A stretch of DNA of 64,000 nucleotides from Burkholderia mayonis (lineage in GTDB: Bacteria > Pseudomonadota > Gammaproteobacteria > Burkholderiales > Burkholderiaceae), in NCBI RefSeq assembly GCF_001523745.2, contig NZ_CP013386.1, positions 744,001 through 808,000 on the forward strand, read 5' to 3'. A program made the translations under genes and the position numbers. The notes under the pieces are model-generated. The model was not told the origin of the DNA and did not search any database. It was given only the letters and a program-made list of their open reading frames with translations. Of this stretch, positions 1 through 64,000 are shown piece after piece (the stretch's first letter is position 1; every line of letters begins with the position of its first letter).

Positions 1-2
1 CG

Positions 3-629
<627 letters not shown>

Positions 630-663
630 TCGCGGCATCGTGCCGCTGACGCGGCAACGGAAC

Positions 664-697
664 GGGAGACGGCCGGTCGCAGGACCGGCCGTCTCCC
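664..697 (+). terminator. Perfect 15-bp hairpin after katG
   Basis: A perfect inverted repeat with 15-bp arms (GGGAGACGGCCGGTC and its complement) and a GCAG tetraloop starts 35 bases after the katG stop. No U-run follows, so it may act as a partial terminator or a 3'-end stabiliser between katG and dpsA rather than as a complete intrinsic terminator. Confidence 0.6.
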
Positions 698-733
698 TCC
701 GGGCCGCCGATATCGTTTCAAGGAGTGACGGTC

Positions 734-898
734 ATGACGCAAATGGTGCTCGACGTGCGCGTGGCGCTCGCTGCGCCGGCCAGGCGCGCGCGCGCCGTCG
801 CGTTGCGGCGGCTGGTCGGCTTCGCGATCGCGGGCGGCGGCGCGGCCGTGCTGATCGCTCAGGCCGCGCATCACATCGTGGCTGTCGCGGGCGGTTGA
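734..898 (+). CDS. Small alanine-rich hydrophobic protein, 54 aa, function unknown
   Basis: ATG start with a well-placed Shine-Dalgarno AGGAG at 721-725. The 54-residue product begins MTQMVLDVRVAL, has an Arg-rich stretch around residues 17-26 (ARRARAVALRR) and then a hydrophobic run (LVGFAIAGGGAAVLIA, about residues 27-42), so a single membrane-associated helix is likely. It lies between katG and dpsA on the same strand and could be co-transcribed. I do not recognise a family. The ribosome binding site supports translation, but the ORF is short and could be fortuitous. Confidence 0.5.
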   Translation: MTQMVLDVRVALAAPARRARAVALRRLVGFAIAGGGAAVLIAQAAHHIVAVAGG

Positions 899-958
899 GC
901 GCTCATCCGATTCGCGCAAATTGCCCGATCGCGATCTAAGCTAAACTTGTGCGGCCCG

Positions 959-1018
959 AACGCGCATGTCGCAAACGCGCATGTCGCAAACGCGCATGTC
1001 GCAAACGCGCATGTCGCA
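959..1018 (+). repeat. 15-bp tandem repeat, four copies, upstream of dpsA
   Basis: Four head-to-tail copies of AACGCGCATGTCGCA occupy 959-973, 974-988, 989-1003 and 1004-1018. The unit is a multiple of three. Read in the dpsA frame each copy encodes Met-Ser-Gln-Thr-Arg (the last diverges after Met-Ser), with no stop before the dpsA ATG. Perfect copies of this sort are likely to vary in number between strains. Confidence 0.95.
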
Positions 1019-1082
1019 TTCGGCATGCGGATTTTTCGATGCATTTTCGCCGGTTCGAACCATCGGACAAGGAGTCTCGAGG

Positions 1083-1571
1083 ATGGCCAAGAAAAGCAAC
1101 GCAACTCAAATCAACATCGGCATCAGCGACAAGGATCGCAAGAAGATCGCGGAAGGGTTGTCCCGTCTGCTCGCCGACACGTACACGCTGTACCTGAAGA
1201 CGCACAACTTCCACTGGAACGTGACGGGCCCGATGTTCAACACGCTGCACCTGATGTTCGAGGAGCAGTACAACGAGCTATGGCTCGCCGTCGATCTCGT
1301 CGCGGAGCGCATCCGCACGCTCGGCGTCGTCGCGCCGGGCACGTATCGCGAATTCGCGAAGCTGTCGTCGATTCCCGAGGCGGACGGCGTGCCGGCCGCC
1401 GAGGACATGATCCGCCAGCTCGTCGAGGGGCACGAGGCCGTCGTGCGCACTGCGCGGACGATCTTCCCGGACGCCGACGCGGCCAGCGACGAGCCGACCG
1501 CCGATCTGCTGACGCAGCGGCTGCAGACGCACGAGAAGACCGCGTGGATGCTGCGCTCGCTGCTCGCCTGA
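1083..1571 (+). CDS. dpsA: DNA-binding ferritin-like protein Dps
   Basis: 162 residues, normal for Dps. The ferroxidase signature is intact: H44 in [11 protein letters not shown]56 and E60 in LHLMFEEQY, then D71 and E75 in DLVAERI. Dps dodecamers oxidise and store iron using peroxide and coat DNA, protecting it under oxidative stress. The chosen ATG has AAGGAG eight bases upstream (1069-1074) and gives the expected short Lys-rich N-terminus (MAKKSN). The frame stays open upstream through the 15-bp repeats to about 966, so a longer form with a repetitive N-terminal tail is formally possible. It follows katG on the same strand and is closed by a strong terminator at 1641. Confidence 0.96.
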
Positions 1572-1640
1572 GCGGCGCGTGCTCGGGAGGCCGGCGCCGA
1601 GCCGGCCCGAATCCCGATTTCGATCCCGATCGACTCGATG

Positions 1641-1676
1641 AGAGCCTCTCGCGGCCCGGCCGCGGGAGGCTCTTTC
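1641..1676 (+). terminator. Intrinsic terminator after dpsA
   Basis: A stem of about 15 bp (GAGCCTCTCGCGGC at 1642-1655 pairing with GCCGCGGGAGGCTC at 1659-1672, one G-U pair, plus A1641:T1673) has a three-base loop and is followed by TTT. Confidence 0.8.
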
Positions 1677-1844
1677 GCATGGGCGGCGCGCCGGATTCGG
1701 GACCGGCACGCGCGAGAACGCGTCGTGGCCCGACGCTCGCGCGGCGATTGGCGAGCCGCGTCGACGGTTTTAGAATGCAACTCATCGTCTGCAATGCGCG
1801 CGGCTCGGCGCCGCACTTCAAGACTTTCCCGATTCCCGCAAGCC

Positions 1845-2306
1845 ATGGCCCGACGTAGAGACATGAGCGCCGACGACTGCCCCGTCGCGCGCGCGGTGGA
1901 CGCGATCGGCGATCGCTGGTCGCTCCTCATCGTGCGCGACGCGTTTGACGGCGTGCGCCGTTTCACCGTATTCCAGCGCAACCTTGGCATCGCGCGCAAC
2001 ATGCTCGCCGACCGGCTGAAGACGCTCGTCGATTCGGGCGTGCTCGCGGCGGCGCCCGCGTCCGACGGCTCCACGTACCAGGAGTACGTGCTGACCGACA
2101 AGGGGCGCGCGCTCTTTCCGGTCGTCGTCGCGCTGCGGCAGTGGGGCGAGTCGCAACTGTTCGCGGCGGGCGAGCGTCATTTGCGCCTCGTCGAGCGGCG
2201 CAGCGGCCGGCCGGTGGCCGCGATGGCGCCGCGCACGCATGGCGGCCGCGTGCTGCGGCCGGAGGATGCGGTCGTCGACAAACTCGGTTCGGGCGGCGAG
2301 CAGTAG
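1845..2306 (+). CDS. HxlR-family winged-helix transcriptional regulator
   Basis: 153 residues from the ATG at 1845. The N-terminal half is a typical HxlR (MarR-like) DNA-binding domain: CPVARAVDAIGDRWSLLIVRDAF, then FTVFQRNLGIARNMLADRLK and a wing ending QEYVLTDKGRALFPVV. HxlR proteins are usually homodimeric and sense aldehydes, quinones or redox state, but the effector here is unknown. The Cys in DDCPVAR near residue 12 is the common redox-sensitive position of the family. A start at 1863 (MSADD) is an alternative. The C-terminal 35 residues are low-complexity and basic. It is a single gene between the dpsA terminator and the 8-bp repeat tract. Confidence 0.9.
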   Translation: MARRRDMSADDCPVARAVDAIGDRWSLLIVRDAFDGVRRFTVFQRNLGIARNMLADRLKTLVDSGVLAAAPASDGSTYQEYVLTDKGRALFPVVVALRQWGESQLFAAGERHLRLVERRSGRPVAAMAPRTHGGRVLRPEDAVVDKLGSGGEQ

Positions 2307-2363
2307 CTTTCGCGCGGGGCTGGATGGGGCGGCGCTGTCGGCGTCGTGGTCGAGGCGCTGGCT

Positions 2364-2459
2364 GCCGAAACGCCGAAACGCCGAAACGCCGAAACGCCGA
2401 AACGCCGAAACGCCGAAACGCCGAAACGCCGAAACGCCGAAACGACGAAGCGACGAAGT
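2364..2459 (+). repeat. 8-bp tandem repeat, ten perfect copies plus two degenerate
   Basis: Ten perfect copies of GCCGAAAC run from 2364 to 2443, followed by two degenerate units (GACGAAGC, GACGAAGT) to 2459. It lies between the HxlR gene and ubiA, about 120 bases upstream of the ubiA -35 element. The unit is not a multiple of three and no gene is translated through it. Confidence 0.97.
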
Positions 2460-2564
2460 GATCCGCCGGCGCGGACGTGTTTGCGCCGCCTGCATTTCGA
2501 ATGGGGCCGGCGAGCAGCGCGCAAAGGAACGCAAAAAAGGGGCAAAAGCGCAAGGCTTGCATTT

Positions 2565-2593
2565 TTGCCGCAAATCCCGTGCGGTTCTACAAT
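2565..2593 (+). promoter_or_regulatory. Sigma-70-type promoter of ubiA
   Basis: TTGCCG (2565-2570), a 17-bp spacer and TACAAT (2588-2593) form a near-consensus promoter 40 bases before the ubiA start codon. Confidence 0.7.
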
Positions 2594-2632
2594 GCCGGGG
2601 TTACGTTTCCGGGCTCCCGCCCGTTCGCCCCG

Positions 2633-3496
2633 ATGCTCGCCCGTTTCCCTCTCTATTTGCGGCTGATCCGGATGGACAAGCCGATCGGCAGCCTGCTGCT
2701 GCTCTGGCCGACGCTGAACGCGCTGTGGATCGCGTCCGACGGCCATCCGGCGCCGTCGCTCGTCGTCATTTTCGCGCTCGGCACGCTGCTGATGCGCTCG
2801 GCCGGTTGCGCGATCAATGACTACGCGGACCGCGATTTCGACCGCCACGTGAAGCGCACCGCCGACCGGCCGCTCACGTCGGGCAAGATCCGCGCGTGGG
2901 AGGCAATCGCGATTGCCGTCGGTCTCGCGCTCGTGTCGTTCCTGCTGATCCTGCCGCTCAATACGCTGACGAAGGAATTATCGGTCGTCGCGGTGTTCGT
3001 CGCGGCGACCTATCCGTTCATGAAGCGCTTCTTCGCGATTCCGCAGGCGTACCTTGGCATCGCGTTCGGCTTTGGGATCCCGATGGCGTTCGCGGCCGTG
3101 CAGGATACGGTGCCGACGATCGCATGGATGATGCTGGTGGCGAACGTCTGCTGGTCGGTCGCGTACGACACCGCGTACGCGATGGTCGATCGCGACGACG
3201 ACCTGAAGATCGGCATGCGCACGTCGGCGATCACGTTCGGTCGCCACGACGTGCTCGCGATCATGCTCTGCTACGCGGCGATGCTCGGCATCTACGTGTG
3301 GGTCGGCGCGACGCTGCATTTCGGCTGGCCGTACTGGGCGGGCTGGGTGGCCGCGGTCGGCTGCTCGATCTATCACTACACGCTGATCAAGGACCGCGAG
3401 CGGATGGCGTGCTTCGCCGCGTTCAAGCACAACAATTGGCTTGGCGGCGCGCTGTTCGCGGGGATCGTCGCGCACTACGCGCTGACTGTGCTGTAG
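2633..3496 (+). CDS. ubiA: 4-hydroxybenzoate polyprenyltransferase UbiA
   Basis: 287 residues, usual UbiA length, strongly hydrophobic with about eight or nine membrane segments. Both Asp-rich prenyl-diphosphate/Mg-binding motifs are present: NDYADRDFD (residues 62-70) and [17 protein letters not shown] in the second half. The enzyme attaches the polyprenyl chain to 4-hydroxybenzoate in the inner membrane, an early step of ubiquinone synthesis. The ATG at 2633 puts [19 protein letters not shown] at the N-terminus as in homologues and lies 40 bases after a good promoter. Transcribed alone and closed by a terminator at 3537. Confidence 0.96.
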
Positions 3497-3536
3497 GCTC
3501 GCGTCGGCGGGCGCTTGCCCGTGCGGCACGGGTCCG

Positions 3537-3568
3537 AAAGCGGCTCTGTTGGGCCGCTTTCTTTTTTG
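3537..3568 (+). terminator. Intrinsic terminator after ubiA
   Basis: AAAGCGGC (3537-3544) pairs with GCCGCTTT (3553-3560) around an eight-base loop and is followed by CTTTTTT. Confidence 0.85.
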
Positions 3569-3921
3569 GATGCGCCCGGCAAGGGGAAGTGTTAGCCGAA
3601 CGGCAAGGGTGTCGAGGGTGATTGCGAATCTGAAGGAAGCTGTCGATCAGTTCGCCATCCTGTTCGGCGAGCAGTTCACTGCCGCCGTCAACTGAGATTT
3701 TTAACCGGCCTCAGCACACGCAATTCCTGACACCTCCCATCCGCATCCGAGACCGAGACCAGGCTCGAGTCCAATGCCGCATCTGCGTCTTCGCGATCCA
3801 TGAGAATCGCTTTAACGGCATACGCGCGGCCTCAAGGATCGGCGATGACCTCGCCCGGCATCCGCATCGCCCGGTCCCCTTCGTTCGAGCGAATCCATCG
3901 GCGCATGGCGCAATATCCGCT
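3569..3921. other. Non-coding interval with a possible gene remnant
   Basis: No convincing gene. A short plus-strand frame at 3618-3695 (GTG start, 25 codons, ending in a stop) encodes an amphipathic helix with the core NLKEAVDQFAILFGEQF. It has no ribosome binding site and could be the 3' end of a lost gene. The rest looks like non-coding sequence downstream of two converging transcripts. Confidence 0.4.
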
Positions 3922-4896
3922 TCAGTTTCGCGTGCGTTCCGCGATCGATCGAACCGGGTAGGGCACCGGCACCCCGGCAACATGCGGCCTGACGTTCTCG
4001 AGCGCCATCCTCGCGACCGCATGCTGGGGTTCTTGCGTCTCCGCCGCAACGTGCGGCGTGAGGGTGACGTTCGGCAGGCGCCGCAAGCCTTCGGCGACGT
4101 TCGGCTCGTCGGCGAATACGTCGAGCCCGGCCCAGCCGAGTCTTTGTTCGGACAGCGCGCCGATCAGCGCGGCTTCGTCGACGAGCGAGCCGCGGGCGAT
4201 GTTGACGGTGGCCCCGGCCGGCCCGATCACATCGATGACGTCACGGACGACGAGGCCGCGGTTGCGCTCGTCCGCCCGACACGCGACGACGAGATGATCG
4301 GCCCATTGCGCGAGGTCGAGCGTGGTGGAAAAGAACGGGAGCGCCGACTCGGGCTTCGCCCGCAATGCGGTGTAGCCGACTTGCGCTTCCATCGCGACGA
4401 GTCGCGATGATATCCGTCGTCCGATCGCACCGAAACCGACGACGCCGACGCATGCGCCGGCAAGGCCGCGTCCGCCGGCGAACGGGATCGGGCGCGCGAC
4501 TCCCCAGTTCCCGCCGGCGACGAATCGATGCAGATCGGGAAGCTGTCGCACGCATGCCAACAGCAGGCAGATCGCGAATTTCGCGACTGCCGGCGCATTG
4601 GCGTCAGGGCAGTGGGCGACGACAATGCCGCGATCGCGCGCGGCGGCGAGATCGACACGTCCGAATCCCGAGCCGCAGCAGCAGATCAAAGACAGGTTCG
4701 GCAGCCGCGTCGTCGCGTCCCGGGTGGCGCCGATCCGGCCGACGGTCAGCAGGACCTTCGCATGCCCGGCGCCGCGGAGGGTTGCATGCGGGCCCGAGAG
4801 ATCGACCGGGCCCGGGAACTCGCGTCGAATGACATCGAGCGTGGCGTCGGGCGTGCGGTGCGTCGCCAGGATGCCAGGAGATTGATCGGCTTTCAT
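3922..4896 (-). CDS. D-isomer-specific 2-hydroxyacid dehydrogenase
   Basis: 324 residues from the ATG at 4896; a GTG at 4932 would add 12 residues and overlap the upstream gene. The Rossmann NAD(P)-binding motif GVVGFGAIGRR lies near the middle, and the three catalytic residues of the family are visible: Arg in VNIARGSLVDE, Glu in DVFADEPN and His in LTPHVAAET. Such enzymes reduce 2-keto acids to D-2-hydroxy acids or the reverse; glyoxylate/hydroxypyruvate reductases are the nearest general type, but the substrate cannot be read from sequence. It is the last gene of a minus-strand run luxR-eamA-dehydrogenase, 13 bases after the transporter stop, so co-transcription with the transporter is likely. 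Confidence 0.9.
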   Translation of the reverse strand: MKADQSPGILATHRTPDATLDVIRREFPGPVDLSGPHATLRGAGHAKVLLTVGRIGATRDATTRLPNLSLICCCGSGFGRVDLAAARDRGIVVAHCPDANAPAVAKFAICLLLACVRQLPDLHRFVAGGNWGVARPIPFAGGRGLAGACVGVVGFGAIGRRISSRLVAMEAQVGYTALRAKPESALPFFSTTLDLAQWADHLVVACRADERNRGLVVRDVIDVIGPAGATVNIARGSLVDEAALIGALSEQRLGWAGLDVFADEPNVAEGLRRLPNVTLTPHVAAETQEPQHAVARMALENVRPHVAGVPVPYPVRSIAERTRN

Positions 4897-4909
4897 CGTG
4901 CGCGCAATC

Positions 4910-5737
4910 TCAAGCGCTAATGCAAATCGCACCGGTCGCGATCACGATGCAGGATACAAATCGCTTCGCGGTAACCTGTTCGTTCAGGAAGATCCGGCCG
5001 ATCAGCACGGCGAACACGACGCTCGTTTCCCGGATCGCGGACACCGCGCCCATCGCGCCGAATTGCATCGCCCACACGACGATGCCGTACGCGACGATCG
5101 ACACGATCCCGCCGGCGACCGACGAGCCGATGTCGATCCTGGGCGCCCTCAGCGCGCTCCAGCCCCGGTTCATCACGAACACGACGGGCATCAACGCATA
5201 GAACACGAAAGTCAACGCGACATATGAGGTCGAATCGCCGGACAGGCGCACGCCGATGCCGTCAATGACGGTGTATAGCGCGATCGTGACGCCCGTCAGC
5301 AGCGCCGCTGCGGCGTTCGCGTACGACACCTTGCTGCGCTGCCACGCGAGACTGATGATCCCGACCGAAACCAGTGCGATGCCGATCACGTGAAGCGTGC
5401 CGAGACGCTCGCCGGCGAAGAGCGCCGCGCCGAGCGTGACGAGGAGCGGGGACGAACCGCGGGCGATCGGATAAGCCTCGCCGAGATCGCCGTGCCGATA
5501 CGCATAGACGAGGCTCAGGTTGTAGCCGATGTGGACGAACCCCGAAGCGACGATGTACGGCCAGGACGGAGCGGCGGGAGCGGGCAGGAACGCGACGAAG
5601 ACGATCGCGACGGCGGCGATTCCGATGCTCATCCACGTCATCGACAGGAAGCGATCCCGGTTGCTGTGCAGAATCGCATTCCATGACGCGTGCAGCACTG
5701 CTGCCAGCAACACCAATCCACCGACATAGCTGATCAT
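4910..5737 (-). CDS. EamA-family (DMT) membrane transporter
   Basis: About 275 residues with ten hydrophobic segments arranged as two EamA repeats (for example GLVLLAAVLHASWNAILH near the start and the second repeat from about residue 140). The motif AYPIARGSSPLLVTLGAALFAGE ends the first half, and the second half has the parallel GAVSAIRETSVVFAVLIGR with LNE. DMT/EamA proteins export or import small metabolites. The ATG at 5737 places the first helix directly at the N-terminus; a GTG at 5779 would add 14 residues. Neither has a clear ribosome binding site. It sits between a LuxR receptor gene and a 2-hydroxyacid dehydrogenase, suggesting that the transported compound may be related to the dehydrogenase substrate. 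Confidence 0.88.
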   Translation of the reverse strand: MISYVGGLVLLAAVLHASWNAILHSNRDRFLSMTWMSIGIAAVAIVFVAFLPAPAAPSWPYIVASGFVHIGYNLSLVYAYRHGDLGEAYPIARGSSPLLVTLGAALFAGERLGTLHVIGIALVSVGIISLAWQRSKVSYANAAAALLTGVTIALYTVIDGIGVRLSGDSTSYVALTFVFYALMPVVFVMNRGWSALRAPRIDIGSSVAGGIVSIVAYGIVVWAMQFGAMGAVSAIRETSVVFAVLIGRIFLNEQVTAKRFVSCIVIATGAICISA

Positions 5738-5861
5738 TTCGCCGATCCGATATTGGGGCAACGAGAGGGATCGCCTCACTCTAATTGATGATTGTCTGCT
5801 CAGTCAAATGGCCTGCCGATATAGGGCTTTCGGCGGAAATCGGCCGATCGTCGAAATTCAT

Positions 5862-6620
5862 TTACACCACACCGGAGGCCATCGCTTTCAATACGGCGAG
5901 ATGCCTCGATTGAACATCGAATTTCGCCATCAATTTCTTCATGTGATAAAGCACGCCGTTCTCCGATATACCGGGTATCATTGCGATTTCCCAGCTCGAT
6001 TTTCCGGCGGCGATCCATTTCAGACATTCGAATTTGCGATGGGTCAATGGCGCGGCCGGCTCATGGTCCGGCCGGTTCGAAATGCGCTCCATGTCTTCGC
6101 GAACGAAAGCAGCGGCGAGCGCTCTTTGCGCGAAGGTCGTCGGCGCATGTTTCGCGGACAGGCTCGTCGTTCCGCCGGCCGAGCGCGACGCGAGACTCAA
6201 TATGCCGGCCTCGCCATGCCTCGAATGCACCGGAAAATTCGCGCCCGCGACGAGCCCGTGACCGAGAGCGTCTTCCATGAAGTTCCGCTGTTCGCGGGAG
6301 TGGCGGATGCCGTCGTGCCACCGCAGCGGAATCAGGCAGTGCCCGCAGTGCTGCACGATCGAATCGGCTCGGATGTATTCGGATGACTTGTACTTTTCTT
6401 GCCAGGCCGTCGGGTAATTCGAGATCGTCTTGACCGGACTTTCCTGTCTGTCGATGTCGGAATACGTTCCGTAAAAGAAGTAATCGAAGCCGAGTTTTGC
6501 CGTGATTCTGGACAGGATGTCATGGGTGTCGCGTTCCGTTCTCGCGGACGATGTTTGATAGAGGATATTTAGTGTTTGATTGTGATCCGTAACGCCTTCC
6601 GTGAATATTCTGGCTGACAA
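5862..6620 (-). CDS. LuxR-type acyl-homoserine lactone receptor/regulator without a linked synthase (LuxR solo)
   Basis: 252 residues. The N-terminal autoinducer-binding domain (about 20-170) keeps most conserved pocket residues of TraR/LuxR: W73, Y77, D86 and W101. The position after the Asp, normally Pro (TraR P71), is Ser87. The C-terminal helix-turn-helix (about 193-250) has the standard FECLKWIAAGKSSWEIA and ENGVLYHMKKLMAKFDV elements. The start is a TTG at 6620 with no obvious ribosome binding site; no ATG is available in the N-terminal region. No luxI homologue exists in the window. It heads the luxR-eamA-dehydrogenase run (82 bases before the next ORF's furthest start). Upstream DNA is unusually AT-rich and carries a palindrome. 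Confidence 0.9.
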   Translation of the reverse strand: MSARIFTEGVTDHNQTLNILYQTSSARTERDTHDILSRITAKLGFDYFFYGTYSDIDRQESPVKTISNYPTAWQEKYKSSEYIRADSIVQHCGHCLIPLRWHDGIRHSREQRNFMEDALGHGLVAGANFPVHSRHGEAGILSLASRSAGGTTSLSAKHAPTTFAQRALAAAFVREDMERISNRPDHEPAAPLTHRKFECLKWIAAGKSSWEIAMIPGISENGVLYHMKKLMAKFDVQSRHLAVLKAMASGVV

Positions 6621-7272
6621 TTTATTGGAAAAAATTCAATTTAAAATGAATTGCTTGCAGGTGGATTGTGTTTATTGATGAAGATATTTGTCGAATATTG
6701 TCGACAATTCATATTTTAATTCTGCCGAAAACCCGAATAACCCCGGGCCGATTTCCGCGAAATCGATGCGCGATATCGACTGTGAGCGTGCGCGACGCGT
6801 GGCGGAACCGGCTGTACGCGGTTGCGCTGCGGCAGCCGTCGACGCGCGCGTGCAGGATGGGCAATTGCGGGGCAATCGCGTCGAGACAGTATGCGGATTC
6901 CGGATGCGTCGCGATGCGCGGTGAGCTACCGGCGCTGTAAGCAGCGTGACATCGCGAGGCAGCGCGTCATGTCATGTAGCGCGGCGGCGTGCGGCGTGAC
7001 GACGGATCGGCGTCCGAGATCGACTGCAGGATCAGCACGGCCGCACGATGCTCGGTGCCGCGAGGCGTATGGCGTTGCCGGCGCGTCAGGAGCAAAGCGG
7101 AAAGTGGAGACACCGAGGAGGAAGCGTCGAGCGCTTATCGCAAGCGTTACGCGAGCGGGAACCGGTGCGCCCGTTATCGAACCGAGGGCTTGCCGTCCGA
7201 AAAAGGCGGGGACATCGCCCGCCGGTCGAGCTCGGACGGAGTAGATCGCGCCCGAGCTCGACGAACCACCGA
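6621..7272. other. Intergenic region upstream of the LuxR gene, AT-rich at its left end
   Basis: About 650 bases without a supportable gene. The first 120 bases are much more AT-rich than the surroundings and contain a palindrome at 6697-6708. The remainder up to the proC stop is high-GC and carries only ORFs without ribosome binding sites or recognisable protein features. Confidence 0.5.
6697..6708. promoter_or_regulatory. Palindrome upstream of the LuxR gene
   Basis: ATTGTCGACAAT is a perfect 12-bp palindrome in the AT-rich segment, 77-88 bases upstream of the luxR start codon. It is a candidate operator, perhaps for the LuxR protein itself, but it is shorter than a typical 18-20-bp lux box and does not match the CTGT-N10-ACAG core. 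Confidence 0.4.
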
Positions 7273-8085
7273 TTACGCCGCGCCGAGCTCGTCGCCCATT
7301 TCCTTCGCGCGCGCCTGCGCGGCGAGCACGCCGCGCACGATCGCTTCCTTCACGCCCTGTGCGTCGAACGACGCGAGCGCAGCCGCCGTCGTGCCGCCCT
7401 TCGACGTCACGCGCTCGCGCAGCACGCTCGCTGGCTCGCCCGACCGCACCGCGAGCTGCGCGGCGCCCGCGAACGTCGCGACCGCGAGCGCGCGGCCTTG
7501 CTCGTCGTTCATCCCGAGCTGGCGCGCCGCTTCCTGCAGCGCCTCGATGAAATAGAACACGTATGCGGGGCCGCTGCCCGAGATCGCGGTGACGGCGTCG
7601 AGCTGCGATTCGTCGTCGAACCAGACGGCCTCGCCGACCGCGCCAAGCACCTTCGACGCGAGATCGCGGCCCGCCGCGTCGACGTCCGGCAGCGCCGAGA
7701 GGCCGGTCACGCCGAGGCCGACGAGCGCCGGCGTGTTCGGCATCGTGCGCACGACGCGCGGGTAGCCGCCGAGCCAGCGCGACAGGTCGGCGCCGCGAAT
7801 CCCGGCCGCGATGCTGACGACGAGCTGCGTCGACAGATGCGGCGCGAGCGCGGCCGCGACGTCCTTCAGCACCTGCGGCTTCACGGCGAGCACGATCGCG
7901 TCGTAGCCGGCGAGCGCGCTGTCGATCGCGGCGGCCGTGCGCACGCCGAACTGCGCTTCCGCACGCTTGCGCGCATCTTCGTTGACGTCGACGGCGAGCA
8001 GGCTGCCTGCCGGAACGCCGCGCTTGACGAGTCCGCCGATCAACGCGGCTGCCATGTTGCCGCCGCCGATGAATGCGATTTTCAT
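7273..8085 (-). CDS. proC: Pyrroline-5-carboxylate reductase ProC
   Basis: 270 residues, standard ProC size. The N-terminal dinucleotide-binding motif FIGGGNMAAALIGGL is followed by the conserved NTPALVGLGVTGL segment. The C-terminal signature is AITAISGSGPAYVFYFIEAL followed by VTSKGGTTAAAL. ProC reduces pyrroline-5-carboxylate to proline with NADPH in the cytoplasm. It lies 27 bases downstream of yggS on the same strand, a linkage very common in proteobacteria. Confidence 0.97.
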   Translation of the reverse strand: MKIAFIGGGNMAAALIGGLVKRGVPAGSLLAVDVNEDARKRAEAQFGVRTAAAIDSALAGYDAIVLAVKPQVLKDVAAALAPHLSTQLVVSIAAGIRGADLSRWLGGYPRVVRTMPNTPALVGLGVTGLSALPDVDAAGRDLASKVLGAVGEAVWFDDESQLDAVTAISGSGPAYVFYFIEALQEAARQLGMNDEQGRALAVATFAGAAQLAVRSGEPASVLRERVTSKGGTTAAALASFDAQGVKEAIVRGVLAAQARAKEMGDELGAA

Positions 8086-8112
8086 GATGAGGTCGTTTGG
8101 AGAAGTGACGGT

Positions 8113-8811
8113 TCAGTGGGAATAGTCGCGCGCGCCGAAGATCGCGGCGCCGATCCGGACGATCGTCGCGCCTTCGGCGACGGCGGCCTCGAGATCGTCC
8201 GACATGCCCATCGACAGCGTGTCGAGCGCGAGCCCGTCGGCGCGCAGTCGTTCGAGGAGCGCATGCAGCGCGCGATGCGGCGCGCGCTTCGCATCGGGGT
8301 CGTGCGCCGGCTCGGGAATCGTCATCAATCCGCGCAGCCGCAGCGCGGGCAGCGCGGCGACCGCGCGTGCGAGCTCGGCGGCGTCCGCGGGCGCGGCGCC
8401 GCTCTTCGACGCCTCGCCGCTGATGTTCACCTGCACGCAGACATCGAGAGGCGGCAGGTGCGCGGGCCGCTGCTCGGACAAGCGCTGCGCGATCTTCAGC
8501 CGGTCGATCGTGTGCACCCAGTCGAAGCGCTCGGCGACGGCCCGCGTCTTGTTCGACTGCAGCGGACCGATGAAATGCCATTCGAGCTCGGTGCGCAGAT
8601 CGGCGAGCGAATCGATCTTGTCGATCGCCTCCTGCACATAGTTCTCGCCGAACGCGCGCTGGCCGGCCGCATGCGCGGCGCGCACCGCGTCGGCGGGAAA
8701 CGTCTTCGACACCGCGAGCAGCGTGACTGCGCGCGGCTCGCGTCCGGCCGCGCGCGCGGCGTCTTCGATGCGGTGATGAACGGAGGCGAGGCGGGCGGCG
8801 AGATCGGACAT
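8113..8811 (-). CDS. yggS: YggS/PipY family pyridoxal 5'-phosphate homeostasis protein
   Basis: 232 residues folding as a single alanine-racemase-type barrel. The PLP-binding lysine is in VTLLAVSKTFPADAV, followed by FGENYVQEA and the phosphate-binding LSMGMSDDLEAAVAEGATIVRIG with the end IFGARDY. The protein buffers PLP and affects amino- and keto-acid balance; it has no established catalytic activity. It is upstream of proC with a 27-base gap, so both are probably on one transcript. Confidence 0.95.
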   Translation of the reverse strand: MSDLAARLASVHHRIEDAARAAGREPRAVTLLAVSKTFPADAVRAAHAAGQRAFGENYVQEAIDKIDSLADLRTELEWHFIGPLQSNKTRAVAERFDWVHTIDRLKIAQRLSEQRPAHLPPLDVCVQVNISGEASKSGAAPADAAELARAVAALPALRLRGLMTIPEPAHDPDAKRAPHRALHALLERLRADGLALDTLSMGMSDDLEAAVAEGATIVRIGAAIFGARDYSH

Positions 8812-8932
8812 GTCGGGACGGACGAAACGTGGGGCGTGCGCCGGGCGGCGTGCCGCTGCGCGCGACGGATGCGGAGATTATACGGACAACCGGCGCGCGC
8901 GAAGCGGCGCGCGGCGCATCGGCCGCGCCGAG

Positions 8933-10159
8933 TCAACCGTACAGCAGGTTTTCGACGAGCTGCACCCAGTGCACGACGGGCACTTGCGTGCCGCTTTGCA
9001 GATGCGCGATGCAGCCGATGTTCGCCGAGACGATCATCTGCGGCTCGGTCGCCTGCAGCTTCGCGAGCTTCTGCTTGCGCAGCTTGTACGCGAGCGACGG
9101 CTGCGTGAGCGAGTAGGTGCCCGCCGAGCCGCAGCACAGATGGCTGTCGGCAGGCAGGCGCACTTCGATGCCGAGCGCTTCCAGCAGCCGCTCGACCTTG
9201 CCGCGCAACTGCTGGCCGTGCTGCAGCGTGCACGGCGGATGATAGGCGACCGTATGGATCCCGCGCCGGCGCGTGAGCGCGATCAGCTCGGCCTCGAAGC
9301 CGCCGAGCAGCTCGGACAGATCCTTCGTCAGCGCAACGATGCGGCGCGCCTTGTCCGCGTAAGCCGGGTCGCCGCGCAGCAGGTGCGCGTATTCCAGCAC
9401 CGTCGCGCCGCAGCCGGACGCGTTCATCACGATCGCCTCGACGCCGCGCTCGACGTGCGGCCACCATGCGTCGATGTTGCGGCGCGCGTCGTCGAGCGCT
9501 TCGTCGTGATAGCCGAGGTGCAGCCGGATCGCGCCGCAGCAGCCGGCTTCGGGCGCGACCACCGTTTCGATGCCGAGCGCGTCGAGCACGCGCGCGGTCG
9601 CGATGTTGATGTTCGGCATCATCGACGGCTGCACGCAGCCTGCGAGCATCAGCACGCGGCGCTCGCGCTGCGCGGTCGGCCACGCAAGGAGGCGTGCGCG
9701 CGGCGGCACCTTGTCGCGCAGCCGCTTCGGCAGCAGCGGCCGCACGTGCTGGCCGAGCCGCATCACGGGCGCGAACACGGCGGCGTTCGGCACGAAGCTC
9801 GCGAGCAGGCGCCGCGTGAGCCGCTGCGACAGCGGCCGCGACACTTTCGTCTCGACGACCTTGCGGCCGATGTCGACGAGCCGGCCGTACTCGACGCCGG
9901 ACGGGCAGGTCGTCTCGCAGCTTCGGCACGTGAGGCAGCGATCGAGATGTTGCTGCGTGCTGCGCGTGACGTCCGCGCCTTCGAGCATCTGCTTGATCAG
10001 ATAGATGCGTCCGCGCGGGCCGTCGAGCTCGTCGCCGAGCAGTTGATAGGTCGGGCAGGTCGCGGTGCAGAAGCCGCAGTGCACGCACTTGCGCAAGATC
10101 GCGTCGGCGTCGTCGCCGTCGGGCGTATTGCGGATGAAATCGGCGAGGTTCGTCTGCAT
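8933..10159 (-). CDS. glcF: Glycolate oxidase iron-sulfur subunit GlcF
   Basis: 408 residues. Two [4Fe-4S] ferredoxin motifs occur in the N-terminal third (CVHCGFCTATCPTY and CLTCRSCETTCPSG), followed by two cysteine-rich CCG domains (including AGCCGAIRLHLGYH and HLCCGSAGTYSLTQP). GlcF carries electrons from the GlcD/GlcE flavoproteins toward the respiratory chain during oxidation of glycolate to glyoxylate. The gene starts six bases after the glcE stop, consistent with translational coupling. The order glcD-glcE-glcF is the usual one. Confidence 0.96.
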   Translation of the reverse strand: MQTNLADFIRNTPDGDDADAILRKCVHCGFCTATCPTYQLLGDELDGPRGRIYLIKQMLEGADVTRSTQQHLDRCLTCRSCETTCPSGVEYGRLVDIGRKVVETKVSRPLSQRLTRRLLASFVPNAAVFAPVMRLGQHVRPLLPKRLRDKVPPRARLLAWPTAQRERRVLMLAGCVQPSMMPNINIATARVLDALGIETVVAPEAGCCGAIRLHLGYHDEALDDARRNIDAWWPHVERGVEAIVMNASGCGATVLEYAHLLRGDPAYADKARRIVALTKDLSELLGGFEAELIALTRRRGIHTVAYHPPCTLQHGQQLRGKVERLLEALGIEVRLPADSHLCCGSAGTYSLTQPSLAYKLRKQKLAKLQATEPQMIVSANIGCIAHLQSGTQVPVVHWVQLVENLLYG

Positions 10160-10165
10160 CGCACT

Positions 10166-11254
10166 TTAGAGATCGGGGTAGAGCCGGCCGCGGTTGAAGA
10201 TGCGCGCCGGATCGAACGCGGTCTTCAGGCCGCGGTGGATTTTCATCAGCGGCGCGGGCAGCGGCGTGAACACGCCCGCGCTGCGGTCGTAGCTTCCGCT
10301 CGCGCGAAAGAGCGTCGCGTGGCCGCCCGCCTGCTTCGCGCTCATCCGCACCGTCTGCGCGTCGGCGTCCGTGATCCACCAGCGCTGTGCGCCGCCCCAT
10401 TCCATCATCTGCGTGCCGGGCAGTTGCATCGGCTCAGTGATCGACGGCAGCGACAGGCGCCACAGCGCGTGGCCCGGCGCGAGCGACGAGAAGAACGGAT
10501 CGCTCTGCTCGCGCACGCCGTCCCAGAAGCGCTCGGCCTCGACCGCGTCGACGACTTCGCCGCCGAGCACGGTTTTCGCGCTCTTCACGGCCGCCTCCGC
10601 GCCGGACAGGCGCAGCACGAGCGTGCCGTATCGCCACGCGCTCGCCGACAGCGGAAACGGGCGGCCCGCCCATTCGTTGAGCTTGCGGACTGCGTCGGTT
10701 GCGCTCATGTCGAATTTCAGCGTGACTTCGGCGGCGGGGACGGGCAGCACCTTGATCGACAGATCGAGCATCAACCCGAGCGTGCCGAGCGAGCCCGCCA
10801 TCAGGCGCGACACGTCGTAGCCCGCGACGTTCTTCACGACCTGTCCGCCGAAGCGCAGGACATCGCCGCGCCCGTTCAGCAGCGTCACGCCGAGCACGAA
10901 ATCGCGCGGCGCGCCCGTCGTCGCGCGGCGCGGGCCGGCGAGGCCCGCCGCGACCGCGCCGCCGATCGTCGCGCCGCGCCCGAAGTGCGGCGGCTCGAAC
11001 GGCAGCATCTGGCCGCGCTCGGCGAGCGTTTCCTCGAGCTCGGCGAGCGGCGTGCCCCCGCGCGCGGTGACGACGAGCTCCGCCGGGTCATACGACATGA
11101 TGCCCTGATGCGCGCGCGTGTCGAGAATTTCCCCGTCGAGCGCCTGGCCGTACCAGTCCTTCGTGCCGCCGCCGCGTATGCGCAGCGCGCGGCCGCTCGC
11201 CGCGGCGTCGCGGATGCGAGCCGCCCAGCCTGCGACGATGTCGTCCTCTTCCAT
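10166..11254 (-). CDS. glcE: Glycolate oxidase FAD-binding subunit GlcE
   Basis: 362 residues. The N-terminal half is a PCMH-type FAD-binding domain: LRIRGGGTKDWYG, then ELVVTARGGTPLAELEETLAE and FGRGATIGGAVAAGLAGPRR. The conserved GGQVVKNVAGYDVSRLMAGS follows. GlcE lacks the full catalytic domain of GlcD and functions only in the GlcDEF complex at the inner membrane. The ATG at 11254 is 175 bases from glcD, with a hairpin in the gap. Confidence 0.95.
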   Translation of the reverse strand: MEEDDIVAGWAARIRDAAASGRALRIRGGGTKDWYGQALDGEILDTRAHQGIMSYDPAELVVTARGGTPLAELEETLAERGQMLPFEPPHFGRGATIGGAVAAGLAGPRRATTGAPRDFVLGVTLLNGRGDVLRFGGQVVKNVAGYDVSRLMAGSLGTLGLMLDLSIKVLPVPAAEVTLKFDMSATDAVRKLNEWAGRPFPLSASAWRYGTLVLRLSGAEAAVKSAKTVLGGEVVDAVEAERFWDGVREQSDPFFSSLAPGHALWRLSLPSITEPMQLPGTQMMEWGGAQRWWITDADAQTVRMSAKQAGGHATLFRASGSYDRSAGVFTPLPAPLMKIHRGLKTAFDPARIFNRGRLYPDL

Positions 11255-11363
11255 GGCGTTCTGTGTCGTTGTTCGTTTCGGTCGATTTTACCGGGGTGGC
11301 GAAATCGCGCATTCGGGCGAACCCCTTAGAGCGCGTTCACGCTAAAAACGGGCTCGCGAACAC

Positions 11364-11393
11364 GCCTTGCCGGCCGCATGGCGGCAGCAAGGC
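11364..11393 (-). other. Hairpin in the glcD-glcE spacer
   Basis: GCCTTGC and its complement GCAAGGC (outer arms 11364-11370 and 11387-11393) enclose a second partly paired CCGC/GCGG segment. There is no U-run, so it may stabilise or process the glcDEF mRNA rather than terminate it. Confidence 0.35.
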
Positions 11394-11429
11394 ATGTGCG
11401 CCCAATCAGGCCCTGGACCGCGCGCAGCG

Positions 11430-12923
11430 TCAGAAGCGCGGCAGGTCCGGATGCGGCAGCAGCCCGCCGCGCACGTGCATCCGGCCGTATTCGGCGCAGC
11501 GCGCGCGGGTCGGAATCCCCTTGTCCGGATTCAGCAGCTCGGGCGGATCGAACGCGCGCTTGACCGCGAAGAACGCGTCGCATTCCTCGCGCGAGAACTG
11601 CACGCACATCGAATTCAGCTTCTCGACGCCGACGCCGTGCTCGCCCGTCACCGTGCCGCCGAATTCGACGCAGCTCTCGAGGATGTCCGCGCCGAACGCT
11701 TCCGCGCGGTGCAGCTCGTCGGGATCGTTCGCGTTGAACAGGATGAGCGGATGCATGTTGCCGTCGCCCGCATGGAACACGTTGATGCAGCGCAGCCTGT
11801 ATTTCGTCTCCATCTGCTCGATGCGCGCGAGGAGCGGCCCGATCGCGCGGCGCGGCACCGTGCCGTCCATGCAGTAATAGTCGGGCGAAATGCGGCCCGC
11901 GGCCGGGAACGCGTTCTTGCGGCCCGACCAGAAGCGCAGCCGCTCCGCCTCGCTGCGCGATATCTGGAGGCGCGTCGCGCCGTGCTCGCGCAGCACCGCG
12001 GTCATCCGCACGATCTCCTCGGCGACTTCTTCCGGCGTGCCGTCTGATTCGCACAGGAGGATCGCGGCCGCGTCGAGGTCGTAGCCCGCGTGCGTGAACG
12101 CCTCGACCGCCTGCGTCGCCGGCTTGTCCATCATCTCGAGGCCCGCGGGGATGATGCCCGACGCGATGATCGCAGCGACCGCCTCGCCGCCCTTGACGAC
12201 GTCGTCGAAGCTCGCCATCACGAGTTGCGCGGCCTGCGGCTTCGGGATCAGCCTGACCGTGACCTCGGTGACGATGACGAACATCCCTTCGCTGCCGATC
12301 GTGACGGCGAGCAGGTCGAGGCCGGGCGTGTCGGGCGCGAGCGAGCCGAACTCGACGATCTCGCCGTCGCTCGTCACGCCGCGCACGCGCAGCACGTTGT
12401 GGCACGTGAGCCCGTACTTCAGGCAATGGACGCCGCCCGAGTTTTCGGCGACGTTGCCGCCGATCGTGCATGCGATCTGCGACGACGGATCGGGTGCGTA
12501 GTAGAGCCCGTATGGTGCGGCGGCTTCGGAAATCGCTAGATTGCGCACGCCCGGCTGGATCGTCGCCGTGCGCGCGTACGAATCGATTTCGACGATCCGC
12601 GTGAAGCGTGCGAGCGACAGCACGACGCCGTGCCCGATCGGCAGCGCGCCGCCCGACAGGCTCGTGCCCGCGCCGCGCGGGACGATCGGCACGTTCATCC
12701 GCCGGCAGATCTGCGCGATCCGCTGCACCTGCGATTCGGTCTCCGGCAGCACGACGGCGAGCGGCAGCCGGCGGTATGCGGAAAGCGCGTCGCACTCGTA
12801 CGCGGCCGTGTCCTCGTCGCGGTACAGCAGGCAGTGGGTCGGCAGCACGGCCATCAGCGCCTGCACGACTTCGCGCTGGCGCTGCGCGCGCAGATCGGCC
12901 GACAGTTCGGCGGGGGCGTTCAT
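11430..12923 (-). CDS. glcD: Glycolate oxidase catalytic subunit GlcD
   Basis: 497 residues, usual GlcD length. The PCMH FAD domain shows VPRGAGTSLSGGALPIGHGVVLSL and ACTIGGNVAENSGGVHCLKYG. The C-terminal FAD-oxidase domain shows NVFHAGDGNMHPLI and GGTVTGEHGVGVEKL with the conserved metal/substrate histidines. It oxidises glycolate (and D-lactate in some species) to the keto acid. It is the first gene of glcDEF, and another FAD-linked oxidase gene lies upstream on the same strand. Confidence 0.97.
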   Translation of the reverse strand: MNAPAELSADLRAQRQREVVQALMAVLPTHCLLYRDEDTAAYECDALSAYRRLPLAVVLPETESQVQRIAQICRRMNVPIVPRGAGTSLSGGALPIGHGVVLSLARFTRIVEIDSYARTATIQPGVRNLAISEAAAPYGLYYAPDPSSQIACTIGGNVAENSGGVHCLKYGLTCHNVLRVRGVTSDGEIVEFGSLAPDTPGLDLLAVTIGSEGMFVIVTEVTVRLIPKPQAAQLVMASFDDVVKGGEAVAAIIASGIIPAGLEMMDKPATQAVEAFTHAGYDLDAAAILLCESDGTPEEVAEEIVRMTAVLREHGATRLQISRSEAERLRFWSGRKNAFPAAGRISPDYYCMDGTVPRRAIGPLLARIEQMETKYRLRCINVFHAGDGNMHPLILFNANDPDELHRAEAFGADILESCVEFGGTVTGEHGVGVEKLNSMCVQFSREECDAFFAVKRAFDPPELLNPDKGIPTRARCAEYGRMHVRGGLLPHPDLPRF

Positions 12924-12990
12924 GTCTCCTCCTGGTCCGCGACGGACGGCGCGAGGTCGTTCGCCGGTCTCGTCGCTGGCTTCGTTTTCG

Positions 12991-14397
12991 TCATGCGTCG
13001 ATCGTGAAGATCTTGCCGGGATTCATCAGATTGTTCGGATCAAGCGCGAGCTTGATCGCGCGCATCGCGTCGACCGCGTTCTCGCCGTGCTCGGCCGCGA
13101 GAAAGCGCATCTTGTGCAGCCCGATGCCGTGCTCGCCCGTGCAGGTGCCCCCCATCCGCAGCGCGCGCTCGACGATCCGGTCGTTGAGCGCTTCGGCTTC
13201 GGCGAGTTCTTCGGGCTTCGAAGGATCGATCAGGATCGCAACGTGGAAGTTGCCGTCGCCGACGTGGCCGACGATCGGGCACGGCAGCGACGATGCGTTC
13301 AGATCGACCTCGGTTTCCTCGACGCACGCGGCGAGCTGCGAGATCGGCACGCAGACGTCGGTCGTCACCGCGCGGCAGCCGGGCTTCAATTGCAGCATCG
13401 AGAAATAGGCGTGATGGCGCGCGGACCAGAGACGCGTGCGATCTTCGGGACGCGTCGCCCATTCGAAGTCCTGGCCGCCGTTCTGCGCGGCGAGCGCCTC
13501 GACTTGCTGGGCCTGCTCGCGCACGCCGGATTCCGTGCCGTGGAATTCGAAGAAGAGCGTCGGCGCCTCGGCGAGCCCGAGATGCGCGTTGCGATTGATC
13601 GCGCGCACGGCGAGCGCGTCGACGAATTCGACGCGCGCGATCGGCACGCCGATCTGGATCGTCTCGATCACGGTGCGCGCGGCGGCGCTCATCGACTCGA
13701 ATGCGCACACGGCGGCCGATACCGCCTCGGGTTGCGGATGCAATCGCAGCGTGATTTCGGTGATCACGCCGAGCGTGCCTTCCGAGCCGACGAAAAGCCG
13801 CGTGAGATCATAGCCCGCCGCCGACTTGCGCGCGCGCGTGCCGGTCTTCACGATGCGGCCGTCCGCGAGCACGACGGTGAGGCCGAGCACGTTCTCGCGC
13901 ATCGTGCCGTAGCGCACCGCGTTCGTGCCCGATGCGCGCGTCGCGGTCATTCCGCCGATGCTCGCGTCTGCGCCCGGGTCGATCGGAAAGAAGAGACCGG
14001 TGTCGCGCAGCGCGTCGTTGAGCGTGCGGCGCGTGACGCCGGGCTCGACGGTCGCGGTCAGATCGTCGGCGTCGATCGACAGCACGCGGTTCATCTCCGA
14101 CAGATCGAGCGACACGCCGCCGCGCACGGCGAGCAGATGGCCTTCGAGCGACGAGCCGACGCCGTACGGGATCAGCGGCACGTCGTGCCGCGCGCAGAGG
14201 AGGACGGCGTCGCGCACGTCGTCGGCCGCGTGCGCGAACACGACGGCGTCCGGCAGTTGCGGATCGAAAGGAGACTCGTCGCGGCCGTGATGGGCGCGCA
14301 CGGCTTCCGCAGTCGACATGCGCGAGGCGAACCGGGCGGCGAGCGCGTCGACGAACGCTGCGGGAAGCGGGCGATGCGGCGGGGCGGGGTGGTTCAC
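12991..14397 (-). CDS. FAD-linked oxidase, D-lactate dehydrogenase (cytochrome)-like
   Basis: 468 residues from a GTG at 14397, which is preceded by AGGAG about seven bases upstream; starts further upstream lack this signal. The FAD-binding part carries VPLIPYGVGSSLEGHLLAVRG and IDPGADASIGGMTATRASGTN, the latter typical of mitochondrial-type D-lactate dehydrogenases. The C-terminal part has CPIVGHVGDGNFHVAIL and GGTCTGEHGIGLHKM. The likely role is oxidation of D-lactate or another D-2-hydroxy acid into the electron-transport chain. It is 67 bases upstream of glcD on the same strand, so hydroxy-acid oxidation genes are grouped here. Substrate not determinable from sequence. Confidence 0.92.
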   Translation of the reverse strand: MNHPAPPHRPLPAAFVDALAARFASRMSTAEAVRAHHGRDESPFDPQLPDAVVFAHAADDVRDAVLLCARHDVPLIPYGVGSSLEGHLLAVRGGVSLDLSEMNRVLSIDADDLTATVEPGVTRRTLNDALRDTGLFFPIDPGADASIGGMTATRASGTNAVRYGTMRENVLGLTVVLADGRIVKTGTRARKSAAGYDLTRLFVGSEGTLGVITEITLRLHPQPEAVSAAVCAFESMSAAARTVIETIQIGVPIARVEFVDALAVRAINRNAHLGLAEAPTLFFEFHGTESGVREQAQQVEALAAQNGGQDFEWATRPEDRTRLWSARHHAYFSMLQLKPGCRAVTTDVCVPISQLAACVEETEVDLNASSLPCPIVGHVGDGNFHVAILIDPSKPEELAEAEALNDRIVERALRMGGTCTGEHGIGLHKMRFLAAEHGENAVDAMRAIKLALDPNNLMNPGKIFTIDA

Positions 14398-14556
14398 GCG
14401 AGTCTCCTGGGGGGCGGACTTTACTTTATGGCAGGCGCCGCGGCGAGGCGGCCAGATCATTTTACGCTCGAAAGCATGCGCGCCGCCGCCAAGGCGGCTG
14501 CGATAATGACGATTTCACCGACGCGGCGCGCGCCGCCGCTGACCATGGGGACACGA

Positions 14557-15117
14557 ATGGGCAATCGCTTGAGCAAGATCGCGACCCGCACGGGCGACGA
14601 CGGCACGACGGGCCTCGGCGACGGCAGCCGCGTGCGCAAGGACGACGCGCGGATCGCGGCGATCGGCGACGTCGACGAATTGAATTCGCAGATTGGCGTG
14701 CTGCTTGCCGAACCGCTGCCGGGCGATATCCGCGCGGCGCTGTCGACGATCCAGCACGACCTGTTCGACCTGGGCGGCGAGCTCTGCATCCCGGGGCACG
14801 CGGCGATCACCGACGCGCATCTCGCGCGTCTCGACGATTGGCTCGCGCACTACAACGGGCAACTGTTGCCGCTGAAGGAGTTCATCCTGCCGGGCGGCGC
14901 GCGCAGCGCGGCGCTCGCGCACGTGTGCCGGACCGTGTGCCGGCGCGCGGAGCGCTCGATCGTCGCGCTCGGTGCACACGAGGCGCTCAACGCGCCGCCG
15001 CGCCGCTACGTGAACCGGCTGTCGGATCTGCTGTTCGTGCTCGCGCGCGTGCTGAACCGTGCGGCGGGCGGCGCCGACGTGCTGTGGGACCGCACGCGCG
15101 CGCGCTCAACGCGTTGA
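14557..15117 (+). CDS. Cob(I)yrinic acid a,c-diamide adenosyltransferase, PduO type
   Basis: 186 residues. PduO-type ATP-binding N-terminus IATRTGDDGTTGLGDGSRVRKD, then GDVDELNSQIGVLL, and the helix-bundle signature FILPGGARSAALAHVCRTVCRRAER and NRLSDLLFVLARVLNR. The enzyme adenosylates cob(I)alamin to form coenzyme B12. An in-frame ATG at 14545 would add four residues. It is divergent from the FAD-oxidase gene and upstream of hmp. No cobalamin riboswitch was recognised in the short upstream gap. Confidence 0.95.
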   Translation: MGNRLSKIATRTGDDGTTGLGDGSRVRKDDARIAAIGDVDELNSQIGVLLAEPLPGDIRAALSTIQHDLFDLGGELCIPGHAAITDAHLARLDDWLAHYNGQLLPLKEFILPGGARSAALAHVCRTVCRRAERSIVALGAHEALNAPPRRYVNRLSDLLFVLARVLNRAAGGADVLWDRTRARSTR

Positions 15118-15185
15118 TGCGCATCATTGCAATCGCTAACCCGTTGTGTCGAAGTGCGACAATTTGACCGCCGGAGGCGCGCCCA

Positions 15186-15212
15186 TAAACATGTATTGTT
15201 TGAGAATGTTTA
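15186..15212 (+). promoter_or_regulatory. Inverted repeat upstream of hmp, candidate NsrR site
   Basis: TAAACAT-N13-ATGTTTA is a perfect 7-bp inverted repeat ending 16 bases before the hmp start codon. The half AACATGTATT resembles the ATGYATTT core of NsrR sites, and NsrR commonly represses hmp in proteobacteria. Assignment to NsrR is inference. Confidence 0.5.
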
Positions 15213-15228
15213 ACGGAGGAATACTTTC

Positions 15229-16437
15229 ATGACGCAGATGACCGCCGAGCAGATGGCCCGAGTGAAAGCGACCGCACCGGTTCTCGCGGAGCACGGCGCG
15301 ACGATCACGAAGCACTTCTATCAACGGATGTTCGGGCGCCATCCCGAGCTGAAGAACGTTTTCAACCAGACGCACCAGAAGACGGGCAGCCAGCCGGAGA
15401 CGCTCGCGAAGGCGGTCTACGCGTACGCGGCGAACATCGACAATCTCGGCGCGCTCGGCGGCGCGGTGTCGCGGATCGCGCACAAGCACGCGAGCCTCAA
15501 CATCCGGCCGGAGCACTATCCGATCGTCGGCGAGAACCTGCTCGCGTCGATCGTCGAGGTGCTCGGCGACGCGGTCGATCCTGACACGCTCGAAGCGTGG
15601 CGCGTCGCGTACGGCCAGCTCGCGACGATCCTGATCGGCGCGGAGGCGAATCTGTACGAGAACGCCGCATGGAGCGGCTTCCGTCCGTTTAAGGTCGCGA
15701 AGAAAGTGCGCGAGAGCGACGAGATCACGTCGTTCTGCCTGACGCCGGCCGACGGCGGCGCGGCGCCCGAGTTCGAGCCGGGTCAGTACATTTCGGTGAA
15801 GCGTTTCGTCGGCGACATGGGCGTCGATCAGCCGCGCCAGTACAGCCTGTCCGACGCGCCGCACGGCAAGTGGCTGCGGATCTCGGTCAAGCGCGAAGCG
15901 GGGCGCAGCGAGGACGTGCCGGCGGGCAAGGTGTCGACGCTGATGCATGATGGCGTCGACGTTGATTCGATCGTCGAAGTCACCGCGCCGATGGGCGACT
16001 TCGCGCTGAATCGCGATGCGTCGACGCCCGTCGTGCTGATCTCGGGCGGGGTCGGGATCACGCCGATGGTGTCGATGGCGACGACGCTCGTCGCGTCGGG
16101 CAGCGAGCGTGAAGTGCGCTTCGTCCACGCTTGCCGGTCGGCGCGCGTGCACGCGTTCCGCGACTGGTTGAACGATACGACCGACGCGCATCCGAACGTG
16201 AAGCGCGCGGTGTTCTACGAAGAGGTCGGCGCGAACGACCGGCCGGGCGTCGATCACGACGGCGAAGGGCGGATCACGACGGCGGCGCTCGAGCGTCACG
16301 CGCTCGTGCCGGATGCCGATTACTACGTCTGCGGCCCGATCGCGTTCATGAAGCAGCAGCGCGACGCGCTCGTCGCGCTCGGCGTCGCGCCGGAGCGGGT
16401 GCAGACCGAGATCTTCGGTTCGGGCGCGCTCGAGTAA
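15229..16437 (+). CDS. hmp: Flavohemoglobin, nitric oxide dioxygenase
   Basis: 402 residues in the usual three-domain order. Globin domain about 1-140: HFYQRMFGRHPELKNVFNQ and the proximal haem-ligand His in IAHKHASLNIRPEHY. FAD domain about 150-260: EFEPGQYISVK and RQYSLSDAP. NAD domain about 265-400: ISGGVGITPMVSM and YYVCGPIAFMKQQ. It converts NO and O2 to nitrate, protecting against nitrosative stress. The ATG has CGGAGGA eight bases upstream. A candidate NO-responsive operator overlaps the promoter region, and a terminator follows at 16464, so it is probably transcribed alone. Confidence 0.97.
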   Translation: MTQMTAEQMARVKATAPVLAEHGATITKHFYQRMFGRHPELKNVFNQTHQKTGSQPETLAKAVYAYAANIDNLGALGGAVSRIAHKHASLNIRPEHYPIVGENLLASIVEVLGDAVDPDTLEAWRVAYGQLATILIGAEANLYENAAWSGFRPFKVAKKVRESDEITSFCLTPADGGAAPEFEPGQYISVKRFVGDMGVDQPRQYSLSDAPHGKWLRISVKREAGRSEDVPAGKVSTLMHDGVDVDSIVEVTAPMGDFALNRDASTPVVLISGGVGITPMVSMATTLVASGSEREVRFVHACRSARVHAFRDWLNDTTDAHPNVKRAVFYEEVGANDRPGVDHDGEGRITTAALERHALVPDADYYVCGPIAFMKQQRDALVALGVAPERVQTEIFGSGALE

Positions 16438-16463
16438 GCGCCGTCGATCGTTGCGGACGTTGG

Positions 16464-16486
16464 AGCCCGGCTCGAGCCGGGCTTTT
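16464..16486 (+). terminator. Intrinsic terminator after hmp
   Basis: AGCCCGGCTC directly abuts its complement GAGCCGGGCT (16464-16483) and is followed by TTT. The same stem sequence is used after purM. Confidence 0.8.
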
Positions 16487-16622
16487 CGTTGACAGGCGGC
16501 AGTCGATACCGCGCTCTCGATAGCTCGGCGTTCGCCGACGACGAGCGCGCCCGCAGCCGTATTGCGTCACCGACGAAATTTTCGTGGTGGCATTTTCGGG
16601 CACGTGGGCATGCGGCCAAGCG

Positions 16623-17432
16623 CTATTTGCCCATCGTGACGAGCAAGGTGACGTCCATCGGCAAGTTAACCGGCGCCGATCCCGGATACAGATCGTTGGC
16701 AAGCAAATGGAACGTTCCGCCGTAATGAATCGTGTGCGAGCCGGGCGGCAGTTGAAGCATCAGGTAATAGCCATCGGCCACCGACGTGCCGTTTCCTCCA
16801 GTGCTATTGAAAATCCATGGCGTCGGGGCATGGAAGTGGAATTGCTGCGTGAGGGCGTGGTAATTCTGAAGATTGCTGATCGGGACGTTGTCGATCGTGC
16901 AGAACAGATCGCCGATGCGGCTGAAGAACTTTTGCGCGATTGCTTGTTGGCCGACTGCCGTGGTGGCGAAGAAAGGCGGACTATCGAGCGACGATGCTTC
17001 TATGTCGAGCATGGTCAGGAATATTGCTTTGCCGGCCGGAATGATCGTCGCCGACTGGTTGCAGACCAGCGGCGATCCGTCGGGAGCCAGACTGGGTGCG
17101 GACCAAAACCAGACATTGCCCGTTTGCGCGGCTGAGATGGGACGGTTGTTGCAATCGAGAAACGGATGCGGCGGATTGGCGAGCGGCAACGCCAGAGCCC
17201 ATTGCCAGAATGCCGTCGACCACTGGGCATAGGTTTGGCCTTCGAACATCGCGTCCGGCGGGACGATGTTGACGCTTGCCACCGCTGCCGGCGCGACGGA
17301 GTCATGGACGACTGCAGCGGGAGTCGCACCGTCGCTCCCGCTGCCTCCCCCGCAGCCGCTGAGCGCGGTCGCGAGCGAAACGACTATTGCGGCGTGCAAT
17401 GCCTGCTTGATGAGTGGGGCGAAATCGATCAT
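16623..17432 (-). CDS. Predicted lipoprotein of a conserved family with a FWQWAL motif, function unknown
   Basis: 269 residues from the ATG at 17432, chosen because GGAGG lies eight bases upstream; the longer ORF has no such signal. Residues 1-27 form a lipoprotein signal peptide with lipobox LSGC at 24-27, followed by a Gly/Ser linker. The mature part begins with YAQWSTAFWQWALALPLANP, and CNNRPISAAQTGNVWFWSAP follows; later come AGKAIFLTMLDIE and, near the C-terminus, LPPGSHTIHYGG. This recalls a family of uncharacterised secreted proteins with an AxWWQWA-type motif and a beta-sandwich-like end, but I cannot name a function. Monocistronic, minus strand, tail-to-tail with hmp. Confidence 0.8.
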   Translation of the reverse strand: MIDFAPLIKQALHAAIVVSLATALSGCGGGSGSDGATPAAVVHDSVAPAAVASVNIVPPDAMFEGQTYAQWSTAFWQWALALPLANPPHPFLDCNNRPISAAQTGNVWFWSAPSLAPDGSPLVCNQSATIIPAGKAIFLTMLDIEASSLDSPPFFATTAVGQQAIAQKFFSRIGDLFCTIDNVPISNLQNYHALTQQFHFHAPTPWIFNSTGGNGTSVADGYYLMLQLPPGSHTIHYGGTFHLLANDLYPGSAPVNLPMDVTLLVTMGK

Positions 17433-18102
17433 GGTGGCCTCCAGCTTGCCAAAGTGTGGTTCGGGGGCGACTGGAATCGGGTGGGCGATGCACGAACGTG
17501 CTGACACGAGACGGCCAACGCGTTGCCGGGCGGCAGTGGCGCATTCGGTTGACCGAGGGAGTTTTCTGGATTGTTACCCGCACGAAGCGATGGGGCGCGT
17601 CGTGCCCGCTACGGAGTCCAATCGACTGTGGCATCCATGCGAGCGGCGTGCCACTTGTGTCCCGGCAACCGTTCGGGCGCGTTCGAACCAGACAGGAAAC
17701 AAGATATGCTTCGGAAGCGGTGGGGAACGTCTCACTTCCGATACGTTGGAAGCCGGGGAACGCCGCGGCGATGTCGATCTGCGAATTTCGAGTTTTTTCG
17801 TTACGACAGGTCGGTTGCTAACCGCTTGTTTTCATTGTGTTCGATTGCGGTCGCCGCCTCGTGACGCGTCCGTCTGCGCCGGCGCACCTGCGGGATTTGC
17901 ATCATTTGCAATAGGCAGAGGAGTGCAGGAACCGGTTCGACATGGTGCCGAAGACAAGGGGGCGATGTCACGCCGGAAGAACGCGTTCCTTCATGGCAGC
18001 ACGAGATGGCGGCGGGCCGTTGCCGGGTCATTCGCCGCGCTCGCGTTTGTCGCGGACGGCTTGTCATCGGAGCACGGACACGCGGTCCGTGATGCCACAT
18101 CG
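17433..18102. other. Intergenic region between the lipoprotein gene and aroG
   Basis: About 670 bases, less GC-rich than the flanks in its middle part, without a supportable gene. A plus-strand frame from 17967 (MSRRKNAFLHG...) looks like a signal peptide, but it runs on through the antisense of aroG and lacks a well-spaced ribosome binding site. Confidence 0.5.
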
Positions 18103-18108
18103 GATATG

Positions 18109-18132
18109 AAACCCCCGGGCGGTGCCCGGGGG
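18109..18132 (-). terminator. Intrinsic terminator after aroG
   Basis: On the minus strand a 9-bp GC stem (CCCCCGGGC at 18112-18120 with GCCCGGGGG at 18124-18132, three-base loop) is followed by TTT, 22 bases after the aroG stop. Confidence 0.75.
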
Positions 18133-18153
18133 CGTGCTCGATCGTCGAGGGGA

Positions 18154-19227
18154 TCAGTTGCCGCTGCCGCGCGCGACGCGCCGCGCCTTCACCGATTCGG
18201 CGAGGCCTTCGAGCACCTTCACACTGTCGTCCCAGTTGATGCACGCGTCGGTGATGCTCTGGCCGTAGGTCAGCTCGCAGCCTTCCTTCAGATCCTGGCG
18301 GCCCTCGACGAGATGCGATTCGACCATCACGCCGACGATCCGCTCGTCGCCCGCCGCGATCTGGCGGCCGATGTCCGCACAGACCGGGATCTGGTTCTCG
18401 TGCTTCTTCGAGCTGTTCGCGTGGCTCGCGTCGATCATCAGACGCGCGGCGAGACCCGCCTTGCCGATGTCCGCGCATGCGGCGTTCACGCTGTCCGCGT
18501 CGTAGTTCGGCGCTTTGCCGCCGCGCAGGATCACGTGGCAGTCCTCGTTGCCGGCCGTCGACACGATCGCCGAATGCCCGCCCTTCGTCACCGACAGGAA
18601 ATGGTGCGGCTGCGACGCGGCCTTGATCGCGTCGACCGCGATCTTCACGTTGCCGTCGGTGCCGTTCTTGAAGCCGACCGGGCACGACAGCCCCGACGCG
18701 AGTTCGCGGTGCACCTGCGACTCCGTCGTGCGCGCGCCGATCGCGCCCCACGAGATCAGGTCGGCGATGTACTGCGGGCTGATCATGTCGAGGTACTCCG
18801 TGCCGGCGGGCAGCCCCATCTCGTTGATCTGCAGCAGCAGCTCGCGCGCGGTGCGCAGGCCGTCGTTGATCTTGAAGCTGTTGTCGAGGTGCGGATCGTT
18901 GATGAGCCCCTTCCAGCCGACCGTCGTGCGCGGCTTCTCGAAGTACACCCGCATCACGATCTCGAGCTCGTTCTCGAAGCGCCCGCGCTCCTTGACGAGC
19001 CGGCCCGCGTATTCGAGCGCCGCCTTGGTGTCGTGAATCGAGCACGGCCCGATGATGACGATGAGGCGATCGTCCATCCCGTGCAGGATCCGGTGCATCG
19101 CCTGGCGCGAGTTGTAGATGAGTTCCGACACCGCTTCGCTCAGCGCGAATTCGCGGATCAGGTGCGCAGGCGGAATCAGTTCCTTGAGTTCTCGGATGCG
19201 GACGTCGTCGGTATTGTGCGGGGGCAT
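18154..19227 (-). CDS. aroG: 3-deoxy-7-phosphoheptulonate synthase (DAHP synthase, class I)
   Basis: 357 residues, typical of AroG/AroF/AroH enzymes. Landmarks include VIIGPCSIHD (metal-ligand Cys), YFEKPRTTVGWKGLINDP, PVGFKNGTDG, GHSAIVSTAGN, HVILRGGK, MIDASHANSSK and VMVESHLVEG. It condenses phosphoenolpyruvate and erythrose 4-phosphate, the first step of aromatic amino-acid synthesis. A GGAG lies about ten bases before the ATG. The 290-base leader has the full structure of a transcription attenuator with an aromatic-rich leader peptide (separate entries), so expression is probably controlled by charged tRNA levels for Phe, Tyr and Trp. Confidence 0.97.
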   Translation of the reverse strand: MPPHNTDDVRIRELKELIPPAHLIREFALSEAVSELIYNSRQAMHRILHGMDDRLIVIIGPCSIHDTKAALEYAGRLVKERGRFENELEIVMRVYFEKPRTTVGWKGLINDPHLDNSFKINDGLRTARELLLQINEMGLPAGTEYLDMISPQYIADLISWGAIGARTTESQVHRELASGLSCPVGFKNGTDGNVKIAVDAIKAASQPHHFLSVTKGGHSAIVSTAGNEDCHVILRGGKAPNYDADSVNAACADIGKAGLAARLMIDASHANSSKKHENQIPVCADIGRQIAAGDERIVGVMVESHLVEGRQDLKEGCELTYGQSITDACINWDDSVKVLEGLAESVKARRVARGSGN

Positions 19228-19357
19228 GCTTGAGTTCTCCAGTTCGGGGCGCCGCCCGGCGAACGCGGGTGCGGCTAGCGATTCAATTCGACAAATCGGG
19301 TTGTTCGGAAAAGCCGGTGGATCGTTCCGTCTGCCGCTGCTGCGAACCGGCGGGGCG

Positions 19358-19389
19358 AAAAAAAACCGCCGGGTTCGCCGGCGGTTTTT
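19358..19389 (-). terminator. Attenuator terminator in the aroG leader (3:4 hairpin)
   Basis: Read on the minus strand, segment 3 CCGCCGG (19378-19384) pairs with segment 4 CCGGCGG (19366-19372) across a five-base loop. The stem is extended by A5:T5 pairs and followed by eight T residues (19365-19358). It sits about 130 bases upstream of the aroG start and 29 bases after the leader-peptide stop. Segment 3 can instead pair with CTGGCGG inside the leader ORF. Confidence 0.85.
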
Positions 19390-19417
19390 CGGGAATTCGG
19401 TTGCGCTTCGCGCGCCA

Positions 19418-19483
19418 TCACTCCTCTCGATCCGCCAGCGGTCTGAGATGCCAAAAAAAGTAAAAGTAAAACTTTGCGGACAT
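19418..19483 (-). CDS. aroG leader peptide with seven consecutive aromatic codons
   Basis: A 21-codon ORF whose residues 5-11 are FYFYFFW, followed by HLRPLADREE and a stop. An in-frame ATG six codons upstream (19501) could give a 27-residue version; no clear ribosome binding site distinguishes them. Seven consecutive Phe/Tyr/Trp codons are far beyond chance and match the logic of amino-acid attenuation, in which a ribosome starved of charged aromatic tRNAs stalls here. The start region contains segment 1 (TCCGCCA on the minus strand, complement of 19483-19489) and codons 15-18 contain segment 2 (TGGCGGA, complement of 19431-19437). These two pair perfectly, while segment 2 can alternatively pair with terminator segment 3. 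Confidence 0.85.
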   Translation of the reverse strand: MSAKFYFYFFWHLRPLADREE

Positions 19484-19525
19484 GGCGGAGATGCGGTTCA
19501 TCAATGAAGCGATAACAGAACGAGA

Positions 19526-19554
19526 TTTATACCTGGTCGGCGCGCGGCTGGCAA
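19526..19554 (-). promoter_or_regulatory. Promoter of the aroG leader
   Basis: On the minus strand TTGCCA (complement of 19549-19554), a 17-bp spacer and TATAAA (complement of 19526-19531) form a good sigma-70-type promoter. Transcription would begin near 19519, about 18 or 36 bases before the two candidate leader-peptide starts. Confidence 0.75.
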
Positions 19555-19638
19555 TCCTGTGACCTTAAAAATGCGGACGATCCGCGCGATTTCGGCAATT
19601 CGCGCGAATTGTCTGCGCCAAGATGCGGCAATGCCGCA

Positions 19639-21108
19639 TTACGACGCAGTGCCGCCGACCGTCATGTTGTCGAGCCGCAACGTCGGCTGGCCGACGCCGA
19701 CGGGCACGCTCTGCCCCTCCTTGCCGCACACGCCGACGCCCGTGTCGAGCTTCATGTCGTTGCCGATCATGCTCACGTACTTGAGCGATTCCGGGCCGCT
19801 GCCGATCAGCGTCGCGCCCTTCACGGGGTACGTGACCTTGCCGTTCTCGATCATGTACGCCTCGGATGCCGAGAACACGAACTTGCCGTTCGTGATGTCG
19901 ACCTGGCCGCCGCCGAAGTTCACCGCATAGAGGCCATGCTTGACCGACTCGATGATCTCCTGCGGATCCTTGTCGCCGTTCAGCATGTACGTGTTCGTCA
20001 TCCGCGGCATCGGCAGCGCCGCATACGACTCGCGCCGCGCATTGCCGGTGACGGGCATCTTCATCAGCCGCGCGTTCAGCGTGTCCTGGATGTAGCCCTT
20101 CAGAATGCCGTCCTCGATGAGGGTCGTGCATTGCGTCGGGTTGCCTTCGTCGTCGATGTTCAGCGACCCGCGGCGGTTTGGCAGCGTGCCGTCGTCGACG
20201 ACCGTCACGCCCTTCGCCGCGACTTGCTCGCCGATGCGGCCCGCGAACGCCGACGAGCCCTTGCGGTTGAAGTCGCCTTCGAGGCCGTGGCCGATCGCTT
20301 CGTGCAGCAGCACGCCGGGCCAGCCCGGGCCGAGCACGACCGTCATCGCGCCCGCGGGCGCGGGACGCGCGTCGAGGTTCACGAGCGCCGCGTGCACCGC
20401 GTCGTCGACGTAGCGCGACAGCACGTCGTCGGTGAAGTAGTCGTAGTCGAAGCGGCCGCCGCCGCCGCCCGAGCCGATCTCGCGCCGGCCGTTCTGCTCG
20501 GCGATCACGGTCACCGATACGCGCACGAGCGGGCGGATGTCCGCCGCGAGCGCGCCGTCGCTGCGCGCGACGAGCACGACGTCGTATTCGCCCGCGAGGC
20601 CCGCCATCACCTGCGTGATACGCGGGTCGCGGCCGCGCGCCATTTGCTCGACGCGCTCGAGGAGCTTCACTTTCGCGGTCGCGTCAAGCGACGCGAGCGG
20701 ATCGGAGGGCAGGTACAGGTCGCGGCCCGAGATGCCTTTCAGCGACGACGCGGCGCGAATCTTCTGCTTGCCGCCGCCCGCGGCGGCAATCGCTTTCGTC
20801 GCCGCGGCCGCCTGGAGGATCGCGTCGGGCGACAGGTCGTCCGAATACGCGAACGCGGTGCGGTCGCCCGCGACCGCGCGCACGCCGACGCCCTGGTCGA
20901 TGCTGAAGCTGCCCGATTTGACGATGCCTTCCTCGAGACTCCATGCCTCGCTGCGGGTCGCCTGGAAGTACAGGTCCGCGTAGTCGACGCGATGCGTGAA
21001 GATGTCCGCGAGCGTGCGCGTCAGGAGGGTTTCGTCGAGGCCGTACGGCGTGAGCAGGACGTCCTTCGCGAGTGCGAGATTGCGGATGCCGGGTTCGATG
21101 ATGTTCAT
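19639..21108 (-). CDS. tldD: Metalloprotease TldD
   Basis: 489 residues, normal for TldD. The metal-binding HExxxH is in [20 protein letters not shown], preceded by VVLGPGWPG. The N-terminal half shows [18 protein letters not shown] and [20 protein letters not shown]. The end contains [20 protein letters not shown]. TldD with TldE/PmbA forms a heterodimeric protease that trims peptides such as microcin precursors and affects toxin-antitoxin turnover. It is the last gene of a minus-strand run yhdP-nit-tldD, about 110 bases after the amidase gene. Partner tldE is not in the window. Confidence 0.97.
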
Positions 21109-21218
21109 GCGGATTCGGGGATTCTCAAATTCTGAAACGGTTGTCGGACGCGCCTTCTTTCCGGTTAGATGGATCGCGGCGGCCGTCTTTCAATGGCGGC
21201 GGTCCGGCGATCCGGCGC

Positions 21219-22046
21219 TCATGCGAGCACGCGGTGCCGCCACGCGGGCAGGCTCTGCCGCACGTCGGCGATCCGCGCGGGATCGACATCGCCCGCGACG
21301 ACGCCCGCGCCTTCGTCGCGCTCCGCGACGACTTCGCCCCACGGATCGACGAGCATGCTGTGGCCCCACGTGCGGCGGCCGTTTTCGTGCTTGCCGCCTT
21401 GCGCGGCGGCGAGCACGTAGCATTGATTCTCGACCGCGCGGGCGCGCAGGAGCGTCTCCCAATGCGCGCGGCCCGTCGTGTACGTAAACGCCGACGGCAC
21501 GACGATCATCGCGCAGTCGCCCATCTTCCGGTACAACTCCGGAAAGCGCAGATCGTAGCAGACCGACAGGCCGACCCGGCCGAACGGCGCGTCGAACGTG
21601 CGCACCGCGTCGCCCGGGCGGATCGTGCGCGCCTCGTCGAACGACTCGTCGCCCTTCTCGAAGTTGAACAGGTGGATCTTGTCGTAGCGGGCCGCTTCGC
21701 GCCCCTGCGGGTCGAACACGAGCGTCGTGTTCAGCACGCGTGACGGCTCGGGCGCCTTCAGCGGCAGCGTGCCGCCGATCACCCAGACGCCGTGCGCTTT
21801 CGCGCAGTCGGCGAGAAAGCGCTGGATCGGGCCGTCCTGGTAAGGCTCGGCGAGCGCGAGCTTGTCGGCGTCGGTGTGGCCCATGAAGCAGAAATATTCG
21901 GGCAGCAGCACGAGCCGCGCGCCCGACGCCGCCGCGTCGGCGATCAGCCGCCCGGCTTCGGCGAGGTTGCGCTCGAGATCGGGCGTGCTGACCATTTGCA
22001 GCGCGGCGACCCGAAACGGCGTGGCTAAAGCATGGCGGTCGGTCAT
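21219..22046 (-). CDS. Nitrilase-superfamily amidase (Nit1-like, deaminated glutathione amidase type)
   Basis: 275 residues. The Glu-Lys-Cys catalytic triad of carbon-nitrogen hydrolases is visible: Glu in LVLLPEYFCFMG, Lys in ARYDKIHLFNFE and Cys in GLSVCYDLRFPELYR. The flanking motifs VPSAFTYTTGRAHWETLLRARAVENQCY and WGHSMLVDPWGEVVAE (read as successive elements) match the Nit1/YbeM branch, which hydrolyses the side product deaminated glutathione. It lies between yhdP and tldD on the same strand, an order common in beta-proteobacteria; the 44-base gap to yhdP suggests one transcript. Confidence 0.93.
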   Translation of the reverse strand: MTDRHALATPFRVAALQMVSTPDLERNLAEAGRLIADAAASGARLVLLPEYFCFMGHTDADKLALAEPYQDGPIQRFLADCAKAHGVWVIGGTLPLKAPEPSRVLNTTLVFDPQGREAARYDKIHLFNFEKGDESFDEARTIRPGDAVRTFDAPFGRVGLSVCYDLRFPELYRKMGDCAMIVVPSAFTYTTGRAHWETLLRARAVENQCYVLAAAQGGKHENGRRTWGHSMLVDPWGEVVAERDEGAGVVAGDVDPARIADVRQSLPAWRHRVLA

Positions 22047-22090
22047 GGCGGATTCGATAGCCGAAAAAAAGTGCGGGCCCGGCGGCCGCG

Positions 22091-25000
22091 TCAGTGCTCG
22101 GTGGCCGCGGGCGCGTAGCCCATCTTACCCCGATCGTTGCCGACACGCTCGATGTGCGGATGCGCCCACGATCCCGTGATCGCGTAGTTCACCGCGAACG
22201 CGTGCGCGAGCGTCTGCGACAGCGCGAGGTTCGCGGCGAGCACGCCCAGGCCGAGGAGCGGATTGAAAATCGCCGCGCCGATCGCGGCCGCGCTCGCGCT
22301 GACCTTCGGCGCGATGTGCGCGTTCAGGTCCTGCGTCTCGTGCGCGAGGTCGACCGCCCCCGTTACCGTCACTTTCGCGGGCGGCGTCTTCATTTCGAAA
22401 TCCTGCGTATGCGCGATGCCGTTCTCGATCCTGCCCGTGCCCGTAATCGTCTCGAACGGCAGGCCCTTGCCGATCACGTCGCGGAAGTCGAGCGTCAGGA
22501 AGCGCGCGAGGCCTTGCAGGCTCAGCACGCCGAGCAGCTTCGCCGCGCCCGGATCGACCTTCAGGATCTGGCCGTGCGCGAGATCGAGCGACAGGCGGCC
22601 GTTCAGCGTCGGATAGTCGATCGCGGTCGGACCGCCGCGCCACGCGACCTTGCCCGACAGCGTGCCGCGCCCATTCTCGACGGTCCTCGGCAGGCCGACG
22701 CGGTCGAGGAGGGCGCCCGCGTCGTCGATCGCGAGCGTGAAGTCGAACACGGTGCGGCGCGGCGCGTCGTCCTCGTCGACGCCGCGCGCGAGCGCGCGCC
22801 GCGACGTGCGCCAGTTCGCGGTCGCGGTGAGCTTCGCGGCCGGATTCGCGAGCTCGAGCTTGTCGAGCTGCCAGACGGGAATGCCGTTCTCGTCGATGTT
22901 GCGCGCGTCGACCTCGAGCCGGCCGATGTCGTGGCCGCGCGCGACGACCTGGTCGACGACGAGGTCGATTGCCGGCATCGCATGGTTGGTGGGCGTCGGC
23001 AAATCGATCGCGCGGCCGACGAGATCGTGCTCGGCGCTTGCCGGGATCACGAGCTTCGCGAGCCGCGCGCTCAGCACGCCCGCGCCCGTCGGGCCGCCGC
23101 CCGGCGCCCACGACAGATAGCCGGACACTTGGTTGGACGCGATGTTCGCCTGCCACAGGTCGTCGATGTGCGACGCGCCGACGATCACGTTCTCCCAGTT
23201 GCGCTTGAGCAGCTTCAGCGTGCCGAAGTGCAGCGCGAAACGCTTCGGCGCGAAGCTCGCGAGATCGATCGGCGCGGCGGCCGGCTTTTCGCGTGCGGCG
23301 GGCGACTTGCCGAAGCCTTGCGCGAACGCTTGCCACGCATCCGCATCGAGCTCGGGTACGTCGATGGCCGCGCTCACGCCTTCCTGCGGCATGTCGGGCA
23401 TCCGGTTCATCCCGATCGCGCCGCGCACCGCGCGCACCGGCTGGCCGCGCTCGACGTCGAGCAGGTACGTCGCGGCGAGTGGGCCGAGCTTCAGGTCCGC
23501 GCGCTCGAGCGGCTTGGCGCCCGCCTGCGGCTCGGGCGCGAGCGCGAAGCTGAACGGCATCGGCGTGCCGGCCGGCTTTGCGAACGGCGCGGGGAAGTCG
23601 AGCGCGACGCCCGTCAGGTCGGAGCTCGCGGTGATGTCAGGCAGGCCGCCTTTCGCACCGCGCACGGCGAGCTGATACGGCGCTTCGCCGACGACGCGCT
23701 CGAGCGCGGCCGCCGCCGCGCCGCGCAGGTTCAGCCCGCGCGCGGCGTCGACCGACAGACGGCCGTCGACATCGAACGCATAGCGGCCGTTCGCCGACAG
23801 CGAGCCGCTCGCGCGCACGTCGCCGCCGAGGAAGCGCGCGGTCAGCCGGTCGACCGTCGCGGTGTGCTGGGTGAAGCGCAGGTTGCCGCGCAGCCGCGTC
23901 AACGGCGGCACGCCGTCGGCTTCGAGCGTGTTGCCGGCGAAGCCGAGCACGCCGTCGACGCCGACGTGCGGATGCTGAACGTGCTGCGGGATGTCGAGCT
24001 TGAGCGCGAGCGTCGCCGGCCCTTGCGCGCGCACGAGGTTGCCGATGTGGCCCGTCATCCCGGCAACCGCGCTGTGGTTTGCGTAGTCGAGCAGATCGGC
24101 GAGCGGGCCGTGCGCACGGCCTTCGATCACGAGCGGCGAATGCGTGGGGCGGCCGAGATCGTCGATTCGCCCCGTCACCTTCGTGAGCGCGACGCCCTTG
24201 TAGTGCGCGCGGTCGATGTCGAAGCGCAGCTTGTTCTGTTCGAGCTCGAATACGCCGTCGATCCCGTCGAGCGCGGGCCACACGTTCGGCGTGCCGTTCG
24301 CTAGCGTGCGCGGCGGCTGCGGCGTCGGCTCGAACTTGCCGCCCGAGAACGGCGCGACGATGTGGAACACGCCCGCCTTCGGATCGTGCTCGTACGGGAA
24401 AGTCTCGAGCGGGCCCTTCGCGACGATCGTCGCGCCTTTCTTCACCTGGCCCGCCTGCAGCGCGTGGCCGAGGTACAGGCGCAGGTGGTCGGACAGGCTC
24501 GTCGGCAGGTAGCGGGTGATGCGCGCGACGGCCGCGCGCTCGAAGTCGGCCTTCAGGTCGAGCGAGCCGCGGCCGTGGCCGGGGTTCGCGTAGCTGCCCG
24601 CGACCGCGATCGCCGCGTCGGCGTTCTCGACATGGAACTCCGGCACTGCGACGTCGACCCGCGCATGCCGCTCGCCCGGCGCGGGCGTGATGGTCCAGTT
24701 CGCGCGACCGCGCAGCCGGTCGAACGCGAGGCGCGGCTCGTCGAACACGCCGGGCACCGTGACGGCCGCGTCGACTGTGTCGAAGCTCGCCGCGCCGCCT
24801 TTCTCGTCCGCGTCGACGTGGCCCCACAGGTTCTCGACGCCCGGAATCCCCGCGCGCGGGTGGCCGTGCGGCGACAGCCCGGGCGGCGGCTCCTGCGCCT
24901 CGAAGCTGATCCCCCGCAGGTCGCCCTGGAACCGGTAGCGGATGATCGGCGCGGTGCCGCTCTGGCGTTCTTCGTCGACGAATTCGGCGCTCGCCGGCTT

Positions 25001-26284
25001 CGCGCGCTCGACCTCGATCGCGTAGTTCGCGACGAGCCCGCGCGGATCGAAGCGCACGAGCTCGTTGCGCAGTCGCGCCGGAAGCGGCAGCCCGCGGATG
25101 AATTCGGCGAGGATCCCGAGATCGACTCGGTCGCCGGACACGCTCAGCAACTGGCCTTCGTCGACGCTCGGCACGCGGTAGCGCGCCGTCAGCGTGTGCA
25201 GCGCGAGCGCGCGGGAGACCGGCGTGCCGTCGGGCAGCGGCGGCTGGCCGAGCTCCGCGTGCAGCCGCGACAGGTGCAGTGTGTAGTCGCGCTTCGGGTC
25301 GATCGCGACGTCCCAGCCGAAGCGCGCGACCGGGATGTCGAGCCGCGGCTGCGTCGGGCGCACGCGCAGGGCGACGTCGTAGCCGCGCAGCTCGCCGCCC
25401 GCGCCGTACAGATGGCCGTCGGCGAAATGCGCCCAGATCGCGTTGTCGATCCGGCCCGCGTACGCGGTCAGACGGATGTTCGCATAGCGCGCGAGCGTCG
25501 GCAGGTCGACGGGGCCCGTCGACAGGTACGCGTCGCCCGTCCAGTTCGACGGCTTGCCGATCGGCGCGAGCGCCTTGTGGACGAAGCGCGCGCGGAAGTC
25601 GAGCGGGCCATGGAACAGCGTGCCGTTCGCGGGCGCCTGCAGCGCGATCCGGTGGACGATGCCGTCGTTCAGCACCGCGATGCGGATGCCCTTCAACGCG
25701 AGCTCGGGCGCGTCGTGCTGCGCGTCGCGCCAGCGCAGCGTGCCGCCTCGCAGCACGATCGCCTCCTGCTTCAGCAGCCACGCGCTGAACGTGTCGTCGG
25801 CGCCCGTCTTCGTCGTCGGCACGGCGACGCCCGCGACGAAAAGGGAGCCGTCCGCGCGGCGCTCGGTCAGCAGGTCGGGATTGTCGACGACGAGGCTCGA
25901 CAGCGTCGGCGCGAAGCGCGCGAGCGAGCGCCACGACAGCGCGGCCGTCGCGTGCGGGACCGACAGCGCGACGCGGCCGTCGCGGCCGCGGATCGTCAGG
26001 TCGCTGATGTCGACGCCCGGCTGCATCCCCGACCAGTGCGGCGCGAGCCGGCCGATCCGCAATTCGGCGTGGAGCTTTTGCGAGACGAAGGTTTCGATCC
26101 GCGGACGGTACTCGTCGATGCGCGGCAGCAGCAGGTAGCGCAGCCCGAGGAAGAGGGCGGCCGCGATGAAGTAAGCGGCGAGCGCGATCGCCAGCACGCC
26201 CTTGAACACGCGACGCAAGACCGGGTGATCGTGCTGCGGAGGTCCGGCTTCGGTCGTTGCGGCGGAATCCTGACGGTCGGACAT
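22091..26284 (-). CDS. yhdP: YhdP family AsmA-like protein
   Basis: 1397 residues. A single N-terminal membrane anchor (FKGVLAIALAAYFIAAALFL, about residues 27-46) is followed by a very long periplasmic beta-rich region. The C-terminus (about 1150-1380) has the DUF3971/AsmA-like end with FEMKTPPAKVTVTGAVDLAHE and NPLLGLGVLAANLALSQTLAH. YhdP, TamB and YdbH are now regarded as bridge proteins for phospholipid transport from inner to outer membrane. It starts divergently from glnE, 181 bases away, and heads the yhdP-nit-tldD run. Length and end sequence match the family, so the identification is secure although the middle is poorly conserved. Confidence 0.93.
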   Translation of the reverse strand: MSDRQDSAATTEAGPPQHDHPVLRRVFKGVLAIALAAYFIAAALFLGLRYLLLPRIDEYRPRIETFVSQKLHAELRIGRLAPHWSGMQPGVDISDLTIRGRDGRVALSVPHATAALSWRSLARFAPTLSSLVVDNPDLLTERRADGSLFVAGVAVPTTKTGADDTFSAWLLKQEAIVLRGGTLRWRDAQHDAPELALKGIRIAVLNDGIVHRIALQAPANGTLFHGPLDFRARFVHKALAPIGKPSNWTGDAYLSTGPVDLPTLARYANIRLTAYAGRIDNAIWAHFADGHLYGAGGELRGYDVALRVRPTQPRLDIPVARFGWDVAIDPKRDYTLHLSRLHAELGQPPLPDGTPVSRALALHTLTARYRVPSVDEGQLLSVSGDRVDLGILAEFIRGLPLPARLRNELVRFDPRGLVANYAIEVERAKPASAEFVDEERQSGTAPIIRYRFQGDLRGISFEAQEPPPGLSPHGHPRAGIPGVENLWGHVDADEKGGAASFDTVDAAVTVPGVFDEPRLAFDRLRGRANWTITPAPGERHARVDVAVPEFHVENADAAIAVAGSYANPGHGRGSLDLKADFERAAVARITRYLPTSLSDHLRLYLGHALQAGQVKKGATIVAKGPLETFPYEHDPKAGVFHIVAPFSGGKFEPTPQPPRTLANGTPNVWPALDGIDGVFELEQNKLRFDIDRAHYKGVALTKVTGRIDDLGRPTHSPLVIEGRAHGPLADLLDYANHSAVAGMTGHIGNLVRAQGPATLALKLDIPQHVQHPHVGVDGVLGFAGNTLEADGVPPLTRLRGNLRFTQHTATVDRLTARFLGGDVRASGSLSANGRYAFDVDGRLSVDAARGLNLRGAAAAALERVVGEAPYQLAVRGAKGGLPDITASSDLTGVALDFPAPFAKPAGTPMPFSFALAPEPQAGAKPLERADLKLGPLAATYLLDVERGQPVRAVRGAIGMNRMPDMPQEGVSAAIDVPELDADAWQAFAQGFGKSPAAREKPAAAPIDLASFAPKRFALHFGTLKLLKRNWENVIVGASHIDDLWQANIASNQVSGYLSWAPGGGPTGAGVLSARLAKLVIPASAEHDLVGRAIDLPTPTNHAMPAIDLVVDQVVARGHDIGRLEVDARNIDENGIPVWQLDKLELANPAAKLTATANWRTSRRALARGVDEDDAPRRTVFDFTLAIDDAGALLDRVGLPRTVENGRGTLSGKVAWRGGPTAIDYPTLNGRLSLDLAHGQILKVDPGAAKLLGVLSLQGLARFLTLDFRDVIGKGLPFETITGTGRIENGIAHTQDFEMKTPPAKVTVTGAVDLAHETQDLNAHIAPKVSASAAAIGAAIFNPLLGLGVLAANLALSQTLAHAFAVNYAITGSWAHPHIERVGNDRGKMGYAPAATEH

Positions 26285-26465
26285 GCGGCGAAGGGGCGGC
26301 GATATGGTAGTTTTGCGGACTGACGTTCAAATGTATCACACGGGTTCCCGCAGACGGCTTTCGCGACGCCGTTCGTGCGGGCTGTCCGGCCGGCCGCGTG
26401 CCTGCTCCGTGCGCCGCCCGCGCGCGGCGGCCCGCGGCCTTTCACCGCGCGACGCGCGTTTGACG

Positions 26466-29243
26466 ATGACCGACGCCTCCGATCTGCTGTCCCTTTCCTA
26501 TTCGCACTATCTCGCCCGCGCGGCCGCGGCGCGGCCGGCGCTCGCCGAGCGCATCGCCGCGTGGGCGGCCGCGCCCGTCGCGCGCGCGGCGCTCGACGCG
26601 CGCCTCGACGCGCTGCTCGCCGAAGGCGGCCAGCCGCTGTCCGAGGACACGCTGAAGAAGGCGCTGCGGCAACTGCGCATCGAGGCGTTCGGCGCGGTCG
26701 CCGAGCGCGATCTGTCGGGGCGCGCCGACGTCGCCGAAGTCACCGGCGCGATGAGCGACCTCGCGGAGGTCGCGATCCAGCGCGCGGTCGCGCTGCTGTC
26801 GGCGGAACTCGAAGCGCTGTACGGCGAGCCGCGCGGCCCGTCGGGCGAGCGGCTCGCGCTCGGCGTCGTCGGGATGGGCAAGCTGGGCGGCCGCGAGCTG
26901 AACGTGTCGTCCGACATCGACCTGATCTTCGTCTACGAGGACGACGGCGAGACGGCGGGCGGCGTCCGCACGCCGATCTCCGCGCACGAGTTCTTCACGC
27001 GGCTCGGGCGGCGCCTGATCGGCGTGCTGTCCGAGGCGACGGCCGATGGCTACGTGTTTCGCGTCGACATGCGGCTGCGCCCGAACGGCGACTCGGGCCC
27101 GCTCGTCTGCAGCCTCGGGATGCTCGAGGAATATTTCTACGTGCAGGGGCGCGAGTGGGAGCGCTACGCGTGGATCAAGGGCCGGCTCGTGACCGAGCGC
27201 GCGAGCGACGCCGCGCGGCGCCTTTCGCAGCAGCTCGACGCGATCGTCAAGCCGTTCGTCTACCGGCGCTATCTCGATTTCGGCGTGATCGGCGCGATCC
27301 GGTCGCTGCACGAGCAGATCAGCCAGGAGGCGCGGCGGCGTGCGACGATGCGGCCCGACAAGGCCGACGACATCAAGCTCGGCCGCGGCGGGATTCGCGA
27401 GATCGAGTTCAGCGCGCAGGTGTTTCAATTGATTCGCGGCGGCCAGGACGCGGGCTTCCGGGTGCGGCCGACGCTCGCGGTGCTGCGCCACGCGAGCGCG
27501 AGCGGGCTGATCGCCGAAGAGGTGCGCGCGGGCCTCGCCGACGCCTATCTGTTCCTGCGCACGCTCGAGCACCGGCTGCAATACCGGAACGACGCGCAGA
27601 CGCACGCGATGCCGGTCGATCCGGCCGAGCGCGCGGCGCTCGCCGCGTCGCTCGGGTTCACCGGCTATGCGGCGCTGATGACGGAGCTCGACCGGCACCG
27701 CGCGTTCGTCGAGGCGCAGTTCGACCAGGTGTTCGCCGACAAGGCGAGCGGCGGCAAGCGCCGCGCGGACGAAGGCGCGGCAGGTTGCATCTGGAGCGGC
27801 GCGCTCGCCGACGACGGCGCCGACGACGCGCTCGCCGCACGCCTCGCCGAGCTTGGTTTCGCCGATCCGGCGGCGGTGCTCGCGCGGCTGCAGGCGGTAT
27901 GGCGCTCGTCGCGCTACACGGGGCTGCCGGAATCGAGCCGCGTGCGGTTCGACCGCGTCGCGCAGCGCGCGCTCGAGGCGGCGCCGCGGATCGACGCCGC
28001 GCATCGCGACGAGACCGTCGTGCGCTGCTTCGACCTGCTCGAGACGGTTGGCCGGCGCGGCGCGTACCTCGCGCTCCTGACCGAATATCCGGCGGCGCTG
28101 CGGCGCGTGCTGTCGGTGCTCGGCGCGACGCGCTGGGGCGGCGGCTACCTGATCCGGCATCCGCAATTGCTCGATGAATTGCTCGACGACGAGGCGATCG
28201 AGAGCCCGTTCGACTGGCCGGCGTTCAAGGATGCGCTGCGCACGCGACTCGCGGCCGCCGACGGCGCCGAGCATCAGATGGACCTGCTGCGCCACGCGCA
28301 CCACGCGGAAGTGTTCCGGATCCTGCTGCTCGATCTGGCCGGCAAGCTGTCGGTCGAGCACGTGAGCGACCGCCTGTCGGAGCTCGCCGACGCGATGCTC
28401 GACGTGACGATCGACGTCGTCTGGTCGCAGCTCGCGAAGCGCCACCGCGACACGCCGCGTTTCGCGGTGATCGCGTACGGCAAGCTGGGCGGCAAGGAGC
28501 TCGGCTACGCGTCCGATCTCGATCTGATCTTCCTGTACGACGATCCGGACGAGCGCGCGGCCGACGTCTACACGACGTTCACGCGGCGCCTGATCACATG
28601 GCTCACGACCGCGACGGGCGCGGGCACGCTATTCGACATCGACCTGCGGCTGCGGCCGAACGGCGAGGCGGGCCTCCTCGTCACCGACCTCGACGCGTTC
28701 CGGCGCTACCAGCTGCGCGAGGGCGACGCTGCGAACACCGCGTGGGTGTGGGAGCACCAGGCGCTCACGCGCGCGCGCTACAGCGCGGGCGACGCGCAGA
28801 TCGGCGCGGCGTTCGAGGCGATCCGCGTGCAGGTGCTGACGACGCCGCGCGACGCGGCGGTGCTCGCGAAGGAGATCGCCGGGATGCGCGACAAGGTGTT
28901 CGCCGGGCATCCGAACACGAGCGAGCTGTTCGACCTGAAGCACGACCGCGGCGGAATGGTCGACATCGAGTTCGTCGTCCAGTACTGGGTGCTGCTGCAC
29001 GCAGCGCGCCATCCCGAGATGATCCGCAACACCGGCAATATCGCGCTGCTGCGCGAGGTGTCGCGCTTCGGGCTGATGAGCGAAGACGAGGCGGAGACGG
29101 TCGGCGCGGCTTACCGGACCTACCGCAAGCTGCAGCACCGGCTGCGGCTCGACGGCATGGAGAAGGCGCGCGTCGAGCCGGAGCGGGTCGCGGCCGAGCG
29201 GGATGCGGTGGTCGCGCTGTGGAATCGGGTGTTCGGCGCGTAG
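26466..29243 (+). CDS. glnE: Bifunctional glutamine synthetase adenylyltransferase/deadenylase
   Basis: 925 residues from the ATG at 26466. Two nucleotidyltransferase domains carry the diagnostic motifs: VVGMGKLGGRELNVSSDIDL in the N-terminal deadenylylase half and IAYGKLGGKELGYASDLDL in the C-terminal adenylylase half. Each is followed by RVDMRLRPNG or DIDLRLRPNG. GlnE adjusts glutamine synthetase activity in response to PII proteins. The frame is open upstream to 26283, but homologues begin near MTDASDLLSLSYSHYLAR. It is divergent from yhdP and is followed by a gene-free stretch before recN. Confidence 0.96.
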   Translation: MTDASDLLSLSYSHYLARAAAARPALAERIAAWAAAPVARAALDARLDALLAEGGQPLSEDTLKKALRQLRIEAFGAVAERDLSGRADVAEVTGAMSDLAEVAIQRAVALLSAELEALYGEPRGPSGERLALGVVGMGKLGGRELNVSSDIDLIFVYEDDGETAGGVRTPISAHEFFTRLGRRLIGVLSEATADGYVFRVDMRLRPNGDSGPLVCSLGMLEEYFYVQGREWERYAWIKGRLVTERASDAARRLSQQLDAIVKPFVYRRYLDFGVIGAIRSLHEQISQEARRRATMRPDKADDIKLGRGGIREIEFSAQVFQLIRGGQDAGFRVRPTLAVLRHASASGLIAEEVRAGLADAYLFLRTLEHRLQYRNDAQTHAMPVDPAERAALAASLGFTGYAALMTELDRHRAFVEAQFDQVFADKASGGKRRADEGAAGCIWSGALADDGADDALAARLAELGFADPAAVLARLQAVWRSSRYTGLPESSRVRFDRVAQRALEAAPRIDAAHRDETVVRCFDLLETVGRRGAYLALLTEYPAALRRVLSVLGATRWGGGYLIRHPQLLDELLDDEAIESPFDWPAFKDALRTRLAAADGAEHQMDLLRHAHHAEVFRILLLDLAGKLSVEHVSDRLSELADAMLDVTIDVVWSQLAKRHRDTPRFAVIAYGKLGGKELGYASDLDLIFLYDDPDERAADVYTTFTRRLITWLTTATGAGTLFDIDLRLRPNGEAGLLVTDLDAFRRYQLREGDAANTAWVWEHQALTRARYSAGDAQIGAAFEAIRVQVLTTPRDAAVLAKEIAGMRDKVFAGHPNTSELFDLKHDRGGMVDIEFVVQYWVLLHAARHPEMIRNTGNIALLREVSRFGLMSEDEAETVGAAYRTYRKLQHRLRLDGMEKARVEPERVAAERDAVVALWNRVFGA

Positions 29244-29670
29244 CGGGAAGGGCGCGGAGCACGCCGGCTGCGTCCGGCATGCCGCGCCAACCGTCCGGGA
29301 GTGGGCGAACGCATCCGAACGCTCGAGTCGAAAAACGCGGCCCTTCGGATCATCCCCATTGGCTTGGCGGTCGCGCGGGTCGAGGAAAGCGACAGCCGAA
29401 AACCGGGTTGTTTCGCGTTTTCATCTGGCCTCGTCCTTTTCCGAACACGGCGTCGACCTTTGATCGGGCGCGCCGTCGTCGGCCGCCGACCGGACGCTCG
29501 CGACATCGGGCGACGGCCCTGCCGGGCCGCCGTGTGTCGGCTGCCGCGCGATCCGACCGGGCGCGCCGAGCGCCGGGGCGATGCGGCAAGACCGCCGGTC
29601 CGAGACGTCGCGGGGACAGACCGCCGCCGCGACGTGCGGAACGCCGCACCCGGCGCGCGCGTGCGCCGCG
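29244..29670. other. Intergenic region between convergent glnE and recN
   Basis: About 430 bases, high GC, with no ORF that has a ribosome binding site or recognisable protein features and no clear terminator hairpin with a T-run. I see nothing further in it. Confidence 0.5.
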
Positions 29671-31320
29671 TCATGCGGTCAGCATCTCCTTCGCGTGCTT
29701 GCGTGTCGTCGCGGTGATTTCGAGGCCGCCGAGCATCCGCGCGACTTCCTCGATCCGGCTCGCCTTGTCGAGCGGCACGACCGTCGATACGGCGCCGCCG
29801 TCGCCGTCCTGCCCCTTCGCGACCTGGAAATGGTGATCGCCGCGCGCGGCGACCTGCGGCAGGTGCGTGACGCATAGCACCTGCCGCATCTGCCCGAGCT
29901 GGTGAAGCAGCCGCCCGACCACCTCGGCGACGCCGCCGCCGATGCCCGTGTCGACTTCGTCGAAGATGAGCGTCGGCGTCGGGCTCGCCGCGCTCGCGAT
30001 TACCGCGAGCGCGAGGCTGATCCGCGCGAGCTCGCCGCCGGACGCGACCTTCGCGAGCGGACGCAGCGGCACGCCAGCATGGCCCGCGACGCGGAATTCG
30101 ACCTGCTCGAGACCGTGCGCGCTGCCGTCGGCGAGCGGCACGAGCGCGACTTCGAAGCTCCCGCCCGCCATCGACAATTCCTGCATGCCCGTCGTCACCG
30201 CCGCGCCGAGTGCCTTCGCCGCCTGCGCGCGCGCCTTCGACAGCTTCTTCGCGTCGCTGAGATACGCTTCCTTCGCCTTGTCGGCGATCGCCTGCAGCGC
30301 GGTCAGGTCGGCGGCGGCGTCGAGCTCGGCGAGCTGCGCGCGGCGCGCCTCGTGCTCGTCGTGCAGCGTCTCGGGCGGCAGCCGGAACTTGCGCGCGGTC
30401 GAGTGCAGCGCGTCGAGCCGCGATTCGACTTGTGCGAGGCGGTCCGGATCGAGATCGAGCCGCTGCGCATAGTGCGACAGCGAGTACGACGCCTCCTGTA
30501 GCTGGATCTCGGCCGGCTCGAGCGACGCGAGCGCGTCGTTCAGCGCCGGATCGTACTCGGCGAGGCTGCGAAGCTTCGACACGATCGCGCCGAGCTGCGT
30601 GAGCATCGCGTCGTCGGATTCGGAGATCGCATCGAGCGCGCCCTGGACGCCGTCGATCAGGTTCGCCGAATGCGTGAGGCGCTTGTGCTCGGTGCTGATT
30701 TCGTCCCATTCGCCCGGCTGCGGCGCGAGCTTGTCGAGCTCGGCGAGCTGCCACGCGAGCTTTTCACGTTCGAGCTGGCGCTCGCGCTCGTGCGCCTGCG
30801 CGGCCTCGATCGCGTGCGTCGCGTCGCGCCACGCGCGAAAGCCGCGCGCGACGGCGGCCGCGTCGGCGACGAGCCCCGCGTGCGCGTCGAACAGCTCGCG
30901 CTGCGCGTCCGTGCGCATCAGCAGCTGGTGCGCATGCTGGCCGTGGATGTCGACGAGCATCTCGCCCACTTCGCGCAGTTGCGCGAGCGTCGCGCTCGTG
31001 CCGTTGATGAAGGCGCGCGAGCGGCCGTTCGCGTCGACGACGCGCCGCAGCATCACCGTATCGTCGGCGTCGAACGCATGCTCGTCGAGCCAGCGTGCGA
31101 CGCGGTCGTGCGGCGTGAATTCGGCGCTGATGTCGGCGCGCGCGCAGCCGGTGCGCACGACGCTCGCGTCTGCGCGTTCGCCGAGCGCGAGTGCGAGCGC
31201 ATCGATCAGGATCGATTTGCCGGCGCCCGTTTCGCCCGAGAAGACGGAGAAGCCGCTGTCGAATTCGAGGTCGAGCGCGGCGACGATGACGAAGTCGCGG
31301 ATCGAGAGGTGGCGGAGCAT
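29671..31320 (-). CDS. recN: DNA repair protein RecN
   Basis: 549 residues. SMC-like ATPase: Walker A in FSGETGAGKSILIDALALAL near the N-terminus, long coiled-coil arms in the middle (about 150-370, many heptads such as HERERQLEREKLAWQLAEL), and the C-terminal signature RISLALAVIASA with Walker B in PTLIFDEVDTGIGG and the end segment VLCVTHLPQVAARGDHH. RecN tethers DNA ends during recombinational repair of double-strand breaks. It is 29 bases downstream of nadK on the same strand, a frequently conserved pair. No SOS (LexA) box was identified in the short gap. Confidence 0.97.
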   Translation of the reverse strand: MLRHLSIRDFVIVAALDLEFDSGFSVFSGETGAGKSILIDALALALGERADASVVRTGCARADISAEFTPHDRVARWLDEHAFDADDTVMLRRVVDANGRSRAFINGTSATLAQLREVGEMLVDIHGQHAHQLLMRTDAQRELFDAHAGLVADAAAVARGFRAWRDATHAIEAAQAHERERQLEREKLAWQLAELDKLAPQPGEWDEISTEHKRLTHSANLIDGVQGALDAISESDDAMLTQLGAIVSKLRSLAEYDPALNDALASLEPAEIQLQEASYSLSHYAQRLDLDPDRLAQVESRLDALHSTARKFRLPPETLHDEHEARRAQLAELDAAADLTALQAIADKAKEAYLSDAKKLSKARAQAAKALGAAVTTGMQELSMAGGSFEVALVPLADGSAHGLEQVEFRVAGHAGVPLRPLAKVASGGELARISLALAVIASAASPTPTLIFDEVDTGIGGGVAEVVGRLLHQLGQMRQVLCVTHLPQVAARGDHHFQVAKGQDGDGGAVSTVVPLDKASRIEEVARMLGGLEITATTRKHAKEMLTA

Positions 31321-31349
31321 GAGTGGCGGTCGGAAGGTGGCGTCAGGAC

Positions 31350-32252
31350 TTATGCGTCGTCGTCTTCTTCGCTCGACGGGTGTTCGTTCCAGTGGAGCTT
31401 CTTGCGCAGCGTCGCGTAGTAGCTGTAGCCGACCGGGTGCAGGAACGGCACCGTGTGCTTCGAGCGGCGCACCTCGATCGTGTCGTTCAGCTCGAGCGCC
31501 GTGAACGACTGCATGTCGAAGTTCACGTTCACGTCACGCCCGCCGATGATCTGGATCGCGATCTTCGAATCGTCCGGCAGCACGATCGGCCGGTTCGACA
31601 GCGCGTGCGGCGCGATCGGCACGAGCACGAATCCCTGTAGCTGCGGATGCAGGATCGGCCCCGACGACGACAGCGCGTACGCGGTCGAGCCCGTCGGCGT
31701 CGCGACGATGAGGCCGTCCGAGCGCTGGTTGTACATGAAGCGGCCATCGACCGATACGCGCAGCTCGGCCATCCCGGAAAAGCCGCTGCGGTTCACGACG
31801 ACGTCGTTGAACGCGAGCGCGTGGTAGATCGGCTCGCCGTCGCGCACGATGCGGGACTCGAGCAGCGTGCGCTCCTCACGCTCGAAGCTGCCCGCGAGCA
31901 TCATCGGCACGACGTCCTGCATGTCGGACGCCGGGATGTCGGTGATGAAGCCGAGCCGGCCGTGGTTGATGCCGATGAGCGGCGTCTTGTACGGCGCGAG
32001 CTGGCGGCCGATGCCGAGCATCGTACCGTCGCCGCCCAGCACGACCGCGAGATCGGCGCGCGCGCCGATCTCGGCGGGCGTGAGCGCCGGGTAGCCCGTG
32101 CTGCCGATCGCCTGCGCGGTGTCGGCCTCGAACACGACTTCGAAGCCGCGCTTCGCGATGCACGCGGCGAGCGACGTCAGCGGCTCGGCGATGCCAGGCG
32201 TGTTGCTGCGCCCGACGAGCGCGACGGTATGGAATTGGTGGCCGATTTTCAT
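31350..32252 (-). CDS. nadK: NAD kinase
   Basis: 300 residues from the ATG at 32252; the longer ORF start is unlikely. Motifs: [15 protein letters not shown] (GGDGT phosphate-binding loop), [13 protein letters not shown], and [25 protein letters not shown]. It phosphorylates NAD to NADP in the cytoplasm. A TGTAAT hexamer lies only six bases before the ATG, so a leaderless transcript is possible. It is divergent from hrcA (132 bases between starts) and just upstream of recN. Confidence 0.96.
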
Positions 32253-32383
32253 GCCGGCATTACACCATAGCTCGATGACGAAAAGAACCGCCCGCCGGCC
32301 CGGGGGCGGCAAAACGGGTGGGGAACGGACGATGCGCGCGGGACGCTCGCGGGCGCCGCCCGGTTGCGCTAAAATTTTCCGTC

Positions 32384-33406
32384 ATGTTAGATCCACGCGC
32401 ACGAACCCTCCTCAAGACGCTGATCGAGCGGTATATCGCCGACGGTCAGCCGGTCGGATCGCGCACGTTGTCTCGTTATTCGGGGCTCGAGCTGAGCCCG
32501 GCGACGATCCGCAACGTGATGTCCGACCTGGAGGAGCTCGGCCTCGTGTCGAGCCCGCACACGTCGGCGGGGCGCGTGCCGACGCCGCGCGGCTACCGCC
32601 TCTTCGTCGACACGATGCTGACGGTCGAGTCGCCGATCGACGCCGCCGCCGTCACGCGGCTCGTGCAGACCACGCTGCAGGCGGGCGACCCGCAGCAGAA
32701 GGTCGTCGCGGCCGCGGCGAGCGTGCTGTCGAACCTGTCGCAGTTCGCGGGCGTCGTGCTGACGCCGCGCCGCAGCCACGTGTTCAAGCAGATCGAGTTC
32801 CTGCGCCTGTCGGACAAGCGGATCCTCCTCATCATCGTGACGCCCGAAGGCGATGTGCAGAACCGCATGATCGCGACGCAGCGCGACTACACGCCCGCGC
32901 AGCTCACCGAGGCGTCGAACTACATCAACGCGCACTTCGCCGGCCTGTCGTTCGACGAGGTGCGCCGCCGGCTGCGCGAGGAGATCGACGAGCTGCGCGG
33001 CGACATGACGGCGCTGATGCACGCGGCCGTCACGGCGAGCACCGAGGAGGCCGACGACGAGGACACCGTGCTGATCTCCGGCGAGCGCAACCTGCTCGAA
33101 GTGGCGGATCTTTCGTCCGACATGGCGCGGCTGCGCAAGCTGTTCGACGTGTTCGACCAGAAGACGAGTCTCCTGCAACTGCTCGACGTGTCGAGCCACG
33201 CGCAGGGCGTGCAGATCTTCATCGGCGGCGAATCGACGCTCGTGCCGATCGACGAAATGAGCGTCGTGACGGCCCCGTACGAGGTCAACGGCAAGATCGT
33301 CGGCACGCTCGGCGTGATCGGGCCGACGCGGATGGCCTACAACCGCGTGATTCCGATCGTCGACATCACCGCGCGCCTCCTGTCGCTGACGCTCAGCCAG
33401 CAGTAA
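32384..33406 (+). CDS. hrcA: Heat-inducible transcription repressor HrcA
   Basis: 340 residues. N-terminal winged helix: [20 protein letters not shown] then [18 protein letters not shown] and the conserved [20 protein letters not shown]. The C-terminal GAF-like domain ends [18 protein letters not shown]. HrcA represses chaperone operons through CIRCE elements. A TAAAAT hexamer lies eight bases before the ATG. Here hrcA is not linked to grpE-dnaK (about 2.2 kb away, with hemH and an Hsp15 gene between), and I found no TTAGCACTC-N9-GAGTGCTAA element in the window, so its targets, probably groESL, lie elsewhere. Confidence 0.96.
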
Positions 33407-33558
33407 CCGGTTCCGCACGCGCTTCATCGCCGTTTCATCACACTTTTGCGGCGTCCTGCGCCGTTTTCCCTCGATCGAGTCCGTCACCGCATCGTGCTGC
33501 CCCGCCGCTCGCCGCGCAATCGGCCGGACGGCCGACTGGTGGGCCCGGGCCGCCCCGC

Positions 33559-33564
33559 TATAAT
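33559..33564 (+). promoter_or_regulatory. Consensus -10 element upstream of hemH
   Basis: TATAAT is a perfect -10 hexamer 38 bases before the hemH ATG. The hexamer 17 bases upstream (CTGGTG) is a poor -35 match. Confidence 0.5.
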
Positions 33565-33602
33565 GAGTGTCGTTCGATTCGGTGCTCCGGCACGATCTTT
33601 CC

Positions 33603-34670
33603 ATGCGTTTTGACCTCGAACCGCCGTCGCATGCGTCGGCCGCTCACCGCGTCGCCGTGCTGCTCGTCAACCTGGGCACGCCCGACGAGCCGACGCCGCG
33701 CGCGGTGCGCCGCTATCTTGCGCAGTTCCTGTCCGACCCGCGCGTCGTCGAGATCCCGCAGGTCGTCTGGCAGGTGATCCTGCGCACGATGATCCTGCCG
33801 CTGCGCGGCCGCGCGTCCGCGAAGAAGTACGCGGCCGTCTGGATGTCCGAGGGCTCGCCGCTGCGCGTCCATACGGAGCGCCAGGCCGAGTGCTTGCGGC
33901 CGCTCTTCGCGGCGAACGGCTACCGGGTGATCGTCGATTTCGCGATGCGCTACGGGACGCCGAGCATCGCCGACGTGCTCTCGCAGTTGAAGCGCGCGGG
34001 CGCCGAGCGGGTGCTGTTGCTGCCGATGTATCCGCAATATTCGGCGTCGACGACAGCCACTGCGTTCGACGCCGCGTTCGCCGCGCTCGGCCGGATGCGC
34101 AACCAGCCGGAGGTGCGTACGGTGCGTCACTACGCGGACCACCCCGCTTACATCCACGCGCTTGCCGAGCAGGTCCGCCAGTATTGGGCGGCGCACGGCA
34201 GGCCGGCATTCGATTCGGGCGACAAGCTCGTGCTGAGCTTTCACGGCGTGCCGAAGCGCACGCTCGATCTCGGCGATCCATACCACGAGCAATGCCAGCA
34301 GACGGCCGCGTTGCTGATGTCCGCGCTCGGCCTGACGACGTTCGAGTGCCGTGTCACGTTCCAGTCGCGCTTCGGCAAGGCCGAATGGCTGCAGCCTTAT
34401 ACGGCGCCGACGCTCAAGGAACTGGGCACGGCGGGCGTGTGCCGCGCGGACGTGTTCTGCCCGGGCTTCACCGCCGACTGCCTCGAGACGGTCGAGGAGA
34501 TTGGGATCGAGGTGCGCGACGAGTTCCTGCACGGCGGCGGCAAGGAATTTCACCGGATTCCGTGCCTGAACGCGTCGCCCGCTTGGATCGCGGCGCTCGG
34601 CGAGATCGCCGCCGAAAACCTGCAAGGCTGGCCGGTGCGCGTCGCGGCGGCGCCGGAGGTCGTGAGCTGA
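33603..34670 (+). CDS. hemH: Ferrochelatase
   Basis: 355 residues. Starts [20 protein letters not shown], followed by [20 protein letters not shown]. Active-site motifs are [14 protein letters not shown] (catalytic His) and [18 protein letters not shown] with the distal Glu. The enzyme inserts Fe2+ into protoporphyrin IX in the last step of haem synthesis. An upstream in-frame GTG at 33567 overlaps the promoter and is unlikely. hemH between hrcA and the Hsp15 gene is the usual beta-proteobacterial order. Confidence 0.97.
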
Positions 34671-34675
34671 CTGCG

Positions 34676-35083
34676 ATGAACTACAAGATATCGACTGAAC
34701 CCGGTGCGCGGCTGCGCATCGACAAGTGGCTCTGGGCCGCGCGCTTCTTCAAGACCCGTTCGCTCGCGGCCGACGCGGTCGAAAAAGGGCGCGTGAAGAT
34801 CGGCGGCGCGATCGTCAAGCCGGCGAAGGAAGTGCGCGTCGGCGATCGGGTCGACGTGACGATCGAGAGCGTCGTCTGGCAGGTCGACGTGGTCGGCGTA
34901 TGCGACGTGCGCGGACCGGCGAGCGTCGCGCAGACGCTCTATGCGGAGACGGAAGCGGGGCGGGAGAAGCGGCTCGCGGAACTCGACCGGCGCCGGCGTT
35001 TCCGCGAGCCGGCGGCCGAGCTGCAAGGGCGGCCGACGAAGCGGGACCGCCGGGTCATCGACAGATTTTCGAATGGGAGCTGA
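34676..35083 (+). CDS. hslR: Hsp15-like RNA-binding S4-domain protein
   Basis: 135 residues. The S4 domain occupies about residues 10-70: RLRIDKWLWAARFFKTRSLA, then AVEKGRVKIGGAIVKPAKEVRVGD. The C-terminal half is basic, ending TKRDRRVIDRFSNGS as in Hsp15. Hsp15 binds 50S subunits with stalled nascent chains after heat shock. It starts five bases after the hemH stop, so the two are probably co-transcribed. Its last 29 bases overlap the 3' end of a small minus-strand ORF. Confidence 0.93.
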   Translation: MNYKISTEPGARLRIDKWLWAARFFKTRSLAADAVEKGRVKIGGAIVKPAKEVRVGDRVDVTIESVVWQVDVVGVCDVRGPASVAQTLYAETEAGREKRLAELDRRRRFREPAAELQGRPTKRDRRVIDRFSNGS

Positions 35084-35216
35084 ATAGCTGATCGAACGTC
35101 GCGCGCGCGCTGCCGTATTCCGTCGTGCGTTCGGTGACGGCGCCCGATAGGCAGATGGTCGTCGTGCCGGCGATGAGTACCAGCGCGACTGCCGAAATAG
35201 CGAAGGTCAGTTTCAC
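35055..35216 (-). CDS. Small membrane or secreted peptide, 53 aa, function unknown
   Basis: GTG start at 35216 with a strong GGGGGAG about six bases upstream. The product has a hydrophobic N-terminal helix KLTFAISAVALVLIAGTTT (signal peptide or membrane anchor), then a polar tail with TERTTEYGSARATFDQLFSS and two Cys. No family is recognised. It overlaps the end of the Hsp15 gene tail-to-tail by 29 bases. The ribosome binding site and membrane segment favour a real gene; its size leaves doubt. Confidence 0.5.
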   Translation of the reverse strand: MKLTFAISAVALVLIAGTTTICLSGAVTERTTEYGSARATFDQLFSSHSKICR

Positions 35217-35460
35217 GGTACTCCCCCTCGAGAAGACGGGTGAAAGGGCCTCTGGTCCGGTGTCGGGCGTTGTCGGGTCAGGGTATACATGGTCCTCGAC
35301 GCGCCTTTGGGAAGTGTAGTGCAGCGCACTGGCGCGATCCAGCGACCGGCCGGTAAGGGTTGTTACAGGCCGTTTCGGACTGAATCCGGGGCGGCGGCCG
35401 CGGCGCACTGCGGCGCGGCGCGATGCCTCCGGCGGGGGCGCGATTCTTGCGGAAAACCCA

Positions 35461-35488
35461 CTTGAAATCGTTGCCTGGGGCCCCATTT
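35461..35488 (+). promoter_or_regulatory. Sigma-32 heat-shock promoter of grpE
   Basis: CTTGAAA (35461-35467), 13-bp spacer and CCCCATTT (35481-35488) match the RpoH consensus almost perfectly, 95 bases before the grpE start. Confidence 0.9.
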
Positions 35489-35582
35489 GCACCGATATTG
35501 TGCGGCGTCGGCCGTTTGCGTGAAAAAGGCGCGAAGCCGGCTGCCGTTTTGGCTTTAACCTCTAAACCGACTTTCTAGCGAT

Positions 35583-36119
35583 ATGGAAAACACGCAAGAG
35601 AACCCGACTGACCAAACGACTGAAGAAACCGGTCGCGAGGCGCAGGCCGCGGAAAACGCGGCGCCGGCTGCAGAAGCCGCGCTCGCCGAGGCTCAAGCCA
35701 AGCTCGCCGAGCTGCAGGAGAGCTTCCTGCGCGCGAAGGCGGAAACCGAAAACGTGCGCCGCCGTGCGCAGGACGACGTCACGAAGGCGCACAAATTCGC
35801 GATCGAGAATTTCGCCGAAAACCTGCTGCCCGTGCTCGACAGCCTCGAGGCGGCGGTGGGCGACACGTCCGGCGATCTCGCGAAGGTCCGCGAAGGCGTC
35901 GAGCTGACGCTGCGCCAACTGCAGAGCGCGCTCGAGAAGGGCCGTGTCGCGGCGCTCAATCCGGTCGGCGAGAAATTCGATCCGCATTTGCACCAGGCGA
36001 TCTCGATGGTGCCGGCCGACCAGGAGCCGAACACGGTCGTCGCCGTGCTGCAGAAGGGTTACACGATCGCCGACCGCGTGCTGCGTCCGGCGCTCGTGAC
36101 GGTCGCGCAACCGAAGTAA
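35583..36119 (+). CDS. grpE: Nucleotide exchange factor GrpE
   Basis: 178 residues. An acidic, disordered N-terminus is followed by a long coiled coil (about 30-90, [20 protein letters not shown]) and the C-terminal beta domain with [13 protein letters not shown] and [14 protein letters not shown]. GrpE releases ADP from DnaK. It is first in the operon grpE-thioredoxin-like-dnaK-dnaJ behind the sigma-32 promoter. Confidence 0.97.
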
Positions 36120-36128
36120 GGGGCGGCG

Positions 36129-36569
36129 ATGGCGGGCACGGGCGTCGATGCGACTGCGTTCGCGGCGTTCGACATGCAGGAACTGGACGCCGAGAGCTTC
36201 GACGCCGGACTCGCGAGCGCAGGCGACGCGCTCGCCGTCGTCTTCTTCTGGGGCGCGCCTCAAGGGGACCTGCTTCGCGGCGTCGACTGCCTCAACTGCG
36301 AAATCGCGAAGAAGGCGATGCTCGCGAACCCGGACGCGATCCGCGCGCTCGGCCTCGAATGGTTTCACAGCAACGTCTACGAACATCGCGAGCTTGCGCG
36401 GCGCTTCGCGCTGCACGGCGTGCCGACCTGGTTCTTCTTCCGGCGCGGCAAGCGGCTCGGCCGGGCGACCGGCTGGCGCGGGCTCGCGCAGTTCGAGGCG
36501 GCCGTCGCCGCGGCGCGCGCGAAGGCGGAGGCCGCCGTCGCAGGCAAAGCGGACCGTCCCGCCGATTGA
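36129..36569 (+). CDS. Thioredoxin-family protein located between grpE and dnaK
   Basis: 146 residues with a thioredoxin-like fold. The redox motif is C-L-N-C in RGVDCLNCEIAKKAMLAN (about residues 58-61), preceded by the beta strand ALAVVFFWGAPQGD and followed by the cis-Pro segment RRFALHGVPTWFFFRRGKRLGR. The C-terminus is Ala-rich. The active-site pair CLNC differs from CGPC of classical thioredoxin, so the partner is uncertain. It starts nine bases after grpE and lies within the heat-shock operon, suggesting a role in redox control or repair during heat stress. Confidence 0.9.
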   Translation: MAGTGVDATAFAAFDMQELDAESFDAGLASAGDALAVVFFWGAPQGDLLRGVDCLNCEIAKKAMLANPDAIRALGLEWFHSNVYEHRELARRFALHGVPTWFFFRRGKRLGRATGWRGLAQFEAAVAAARAKAEAAVAGKADRPAD

Positions 36570-36600
36570 AAAAATTTAATGGCCGCATCGCCTTCGGGGT

Positions 36601-36628
36601 CTTGAAAACGACGCGGCCGCACTTATTT
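36601..36628 (+). promoter_or_regulatory. Possible internal sigma-32 promoter before dnaK
   Basis: CTTGAAA (36601-36607) is followed after about 14 bases by CTTATTT, a weaker match to the RpoH -10 (CCCCATnT). It lies about 90 bases upstream of dnaK and could boost dnaK-dnaJ relative to grpE. Confidence 0.4.
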
Positions 36629-36714
36629 CGAGTGCAGAGTCGAATTTGGCGCGGCGCAGCGGGCAGCAACCCGCCAACGCCGCAGCGAACAGGGATTTCT
36701 GGAGATTAGGAAAA

Positions 36715-38664
36715 ATGGGAAAGATCATCGGTATTGACCTCGGCACCACGAACTCGTGCGTCGCCGTGATGGAAGGCAATCAGGTCAAGGTCATCGAGAA
36801 CTCGGAAGGCGCGCGCACGACGCCGTCGATCATCGCCTACATGGACGACAACGAGGTCCTCGTCGGCGCGCCGGCCAAGCGTCAATCGGTGACGAACCCG
36901 AAGAACACGCTCTTCGCGGTGAAGCGCTTGATCGGCCGCCGCTTCGAAGAGAAGGAAGTTCAGAAGGACATCGGCCTGATGCCCTACAAGATCACCAAGG
37001 CCGACAACGGCGACGCGTGGGTCGAAGCGCATGGCCAGAAGCTCGCGCCGCCGCAGGTTTCGGCCGAAGTGCTGCGCAAGATGAAGAAAACCGCTGAGGA
37101 TTACCTCGGCGAGCCGGTCACGGAAGCCGTGATCACGGTGCCGGCGTACTTCAACGACAGCCAGCGTCAGGCAACCAAGGACGCGGGCCGCATCGCGGGC
37201 CTCGAAGTCAAGCGGATCATCAACGAGCCGACGGCTGCCGCGCTCGCGTTCGGCCTCGACAAGGCCGAGAAGGGCGACCGCAAGATCGCGGTGTACGACC
37301 TGGGCGGCGGCACGTTCGACGTGTCGATCATCGAGATCGCGGATGTCGACGGCGAAATGCAATTCGAAGTCCTGTCGACGAACGGCGACACGTTCCTCGG
37401 CGGCGAAGACTTCGACCAGCGCATCATCGATTACATCATCGGCGAGTTCAAGAAGGAGCAGGGCGTCGACCTGTCGAAGGACGTGCTCGCGCTGCAGCGC
37501 CTGAAGGAAGCCGCCGAAAAGGCGAAGATCGAGCTGTCGTCGGGCCAGCAGACCGAAATCAACCTGCCATACATCACGGCGGACGCGTCGGGTCCGAAGC
37601 ACTTGAACCTGAAGATCACGCGTGCGAAGCTCGAAGCGCTGGTCGAGGAGCTGGTCGAGCGTACGATCGAGCCGTGCCGCATCGCGATCAAGGACGCGGG
37701 CGTCAAGGTATCGGACATCGACGACGTGATCCTGGTGGGCGGCCAGACCCGCATGCCGAAGGTCTTGGAGAAGGTGAAGGAATTCTTCGGCAAGGACCCG
37801 CGCCGCGACGTGAACCCGGACGAAGCCGTCGCGGTGGGCGCGGCGATCCAGGGCCAAGTGCTGTCGGGCGACCGCAAGGACGTGCTGCTGCTCGACGTGA
37901 CCCCGCTGTCGCTCGGCATCGAGACGCTCGGCGGCGTGATGACGAAGATGATCAACAAGAACACCACGATCCCGACGAAGCACGCCCAGGTGTACTCGAC
38001 GGCGGACGACAACCAGGGCGCCGTGACGATCAAGGTGTTCCAGGGCGAACGCGAAATGGCGGCGGGCAACAAGCTGCTCGGCGAGTTCAACCTGGAAGGC
38101 ATCCCGCCCGCACCGCGCGGCGTGCCGCAGATCGAAGTGACCTTCGACATCGACGCGAACGGCATCCTGCACGTCGGCGCGAAGGACAAGGCGACCGGCA
38201 AGGAAAACAAGATCACGATCAAGGCGAACTCGGGGCTGTCCGAAGCCGAGATCGAGAAGATGGTGAAGGACGCGGAAGCGAACGCGGAAGAAGATCACCG
38301 TCTGCGTGAGCTGGCCGATTCGCGCAACCAGGGCGACGCGCTCGTCCACAGCACGAAGAAGGCGCTCGCCGAGTACGGCGACAAGCTGGACGCGGGCGAG
38401 AAGGAGAAGATCGAAGCCGCGCTGAAGGAGCTCGAGGACGTGCTGAAGAGCGCGTCGAGCGACAAGGCGGCGATCGATGCGAAGATCGAAGCGGTCGCGA
38501 CGGCATCGCAGAAGCTCGGCGAGAAGATGTACGCCGACATGCAGGCGCAGCAGGCCGGCGCAGCGGGCGCTGCCGGTGCGGCAGCCGAAGGCGCGGCGCA
38601 GGGCGGCGCGCAGACGGCCGACGACGTCGTCGACGCCGACTTCAAGGAAGTAAAGAAGGACTAA
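36715..38664 (+). CDS. dnaK: Chaperone DnaK (Hsp70)
   Basis: 649 residues. Begins [20 protein letters not shown]. ATPase signatures include [18 protein letters not shown] and [20 protein letters not shown]. The linker [16 protein letters not shown] leads into the substrate-binding domain, and the C-terminus has an Ala/Gly-rich tail ending [14 protein letters not shown], the typical EEVD-like DnaK end. The ATG at 36715 is preceded by GGAG. Co-operates with GrpE (upstream) and DnaJ (downstream). Confidence 0.99.
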
Positions 38665-38926
38665 GCCGGGTCGAGGTCGGGTCGTGCCGGGCACCCATGC
38701 GAGGTGCGCGGCGCGGCCTTCCCGGGTCCGTTTCTTCACTGCCGAATTGGCGGATCATACTTGCGCCTGGCGGGCCTCGCGGCTCTCCGGGCACATTTGT
38801 TTTATGGCGAGCGCTGCGCCGACCGGCTTCTGCGGGCCGGCCGGCGCGGCGCTCAACCAGTCGCAAGACTTTACCGGAAGCGAGAGGAGCCGTTGCGCGC
38901 GCTTCGCGCGGCGGCATTGAAACGAT

Positions 38927-40060
38927 ATGGCGAAACGGGATTACTACGAGGTTCTGGGCGTCGCGAAGAATGCAGGCGACGACGAAATCAAGAAGGCATA
39001 TCGCAAGCTCGCGATGAAGTACCACCCCGACCGCAATCCGGACAGCAAGGATGCGGAAGAGCATTTCAAGGAAGCGAAGGAAGCCTATGAGATGCTGTCG
39101 GACGGCCAGAAGCGGGCGGCGTACGACCAGTACGGCCACGCGGGCGTCGATCCGAACGTGGGAGCGGCCGGCGCGCAAGGCTTCGGCGGTTTCGCCGACG
39201 CGTTCGGCGACATCTTCGGCGATATCTTCGGCCAGGCGGCTGCGGGCGGCGGCCGCGGCCGCGGCGGTCCGCAGGTGTACCGTGGCGCGGACCTGCGCTA
39301 CAGCATGGAGATCACGCTCGAGCAGGCGGCGCACGGCTACGACACGCAGATCCGCGTGCCGAGCTGGGCGTCGTGCGGCGTCTGTCACGGCTCGGGCGCG
39401 AAGCCGGGCACGAAGCCGGAAACCTGCCCGACCTGTCACGGCCAGGGCACGGTGCGGATGTCGCAGGGCTTCTTCAGCATCCAGCAGACCTGCCCGAAGT
39501 GCCACGGCACCGGCACCTACATCCCGGAACCGTGCGTGCACTGCCACGGCTCCGGCAAGGTGAAGGAAACCAAGACGCTCGAAGTGAAGATTCCGGCGGG
39601 CATCGACGACGGCATGCGGATCCGCTCGGCCGGCAACGGCGAGCCGGGCATCAACGGCGGGCCGTCCGGCGATCTGTACGTCGAGATCCACATCAAGCCG
39701 CACTCGGTGTTCGAGCGTGACGGCGACGACCTGCACTGCCAGATGCCGATTCCGTTCACGACGGCGGCGCTCGGCGGCGAGATCGAAGTGCCGACGCTCG
39801 CCGGCCGCGCGTCGTTCACGGTGGCGGAAGGCACGCAGTCGGGCAAGACGTTCCGTCTGCGCGGCAAGGGCATCAAGGGGCTGCGTTCCAGCATCGCCGG
39901 CGATCTGTACGTGCACGTGCAGGTCGAGACGCCCGTGAAGCTCACCGAGCAGCAGCGCGATTTGCTCAAGCAGTTCGAGAAATCGCTCGCGGAAGGCGGC
40001 CCGCGCCACAGCCCGCAAAGCAAGAGCTGGTTCGATCGCGTGAAGAGCTTCTTCGAGTGA
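38927..40060 (+). CDS. dnaJ: Chaperone DnaJ (Hsp40)
   Basis: 377 residues. J domain with the HPD motif in [13 protein letters not shown] (about 33-35), Gly/Phe-rich region (about 75-120), then four zinc-binding CxxCxGxG repeats [24 protein letters not shown] and CVHCHGSG, and the C-terminal substrate domains. DnaJ delivers clients to DnaK and stimulates its ATPase. It is 262 bases after dnaK on the same strand; the gap contains no gene. Confidence 0.98.
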
Positions 40061-40091
40061 CGGGCGGCACGTAGCACGCAGGTGATGCAGG

Positions 40092-42092
40092 ATGACTGAC
40101 GAATCGGGCGCGGTGTTCGCGCTCTTCGACGATTGCGACTCGACTGCGGCAGCGCGGTCGAGTCGTTTGTATTTGGGCTTCTCGCACGAGCGCGTCTGCG
40201 CCGAGCCGGCCGGGCTCGATGCGGTGTGCGCGGCTGTTGTCGACGATGCGCGGCGAGGTCTGCACGCGGTCGTGCTCGGCGACTACGAATTCGGGCGCGA
40301 CCTGCAGTTCGGGAAGCGGGGCGGCGGCGCGCTGCGGTTTCTGCTGTTCTCCGAATGCGCGAAGCTCTCGCGCGACGAAGCCGACGCGTGGCTCGCTGCG
40401 CGCGACGGCGGCGCGGCCGAGCCGTCGGCCGCGGGCGTCGCGCACGTGACGAAGAGCGTGACGCGCGGCGCGTTCGACGCGGCGATCGCCGCGGTCCATG
40501 ACGCGCTGCGCGCGGGCGACTCGTATCAGATCAACTACACGTATCGGCTGCGCTTCGATGCGTTCGGCGCGCCGCTCGCGCTGTACCGCCGCCTGCGCGC
40601 GCGTCAGCCGGTGCGCTACGGCGCGCTGATCGCGCTGCCGGGCGATGCGTGGGTCGTGTCGTGCTCGCCGGAGCTGTTCGTCGAGAAGTCGGGCGCGCTG
40701 CTGCGCGCGCGGCCGATGAAGGGCACCGCGCCGCGCTCCGACGATCCGCGCGCGGATGCAGCCGCGGCCGAGTTCCTCGCGAATGACGCGAAGAACCGCG
40801 CGGAGAACGTGATGATCGTCGATTTGCTGCGCAACGACCTCGCGCGCATCGCGCGAACGGGGTCGGTGACGGTGCCGGCGCTCTTCTCGGTCGAGCCGTA
40901 TGCGTCAGTGTGGCAGATGACGTCGACGGTCGAAGCGGGCCTCGTCGACGGCGCGACGTTCGCCGACGTGCTGCGCGCGCTCTTTCCGTGCGGCTCGATC
41001 ACCGGGGCGCCGAAGCACAGGACGATGCAACTGATCGACGCGATCGAGACGACGCCGCGCGGGCTCTACACGGGCGCGATCGGCTGGCTCGATGCGATAT
41101 CGGGCGACCCCTCGCAAGAAGCCCCCGGGCGGGGTGTTCCGGAAGAAGTCTCCTTGGGGGGCGCCTCGAAGGCATTCCCCCGAAGAGCGGCCCCGGACAA
41201 CGCCTCCTCGGGGCACGTCTCGAAGGCCGTCCGCCCGCCGAGTGCGGCATGCGGCTGCGGCGACTTCTGCCTGTCGGTCGCGATCCGCACGCTGACGCTC
41301 GACGCGCCGGCAGCCGACGGCCACCGATGCGGCACGATGGGCGTCGGTGCGGGGATCGTGCTCGACAGCGTCGCCGCCGACGAATACGCGGAGTGCGAAT
41401 TGAAGGCGCGATTCCTGACCGACGCCGATCCCGGCTTCCAGCTGTTCGAGACGATGTACGCGACGCGCGATGCCGGTGTGCGTCATCTCGACCGCCATCT
41501 CGCGCGGCTGCGTTCGAGCGCGGATGCGCTCGGCTTCGCGCTCGACGAAGCGGCCGCGAAGCGGCGCATCGACGAGCGCTGCGCGCAGTTGGGCGACGGC
41601 GAACATCGTTTCCGCGTCGCGCTGGCGAAGGACGGCGCGCTCGACATCACGGCCGCGCCGCTTGCGCCGCTCGCGCGTGACGCGGTCGGCGTGCTGCTCG
41701 CGCCCGAACACGGCTTCGCACAGATGCACTCGGGCGACGTGCTGCTTGCGCACAAGACGACGCGCCGTGCCGACTACGATCGTGCGTGGAAGGACGCCGA
41801 GACGCGCGATGCGTTTGACATACTGTTCTTCAACGAGCGCGGCGAGCTGACGGAGGGCGGGCGGACGAATGTGTTCGTGAAGCTCGACGGGCGTTGGTTC
41901 ACACCGCCGCTGTCGTCGGGCGTGCTGCCGGGCGTGATGCGCGGCGTGCTGCTCGGCGATCCGGCGCTGCAGGCGACCGAGCGCGTGCTCACGCTCGACG
42001 ACCTGCTGCGCGCCGATGCGCTGATGCTGACCAACGCGCTGCGCGGCGCGGTGCCGGCGCGGCTCGTGCGAGGCGGCGCAGCGGTGGCCTGA
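40092..42092 (+). CDS. pabB: Fused aminodeoxychorismate synthase component I / aminodeoxychorismate lyase
   Basis: 666 residues, a PabB-PabC fusion. The chorismate-binding domain (about 100-430) shows GDSYQINYTYRLRFD, the key FSVEPYASVWQMTSTVEAGL, and LFPCGSITGAPKHRTMQLID. The lyase domain (about 450-660) is a branched-chain-aminotransferase fold with LFETMYATRDAGVRHLDRHL, HKTTRRADYDRAW (catalytic Lys) and FFNERGELTEGGRTNVFVKL. Together they make p-aminobenzoate for folate. Residues about 340-385 between YTGAIGWLDA and GDFCLSVAIRTL are a repetitive 18-residue insertion absent from the normal family. The 3' end is partly duplicated downstream. The amidotransferase PabA is not in the window. 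Confidence 0.94.
   Translation: MTDESGAVFALFDDCDSTAAARSSRLYLGFSHERVCAEPAGLDAVCAAVVDDARRGLHAVVLGDYEFGRDLQFGKRGGGALRFLLFSECAKLSRDEADAWLAARDGGAAEPSAAGVAHVTKSVTRGAFDAAIAAVHDALRAGDSYQINYTYRLRFDAFGAPLALYRRLRARQPVRYGALIALPGDAWVVSCSPELFVEKSGALLRARPMKGTAPRSDDPRADAAAAEFLANDAKNRAENVMIVDLLRNDLARIARTGSVTVPALFSVEPYASVWQMTSTVEAGLVDGATFADVLRALFPCGSITGAPKHRTMQLIDAIETTPRGLYTGAIGWLDAISGDPSQEAPGRGVPEEVSLGGASKAFPRRAAPDNASSGHVSKAVRPPSAACGCGDFCLSVAIRTLTLDAPAADGHRCGTMGVGAGIVLDSVAADEYAECELKARFLTDADPGFQLFETMYATRDAGVRHLDRHLARLRSSADALGFALDEAAAKRRIDERCAQLGDGEHRFRVALAKDGALDITAAPLAPLARDAVGVLLAPEHGFAQMHSGDVLLAHKTTRRADYDRAWKDAETRDAFDILFFNERGELTEGGRTNVFVKLDGRWFTPPLSSGVLPGVMRGVLLGDPALQATERVLTLDDLLRADALMLTNALRGAVPARLVRGGAAVA
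41110..41250 (+). repeat. Diverged 54-bp tandem repeat inside pabB/C
   Basis: Units begin at 41110 (CCTCGC), 41164 (CCTCGAA) and 41218 (TCTCGAA); the third is partial. The period of 54 bp equals 18 codons and keeps frame. Units 1 and 2 agree at roughly two thirds of positions, including shared CCCCCG, CCGGA, CTCCT and GGGG blocks. Confidence 0.75.
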
Positions 42093-42119
42093 CGACGAGA
42101 GGATGGAGGCGGAGGCGCG

Positions 42120-42226
42120 CTGGCGCTCGACGGCGGGTCGCGCGCCGATGCGCTGACGCCGGCCAACGCGCTGCGCAGTGCGCGGCCGCTGCCGCTCGTT
42201 CGGGGCAGCGTAGCGGCGGCGAGACG
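42120..42226 (+). pseudogene. Decayed tandem copy of the pabB/C 3' end
   Basis: Bases 42120-42226 align with 41988-42096 at an offset of 132, shifting to 130 near the end. Shared blocks include CGCGCCGATGCGCTGA and CCAACGCGCTGCGC. The copied frame still reads RADALTPANALR and LVRGSVAA against RADALMLTNALRG and LVRGGAAVA in the intact gene. It is non-functional on its own. Confidence 0.75.
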
Positions 42227-42333
42227 ATATGCCGGCATCGAACCGGGGAACCGGGCGCGCCTCATGCTTGACGACGTGTCGCTTGTCGTATATCGCTTGC
42301 TTGGCATTGCCGCGTCGTTCGGCTGTCGACATG

Positions 42334-42372
42334 AAAAAGTGGCATCCGCACACGTCGAATGCCGCTTTTTTT
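42334..42372. terminator. Bidirectional terminator between pabB/C and panB
   Basis: AAAAAGTGGCAT (42334-42345) pairs with ATGCCGCTTTTT (42359-42370, one G-U pair), giving a T-run of seven on the plus strand and five on the minus strand. It separates the convergent genes pabB/C and panB. Confidence 0.75.
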
Positions 42373-42451
42373 CGAGTGCCGCAGCGCCCGAATACGAAGC
42401 GTGGCGTGCGAGCGACGCCGCGCCGCGCACGATCAGGCCGTCACTTCGTCA

Positions 42452-43267
42452 TCAGAACGAATGCTCGGGTCCGGGGAAGCTGCCGTCCTTCACCGCGCGC
42501 ACGAATGCCTCGATCGCCGCGAAGATGCTCGGCTGCCCTTGCATGAAGTCCTTGACGAAGCGCGGCCGCTTGCCGGAGAAGATGCCGAGCATGTCGTGCA
42601 GCACGAGCACCTGGCCTGAGCAATCCGCGCCCGCGCCGATGCCGATCGTCGGAATCGTCAGTTCGCGCGTGACTTCGGCCGCGACGAGCGTCGGCACCGC
42701 TTCGAGCACGACGAGCTGCGCGCCCGCCTCCTCGACCGCGCGGGCGTCGCGCAGCAATTGCGCGGCACCCGCTTCCGTCTTGCCCTGCACCTTGAAGCCG
42801 CCGAATGCGTGCACCGACTGCGGCGTGAGCCCGACGTGCGCGCATACGGGCACCGACCGCTCGACGAGGAAGCGCACCGTGTCGGCGAGCCATTCGCCGC
42901 CTTCGAGCTTGACCATTTGCGCGCCCGCGCGCATCAGCTTCACCGCGCTCGCGAACGCATCGGCGGGCGTGCCGTAGGCGCCGAACGGCAGGTCTGCGAC
43001 GACGAGCGCGCGCGGCTGCGCCCGCGCGACGCATGCGGTGTGATACGCGATGTCGTCGAGCGTGACGGGCAGCGTCGTCGTCTGGCCCTGCAGCACGTTG
43101 CCGAGCGAATCGCCGATCAGCAGCACGTCGACGTTCGCGCGGTCGAGGAGGGCGGCGAAGCTCGCGTCGTAGCACGTCAGCATCGCGATCTTCTCGCCGG
43201 CTTCACGCATCGCCTGCAGTTTGGGCACCGTCACGGCCGGTCGGCTGGATTCCTGAAGGTAGGTCAT
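42452..43267 (-). CDS. panB: 3-methyl-2-oxobutanoate hydroxymethyltransferase
   Basis: 271 residues from the ATG at 43267. Motifs: [37 protein letters not shown] (Mg-binding Asp), [26 protein letters not shown] and [21 protein letters not shown]. It transfers a hydroxymethyl group from methylene-tetrahydrofolate to 2-oxoisovalerate, the first pantothenate step. Last gene of the minus-strand run hda-HAD-pcnB-folK-dNK-panB, 64 bases after the kinase gene. The folate and pantothenate genes share one-carbon supply. Confidence 0.97.
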
Positions 43268-43331
43268 GGGAGGTCCGATTCGATGGTGAGAGAAAGGGCG
43301 GCGTCGCAGCGAGCGACCGCGCGCGCGTCCG

Positions 43332-44015
43332 TCAGCGCGCGCCGCCGCCTTTGACGAAGAATTCCTTGCGGCCGCGCATCGACGCGATGCGGTCGACGAG
43401 CAGGGCAAGGTCGTCGGGGGAGTCGAGCGGATTCAGGTGCTCGGCTGCGACCGTCAGCACGGGGGTGCGGTCGTAGTGATAGAAGAAATCGTTGTACGCG
43501 TCGCAAAGCGAACGCAGGTACGCGTCGCCGATCTGCAGCTCCATCGGCTGGCCGCGCTTCTGGATTCGCGCGAACAGCACTTCGGGGCTCGCCTGCAGAT
43601 AGACGACGAGATCGGGCGCCGGAGCGGGCGCGTCGAGATGCGCGGCGAGCGACCGATATAGCTGCCATTCGTCGTCGGGCAGCGTGAGCCGCGCGAAGAT
43701 TTCGTTCTTCTGCGGCATGAAGTCCGCAACGATCGGCGTGTTCGCTTCGTATGCGGCAGCAATCTCGCGCGCCTGGCGCTCGCGCTGCAGCGCGAACGCG
43801 AGCTGCGTCGGCAGCGCGTAGCGCGCGGTGTCGCGATAGAAGCGTTCGAGAAACGGGTTGTCCTGCGGGCGTTCGAGGAGCGCGCGCATCGACCAGCGTT
43901 CGGCGAGCAGCGTTGCGAGCGTCGTCTTGCCGACGCCGATCGGTCCTTCGATCGCGAGGTAGCGGCACGGCGGCCGCCAATCGGGGGCTGTGACGGTGAG
44001 CGGTGTCGAGTTCAT
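43332..44015 (-). CDS. Deoxynucleoside kinase (dGK/dCK family)
   Basis: 227 residues. P-loop [20 protein letters not shown], substrate and lid elements [13 protein letters not shown] (here [11 protein letters not shown]), [15 protein letters not shown] and [21 protein letters not shown], then [16 protein letters not shown]. Phosphorylates deoxynucleosides for salvage; the exact base preference is not readable. Its ATG overlaps the folK stop (ATGA), showing translational coupling. Homologues next to folK and panB are common in beta-proteobacteria. Confidence 0.92.
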
Positions 44016-44539
44016 CGGCAGCGGTTCTTTTCGGCGGCGGCCCGCATCGCCAAGCACTGGCAAGTCTGGACCTTCTCGATGCGCTGGTGCGCGACGTCCG
44101 CGAGGAACGCCTCGGCGCGGCCGCGCGCGGGGATCGCGAGCATGGGCTCGATCTCGACGAGCGGCACGAGCGCGAACGCACGTTCGGTCAGGCGCGGATG
44201 CGGGACGACGAGGTCGGGCTCGTCGATCGTTTGTTCACCGTAGAGCAGGATGTCGATGTCGAGCGTGCGCGGTGCGTTCCGGTACGGCCGCTCGCGGCCG
44301 AAGTGGTGCTCGATCTTCTGGCAGAGCGCGAGGAGCGCGCGCGCGGCGAGCGTCGTGTCGATCTTCACGACGCAGTTGTAGTAATCGCCGCCGCCTGCGT
44401 CGACGGGCGCCGTCCGATACAGGCTCGACTTGCCGAGCACCGTGATGGCGTGCTGCTGGGCGAGGCAGACCACTGCGTCCTTCAAGGCCTGGCGCGCGTC
44501 GCCGAGATTGGCCCCCATCCCGAGATAAGCAACCGTCAT
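44012..44539 (-). CDS. folK: 2-amino-4-hydroxy-6-hydroxymethyldihydropteridine pyrophosphokinase
   Basis: 175 residues from the ATG at 44539. HPPK signatures: AYLGMGANLGDARQAL, SSLYRTAPVDAGGGDYYNCV, and RPYRNAPRTLDIDILLYGEQ with PHPRLTERAFALVPL. It pyrophosphorylates 6-hydroxymethyl-dihydropterin in folate synthesis. Located between pcnB (36-base gap) and the deoxynucleoside kinase (4-base overlap). Confidence 0.97.
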   Translation of the reverse strand: MTVAYLGMGANLGDARQALKDAVVCLAQQHAITVLGKSSLYRTAPVDAGGGDYYNCVVKIDTTLAARALLALCQKIEHHFGRERPYRNAPRTLDIDILLYGEQTIDEPDLVVPHPRLTERAFALVPLVEIEPMLAIPARGRAEAFLADVAHQRIEKVQTCQCLAMRAAAEKNRCR

Positions 44540-44574
44540 GGCTTTCCTTCCTACGTCGTTCGACGGCGCAAGCG

Positions 44575-46146
44575 TCAGTCGTTCGCGTCGGACTCGCCGC
44601 GCGCGGCGCCTTCCGTGCTCTCGGCACCTTCGGCCCCGCGGCGGCTGCGACCGCTGCGGCGGCGCCGCTTGCGAGGCGCCTTGTCCCGACTGCCGCCCTG
44701 CGTGAGGAGCGCCTCGCGCGTCGCGGCATCGCCGTCGATGAAATCCGTCCACCACTGTCCGACGGCGGGATCGAGCTCGCCGGATTCGCAGCGCAACAGG
44801 AGGAAATCATACCCCGCTCTAAATCTTTGGTGTTCGAGGAGCCTCAGCGCGCTGCGGCCGGAGCGCTTCTCGAGCCGCAACTGCAGCCCCCAGATCTCGC
44901 GCATGTCGGCCGAATAGCGCTTGTGGATCGCGAGCTTCTCGGTCTGCATGTCGATCACGTCGTCCATCGCGTGATTGATCGCGGGGACCGGGTACTCGCC
45001 GTCCGCGGCGTATTGCTCCCAGCGCTGGCGCATGTCGTGCCAGAGGAGCGTCGCGAACAGGAAGCCGGGCGACACCGGCTTGCCCGCGCGCACGCGCGCA
45101 TCGGTGTTGTTGAGCGCGAGCGTGACGAACTTTTCGCCCTGCGGCTGCTCGAGCACGACGTCGAGGAGCGGCAGCAGCCCGTGATGCAGCCCCTGCTTGC
45201 GGAGCTGCTTCAGGCACGCGAGCGCGTGGCCCGACAGCAGCAGCTTCAGCATCTCGTCGAAGAGGCGCGCGGCCGGCACGTTGTTGATGAGATCCGCGAG
45301 CTCCTTGATCGGCGCGCGCGTGTTCTCCTCGATCTCGAAGCCGAGCTTCGCCGCGAAGCGCACGACGCGCAGCATCCGCACCGGATCCTCGCGGAAGCGC
45401 GTCGCCGGATCGCCGATCATCCGCAGCAGGCGCGCGCGCATGTCGGCCATCCCGTCGTGATAGTCGAGCACGGTTTGCGTCGCGGGATCGTAGTACATCG
45501 CGTTGATCGTGAAGTCGCGGCGCGCCGCGTCCTCGTGCTGCTCGCCCCACACGTTGTCGCGCAGCACGCGGCCGCTCGCGTCGACCGCGTGCGTGCGGCG
45601 GTCGAGCTCGTCGCGCTTCAGGCGCTTCGCGGGCGCGGTTTCGGCGGGCGGCTCCTGCGGGGCGTCGACGAGCGCGCGGAAGGTCGACACCTCGATCAGC
45701 TCCTGCCCGAACTGCACGTGGACGATCTGGAAGCGCCGGCCGATCAGCCGCGCGCGGCGGAACAGATGCTGGACCTGGGTCGGCGTCGCGTCGGTCGCGA
45801 CGTCGAAATCCTTCGGGGCGATGCCGAGCAGCAGGTCGCGCACCGCGCCGCCGACGATGAATGCGCGGAAGCCGGCTTGTTGCAGCGTGTCGGTGACGCG
45901 GATCGCGTTTTTCGAGATGAGCGCGGGATCGATTCCGTGCACGTTCGCGGACACGGCGTTCGGCTCGCCGTTGCGGGCCTTCTTGGCGGCGCCGCGCGCG
46001 GATTTCGCGCGGCGGGGGGCAGCGGGCGCGGCCGAGGCGGAGGCGTCCCCCGACGAGGCTTCCTGCGGGGCGGCGGTGTCCTGCGGCGCGTCTTGCGACG
46101 CGCGGGCGTCCTGCCCGAGCAGCTTGCGGATGAGTTTTTTGATCAC
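44575..46146 (-). CDS. pcnB: Poly(A) polymerase I
   Basis: 523 residues from a GTG at 46146 that overlaps the upstream HAD stop (GTGA). A basic, low-complexity N-terminus (about 1-65) precedes the nucleotidyltransferase core: FRAFIVGGAVRDLLLGIAPKDFDVATDA, then ARRDFTINAMYYDPATQTVLDYHDG and DPVRMLRVVRFAAKLGFEI. The C-terminal tail is Arg/Lys-rich (APRKRRRRSGRSRRG). It adds 3' poly(A) tails that promote RNA decay. The long N-terminal extension with Ala/Pro repeats is typical of Burkholderia homologues but variable. Confidence 0.95.
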   Translation of the reverse strand: MIKKLIRKLLGQDARASQDAPQDTAAPQEASSGDASASAAPAAPRRAKSARGAAKKARNGEPNAVSANVHGIDPALISKNAIRVTDTLQQAGFRAFIVGGAVRDLLLGIAPKDFDVATDATPTQVQHLFRRARLIGRRFQIVHVQFGQELIEVSTFRALVDAPQEPPAETAPAKRLKRDELDRRTHAVDASGRVLRDNVWGEQHEDAARRDFTINAMYYDPATQTVLDYHDGMADMRARLLRMIGDPATRFREDPVRMLRVVRFAAKLGFEIEENTRAPIKELADLINNVPAARLFDEMLKLLLSGHALACLKQLRKQGLHHGLLPLLDVVLEQPQGEKFVTLALNNTDARVRAGKPVSPGFLFATLLWHDMRQRWEQYAADGEYPVPAINHAMDDVIDMQTEKLAIHKRYSADMREIWGLQLRLEKRSGRSALRLLEHQRFRAGYDFLLLRCESGELDPAVGQWWTDFIDGDAATREALLTQGGSRDKAPRKRRRRSGRSRRGAEGAESTEGAARGESDAND

Positions 46147-46829
46147 GACGGTTGGAAGAGGTCGAGGATGCGCCAGCCGTGTTCGCGTGCGTATGCGCGC
46201 AGCGTGTCGTCGGGATTGGTCGCGATCGGGTCGGTGACTTTTTCGAGAAGCGGAATGTCGTTGTGCGAATCGCTGTAGAAGTAGCTGCGATCGAAGTTTT
46301 CCCAGCGCTTGCCGAGCGACGCGAGCCACGCTTCCGTGCGCGTGATCTTGCCCTCGCGGTAGCTCGGCGTGCCGGCCGGTCGGCCGGTGAACGCGGAGTC
46401 CGGATGGCCGTCGACGGTTTCCACTTCGCACGCGATCAGCGTGTCGACGCCGAACGCGGTCGCGATCGGACGCGTGATGAATTCGTTCGTCGCGGTGACG
46501 ATGCAGCAGAGATCTCCCGCATCCTGGTGCCGCCGCACGAGCTCGAGCGCGGCGGGCAGCATCGCCGGCCGGATCACCTCGTGCATGTACTCGTCGTGCC
46601 ACTGCGCGAGCTGCGCGCGCGAATACCTCGCGAGCGGCGAGAGCATCGCCGTGAGGTACGCGTGGATGTCGAGCTTGCCCGCCTTGTAGTCGGCGTAGAA
46701 GCTGTCGTTCTGGCGCGAGAAGCTGTCCGCGTCGACGATGCCGAGCCTGACCATGAAGCGGCCCCATTCGTGGTCGCTGTCTGTCGGGATCAGTGTGTGA
46801 TCCAGGTCGAAAAGTGCCAAATTAGTCAT
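46143..46829 (-). CDS. HAD-superfamily phosphatase, subfamily IB
   Basis: 228 residues. Nucleophile motif FDLDHTLIPTDSD (Asp8 and Asp10), motif II in CIVTATNEFITRPIA, motif III Lys in GTPSYREGKITR and motif IV in FYSDSHNDIPLLEKV. SerB/HAD-IB-like phosphatases act on phosphoserine, histidinol phosphate or similar small phosphoesters; the substrate here is not evident. Co-transcribed upstream of pcnB (4-base overlap) and 21 bases after hda. Confidence 0.9.
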   Translation of the reverse strand: MTNLALFDLDHTLIPTDSDHEWGRFMVRLGIVDADSFSRQNDSFYADYKAGKLDIHAYLTAMLSPLARYSRAQLAQWHDEYMHEVIRPAMLPAALELVRRHQDAGDLCCIVTATNEFITRPIATAFGVDTLIACEVETVDGHPDSAFTGRPAGTPSYREGKITRTEAWLASLGKRWENFDRSYFYSDSHNDIPLLEKVTDPIATNPDDTLRAYAREHGWRILDLFQPS

Positions 46830-46850
46830 GGAGGGGCATTTTACTTGAAG

Positions 46851-47576
46851 CTACTTGAACCGGCCCGGAGCGACCTCGTCGCGCTCCGGCGCGGCCAGCA
46901 TCGCGCGCAGGAGCGGCAGCGTGACCGCGCGTTTCTGCTCGAGCGAAAAGCGGTCGAGCGCGTCGAGGAGCGCCATCAGGCTCGGCATGTCGCGGCGGAA
47001 ATGGGTGAGGAGGTACGACGGCACGTCGTCGGCGAGCGCGATCCCGCGCTCCTTCGCCGCGTGCTTGAGCACGGCCACCTTGCCTTCGTCGGTGAGCGGC
47101 GCGAGATGGAAAACGAGACCCCAGCCGAGGCGGGTGCGCAGGTCCTCGCGGACGTCGAGCGCGAGCGGCGCGGCCGGCCCCGCGGCGACGAGCGCGCTCG
47201 TCGGATGCGCGCGCACTTCGTTGAACAGGTTGAAGAGCGCGATCTGCTGCGCGTCGTTGAGCGCGTCGCAGTCGTCGACCGCGTAGAGCGACGCGCGCGG
47301 ATCGAACACGAACGCGTCGAGCCCGCTTTGCGGGCTCACATAGCGCGCATGGCCGTACGTCGTGTCGTGCACGAGCGCCTGCAGCAGGTGACTGCGGCCG
47401 CTGCCCGCTTCGCCCCACACGTAGAACGTGCGATCGGCGACGGGGCCGGCCGCGAGCGCGAGATCGAGCTCGCGCAGGCGCGTGACGAGCTCGGCATTCG
47501 TCCCCGAGTAGAAGTTGTCGAACGTCGCGGGCGGCGGGGTGCCGAGATCGAGCGTCAGTTGACGGGATACAGTCAC
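46851..47576 (-). CDS. hda: DnaA regulatory inactivator Hda
   Basis: 241 residues from a GTG at 47576. The clamp-binding N-terminus SRQLTLDLG contains the QL-x-L-x-L motif needed to contact the DNA sliding clamp. The AAA+ domain carries FYVWGEAGSGRSHLLQAL (Walker A variant with Arg in place of Lys), LYAVDDCDALNDAQ (Walker B) and DLRTRLGWGLVFHL (Box VII Arg). Hda with the clamp stimulates hydrolysis of DnaA-ATP and prevents over-initiation. It heads the minus-strand run to panB and is divergent from purM. Confidence 0.93.
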   Translation of the reverse strand: MTVSRQLTLDLGTPPPATFDNFYSGTNAELVTRLRELDLALAAGPVADRTFYVWGEAGSGRSHLLQALVHDTTYGHARYVSPQSGLDAFVFDPRASLYAVDDCDALNDAQQIALFNLFNEVRAHPTSALVAAGPAAPLALDVREDLRTRLGWGLVFHLAPLTDEGKVAVLKHAAKERGIALADDVPSYLLTHFRRDMPSLMALLDALDRFSLEQKRAVTLPLLRAMLAAPERDEVAPGRFK

Positions 47577-47839
47577 GGTGCGAATCAGGTCCGGTGTTGC
47601 ATGCCCGAAGAGCGGCGGCGCGTGGTCGGCATCGTCGGGAAGCGCCCGTGTGCGCGGCTGCGCGCGCCGCCCCGGCATGCGTCTGCGCGCGACGGGTGGG
47701 CGGCGCGCGCGGCGTGCCGTACGGCTGCGCCGGCCAAGCGAGGGCGCAGCCGCTCGAGCGGCGAAAACGGTAACGAATGGGGCAAGATGCTTTCCCTGAT
47801 GAATCGATGCGGGGAATTCCGGCCGCCCGGCCGGCTTCG
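47577..47839. other. Divergent hda/purM intergenic region
   Basis: About 260 high-GC bases between the hda start and the purM palindrome. Open frames here are extensions of hda or shadows. No other gene is supported. Confidence 0.5.
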
Positions 47840-47858
47840 GGTAAAATCGCATTTTACC
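47840..47858. promoter_or_regulatory. Perfect 8-3-8 palindrome in the purM promoter
   Basis: GGTAAAAT-CGC-ATTTTACC is a perfect inverted repeat centred 29 bases before the purM ATG and contains a TAAAAT -10-like hexamer. It is a candidate operator or a promoter with incidental symmetry; it does not match the enterobacterial PurR box. Confidence 0.45.
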
Positions 47859-47877
47859 GACCTTCTCGCATTCCCCC

Positions 47878-48933
47878 ATGAATCCTCCGAAATCCGCTCC
47901 TGACGCCCAGGGTCTGTCCTACCGTGACGCGGGCGTCGACATCGATGCGGGCGACGCGCTCGTCGACAAGATCAAGCCCTTTGCGAAGAAAACGCTGCGC
48001 GACGGCGTGCTCGGCGGCATCGGCGGGTTCGGTGCGCTGTTCGAGGTGCCGAAGAAGTACCGCGAGCCGGTGCTCGTGTCGGGCACCGACGGCGTCGGCA
48101 CGAAGCTCAGGCTCGCCTTTCATCTGAACAAGCACGACACGGTCGGGCAGGATCTCGTCGCAATGAGCGTCAACGACATCCTGGTCCAGGGCGCCGAGCC
48201 GCTGTTCTTCCTCGACTATTTCGCGTGCGGCAAGCTGGACGTCGAGACGGCGGCGAAGGTCGTCGAGGGCATCGCGCAGGGCTGCGAGCTGTCGGGGTGC
48301 GCGCTGATCGGCGGCGAGACGGCCGAGATGCCGGGCATGTACCCGGACGGCGAATACGACCTCGCGGGCTTCGCGGTCGGCGCGGTCGAGAAGAGCAAGA
48401 TCATCGACGGCAGCACGATCGCCGGCGGCGATGTCGTGCTGGGCCTCGCGTCGAGCGGCATCCACTCGAACGGCTTCTCGCTCGTGCGCAAGATCATCGA
48501 GCGCGCGAATCCGGATCTGTCGGCCGATTTCCACGGCCGTTCGCTCGCGGACGCGCTGATGGCGCCGACCCGCATCTACGTGAAGCCGCTCCTCGCGCTG
48601 ATGGAGAAAATTGCGGTGAAGGGGATGGCGCACATCACGGGCGGCGGCCTCGTCGAGAACATTCCGCGCGTGCTGCGCGACGGTCTCACGGCCGAGCTCG
48701 ACAAGAACGCATGGCCGCTGCCGCCGCTGTTCCAGTGGCTGCAGCAGCATGGCGGTGTCGCCGACGCCGAGATGCACCGCGTGTTCAACTGCGGGATCGG
48801 GATGGCCGTCATCGTGTCGGCCGCCGATGCGGACGAAGCGCTCCGCCAGCTGTCCGACGCGGGCGAGCAGGTGTGGAAGATCGGCACCGTGCGCGCGAGC
48901 CGCGAAGGCGAGGCGCAGACGGTCGTGGTCTGA
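47878..48933 (+). CDS. purM: Phosphoribosylformylglycinamidine cyclo-ligase (AIR synthetase)
   Basis: 351 residues. Landmarks: [81 protein letters not shown] and [18 protein letters not shown], then [15 protein letters not shown]. It closes the imidazole ring in purine synthesis using ATP. Single gene behind the palindromic promoter; terminator at 48996. Confidence 0.98.
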
Positions 48934-48995
48934 GCGCATCGCGCCCGCCGTCCCTCGCCGGCCCTGAGCGGCTGGGGAAGGGCGGATCGAACACG

Positions 48996-49026
48996 AGCCC
49001 GGCTCATCGCGAGCCGGGCTTTTTTT
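48996..49026 (+). terminator. Intrinsic terminator after purM
   Basis: AGCCCGGCTC (48996-49005) and GAGCCGGGCT (49011-49020) form a 10-bp stem with a five-base loop, followed by six or more T residues. Confidence 0.9.
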
Positions 49027-49140
49027 CGTTCGCAAGCCGGCTGGACCGGCGCGGTTCCGCTCCGCTGTCTGTCGTCATCCGATCGCGGTGCGCCGGGAGA
49101 GCAGGCGGGGACCGAACGGAAAGCCGCGAGCGGATATTTG

Positions 49141-49166
49141 TTTCAATAAATCTTGAAATATTGAAA
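49141..49166 (+). promoter_or_regulatory. Operator-like inverted repeat upstream of the ars operon
   Basis: TTTCAATA-N10-TATTGAAA is a perfect 8-bp inverted repeat in an AT-rich patch ending 21 bases before the arsR start. Its size, symmetry and position match ArsR/SmtB operators, so auto-repression by ArsR is likely. Confidence 0.7.
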
Positions 49167-49187
49167 TGACGGCGCTATGCTGCGCGC

Positions 49188-49520
49188 ATGGACTCGACTC
49201 TCGCCATCCGCGCGCTCGGCGCGCTCGCTCACGAATCGCGCCTCGCGATCTTTCGCCTGCTCGTCGTCACGGGGGCGGACGGGCTGCCGGCGGGCGAAAT
49301 CGCCCAGCGGCTCGAACTCGCGCCGTCGCGGCTGTCGTTCCATCTGAAGGATCTTTCGCACGCTGAACTCGTGAAGTCGCGCCAGGAAGGCAGGTTCGTG
49401 ATCTACATGGCCAATTTCGACGCGATGAACGGGCTGATCGGCTTTCTGACCGAAAACTGCTGCGCGGGCGCGCCGTGCGGCGTGTGTGGTCCGGCTTCTT
49501 GCTCCGAGGCGCAATCATGA
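49188..49520 (+). CDS. arsR: ArsR-family metalloregulator
   Basis: 110 residues. Winged helix: LGALAHESRLAIFRLLVV, then GEIAQRLELAPSRLSFHLKD. It lacks the classical CxCxxC in the recognition helix but has a Cys-rich C-terminus with Cys91, Cys92, Cys97, Cys100 and Cys105, as in Acidithiobacillus- and Corynebacterium-type arsenic sensors with relocated ligands. It would dissociate from the upstream palindrome on binding As(III) or a methylated/aromatic arsenical. Its stop overlaps the arsI start (ATGA). Confidence 0.92.
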   Translation: MDSTLAIRALGALAHESRLAIFRLLVVTGADGLPAGEIAQRLELAPSRLSFHLKDLSHAELVKSRQEGRFVIYMANFDAMNGLIGFLTENCCAGAPCGVCGPASCSEAQS

Positions 49521-49972
49521 AACGCATGCACATCCACGTATCGGTCGCCGATCTTGCCGACAGCATCCGGTTCTACCGTGCGCTGTTCGGCGGCGCCGAG
49601 CCCACCGTCCTGAAGGACGACTACTGCAAATGGGAACTGACGGACCCGGCCGTCAATTTCGCGATCTCGCAACGCGGCGCGCCGCCGGGCGTCGATCACG
49701 TCGGCATCCAGGTCGAGACGGACGCCGAGCTCGACGAGATGAACGCGCGTCTTGCGGCGGCTGGGCTGCCGAGTCACGAGCAGACCGCGACGACCTGCTG
49801 TTATGCGCAATCGGACAAGGTGTGGACGGTCGACCCGCAAGGCGTCGCATGGGAGACCTTCCGGACGCTCGACAGCGCGCCCGTGTTCGGCCAGCCGCAC
49901 GACGCGGCCGCACGATCGGCGTGCTGCGCCCCCGCCGTGTCGGCAATTCAGTTCCATCGGAGCCGCTCGTGA
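49517..49972 (+). CDS. arsI: ArsI/CadI-family C-As bond lyase
   Basis: 151 residues of the vicinal-oxygen-chelate (glyoxalase) fold. ArsI hallmarks are present: N-terminal MHIHVSVADL (metal His near 5-7), GVDHVGIQVE (His61) and the vicinal cysteine pair Cys94-Cys95 in TTCCYAQSDKVW, with WETF supplying the metal Glu. ArsI enzymes cleave trivalent methyl- and aromatic arsenicals with O2 to release As(III). The last 25 residues add further Cys (ACCAP). It overlaps arsR (4 bases) and arsC (4 bases), so the operon is translationally coupled. Confidence 0.9.
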   Translation: MKRMHIHVSVADLADSIRFYRALFGGAEPTVLKDDYCKWELTDPAVNFAISQRGAPPGVDHVGIQVETDAELDEMNARLAAAGLPSHEQTATTCCYAQSDKVWTVDPQGVAWETFRTLDSAPVFGQPHDAAARSACCAPAVSAIQFHRSRS

Positions 49973-50493
49973 GCGACAAACCCTTCTCGGTCCTCATCCT
50001 CTGCACGGGCAACAGCGCGCGCAGCATCATGGCGGAAGCGCTCTTCAACACGATGGGCGGCGGCCGGTTCCGCGCGTACAGCGCGGGCAGCCATCCGAGC
50101 GGCAAGGTCAATCCGTTCGCGCTCGAACGCTGCGCGGCGCTCGATTACGACGCATCGCAACTGCGCAGCAAGAGCTGGGACGAGTTCGGCGGCCCCGGCG
50201 CGCCTCAGATGGATTTCGTGATCACGGTTTGCGACCAAGCGGCGGGCGAGGCATGCCCGATCTGGCCCGGCCACCCGCTGACCGCGCATTGGGGCTTCGA
50301 GGATCCGGCGGCGGTCGCGGGCGCCGACGACGAGAAGCGTCGCGCGTTCGACAAGGTGTACCGGCAGATCCTGAATCGCGTCGGCCAGTTCGTGAATCTG
50401 CCGCTGCACGTGCTCGACCGCGCCGCGATCCAGCGTGAGATGCGCGCGATCGGCGCCCGGCCGGCCGAGGAGGCGCCCGATGAGCAGCGTTGA
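49969..50493 (+). CDS. arsC: Arsenate reductase, low-molecular-weight phosphatase type
   Basis: 174 residues from a GTG at 49969. Active-site loop LILCTGNSARSIMAEAL with nucleophile Cys12, and the resolving cysteines Cys88 and Cys96 in VITVCDQAAGEACPIW, as in thioredoxin-coupled ArsC. It reduces arsenate to arsenite for efflux. Its end overlaps the acr3 start by 14 bases. Confidence 0.94.
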   Translation: MSDKPFSVLILCTGNSARSIMAEALFNTMGGGRFRAYSAGSHPSGKVNPFALERCAALDYDASQLRSKSWDEFGGPGAPQMDFVITVCDQAAGEACPIWPGHPLTAHWGFEDPAAVAGADDEKRRAFDKVYRQILNRVGQFVNLPLHVLDRAAIQREMRAIGARPAEEAPDEQR

Positions 50494-51544
50494 GCGGCGC
50501 GCCGCCGCCGCGCGCCCGGCGATCGGCTTCTTCGAGCGCTATCTGACCGCGTGGGTCGCGCTTTGCATCGTCGCCGGCATCGTGCTCGGCCAGTGGCTGC
50601 CCGGCGTCTTTCAGGCGATCGGCCGGATGGAGGTCGCGCAGGTCAATCTGCCGGTCGGCCTGCTGATCTGGGTGATGATCGTGCCGATGCTGATCAAGAT
50701 CGATTTCGGCGCGATGTCGCAGGTCGGCCGGCACTGGCGCGGAATCGGCGTGACGCTCGCCGTCAACTGGCTCGTCAAGCCGTTCTCGATGGCGTTCCTC
50801 GGCTGGCTGTTCGTGCGTCACCTGTTCGCGCGCTGGCTGCCCGCCGACCAGCTCGACAGCTACGTCGCCGGCCTGATCCTGCTCGCCGCCGCGCCATGCA
50901 CGGCGATGGTGTTCGTCTGGTCGCAGCTTTGCAAGGGCGATCCGTATTTCACGCTGTCGCAGGTCGCGCTCAACGACGCGATCATGATCGTCGCGTTCGC
51001 GCCGCTCGTCGCGCTGCTGCTCGGCCTGTCCGCGATCACGGTGCCTTGGGATACGCTCATCGTGTCCGTCGGTCTTTACATCGTCGTGCCGGTGATCGTC
51101 GCACAGCTCGCGCGGCGCGTGCTGCTTGCGACCGGCGAAGCCGCGCTGCAGCGCGCCGTCGCGGCGCTCGGCCCGTGGTCGATCTGCGCGCTGCTCGCGA
51201 CGCTCGTGCTGCTGTTCGCGTTCCAGGGGCGGGCGATCGTCGACGAACCGCTCGTCATCGCGCTGCTCGCGGTCCCGATCCTCGTGCAGGTGTTCTTCAA
51301 CTCGGGCCTCGCGTATCTGCTCAACCGGCGCTTTCGTGTCGCGCACTGCGTCGCCGGGCCGTCGAGTCTCATCGGCGCGAGCAATTTCTTCGAGCTTGCG
51401 GTCGCGACCGCGATCAGCCTGTTCGGCTTCCAGTCCGGCGCCGCGCTCGCGACGGTGGTCGGCGTGTTGATCGAAGTGCCGGTGATGCTGCTCGTCGTCG
51501 GCGTCGTGAATCGTTCGCGGCGTTGGTACGAATCCCGCGCGTGA
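50480..51544 (+). CDS. acr3: ACR3-family arsenite efflux permease
   Basis: 354 residues with ten predicted membrane helices. ACR3 signatures: VPMLIKIDFGAM, VNWLVKPFSMAFLGWLF, LLAAAPCTAMVFVWSQL (essential Cys in TM4) and LCKGDPYFTLSQVALND, then LIGASNFFELAVATAISLFG. It exports As(III) across the inner membrane. GAGGAGG precedes the ATG. Last gene of arsR-arsI-arsC-acr3. No arsH or arsM is present in the window. Confidence 0.95.
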   Translation: MSSVERRAAAARPAIGFFERYLTAWVALCIVAGIVLGQWLPGVFQAIGRMEVAQVNLPVGLLIWVMIVPMLIKIDFGAMSQVGRHWRGIGVTLAVNWLVKPFSMAFLGWLFVRHLFARWLPADQLDSYVAGLILLAAAPCTAMVFVWSQLCKGDPYFTLSQVALNDAIMIVAFAPLVALLLGLSAITVPWDTLIVSVGLYIVVPVIVAQLARRVLLATGEAALQRAVAALGPWSICALLATLVLLFAFQGRAIVDEPLVIALLAVPILVQVFFNSGLAYLLNRRFRVAHCVAGPSSLIGASNFFELAVATAISLFGFQSGAALATVVGVLIEVPVMLLVVGVVNRSRRWYESRA

Positions 51545-51584
51545 GCGCGTTGCTCGACGGTGCGCCGTCGAGCCGGGGCCCGGC

Positions 51585-52559
51585 TCAGCCCGCGTGCGCG
51601 TCGTCCAGCACCCGTTCGAGCGCATCGGCCGCGCGTGCGGTCGCGTCCGCCGCGCAGCAGTCGACGACGATCCGTTCCGGCATCGCGCGCAGCCACGTCA
51701 GCTGCCGCTTGCAGAGCTGCCGGGTCGCGAAGATGCCCTTGTCGCGCATCGTCCGGTAGTCGGTGGCGCCGTCGAGATACTCCCACGCCTGCCGGTAGCC
51801 GACGCAGCGGATCGACGGCAGGCCGAGATGCAGGTCGTCGCGCCGGCGCAGGCGCTCGACTTCGTCGATGAAGCCCGCTTCCAGCATCGCGTCGAAGCGC
51901 GCGGCGATACGTGTATGCAGCACCGCGCGGTCCGACGGCTCGAGCGCGACGGGCACGAACCGCAGCCCCGTGGCCATGTCGTCTTCGCGCGGCGGCGCGG
52001 CGAGAAGCGCCGACATCGGCTGCCCCGTCAGCCGATATACCTCGAGTGCGCGCTGAATCCGCTGCGAATCGTTCGGCGCGAGCCGCGCGGCCGTAGCCGG
52101 ATCGACGCGCGCGAGGCGCGCGTGCAGCGCGGGCCAGCCATCGCGCTCGGCCTCGGCGTCGAGGGTCGCGCGCACGTCGGGATCGGCTGCCGGCAGGTCG
52201 TTCAGGCCCTGCGTCAGCGCCTTGTAGTACAGCATCGTGCCGCCCGCGAGGAGCGGCGTGCGGCCGCGCGCGGCGATCTCGGCGATGACGCGCAGCGCGT
52301 CGGCGCGGAATTCGGCGGCCGAGTACGCGTCGGCCGGGTCGACGATGTCGATCAGATGGTGCGGCACGGCCGCGCGCTCGTCGCGCGTCGGCTTCGCGGT
52401 GCCGATGTCCATTCCGCGATACACGAGCGCCGAATCGACGCTGACGATCTCGATCGGCCGGCGCGCGGCGAGCGCGAGCGCGGTGGCCGTCTTGCCGGAC
52501 GCGGTCGGGCCGAGCAGGCACGCGACCGTCTGCACGGATGCCGCGGTGCGTTCGTTCAT
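51585..52559 (-). CDS. miaA: tRNA dimethylallyltransferase
   Basis: 324 residues from the ATG at 52559. P-loop [18 protein letters not shown], then [37 protein letters not shown] and [15 protein letters not shown]. MiaA adds the isopentenyl group to A37 of tRNAs reading UNN codons. Its ATG overlaps the mutL stop (ATGA), the widespread mutL-miaA pair. Confidence 0.97.
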
Positions 52560-54580
52560 TGGCCGCGCATGAAAAGCCGGTCGAGGTCGCCGAGCGTCAA
52601 TTGGTACCAGGTCGGCCGGCCGTGATTGCATTGGTCCGCGCGTTCCGTCGCTTCCATCTGGCGCAGCAGCGCGTTCATCTCGTCGAGCGTCAGGCGCCGG
52701 TTCGCGCGCACCGCGTGATGGCACGCGAGCGTGCCGAGCAACTCGTGCTGGCGCTCGGTCAACACCCGCGAGCCGCCGAACGCGTGCAGGTCCGCGAGCA
52801 CCGCGCGCGCGAGCGCCTGCAGATCGGCGTCCTTCAGGAGCGCGGGCACCGCGCGGATCGCGAGCGTCGTCGGCGACAGCACCGCGAGGTCGAAGCCGAG
52901 CGCGTCGAGCGTCTCGCGCTCCTCCTCCGCCGTGCCGACCTCGACGGGCGTCGCCGTCATCGACACCGGAATCAGCAGCGTCTGCACGGCGACCGCGCGG
53001 TCGGCGAGCGCGCGCTTGAACTGCTCGTACAGGATTCGCTCGTGCGCCGCGTGCATGTCGACGATCACGAGGCCGCGCGTGTTCTGCGCGAGCACGTAGA
53101 TGCCGTGGATCTGGCCGACCGCGAAGCCGAGCGGCTGCTCGTCGTGCATCATGGGGTCGGATGCATGCGTTGCCGAGAACTCGGGCGTCGCGGCGGCGCC
53201 GCCCGGCATGGTCGCGAAGAGCGGTGCGTCCGGCGCGTCGTGCGCTTCGAGCGCGGCGCCCGTGGTGCCCGTGGTGCCCGGCGGCGTGCCCGCGCCCGTG
53301 TCCTTGCGGCCGAAGAGCGCGTCGTACAGCGCGAGCGGCTGCGCGACGGGCAGCGTGCCCTGCGTCATCCGCGACTGCCGCAGCCACGTGTTGCCGGGTG
53401 TCGGCTGGCCGGCGCTTGCCGCGGGGCCCGAGCGGACGAACGACGCGCTCGGCGCGGCGGACGATTCGGGCGACGCCGGCCCGACCGGCGCGAGATGCGC
53501 GGCGTGGCCGCCCGCCGTCGTCTCCGGCGACGCGCCCGCATGCCGTGCGAGCGCGCGCTGCACCGCGTGGAACACGAACTGGTGGATCGAGCGCGAATCG
53601 CGGAAGCGCACTTCGATTTTCGACGGATGGACGTTCACGTCGACGGCTTCGGGCGGCAGATCGAGGAACAGCACGTACGACGGATAGCGGTCGCCGTGCA
53701 GCACGTCTTCGTATGCGGCGCGCACCGCGTGCGCGAGCAGCTTGTCGCGCACGAAGCGGCCGTTGACGAAGAAGTATTGCTGGTCCGCGCGGCCGCGGCT
53801 CGCGGTCGGCAGCCCCGCGCAGCCATAGACGGCGAGCGGCCCGGCGCTTTCGTCGAGCGGCAGGTGGGCGGTCGCGAAGCCTTCGCCGAGGATCTTCGCG
53901 ACGCGCGCGGCAGGCTCGCTCGCGTTCCAGTGTTCGACCGCGCGGCCGTTGTGCAGCACCGAGATTGCGACGTCCGGCCGCGCGAGCGCCGCGCGGCGAA
54001 TCATCTCCAGACAGTGGCCGAACTCGGTCTGCTCGCTCTTCAGGAATTTGCGGCGCGCGGGCGTGCTGAAGTACAGCTCGCGCACTTCGATCGTCGTGCC
54101 GCGCGAGCCGGCGGCGGGCGCGAGCACGCCCGTCTGCGCGTCGATGCGCATCGCGTGCGCGGCGTCCTCGGTGCGGCTCGTGACGAACATCTCGGCGACC
54201 GACGCGATCGACGCGAGCGCTTCGCCGCGGAACCCGAGCGTCGCGACCGCCTCGAGCTCGGCGAGCGAGCGGATCTTGCTCGTTGCGTGGCGCATCAGCG
54301 CGAGCGGCAGCTCGTCCGCGGGGATCCCGCAGCCGTCGTCGGTGATCGAGATGCGCTTGACGCCGCCTTCGTCGAGCACGATGCGCAGCGTGCTCGCGCC
54401 GGCGTCGAGCGCGTTCTCGACGAGCTCCTTGATGACGGACGCGGGCCGCTCGACCACTTCGCCCGCCGCGATCTGGCTGATGAGCTGGTCGGGCAGCGGC
54501 TGGATCGCGCGCGGGCGTCGCGGCGCGGATGCGGACTCGTCGGGCGTCGCGCCCGCGGCGGATTCGGTGAATTCGGACAT
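52556..54580 (-). CDS. mutL: DNA mismatch repair protein MutL
   Basis: 674 residues. GHKL ATPase motifs: [27 protein letters not shown] and [17 protein letters not shown], then the [16 protein letters not shown] lobe. A Pro/Ala/Gly-rich linker (about 380-470) leads to the C-terminal dimerisation domain ending [21 protein letters not shown] perfect TATAAT lies only six bases before the ATG, suggesting a leaderless mRNA. It couples MutS to strand excision. Upstream of miaA. Confidence 0.97.
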
Positions 54581-54586
54581 GGCGGA

Positions 54587-54592
54587 ATTATA
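54587..54592 (-). promoter_or_regulatory. Consensus -10 element immediately upstream of mutL
   Basis: TATAAT on the minus strand, six bases from the mutL ATG. Transcription would start at or next to the start codon. The -35 region is a poor match. Confidence 0.5.
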
Positions 54593-54762
54593 GCGAGGCC
54601 GCGCGGCGCGTCGCCCGACGCGTTCGGTGCGCGACGTCGCTCGTCGACCAAATTTCACGGTCGCTCAAGGTACTTTCGGTATCATGACAGCGTTGTTTTT
54701 TTCGCTTCCGGCCCTGGAAGGCCGGCGCGCGCTCACTTCGTCACGGACACAAGGAAACGCAT

Positions 54763-55446
54763 TTGGAAACGCTGCTTCATTTCGTCAGTCTCGTCGTGCA
54801 CATCGATGCATTTCTCGGCGATTTCATCCGGCAGTATGGCGCCTGGGTCTATCTGGTGCTGTTCCTGATCGTTTTCTGCGAGACCGGGCTCGTGATCTTC
54901 CCGTTCCTGCCGGGCGATTCGCTGCTTTTCATCGCGGGCGCGTTCGCGGCGGCGGGCGAGATGACGCTCGCGGGCCTCATCGTGCTGCTGCTCGTCGCGG
55001 CGGTGGGCGGCAATACGGTCAACTATCTGATCGGCCGCGCGATCGGTCCGAAGGTCTTCAACACGCACATTCCGGGGCTCGAACGCTTCCTCGACCGCGC
55101 GGCGCTGCAGAAAACCCACAATTTCTACGAGCGGCACGGCGGCAAGACGCTCGTGCTCGCGCGCTTCATCCCGGTCGTGCGCACGTTCGCGCCGTTCGTC
55201 GCGGGCGCGTCGACGATGCGCTTCGCGCGCTTTCAGCTGTTCAACATGATCGGCGCGCTGATCTGGGTGCTGCTCCTCGTGTTCCTCGGTTACTTCTTCG
55301 GCAATATTCCGTTCATTCGCCATTACCTGAACGTGATCGTGCTCGTCGGGATCGGCGCGGCGGTGATCCCTGTCGCGATCGGCGCGATGTGGAAGCTGTT
55401 GCGCACCAAGTCGCACGCGGACACCGGGAAGAGCGGCGGCCGCTGA
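54763..55446 (+). CDS. DedA-family membrane protein
   Basis: 227 residues from a TTG at 54763 with AAGGA seven bases upstream. DedA motifs: FIRQYGAWVYLVLFLIVFCETGLVI, FLPGDSLLFIAGAFAA, NYLIGRAIGPKVF and the conserved LARFIPVVRTFAPFVAGAS with essential Arg residues. DedA proteins are polyprenyl-phosphate or phospholipid transporters needed for envelope homeostasis; in Burkholderia some members affect polymyxin resistance. Monocistronic, divergent from mutL. Confidence 0.93.
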   Translation: METLLHFVSLVVHIDAFLGDFIRQYGAWVYLVLFLIVFCETGLVIFPFLPGDSLLFIAGAFAAAGEMTLAGLIVLLLVAAVGGNTVNYLIGRAIGPKVFNTHIPGLERFLDRAALQKTHNFYERHGGKTLVLARFIPVVRTFAPFVAGASTMRFARFQLFNMIGALIWVLLLVFLGYFFGNIPFIRHYLNVIVLVGIGAAVIPVAIGAMWKLLRTKSHADTGKSGGR

Positions 55447-55497
55447 GCGCGCGCATCGGTCAGGTCCACGAAAAGAAGCGGCGCGGCGACCTGCGCA

Positions 55498-56310
55498 TCA
55501 CGACGCCGTGCGATGTGCGACCGGCGTTTCCGGCGTCGGATAGCCGGCTTCGCGGAACGTGTCGAGAATCGCGCGGTTGGTGTCGCAATACACCTGCCAG
55601 TAGTTCGTGGGCTGCGTCGACGGACGCACGAAGAGGAGCGGGCCTTCCGGCGTGAACGACAGCACGCCGACGTCGGGCGTCGGCTCCGTGACGACGTTCG
55701 GGATCTTCGCGATCGCGGCCTTCAAGCGCTCGATCGCATCGACCGCGTCGACGCCGTTCGCGATCTTCGCCGTCAGATCGACGCGGCGCGTCGACGTCGC
55801 GCTGTAGTTCGCGATGTTGTCGGAGAAGATCTTGTTGTTGCCGACGAGCGTGACGACGTTGTCAGCCGTGACGATCGTCGTGCCGAAGAGGCCGAGCTCC
55901 TTGACCGTGCCCGTTACGCCGCCCGCCGAAATCACGTCGCCGACCTTGAACGGGCGCAGCACCTGCATGAACACGCCGGCCGCGAAGTGCGCGAGCAGGC
56001 CGCCCCACGCGGTGCCGACCGCGAGGCCGAGGCCCGCGAGCAGTGCAGCGAACGAAGTCGTCTGCACGCCGAACACCTGCAGGATCGCGAGGATGAGGAG
56101 CACCGTGAGCAGCACGCTCATGACCGACGTCAGATAGTGCGACAGCGTCGCGTCGACTTTCCCGCTTCTGCGGATGATCCTGCCCATCACGTTCGTGAGG
56201 ATCCGGATCGCCCAGCGTCCGATGATCCAGAGTGCGATCGACGCGATGACCTGCAGGCCGAAGTCGATGCCGCGAGTGACGATGAAGGTTTGCACGGAGG
56301 CGAGATCCAC
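55498..56310 (-). CDS. MscS-family mechanosensitive ion channel
   Basis: 270 residues from a GTG at 56310 with GGAG upstream. Three N-terminal helices, with the pore helix AALLAGLGLAVGTAWGGLLAHFAAGVF, then the beta domain LRPFKVGDVISAGGVTGTVKELGLF and TADNVVTLVGNNKIFSDNIANYS. Comparable in size to E. coli MscS (286 aa). It releases solutes on hypo-osmotic shock. Convergent with the DedA gene. Confidence 0.93.
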   Translation of the reverse strand: MDLASVQTFIVTRGIDFGLQVIASIALWIIGRWAIRILTNVMGRIIRRSGKVDATLSHYLTSVMSVLLTVLLILAILQVFGVQTTSFAALLAGLGLAVGTAWGGLLAHFAAGVFMQVLRPFKVGDVISAGGVTGTVKELGLFGTTIVTADNVVTLVGNNKIFSDNIANYSATSTRRVDLTAKIANGVDAVDAIERLKAAIAKIPNVVTEPTPDVGVLSFTPEGPLLFVRPSTQPTNYWQVYCDTNRAILDTFREAGYPTPETPVAHRTAS

Positions 56311-56419
56311 GATGAGGTCTCCAAATGAATTGAACGGAGGCGGCCGTGAAGCCACGCGAAAGGGGCTTTTTATAACCGACTCGCGGCGATGGAGCAACCT
56401 TCGCCGCGCGAGCGGCGCG

Positions 56420-57256
56420 CTACGTCGAGCGGCGGGGCGTGAACGGAACCTGCCGGACGTCGCCGCGGCGTGCAATGATCGCGGTGCTTTCCGGAATTTT
56501 CTCCCACGCGTCGTGCAGGTCGACGAGCGGCTCGGACAGCACGAGGAACGCGTCGTCGCCGATCGCCCGGATGCGCGGATCGTGCGGATAGAGCTCGTGC
56601 AGATGACGGAACGACGCGCTGTGAAAGAGCGAGCGCGACTCGCGTTCGCTCGAGTAACGGACCGCGACGACCTGCTCGCCGTCCGTCGCGCAGACCGTCA
56701 TGTTGAGCGGCGCATCGACGCCGTGACGCGCGCCCGCATCCTCGATCGCCCCGGCCATCCGTTCGAGCGCGGACAGCGGATCGTGCTCGAGCCCGAACGT
56801 GAGCGCGAGATGAAACATCACTTCGGAGTCCGTCGATCCTTCGATCGACGGGAAGAGGGCGGGATCGATGCGCATCATCAGGTCGCGCCGCAGCGTGTGA
56901 TAGCGGCGGATGAGACCGTTGTGAGCGAACAGCCAGCGCCCGCGGCGGAACGGATGGCAATTGGTTTCCTGCACGGGCGTGTCGGTCGCCGAACGAATGT
57001 GCGCGATGAAGAGCGGCGAGCGGATCGCGCGCGCTGCCTCGCGCAGGTTGCGATCGTTCCATGCGGGGCTCACGCAACGGTAGATGAACGGAATCTCGTC
57101 GGGTTCTCCGTACCAGCCGATGCCGAAGCCGTCGCCGTTGGTCGTCGTCACGCCCATCGTCGAATGCAGGCTTTGGTCGATCAGCGAATGCTTCGCGCGA
57201 AACAGCACGGTTTCGAGTTGGATCGGATTGCCGGTGTAAGCGAGCCAGCGGCACAT
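56420..57256 (-). CDS. Class II glutamine amidotransferase (YafJ-like)
   Basis: 278 residues. Cys2 is the N-terminal nucleophile after Met removal (MCRWLAYTG). Class II amidotransferase motifs are NGDGFGIGWYG, FIAHIRSAT, ETNCHPFRRGRWLFAHNG and EGSTDSEVMFHL. It is a stand-alone GATase domain, whose physiological acceptor is unknown; homologues include YafJ and the EgtC type. The adjacent MscS gene downstream is on the same strand 110 bases away. Confidence 0.92.
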   Translation of the reverse strand: MCRWLAYTGNPIQLETVLFRAKHSLIDQSLHSTMGVTTTNGDGFGIGWYGEPDEIPFIYRCVSPAWNDRNLREAARAIRSPLFIAHIRSATDTPVQETNCHPFRRGRWLFAHNGLIRRYHTLRRDLMMRIDPALFPSIEGSTDSEVMFHLALTFGLEHDPLSALERMAGAIEDAGARHGVDAPLNMTVCATDGEQVVAVRYSSERESRSLFHSASFRHLHELYPHDPRIRAIGDDAFLVLSEPLVDLHDAWEKIPESTAIIARRGDVRQVPFTPRRST

Positions 57257-57403
57257 CGTGAGCACCTCCGTCTGACGTGCACGGCGGGCCTGTCGTCGTG
57301 ATCGGCGAGACCGGCCGTGCAGACTGCGATGCGCAAAGCCTAGCCGATTTCTGCCGGGTCTGCCGCGCGGCGGCTCGCGGTCTGCCGCTGCGCGCGAAAC
57401 GAA

Positions 57404-57433
57404 ACGAGCCGCATGTGCGTGCATGCGGCTCGT
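57404..57433 (-). terminator. Hairpin downstream of manC
   Basis: A perfect 12-bp stem (ACGAGCCGCATG and its complement) with a six-base loop lies 71 bases past the manC stop and is followed on the minus strand by TTCGTTTCG. Probable terminator of the capsule-side transcript. Confidence 0.55.
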
Positions 57434-57503
57434 CGTCGGCGCAGCCGCCTCGATGCGGCGCGCTCACGCTCGCGCGAAGCGCGACGCCGCGCGTCACGTC
57501 ACG

Positions 57504-58934
57504 TCACGTCGCGGACGTGCGTCCGTACGTGTCCTCGAAGCGGACGATGTCGTCTTCGCCGAGATACGAGCCCGACTGGACCTCGATCAGCTCGAGCGGA
57601 ATCTTGCCGGGGTTCTTCAGGCGGTGCGTCGCGCCGAGCGGTATGTAGGTAGACTGATTTTCGGTCAGGATGATTTCCTTGCCGTCGTTCGTGACGAGCG
57701 CGGTACCCTTGACGACGATCCAGTGCTCCGCGCGATGGTGGTGCATCTGCAGGCTCAGATGCGCGCCCGGATTGACGACGATGCGCTTCACCTGGAAGCG
57801 GTCGCCTTCGTCGATACCTTCGTACGAGCCCCACGGCCGGATCACGCGGCGATGCGTGACGGACTCGCGCCGTCCCGACGCGTTCAGCCATTCGACGACC
57901 TTCTTCACGTCCTGCGCCCTGTCGCGATGCGCGACGAGCACGGCGTCCGCGGTTTCGACGATCACGATGTTGTCGATGCCGATCACGGCGACCATCCGAT
58001 GCTCGGCACGGATGTACGAGTTTTCGACCGCGTCGGTGTACACGTCGCCGATCAGCGCGTTGCGCTGCGCGTCGGTGGCCGCGATGTCGGCGAGCGCGCT
58101 CCACGAGCCGATGTCGGTCCAGCCGAGATCCGCGGCGGCGACGACGGCCGCGCGCTCGGTCTTCTCCATCACCGCGTAGTCGATCGACACGTTCGGGCTC
58201 GCGCCGAACGCGCCCGGATCGAGGCGCAGGAAGTCGTGGTCGCGCGTCGCCGCGTCGAGCGCGAGCTCGGCCTGGCGCGCGATGTCCGGTGCGTGACGGC
58301 GCAGCTCGTCGAGATACGCCGACGCCTTCAGCATGAACATCCCGCTGTTCCAGTAGTAGCCGCCGTCCGCGACGAAGCGCTCGGCGGTCGGCGCATCCGG
58401 CTTCTCGACGAACGCGTCGACGCGGTAGACCAGCGCGTCGCCCGCAAGCGCCTCGCCTCGGCGAATGTAGCCGTAGCCCGTGTGCGCTTGCGTCGGTGTG
58501 ACGCCGAATGTGACGAGATGCTCGTTGGATGCGATGGTCGCCGCCGCCTTTACGACGTCGGCGAACGCGGGATCGTTATCGATCACGTGATCGGACGGCA
58601 GCACGAGCAGCAGCGAATCGACCGATTCGCGCAGTGCGAGGAGGGCGGCGATCGCGATCGCGGGCGCGGTGTTGCGACCCATCGGCTCGAGCACGATCGA
58701 CGACGGCGTGATGCCGACCTGATGCAGTTGCTCGGCGACGAGGAAGCGCTGTTCGTTGTTGGTGACGACGATCGGCGCGCGGACGCCATCGATGTCGCGC
58801 GCGCGCAGCGCGGTCTGCTGGACGAGCGTGTTGTCGCCCGTGAGCTTCAGATACTGTTTCGGATAGCCGCCGCGCGACATCGGCCAGAGGCGCGTACCGC
58901 TGCCGCCGCAAAGGATCACCGGATAAATGTTCAT
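57504..58934 (-). CDS. manC: Mannose-1-phosphate guanylyltransferase / mannose-6-phosphate isomerase
   Basis: 476 residues. N-terminal nucleotidyltransferase: MNIYPVILCGGSGTRLWPMS followed by YPKQYLKL, VLPSDHVI and FVEKPDAPTAERFVA. C-terminal cupin isomerase domain: RPWGSYEGIDEGDRFQVKRI and MHHHRAEHWIVVKGTAL. It makes GDP-mannose, the precursor of GDP-heptose-like or deoxyheptose capsule sugars in this group. The final codons lie in a CACGT repeat (57492-57511). It is the last gene of the minus-strand capsule run; decayed duplicates of its own start and of kpsC lie just upstream. Confidence 0.96.
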   Translation of the reverse strand: MNIYPVILCGGSGTRLWPMSRGGYPKQYLKLTGDNTLVQQTALRARDIDGVRAPIVVTNNEQRFLVAEQLHQVGITPSSIVLEPMGRNTAPAIAIAALLALRESVDSLLLVLPSDHVIDNDPAFADVVKAAATIASNEHLVTFGVTPTQAHTGYGYIRRGEALAGDALVYRVDAFVEKPDAPTAERFVADGGYYWNSGMFMLKASAYLDELRRHAPDIARQAELALDAATRDHDFLRLDPGAFGASPNVSIDYAVMEKTERAAVVAAADLGWTDIGSWSALADIAATDAQRNALIGDVYTDAVENSYIRAEHRMVAVIGIDNIVIVETADAVLVAHRDRAQDVKKVVEWLNASGRRESVTHRRVIRPWGSYEGIDEGDRFQVKRIVVNPGAHLSLQMHHHRAEHWIVVKGTALVTNDGKEIILTENQSTYIPLGATHRLKNPGKIPLELIEVQSGSYLGEDDIVRFEDTYGRTSAT

Positions 58935-59035
58935 GAAGGGTCACGGTTTATAAAGCTGGGCTGATTCGTTTCGCTGGACCAGCGAATTTTCGATCTCGTC
59001 GATGAACCGATCCATCGTTCCGTTTCGGCCGATTT

Positions 59036-59285
59036 TCAACTGTCAGGGCGATCTCGTCGAATCGCGATTCGCTGCACGATTCGCCATCCGGCGTGTAATA
59101 GTACATGACGCATCCAACGGAAAGCCTTCAGAAACGGCCGAGCGCGATTGCCGCGCACCGGCTCGAGCAGCCCCGTGCAGCGGGGGCCGCGAGCTGCTCG
59201 ACGATGGCCTCCGGCGTCGTAAACACGTGCAGTTGCCAGTCCCGGCACAGCGGATTGCATAGCAGCACGCCAGCCGCCAGCAAGG
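59036..59285 (-). pseudogene. Decayed copy of the kpsC 3' end
   Basis: On the minus strand, frames here read LLAAGVLLCNPLCRDWQLHV and TTPEAIVEQLAAPAARG, then after a frameshift LKAFRWMRHVLLHAGWRIVQ. These align with the intact kpsC end (LVAGALLRYPIYWNWKTRLYV, VTPESVVHKLAPFAARP and LRKAFRWTRNIFRHLLWTVA, in overlapping pieces). The copy is broken by frameshift and covers only the last 80 or so codons. Confidence 0.8.
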
Positions 59286-59578
59286 CGGCGGTCGCAATTG
59301 CCGCTGCCGTGTTGCGGCTTACCGGTTCGAGTACGATTGGCGGCGGGCTTATGTCAATCTGGCGCAGTTGATCGTTGTCGAGGAAACACTGCTCTTGGTG
59401 GGCGATAACAATGGGTGTGGAGATCTACGGAATGCAGTCTAGGCGAAGCGCGGTTTGTTGAGCCAAGGTGTTTTCGCGGATCTGTTTCGAGTACCGTTTG
59501 AGATAACCACTGCGCGACATCGGCATAGAGTCGGGTACCAGCGCCGCCACGTCGGACGGCAGGGTAAATGTCCATATT
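59286..59578 (-). pseudogene. Decayed copy of the manC 5' end
   Basis: The minus strand from 59578 begins MNMDIYPAVRRGGAGTRLYA, a frameshifted echo of the manC start, and nucleotides to about 59286 align with the first 100 codons of manC (for example AAGCGCGGTTTGTTG against CAGCGCGGTCTGCTG). Multiple frameshifts and substitutions make it non-functional. Confidence 0.8.
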
Positions 59579-59637
59579 CATCGCGCGCGGTACAGGTTTT
59601 GCTTGGGTTTTGCTTGAAAATTGATTTCAACGAGCGT

Positions 59638-61578
59638 TCATACATTGCTTTTTTGCGCCTGTCGGTACTGGGCGACTGTCCAAAGCAAATGCCGGAATAT
59701 GTTGCGGGTCCAGCGAAATGCCTTGCGAAGGGCGCGGCGACGGTCGCCGCGCACGCGTTCCAGTGGACGCGCCGCGAACGGGGCGAGCTTGTGCACCACC
59801 GACTCAGGCGTCACATAAAGTCTAGTCTTCCAATTCCAATAGATCGGATAACGCAGCAGGGCGCCAGCGACCAGCATCTCAAGTGTAAGCGTGCGCCGTC
59901 GCCACGGTATCGGCTGGATTGCATCCGATGTGAGCCCCCATCCGGCGTAAAAAGGCAGGCCGTACGTGAAGACTTTTTTCCCGCGTAGGAGCGCATCGAA
60001 GCCAGCGAGGGAAGATAGCGTGTGCACTTCATCTGCGCGCTCGATGAGTGAGAGCACATCAGCGTCGGTGTCGACGATATCGGCCAACCGGTGCGCGTCA
60101 ATGAGGCCAATCCGGTTGCCGGAAAGCACGTCCGGGTGTGGCTTATATACGATGAATCCATCGGGGTTGCGTGCGCGTACTTCGCGAAGCAGGGCCTCGG
60201 CGGAACCAAACAGACTTGTGCCTAAGCGGATCGAAGCATCGTCGGCTACTTGGCCGGGCACGAACAGTAGTGTCTTGCTGGCCGGCGCGTGCCAAGCCGG
60301 TTTCCGTCGACCGAGATTATATTTCGTGACGCCTGAGCGCACGATCAACTCCCGGAGAGACTCTGCACGCGTAAGCTCAGCATCGCTGAACTGCGTTTCA
60401 TTGAGGATGTCCGTCAGATCGCTAGGCACTCGCGCATCGAAATAGAGACCGCGCCGGTCGATGACCTGACTCAGCGGTGCACTCATGTCCGAGCCCAGGC
60501 CCAGTGAATGGAAAAAGCCATCTTCCATTCGAATGATGCGAGTACCTGGCGTAATGCCTTCGACGTGTTTATCGCCCCACAATGCAATACACTCGTTCGG
60601 TTTCACTGCGTCGGGAGAACGCAGCCAACGCAGTGGGCCCCCACCGGCGGCGAGGAATGGCGTCGCAAACGGACGCTTCCAGAGCTGAAAGCGCACACCG
60701 GCGATATTCGTGCAATCACCGAAGCGCTCGCGTACTGCGTACTGCAACTCGATACTATCAAGCACTTGATCGAGGCTGCCCGGTTCGTCGCTGTCCGGGG
60801 CCACATAGCGCGCCAGTCGCAGGTAGACTGCGTCGAACAGTGCGGCGACAGTCGGACGCGCGCGGCGCTCGGGCAAGGCAATATCATCGTGTGTCAAGCC
60901 CCAGCCCGCGTAAAAAGGCGTGCCGAAAACTCGTACTGGCATGCCGGCAACCAGAGCCTCCATACCTTCCGGAGCGTCAACCGTGTAGACATAGTCAATT
61001 TGGCTCAAGATGGAAAAGAAGTGGTATCCCTGCCCGATCTTGCGTGTGACTTCGGGCAACATCGGCGACAGCTGCCACGACCCGAAAGCGTTGTCCGAAG
61101 ATGGCCACAGCCATAGTTCCGCGTCAGGATGTTCGGCCTTCGCCGTGGCGAGCATCCGCTGGAATGGTGCGCCCGCCCCTAAACCGGCATATTTTCGCTG
61201 ATCGATGAGCAGAATCTTGCGTAGGCCTGGCATGGCAGACAATTCCGCAGGGCATCCGCACTTTATGGCGCGGTTACGCCCCGCTCCGGCGAGGACGAGG
61301 CGTTTCATGAGCCGCACCACATCGGGCGACTCACCCAATTCCCTATCATTCGCAAAGAGTCGGCTTAGCGCGTCGCACATCGTTGTTTGAGAATTTCCGC
61401 GATATGGCAGTGCGAACCACGACAGCATTGGCACACCGGCTGCTCCTGTTGACCAGACCGGTCCCGGCATCATGGCCATCACGTCATCGCGAACGATGCG
61501 CGCAAGCTCGAGCAGGAGCCGGCCGAGACGGTGGTCCGCCCGGATTGCACGGGCTCGAACACAGGCAGGAATTTTCAT
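59638..61578 (-). CDS. Capsule polysaccharide Kdo-transferase, KpsC type (WcbA-like)
   Basis: 646 residues from the ATG at 61578; a TTG at 61632 would overlap the kinase gene. Two KpsC glycosyltransferase domains are visible. The first ends with VYTVDAPEGMEALVAGMPVR and FGTPFYAGWGLTHDD; the second has CIALWGDKHVEGITPGTR, RMEDGFFHSLGLGSDMSAPL, YKPHPDVLSGNRIG and VHTLSSLAGFDALLRGKKV before GLPFYAGWGLTSDA. KpsC-type enzymes build the poly-Kdo linker of group 2/3 capsules at the inner membrane. In the first domain the usual HPD is replaced by WPSSDNAFG. Upstream neighbours are a PfkB kinase and a GT4 glycosyltransferase. Confidence 0.88.
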   Translation of the reverse strand: MKIPACVRARAIRADHRLGRLLLELARIVRDDVMAMMPGPVWSTGAAGVPMLSWFALPYRGNSQTTMCDALSRLFANDRELGESPDVVRLMKRLVLAGAGRNRAIKCGCPAELSAMPGLRKILLIDQRKYAGLGAGAPFQRMLATAKAEHPDAELWLWPSSDNAFGSWQLSPMLPEVTRKIGQGYHFFSILSQIDYVYTVDAPEGMEALVAGMPVRVFGTPFYAGWGLTHDDIALPERRARPTVAALFDAVYLRLARYVAPDSDEPGSLDQVLDSIELQYAVRERFGDCTNIAGVRFQLWKRPFATPFLAAGGGPLRWLRSPDAVKPNECIALWGDKHVEGITPGTRIIRMEDGFFHSLGLGSDMSAPLSQVIDRRGLYFDARVPSDLTDILNETQFSDAELTRAESLRELIVRSGVTKYNLGRRKPAWHAPASKTLLFVPGQVADDASIRLGTSLFGSAEALLREVRARNPDGFIVYKPHPDVLSGNRIGLIDAHRLADIVDTDADVLSLIERADEVHTLSSLAGFDALLRGKKVFTYGLPFYAGWGLTSDAIQPIPWRRRTLTLEMLVAGALLRYPIYWNWKTRLYVTPESVVHKLAPFAARPLERVRGDRRRALRKAFRWTRNIFRHLLWTVAQYRQAQKSNV

Positions 61579-61609
61579 GAGACCGACAACGCGTGTGATG
61601 ACGACACGG

Positions 61610-62533
61610 TTATAGCGCGCTGAGCTCCTCAAGTGAAATGGGCGCCGTACCTACCTTGCCGACAACGATACTCGCGGCGCGATTGGCCAGTTGCGCCGCA
61701 TCCTCCAAACCGTAGCCCACTCCCAATGCGACAGCCATTGTCGCGATCACGGTGTCGCCGGCGCCCGACACGTCGTAGACTTCGCGGGCTTGTGCCGGGA
61801 TGCGAATGTGCCGGTCACCAAGGAACAGACTCATGCCTTCTTCCGATCGCGTGACGAGGAGGGCTTTAAGACCGAGCCGATTCCGCAGAGCAAATGCCTT
61901 GTCTTCGAAATCGGTCTCCGACGATGGCGTACCGACGACCGTTGCGAATTCCTCACGGTTCGGCGTGAGTAGCGTTGCTCCCTCGTATGGCGAGTAATCC
62001 GCTCCTTTCGGATCGACAAGCACGGTTTTCCCTCGCTTCAGAGCCATTTGCATCATCGTGCGCAAGTGCGCAAGTCCGCCTTTCCCATAATCGGAGAATA
62101 CGACGACACTGTACCCGTCCAACGCTGCTTCAAACGACGATACGAGCGGCAACAACAATTCATGATCCGGTCGTTCTTCGAAGTCGGCGCGTACGACTTG
62201 TTGCCCCCGTGCGAGCAGACGAAGCTTGATCGTCGTTTGAAACCTTGAATCGCGATGAAAGCCGCATCTGATGTTCGCTTTATGAAGCAACTCCACGAGG
62301 TCGTCTCCTGCCGCGTCCGCGCCGACCACCGACATGATCATGGTTTTTGCGCCGAGGTTGGCGACGTTGACCGCGACGTTGGCCGCACCGCCGGGCGTCG
62401 TACGAATGTCGCGCACGAGTACGACCGGCACCGGTGCTTCAGGTGAAATGCGCTGTGTGTCGCCGAACCAATATCGATCGAGCATGACGTCTCCGGCAAC
62501 CAGAACCTTTGCTGATGAGAAGTTCGCGATCAT
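61610..62533 (-). CDS. PfkB-type D-glycero-D-manno-heptose 7-phosphate kinase homologue (HldA / RfaE domain I)
   Basis: 307 residues. Starts with the HldE-I signature KVLVAGDVMLDRYWFGDTQR and ISPEAPVPVV, then TTPGGAANVAVNVANLG and the C-terminal PfkB ATP motif EVYDVSGAGDTVIATMAVAL. It lacks the C-terminal cytidylyltransferase domain of E. coli HldE, so it is a stand-alone kinase. In a capsule locus with manC it suggests synthesis of an activated heptose. Its ATG overlaps the upstream glycosyltransferase stop (ATGA). Confidence 0.93.
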   Translation of the reverse strand: MIANFSSAKVLVAGDVMLDRYWFGDTQRISPEAPVPVVLVRDIRTTPGGAANVAVNVANLGAKTMIMSVVGADAAGDDLVELLHKANIRCGFHRDSRFQTTIKLRLLARGQQVVRADFEERPDHELLLPLVSSFEAALDGYSVVVFSDYGKGGLAHLRTMMQMALKRGKTVLVDPKGADYSPYEGATLLTPNREEFATVVGTPSSETDFEDKAFALRNRLGLKALLVTRSEEGMSLFLGDRHIRIPAQAREVYDVSGAGDTVIATMAVALGVGYGLEDAAQLANRAASIVVGKVGTAPISLEELSAL

Positions 62534-63684
62534 GAGGCCAACTCCAAAATAAGGTGTTCCGCAATTTCAAAATGTTGTTTCCACGTCGGTGTGCGGAATC
62601 TCGCCAATCGGGCGATTTGCGCTTTGCGTTCTTTGGAGTCGTGGCACGTGTAGGCGTCAATGCGGTCCATCCACGCCGGACCGTCGAGTGGGTCCAGATA
62701 GTCGGGAATCTCTCCCGCAATTTCTCGAAATACGTCGAGATCGCTGGCAATCACCGGCACATTAGCTGATAGGGCCTCGATAAGCGGCATGCCGTACCCC
62801 TCGACCAGCGACGGGAACACCAGCGCTTGCGCGTGATGCAGATATGTGGCCAAGCTCGCGTCATTGCAATGGGCGAGCTCGACGACCTTGGAGTTCAGGT
62901 TCTCGCAACGGTCGAGCATGTCGATGGTGTTTTCGCATTCCCATCCGCGCCGGCCGATGATAACGAGCACCGGCGCGCGCTCTTCCAATCGTTCGACCAG
63001 CCGCCTCCAGACGTGGAGGAGGAACCAATGGTTCTTTCGTGGCTCTATTGTGCCTAACACGACGAAATATGGCTCTGCCATCGGGCGAACTGGACTCGGC
63101 TTCGGCAGGCGCGCAGGCGCCAGCGGCGCAACGGCGCAGCGCGGAATCGGCTTTCGATTTTTAGCTGCGTATTCTTTCAGCTCTCGGTGCGTTGCGTACG
63201 AGTTCATAATGATCCCGACTTCCGGCGAGAGCATCGTCTCGAGTCGTCGCCGATGCACGACTGCTTCGCCAGGGCGACAGTATTCGGGATGCGTGACGGG
63301 TATCAGGTCGTGAAGAAACAGAACCAATCGCCAATTGCGGCGTTTTGCCTGTTCGACATAGGCGGGCCGATCGAGCCCGCTATGGCCGGTATTGATCAAT
63401 ATTGATGCAGTGCTCCCGCGATCCCAATTGCATACGTACGCGCTGCCCAGACAGCGACGAACCATACTGGTGAAACCGCTGTCAGGACAATGCAGTGAGT
63501 CGTACAGACGCTGAGATTGCGGGGCGCTCAAGACGACCCAGCGCCCCGCGAACCTCACCACGGCGTGTGCGCGCGCGCGAAAGTGCTCGACGTACTCCAG
63601 GCTCACCCGGTCGACGCCAGTAGGCAGCATTTTTTGAAGGCGGCGATCCACCAGCCTCGTCACATCAATCAATACGTTGCTCAC
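62530..63684 (-). CDS. Glycosyltransferase family 4 protein (WcbB-like)
   Basis: 384 residues. GT-B fold: VLFLHDLIPVTHPEYCRPGE, VVLGTIEPRKNHWFLLHVW, VLVIIGRRGWECENTI, LVFPSLVEGYGMPLIEAL with the retaining E-x7-E pair, and SANVPVIASDLDVFREIAG. Probably adds a capsule sugar. Located between wza and the heptose kinase on the same strand, 18 bases after wza. Confidence 0.9.
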   Translation of the reverse strand: MSNVLIDVTRLVDRRLQKMLPTGVDRVSLEYVEHFRARAHAVVRFAGRWVVLSAPQSQRLYDSLHCPDSGFTSMVRRCLGSAYVCNWDRGSTASILINTGHSGLDRPAYVEQAKRRNWRLVLFLHDLIPVTHPEYCRPGEAVVHRRRLETMLSPEVGIIMNSYATHRELKEYAAKNRKPIPRCAVAPLAPARLPKPSPVRPMAEPYFVVLGTIEPRKNHWFLLHVWRRLVERLEERAPVLVIIGRRGWECENTIDMLDRCENLNSKVVELAHCNDASLATYLHHAQALVFPSLVEGYGMPLIEALSANVPVIASDLDVFREIAGEIPDYLDPLDGPAWMDRIDAYTCHDSKERKAQIARLARFRTPTWKQHFEIAEHLILELAS

Positions 63685-63702
63685 GTGAACGCGTCTCCAC
63701 TG

Positions 63703-63999
63703 CTACCGTGCTGTATTAACCAGGCTGCTTACCGTGAAGATCGACGACGTCAATATGTTGAGGAATTTTTGCAGCTCGGCAGCGGGTGCGTTGGCCACAT
63801 AGAGCACATCCTTGTCGTTGATCGGAAAGTCCTGGGCAACCAGGAAACTGCGAGGATCTTTCAGATCGAGTCGGTAGATAACGGGCACCTTGCCTTCGGC
63901 CGTACGTGGCCACGCCCCAGTTTGCCCTCCAAGGGCACTGGGATCTTCGAAGCGGAATATGAAGAGTCCTTGCGCATCTGCTCGTTGATCGTCCGGTCC
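63703..63999 (-). CDS. wza: Wza-type polysaccharide export lipoprotein, C-terminal part (cut by window end)
   Basis: The frame is open to the window edge. The visible 98 residues show the SLBB/Wza-like C-terminal segment VPVIYRLDLKDPRSFLVAQD, then FPINDKDVLYVANAPAAELQ and a C-terminal amphipathic helix (KFLNILTSSIFTVSSLV) that in Wza spans the outer membrane. It exports capsule polymer. It is the first visible gene of the minus-strand capsule run. Confidence 0.85.
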   Translation of the reverse strand, partial: GPDDQRADAQGLFIFRFEDPSALGGQTGAWPRTAEGKVPVIYRLDLKDPRSFLVAQDFPINDKDVLYVANAPAAELQKFLNILTSSIFTVSSLVNTAR

Positions 64000-64000
64000 G

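What the first reader, a model, noticed from the sequence alone, without database searches (positions are those of the whole stretch)
19358..19554. Transcription attenuator with an aromatic leader peptide upstream of aroG
The aroG 5' region holds, in order on the minus strand: a near-consensus promoter, a 21- or 27-codon ORF with seven consecutive Phe/Tyr/Trp codons, and a terminator with eight U residues. Segment 1 (TCCGCCA) pairs perfectly with segment 2 (TGGCGGA); segment 2 (CTGGCGG) pairs with terminator segment 3 (CCGCCGG) with one G-U. This is the complete 1:2/2:3/3:4 logic of amino-acid attenuation, here reading three aromatic amino acids at once for the first enzyme of the shared pathway. 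In E. coli DAHP synthase genes are controlled by TyrR/TrpR repression rather than attenuation.
Basis: partly seen in the sequence, partly recalled or inferred. Interest (0 to 1): 0.85.

Follow-up and report, generated by a model that had tools for sequence, protein, structure and literature searches.

The report
Aromatic leader-peptide attenuator before aroG
A short coding stretch packed with phenylalanine, tyrosine and tryptophan codons, followed by a switchable RNA stop signal, sits in front of the first gene of aromatic amino-acid synthesis, and relatives of it occur in many other bacteria, so it very probably senses shortage of these amino acids.

Summary
On the minus strand, 19554-19358: promoter-like pair, a short ORF with FYFYFFW, and an eight-T terminator, 130 nt before aroG (DAHP synthase). 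It is the only seven-codon F/Y/W run in the 6.59-Mb genome. A covariance model finds the element before AroG genes in 59 of 300 order genomes, own included. Scanning 80 further aroG upstream regions adds 11; another order gives 11 of 61: 17 families in all. Leader peptides differ widely but all hold Phe. The antiterminator pairing (GGCGG with CCGCC) starts about 9 nt after the last aromatic codon, occurs in all three reading frames, and covaries. With helices across the ribosome forbidden, a ribosome stalled on the run leaves segment 2 free; one 3-4 codons further on covers it. So this is ribosome-mediated amino-acid attenuation. Segment 1 is the weakest part: two candidates, mixed tests, and the window's own RNA is not predicted to terminate without a ribosome. 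Rfam has no match. DAHP-synthase attenuation is already reported in Corynebacterium (AroR). There are no expression data.

The parts
19549..19554 (-). -35-like hexamer TTGCCA
   Evidence: sequence; ttgcca or ttgtca in 8 of the 12 example rows printed
19526..19531 (-). -10-like hexamer TATAAA, 17 nt after the -35
   Evidence: -10-like hexamer in 72 of 79 rows; not scored by the simple scanner
   Evidence: the corresponding element lies in the first leader codons of relatives, 89.1% of cells paired on 34 sequences
19418..19483 (-). leader ORF, 21 codons, MSAKFYFYFFWHLRPLADREE, stop TGA (an in-frame ATG at 19501 would give 27 codons)
19451..19471 (-). regulatory codons Phe-Tyr-Phe-Tyr-Phe-Phe-Trp; all four Phe codons are TTT, rare in four longer ORFs of the window, aroG and tldD among them (4 TTT, 74 TTC)
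19445..19448 (-). candidate downstream segment 1, UCUC, can pair with GAGA 19428-19425
   Evidence: UCUC invariant in 34 of 34 aligned leaders; mixed support in distant relatives
19432..19440 (-). segment 2, CGCTGGCGG, antiterminator 5' arm, inside the leader ORF
   Evidence: distant relatives
19423..19428 (-). GAGAGG, near-invariant extension of segment 2; may also pair with the stretch before segment 3 in the antiterminator
19376..19384 (-). segment 3, CCGCCGGCG (terminator 5' arm plus start of loop), pairs with segment 2
19358..19389 (-). intrinsic terminator: 12-bp stem 19389-19378 / 19372-19361, 5-nt loop, T8 19365-19358
   Evidence: A-U to G-C changes at two pairs, in 3 and 5 of 34 sequences; -18.4 kcal/mol
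18154..19227 (-). aroG, 3-deoxy-7-phosphoheptulonate (DAHP) synthase, 357 aa
   Evidence: NF006723 above its curated cut-off and TIGR00034

Best explanation
Ribosome-mediated transcription attenuation of aroG by charged tRNA-Phe and tRNA-Tyr (and tRNA-Trp in this species). RNA polymerase transcribes the leader while a ribosome translates MSAKFYFYFFW... If one of these charged tRNAs is short, the ribosome stalls on the aromatic run. Its front edge then stops just short of segment 2, which pairs with segment 3, the terminator does not form, and aroG is transcribed. If the tRNAs are plentiful, the ribosome runs on towards the stop codon, covers segment 2, segment 3 pairs with segment 4, and transcription ends at the T-tract. 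Shown by sequence comparison and folding: the parts, their order, their conservation, the 2:3 and 3:4 pairing and the geometry. Inferred: translation of the leader, stalling and readthrough in cells, and which tRNA dominates. Open: what holds segment 2 when no ribosome is present.
For: Leader, terminator and aroG in register. Core, aromatic-rich ORF and T-tract before aroG in 79 of 80 named loci. 59 of 300 order genomes by model (own included), 11 more accepted from 80 fetched aroG upstream regions, 11 of 61 genomes of a second order. In the 80 upstream regions, peptides with at least 5 F/Y/W in 9 codons: 10 of 80, against 0 of 80 on the reverse complement and 8 of 400 shuffles. Segment 2, taken as the best complement of segment 3, begins a median 9 nt (IQR 7-11) after the last aromatic codon in 69 loci of 14 families; 58 of 69 have at least 6 contiguous 2:3 pairs; 44 of 69 beat shuffled tails at p 0.05 or less. 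Covariation: base before GGCGG (T or C) by base after CCGCC (A or G) = 29/2/4/18, Fisher p 1.7e-8, not corrected for relatedness. Segment 2 lies in all three frames of the leader (50, 7 and 12 of 69). Ribosome scan with helices across the ribosome forbidden, mean P(2:3): 69 loci, 0.37 with no ribosome, 0.79-0.95 for A-site codons -6 to 0 relative to the last aromatic codon, then 0.50, 0.13, 0.04 at +1 to +3; 34 Burkholderiaceae rows, 0.17, then 0.84-0.99, then 0.89, 0.54, 0.17, 0.02 at +1 to +4.
Against: No expression, starvation or ribosome data. In the window's own RNA P(2:3) is already 0.997 or 0.946 without a ribosome, so the untranslated state is not predicted to terminate; 18 of 69 other loci are above 0.8 without a ribosome, and only 39 of 69 rise by more than 0.2 on a stall. 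If helices spanning the ribosome are allowed, the 34 Burkholderiaceae rows have P(2:3) of only 0.14-0.22 for stalls at codons -2 to 0, though 0.54 at -4. The region after the run is not more stable than shuffles (mean z -0.01; 3 of 69 at p 0.05 or less, against 9 of 69 control windows upstream of the leader), and the swap tests are negative. Cognate preference of 2:3 by duplex energy is modest (mean rank 0.366). At the covarying position 19 of 68 scored loci form no standard pair and 2 are G-U. Within the 34 aligned sequences 2:3 shows no change on both sides. Folding is equilibrium, not co-transcriptional. No Shine-Dalgarno-like sequence before the leader. Most of the 80 leaderless upstream regions fetched lack the element, so it is patchy.
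Confidence: 0.9

Rival explanations
1. Nascent-peptide arrest (TnaC-like): the leader peptide itself, including its tail PLADREG, stalls the ribosome, and free aromatic amino acids, not charged tRNAs, are sensed.
For: The peptide tail is well conserved inside Burkholderiaceae.
Against: Four named loci (L032, L040, L049, L064) change frame in or just after the run and keep the RNA core (L049 and L064 are drafts and could be errors, and L064 has no near stop). Across 69 distant loci the core lies in all three frames and the tails differ. The conservation is of RNA rather than peptide.
Confidence: 0.04
2. A plain terminator of the upstream tldD gene with a chance small ORF; aroG is driven from elsewhere.
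For: tldD lies upstream on the same strand (C-terminal motif recognised in 71 of 81 rows, window plus 80 named). A different terminator-like site lies at 19585-19573.
Against: A promoter-like pair lies between tldD and the terminator and its -10 recurs in relatives. The aromatic ORF and segment 2 are conserved with the terminator. In handle genomes only 11 of 69 leader loci show the tldD motif in the stretch held, and 19 of 69 leaderless ones do, so the element does not track tldD; the stretches are short, so these are lower bounds.
Confidence: 0.02
3. Attenuation is real, but the released leader RNA or peptide also acts in trans, as reported for the Sinorhizobium trp leader peptide.
For: Precedent peTrpL (PMC7298713, search listing and start of abstract only). 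RNA core conservation inside Burkholderiaceae is very strong.
Against: Nothing here tests it. GAGAGG can be explained by alternative pairings.
Confidence: 0.1

Closest known systems
pheA and trp attenuators of E. coli (pheL, trpL)
   Same: Leader ORF with codons for the end product, transcription attenuation (passages of PMC11878033 and PMC11802643).
   Different: Here the first enzyme of the shared pathway is controlled, and Phe, Tyr and partly Trp are read together. Segment 2 lies inside the leader ORF, ending 4-29 nt before its stop. No Shine-Dalgarno-like sequence. In those passages E. coli DAHP synthase genes are under TyrR/TrpR.
AroR leader of aroF in Corynebacterium glutamicum (Neshat et al. 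2014, not read; described in passages of PMC11802643 and PMC4046766)
   Same: Attenuation of a DAHP synthase by a leader with Phe-Tyr-Phe, raised under Phe limitation.
   Different: Actinobacterium; three-residue run. Sequence relation to the present leader was not tested.
Predicted attenuators before DAHP synthase-tyrA in Vibrio (Merino database as listed in Table 7 of PMC1173090, passage)
   Same: Predicted attenuator before a DAHP synthase gene in a proteobacterium.
   Different: A database prediction in the passage read; no aromatic leader described there; other gene order.
Rfam 15 RNA families
   Same: Attenuator RNAs are said to be included in Rfam (PMC4046766 passage).
   Different: No family at gathering score anywhere in the window; the only sub-threshold matches in 19200-19700 are to the sRNA sroD, best E 0.072, 21.6 bits against a gathering score of 50.

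Membership tests
Ribosome-mediated amino-acid transcription attenuator | Short leader ORF with a run of codons for the amino acid(s) made by the gene's pathway | tested here: met
Ribosome-mediated amino-acid transcription attenuator | Intrinsic terminator between leader and structural gene | tested here: met
   not reported by the simple scanner
Ribosome-mediated amino-acid transcription attenuator | Antiterminator exclusive with the terminator and conserved in relatives | tested here: met
Ribosome-mediated amino-acid transcription attenuator | Position such that a ribosome on the regulatory codons frees segment 2 and one beyond them covers it | tested here: met
   for the Burkholderiaceae set this depends on forbidding helices across the ribosome
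Ribosome-mediated amino-acid transcription attenuator | Segment 1:2 structure that gives termination when the leader is not translated | tested here: inconclusive
Ribosome-mediated amino-acid transcription attenuator | Leader is translated and readthrough rises on starvation | not testable with these tools
   needs reporter or ribosome profiling
Nascent-peptide arrest (TnaC-like) | Peptide sequence conserved where it sits in the exit tunnel | tested here: not met
Rfam 15 families (T-box and leader families included as far as Rfam holds them) | Match at gathering score | tested here: not met
AroR of C. glutamicum | Common descent with the aroF leader | not tested
   no sequence of it was fetched

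The most novel reading that the evidence does not exclude
One RNA family, an aroG attenuator with an RNA-level GGCGG:CCGCC switch, is the principal aromatic-amino-acid control of chorismate-pathway entry in many families of this order (the Betaproteobacteria, by my recall of GTDB) and of a second order, in place of TyrR or TrpR. Its freely evolving leader acts as a pooled sensor for Phe, Tyr and sometimes Trp, translated without a Shine-Dalgarno sequence.
Probability: 0.5. Interest if true: 0.68.

Novelty: new member of a known kind. Interest (0 to 1): 0.57.

Why it matters
It suggests how these bacteria could control the committed step to all three aromatic amino acids. In the passages of PMC5343134 that I read, TyrR and TrpR regulons are described for gammaproteobacterial lineages. 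The element is widespread (17 families here), has no Rfam 15 match, and offers a natural series of leaders with changing codon content and reading frame for testing how position and codon choice set attenuation.

Tried and rejected
Second attenuator in the same genome: of 9 model matches up to E 10, one is this leader, two more are full length (L119, L125) and have no aromatic leader, and six match the terminator part only. The two other DAHP synthase genes (L002, L003) have no aromatic leader: at most 2 F/Y/W in 9 codons in the 600-base stretches scanned.

Model hits that are not this element: 10 of the 69 genomes hit have no AroG in the fetched stretch; they look like terminators or other sequence, and one, L156, has a Val-rich ORF before an acetolactate-synthase-like gene. 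Four of the 8 genomes hit and 1 of 12 (L261) also lack AroG. In one search, L212 (5 aromatic, no terminator found) was rejected by judgement; L177 (4) and L240 (3) were accepted because of a leader-like tail plus a matching terminator. Of 223 AroG-positive genomes, 59 had confirmed leaders, 80 more were examined upstream (one gene each), and 84 were not examined. L085 (Vallotia) has no intact core.

1:2 hairpin: stability test negative and below the control windows; swap tests negative; a register-fixed test is positive (0 of 5000 permutations for Watson-Crick pairs), but the register was chosen after looking at the data, and with one locus per family the fraction is 0.07, or 0.20 with G-U. 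Extended antiterminator (right flank of segment 2 with the stretch before segment 3): 0 to 2 of 5000 permutations, but 0.09-0.17 with one locus per family. Absence of Shine-Dalgarno-like 4-mers: real as a count, but not clearly below what the base composition gives.

Literature: the listings showed no report of an aroG attenuator in Betaproteobacteria; I searched passages of 11 papers, and read none whole. Most subscription papers are not held. Vitreschak 2004 and Lopatovskaya 2010 (seen only as references) may hold an earlier prediction. Table S3 of PMC5688073 (B. cenocepacia short 5'UTRs) is a supplement and was not seen; the word aroG is absent from the main texts.

Full report
WHAT IS THERE. 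Read on the minus strand, the 5' region of aroG holds TTGCCA-17-TATAAA (19554-19526), a leader ORF ending at 19418, and a 12-bp terminator hairpin ending in eight T (19389-19358), 130 nt before the aroG ATG at 19227. The downstream protein passes the curated cut-off of NF006723, AroG. The leader's seven consecutive F/Y/W codons are the only such run in the 6.59-Mb genome: of 62 matches to TDB x 7, only this one holds no Cys, Leu or stop codon (my reading of the list). The genome has two further DAHP synthase matches; neither has an aromatic leader in the stretch scanned.

CONSERVATION IN NAMED RELATIVES. A scan of species genomes with AroG kept the 80 best of 586 related stretches (Burkholderia, Paraburkholderia, Caballeronia, Trinickia, Mycetohabitans, Cupriavidus, Ralstonia, Pandoraea and others). 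79 of 80 carry the core CTC-N3-CCGCTGGCGG-N3-GAGAGG with at most one substitution, an aromatic-rich ORF before it and a T-tract after it; L085 does not. In 34 rows left after removing near duplicates, run, core and terminator are conserved and the spacer between stop and terminator is not. The terminator shows A-U to G-C changes at two pairs, in 3 and 5 of 34 sequences; 83 of 500 shuffles also reach two such pairs, none reaches the 8 cells. Segment 2:3 forms standard pairs in 95.8% of cells but shows no change on both sides in this set.

SPREAD. A covariance model from those 34 sequences was run on 300 genomes drawn from the order: 69 had a hit at E 0.01 or better. Of these, 59 (own genome included) lie before an AroG homologue and have a leader ORF with at least five F/Y/W in nine codons; 10 do not. 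AroG itself was found in 223 of the 300 at E 1e-100. I fetched one AroG upstream region from each of 80 genomes without a confirmed leader: 11 were accepted as further leaders, the other 69 were not (judgement stated under Tried and rejected). So the element is common but patchy: 14 families of this order. In 185 genomes drawn from the class, 8 had a hit: own, G049, two true ones in another order, and four without AroG. In 61 genomes of that other order, 12 had a hit and 11 are aromatic leaders before AroG, in three families.

WHAT IS CONSERVED IS THE RNA SWITCH, NOT THE PEPTIDE. Over 69 handle-genome loci (58 model-found without the window's own, 11 from upstream scanning) there are 67 distinct leader peptides. 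Segment 2, defined as the best complement of segment 3, starts a median 9 nt (IQR 7-11) after the last aromatic codon and ends 4-29 nt before the stop. It lies in frame 2, 1 and 0 of the leader in 50, 7 and 12 loci. 58 of 69 have at least six contiguous 2:3 pairs, and in 44 of 69 the 2:3 duplex beats shuffled tails at p 0.05 or less. The base before GGCGG and the base after CCGCC change together: T with A 29, C with G 18, T with G 2, C with A 4, other combinations 15; one locus, L153, could not be scored. Both matched states occur within the families labelled f10, f20 and f23, so more than one co-change is likely, but no tree was built. In four named loci the leader frame changes in or just after the run while the RNA core stays.

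HOW IT WORKS. I folded each leader up to the end of segment 3 with a ribosome footprint placed codon by codon. Allowing helices across the ribosome, the mean P(2:3) over 69 loci is 0.37 with no ribosome, 0.56-0.71 with the A site on codons -5 to 0 relative to the last aromatic codon, 0.22 at +1, 0.07 at +2 and 0.01 at +3. For the 34 Burkholderiaceae rows under the same assumption it is 0.17 with none, 0.54 at -4, and 0.14-0.22 at -2 to 0; I attribute the fall to the upstream segment 1, which a late stall exposes, but did not test that apart. Forbidding helices across the ribosome, which I think more realistic, gives 0.37, then 0.79-0.95, then 0.04 at +3 for the 69, and 0.17, then 0.84-0.99, then 0.17 at +3 and 0.02 at +4 for the 34. 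The boundary moves by one or two codons with footprint size. In the window itself P(2:3) is 0.89 or more for every stall up to Trp and 0.002 two codons later, but it is also high with no ribosome (0.997, 0.946). So the starved and fed states are well predicted; the untranslated state is not settled in this species.

SEGMENT 1. The second looks compensatory by eye, but the tests are mixed: no excess stability, and fewer significant windows than in the control (3 against 9 of 69); no excess in two swap tests; an excess in a register-fixed test whose register I chose after seeing the data. The GAGAGG stretch may also extend the antiterminator by pairing with the bases just before segment 3 (0 to 2 of 5000 permutations, 0.09-0.17 with one locus per family).

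WHICH AMINO ACIDS. Phe occurs in 67 of 67 distinct leaders, Tyr in 62, Trp in 30. The pooled signal is therefore Phe first, Tyr nearly always, Trp in some lineages including this one. In the window all four leader Phe codons are TTT, although four longer ORFs of the window use TTC 74 times and TTT 4 times.

START OF THE LEADER. None of 80 rows shows a Shine-Dalgarno-like 4-mer before the leader ATG, against 69 of 80 before the approximate aroG start; in handle genomes 4 of 69 leaders do. The leader UTR is poor in purines and random order would rarely give one (51 of 1600). Leader peptide formation without a ribosome binding site is named for ilvBNC of C. glutamicum in the title of a reference of PMC4046766.

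KNOWN AND NEW. The kind is known: amino-acid attenuation. DAHP-synthase attenuation is reported for C. glutamicum aroF (PMC11802643, PMC4046766; passages) and listed as a prediction for Vibrio (PMC1173090, passage). I found no report for Betaproteobacteria in the open library (searches listed under Tried and rejected), and no Rfam match. TyrR and TrpR regulons are described in passages of PMC5343134 for gammaproteobacterial lineages; whether the present species has such a regulator was not tested. I therefore call it a new, widely distributed member of a known kind.

Noticed in passing
L156 (G111 C2:137940-139051): A Val-rich short ORF (VVVRVVVVGVV) followed by a strong terminator before an acetolactate-synthase-like gene (my reading of the translation): looks like a branched-chain attenuator caught by the model through its terminator.
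   Followed up: no
L085 (Candidatus Vallotia), upstream of aroG: Endosymbiont locus with a short truncated aromatic ORF and an altered core before aroG: the switch seems to be decaying.
   Followed up: no
L248 (G337 C174, near 1121): A KFYFYFFW-coding stretch followed by a hairpin, with no AroG found in the locus; origin unclear.
   Followed up: no
window 19585-19573, minus strand: A second terminator-like hairpin with a T-tract just upstream of the aroG promoter, possibly the end of the tldD transcript.
   Followed up: no
window 19471-19454: All four leader Phe codons are TTT although TTC dominates in four longer ORFs of the window (74 to 4); possibly slow codons that sharpen stalling.
   Followed up: partly
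G000 C1:677579-677728 (outside the window): Long TGTTGC-type triplet repeat met in the pattern scan.
   Followed up: no
L002 (G000 C2, second DAHP synthase): The second DAHP synthase match is reported with one TGA inside the aligned stretch; not examined further.
   Followed up: no
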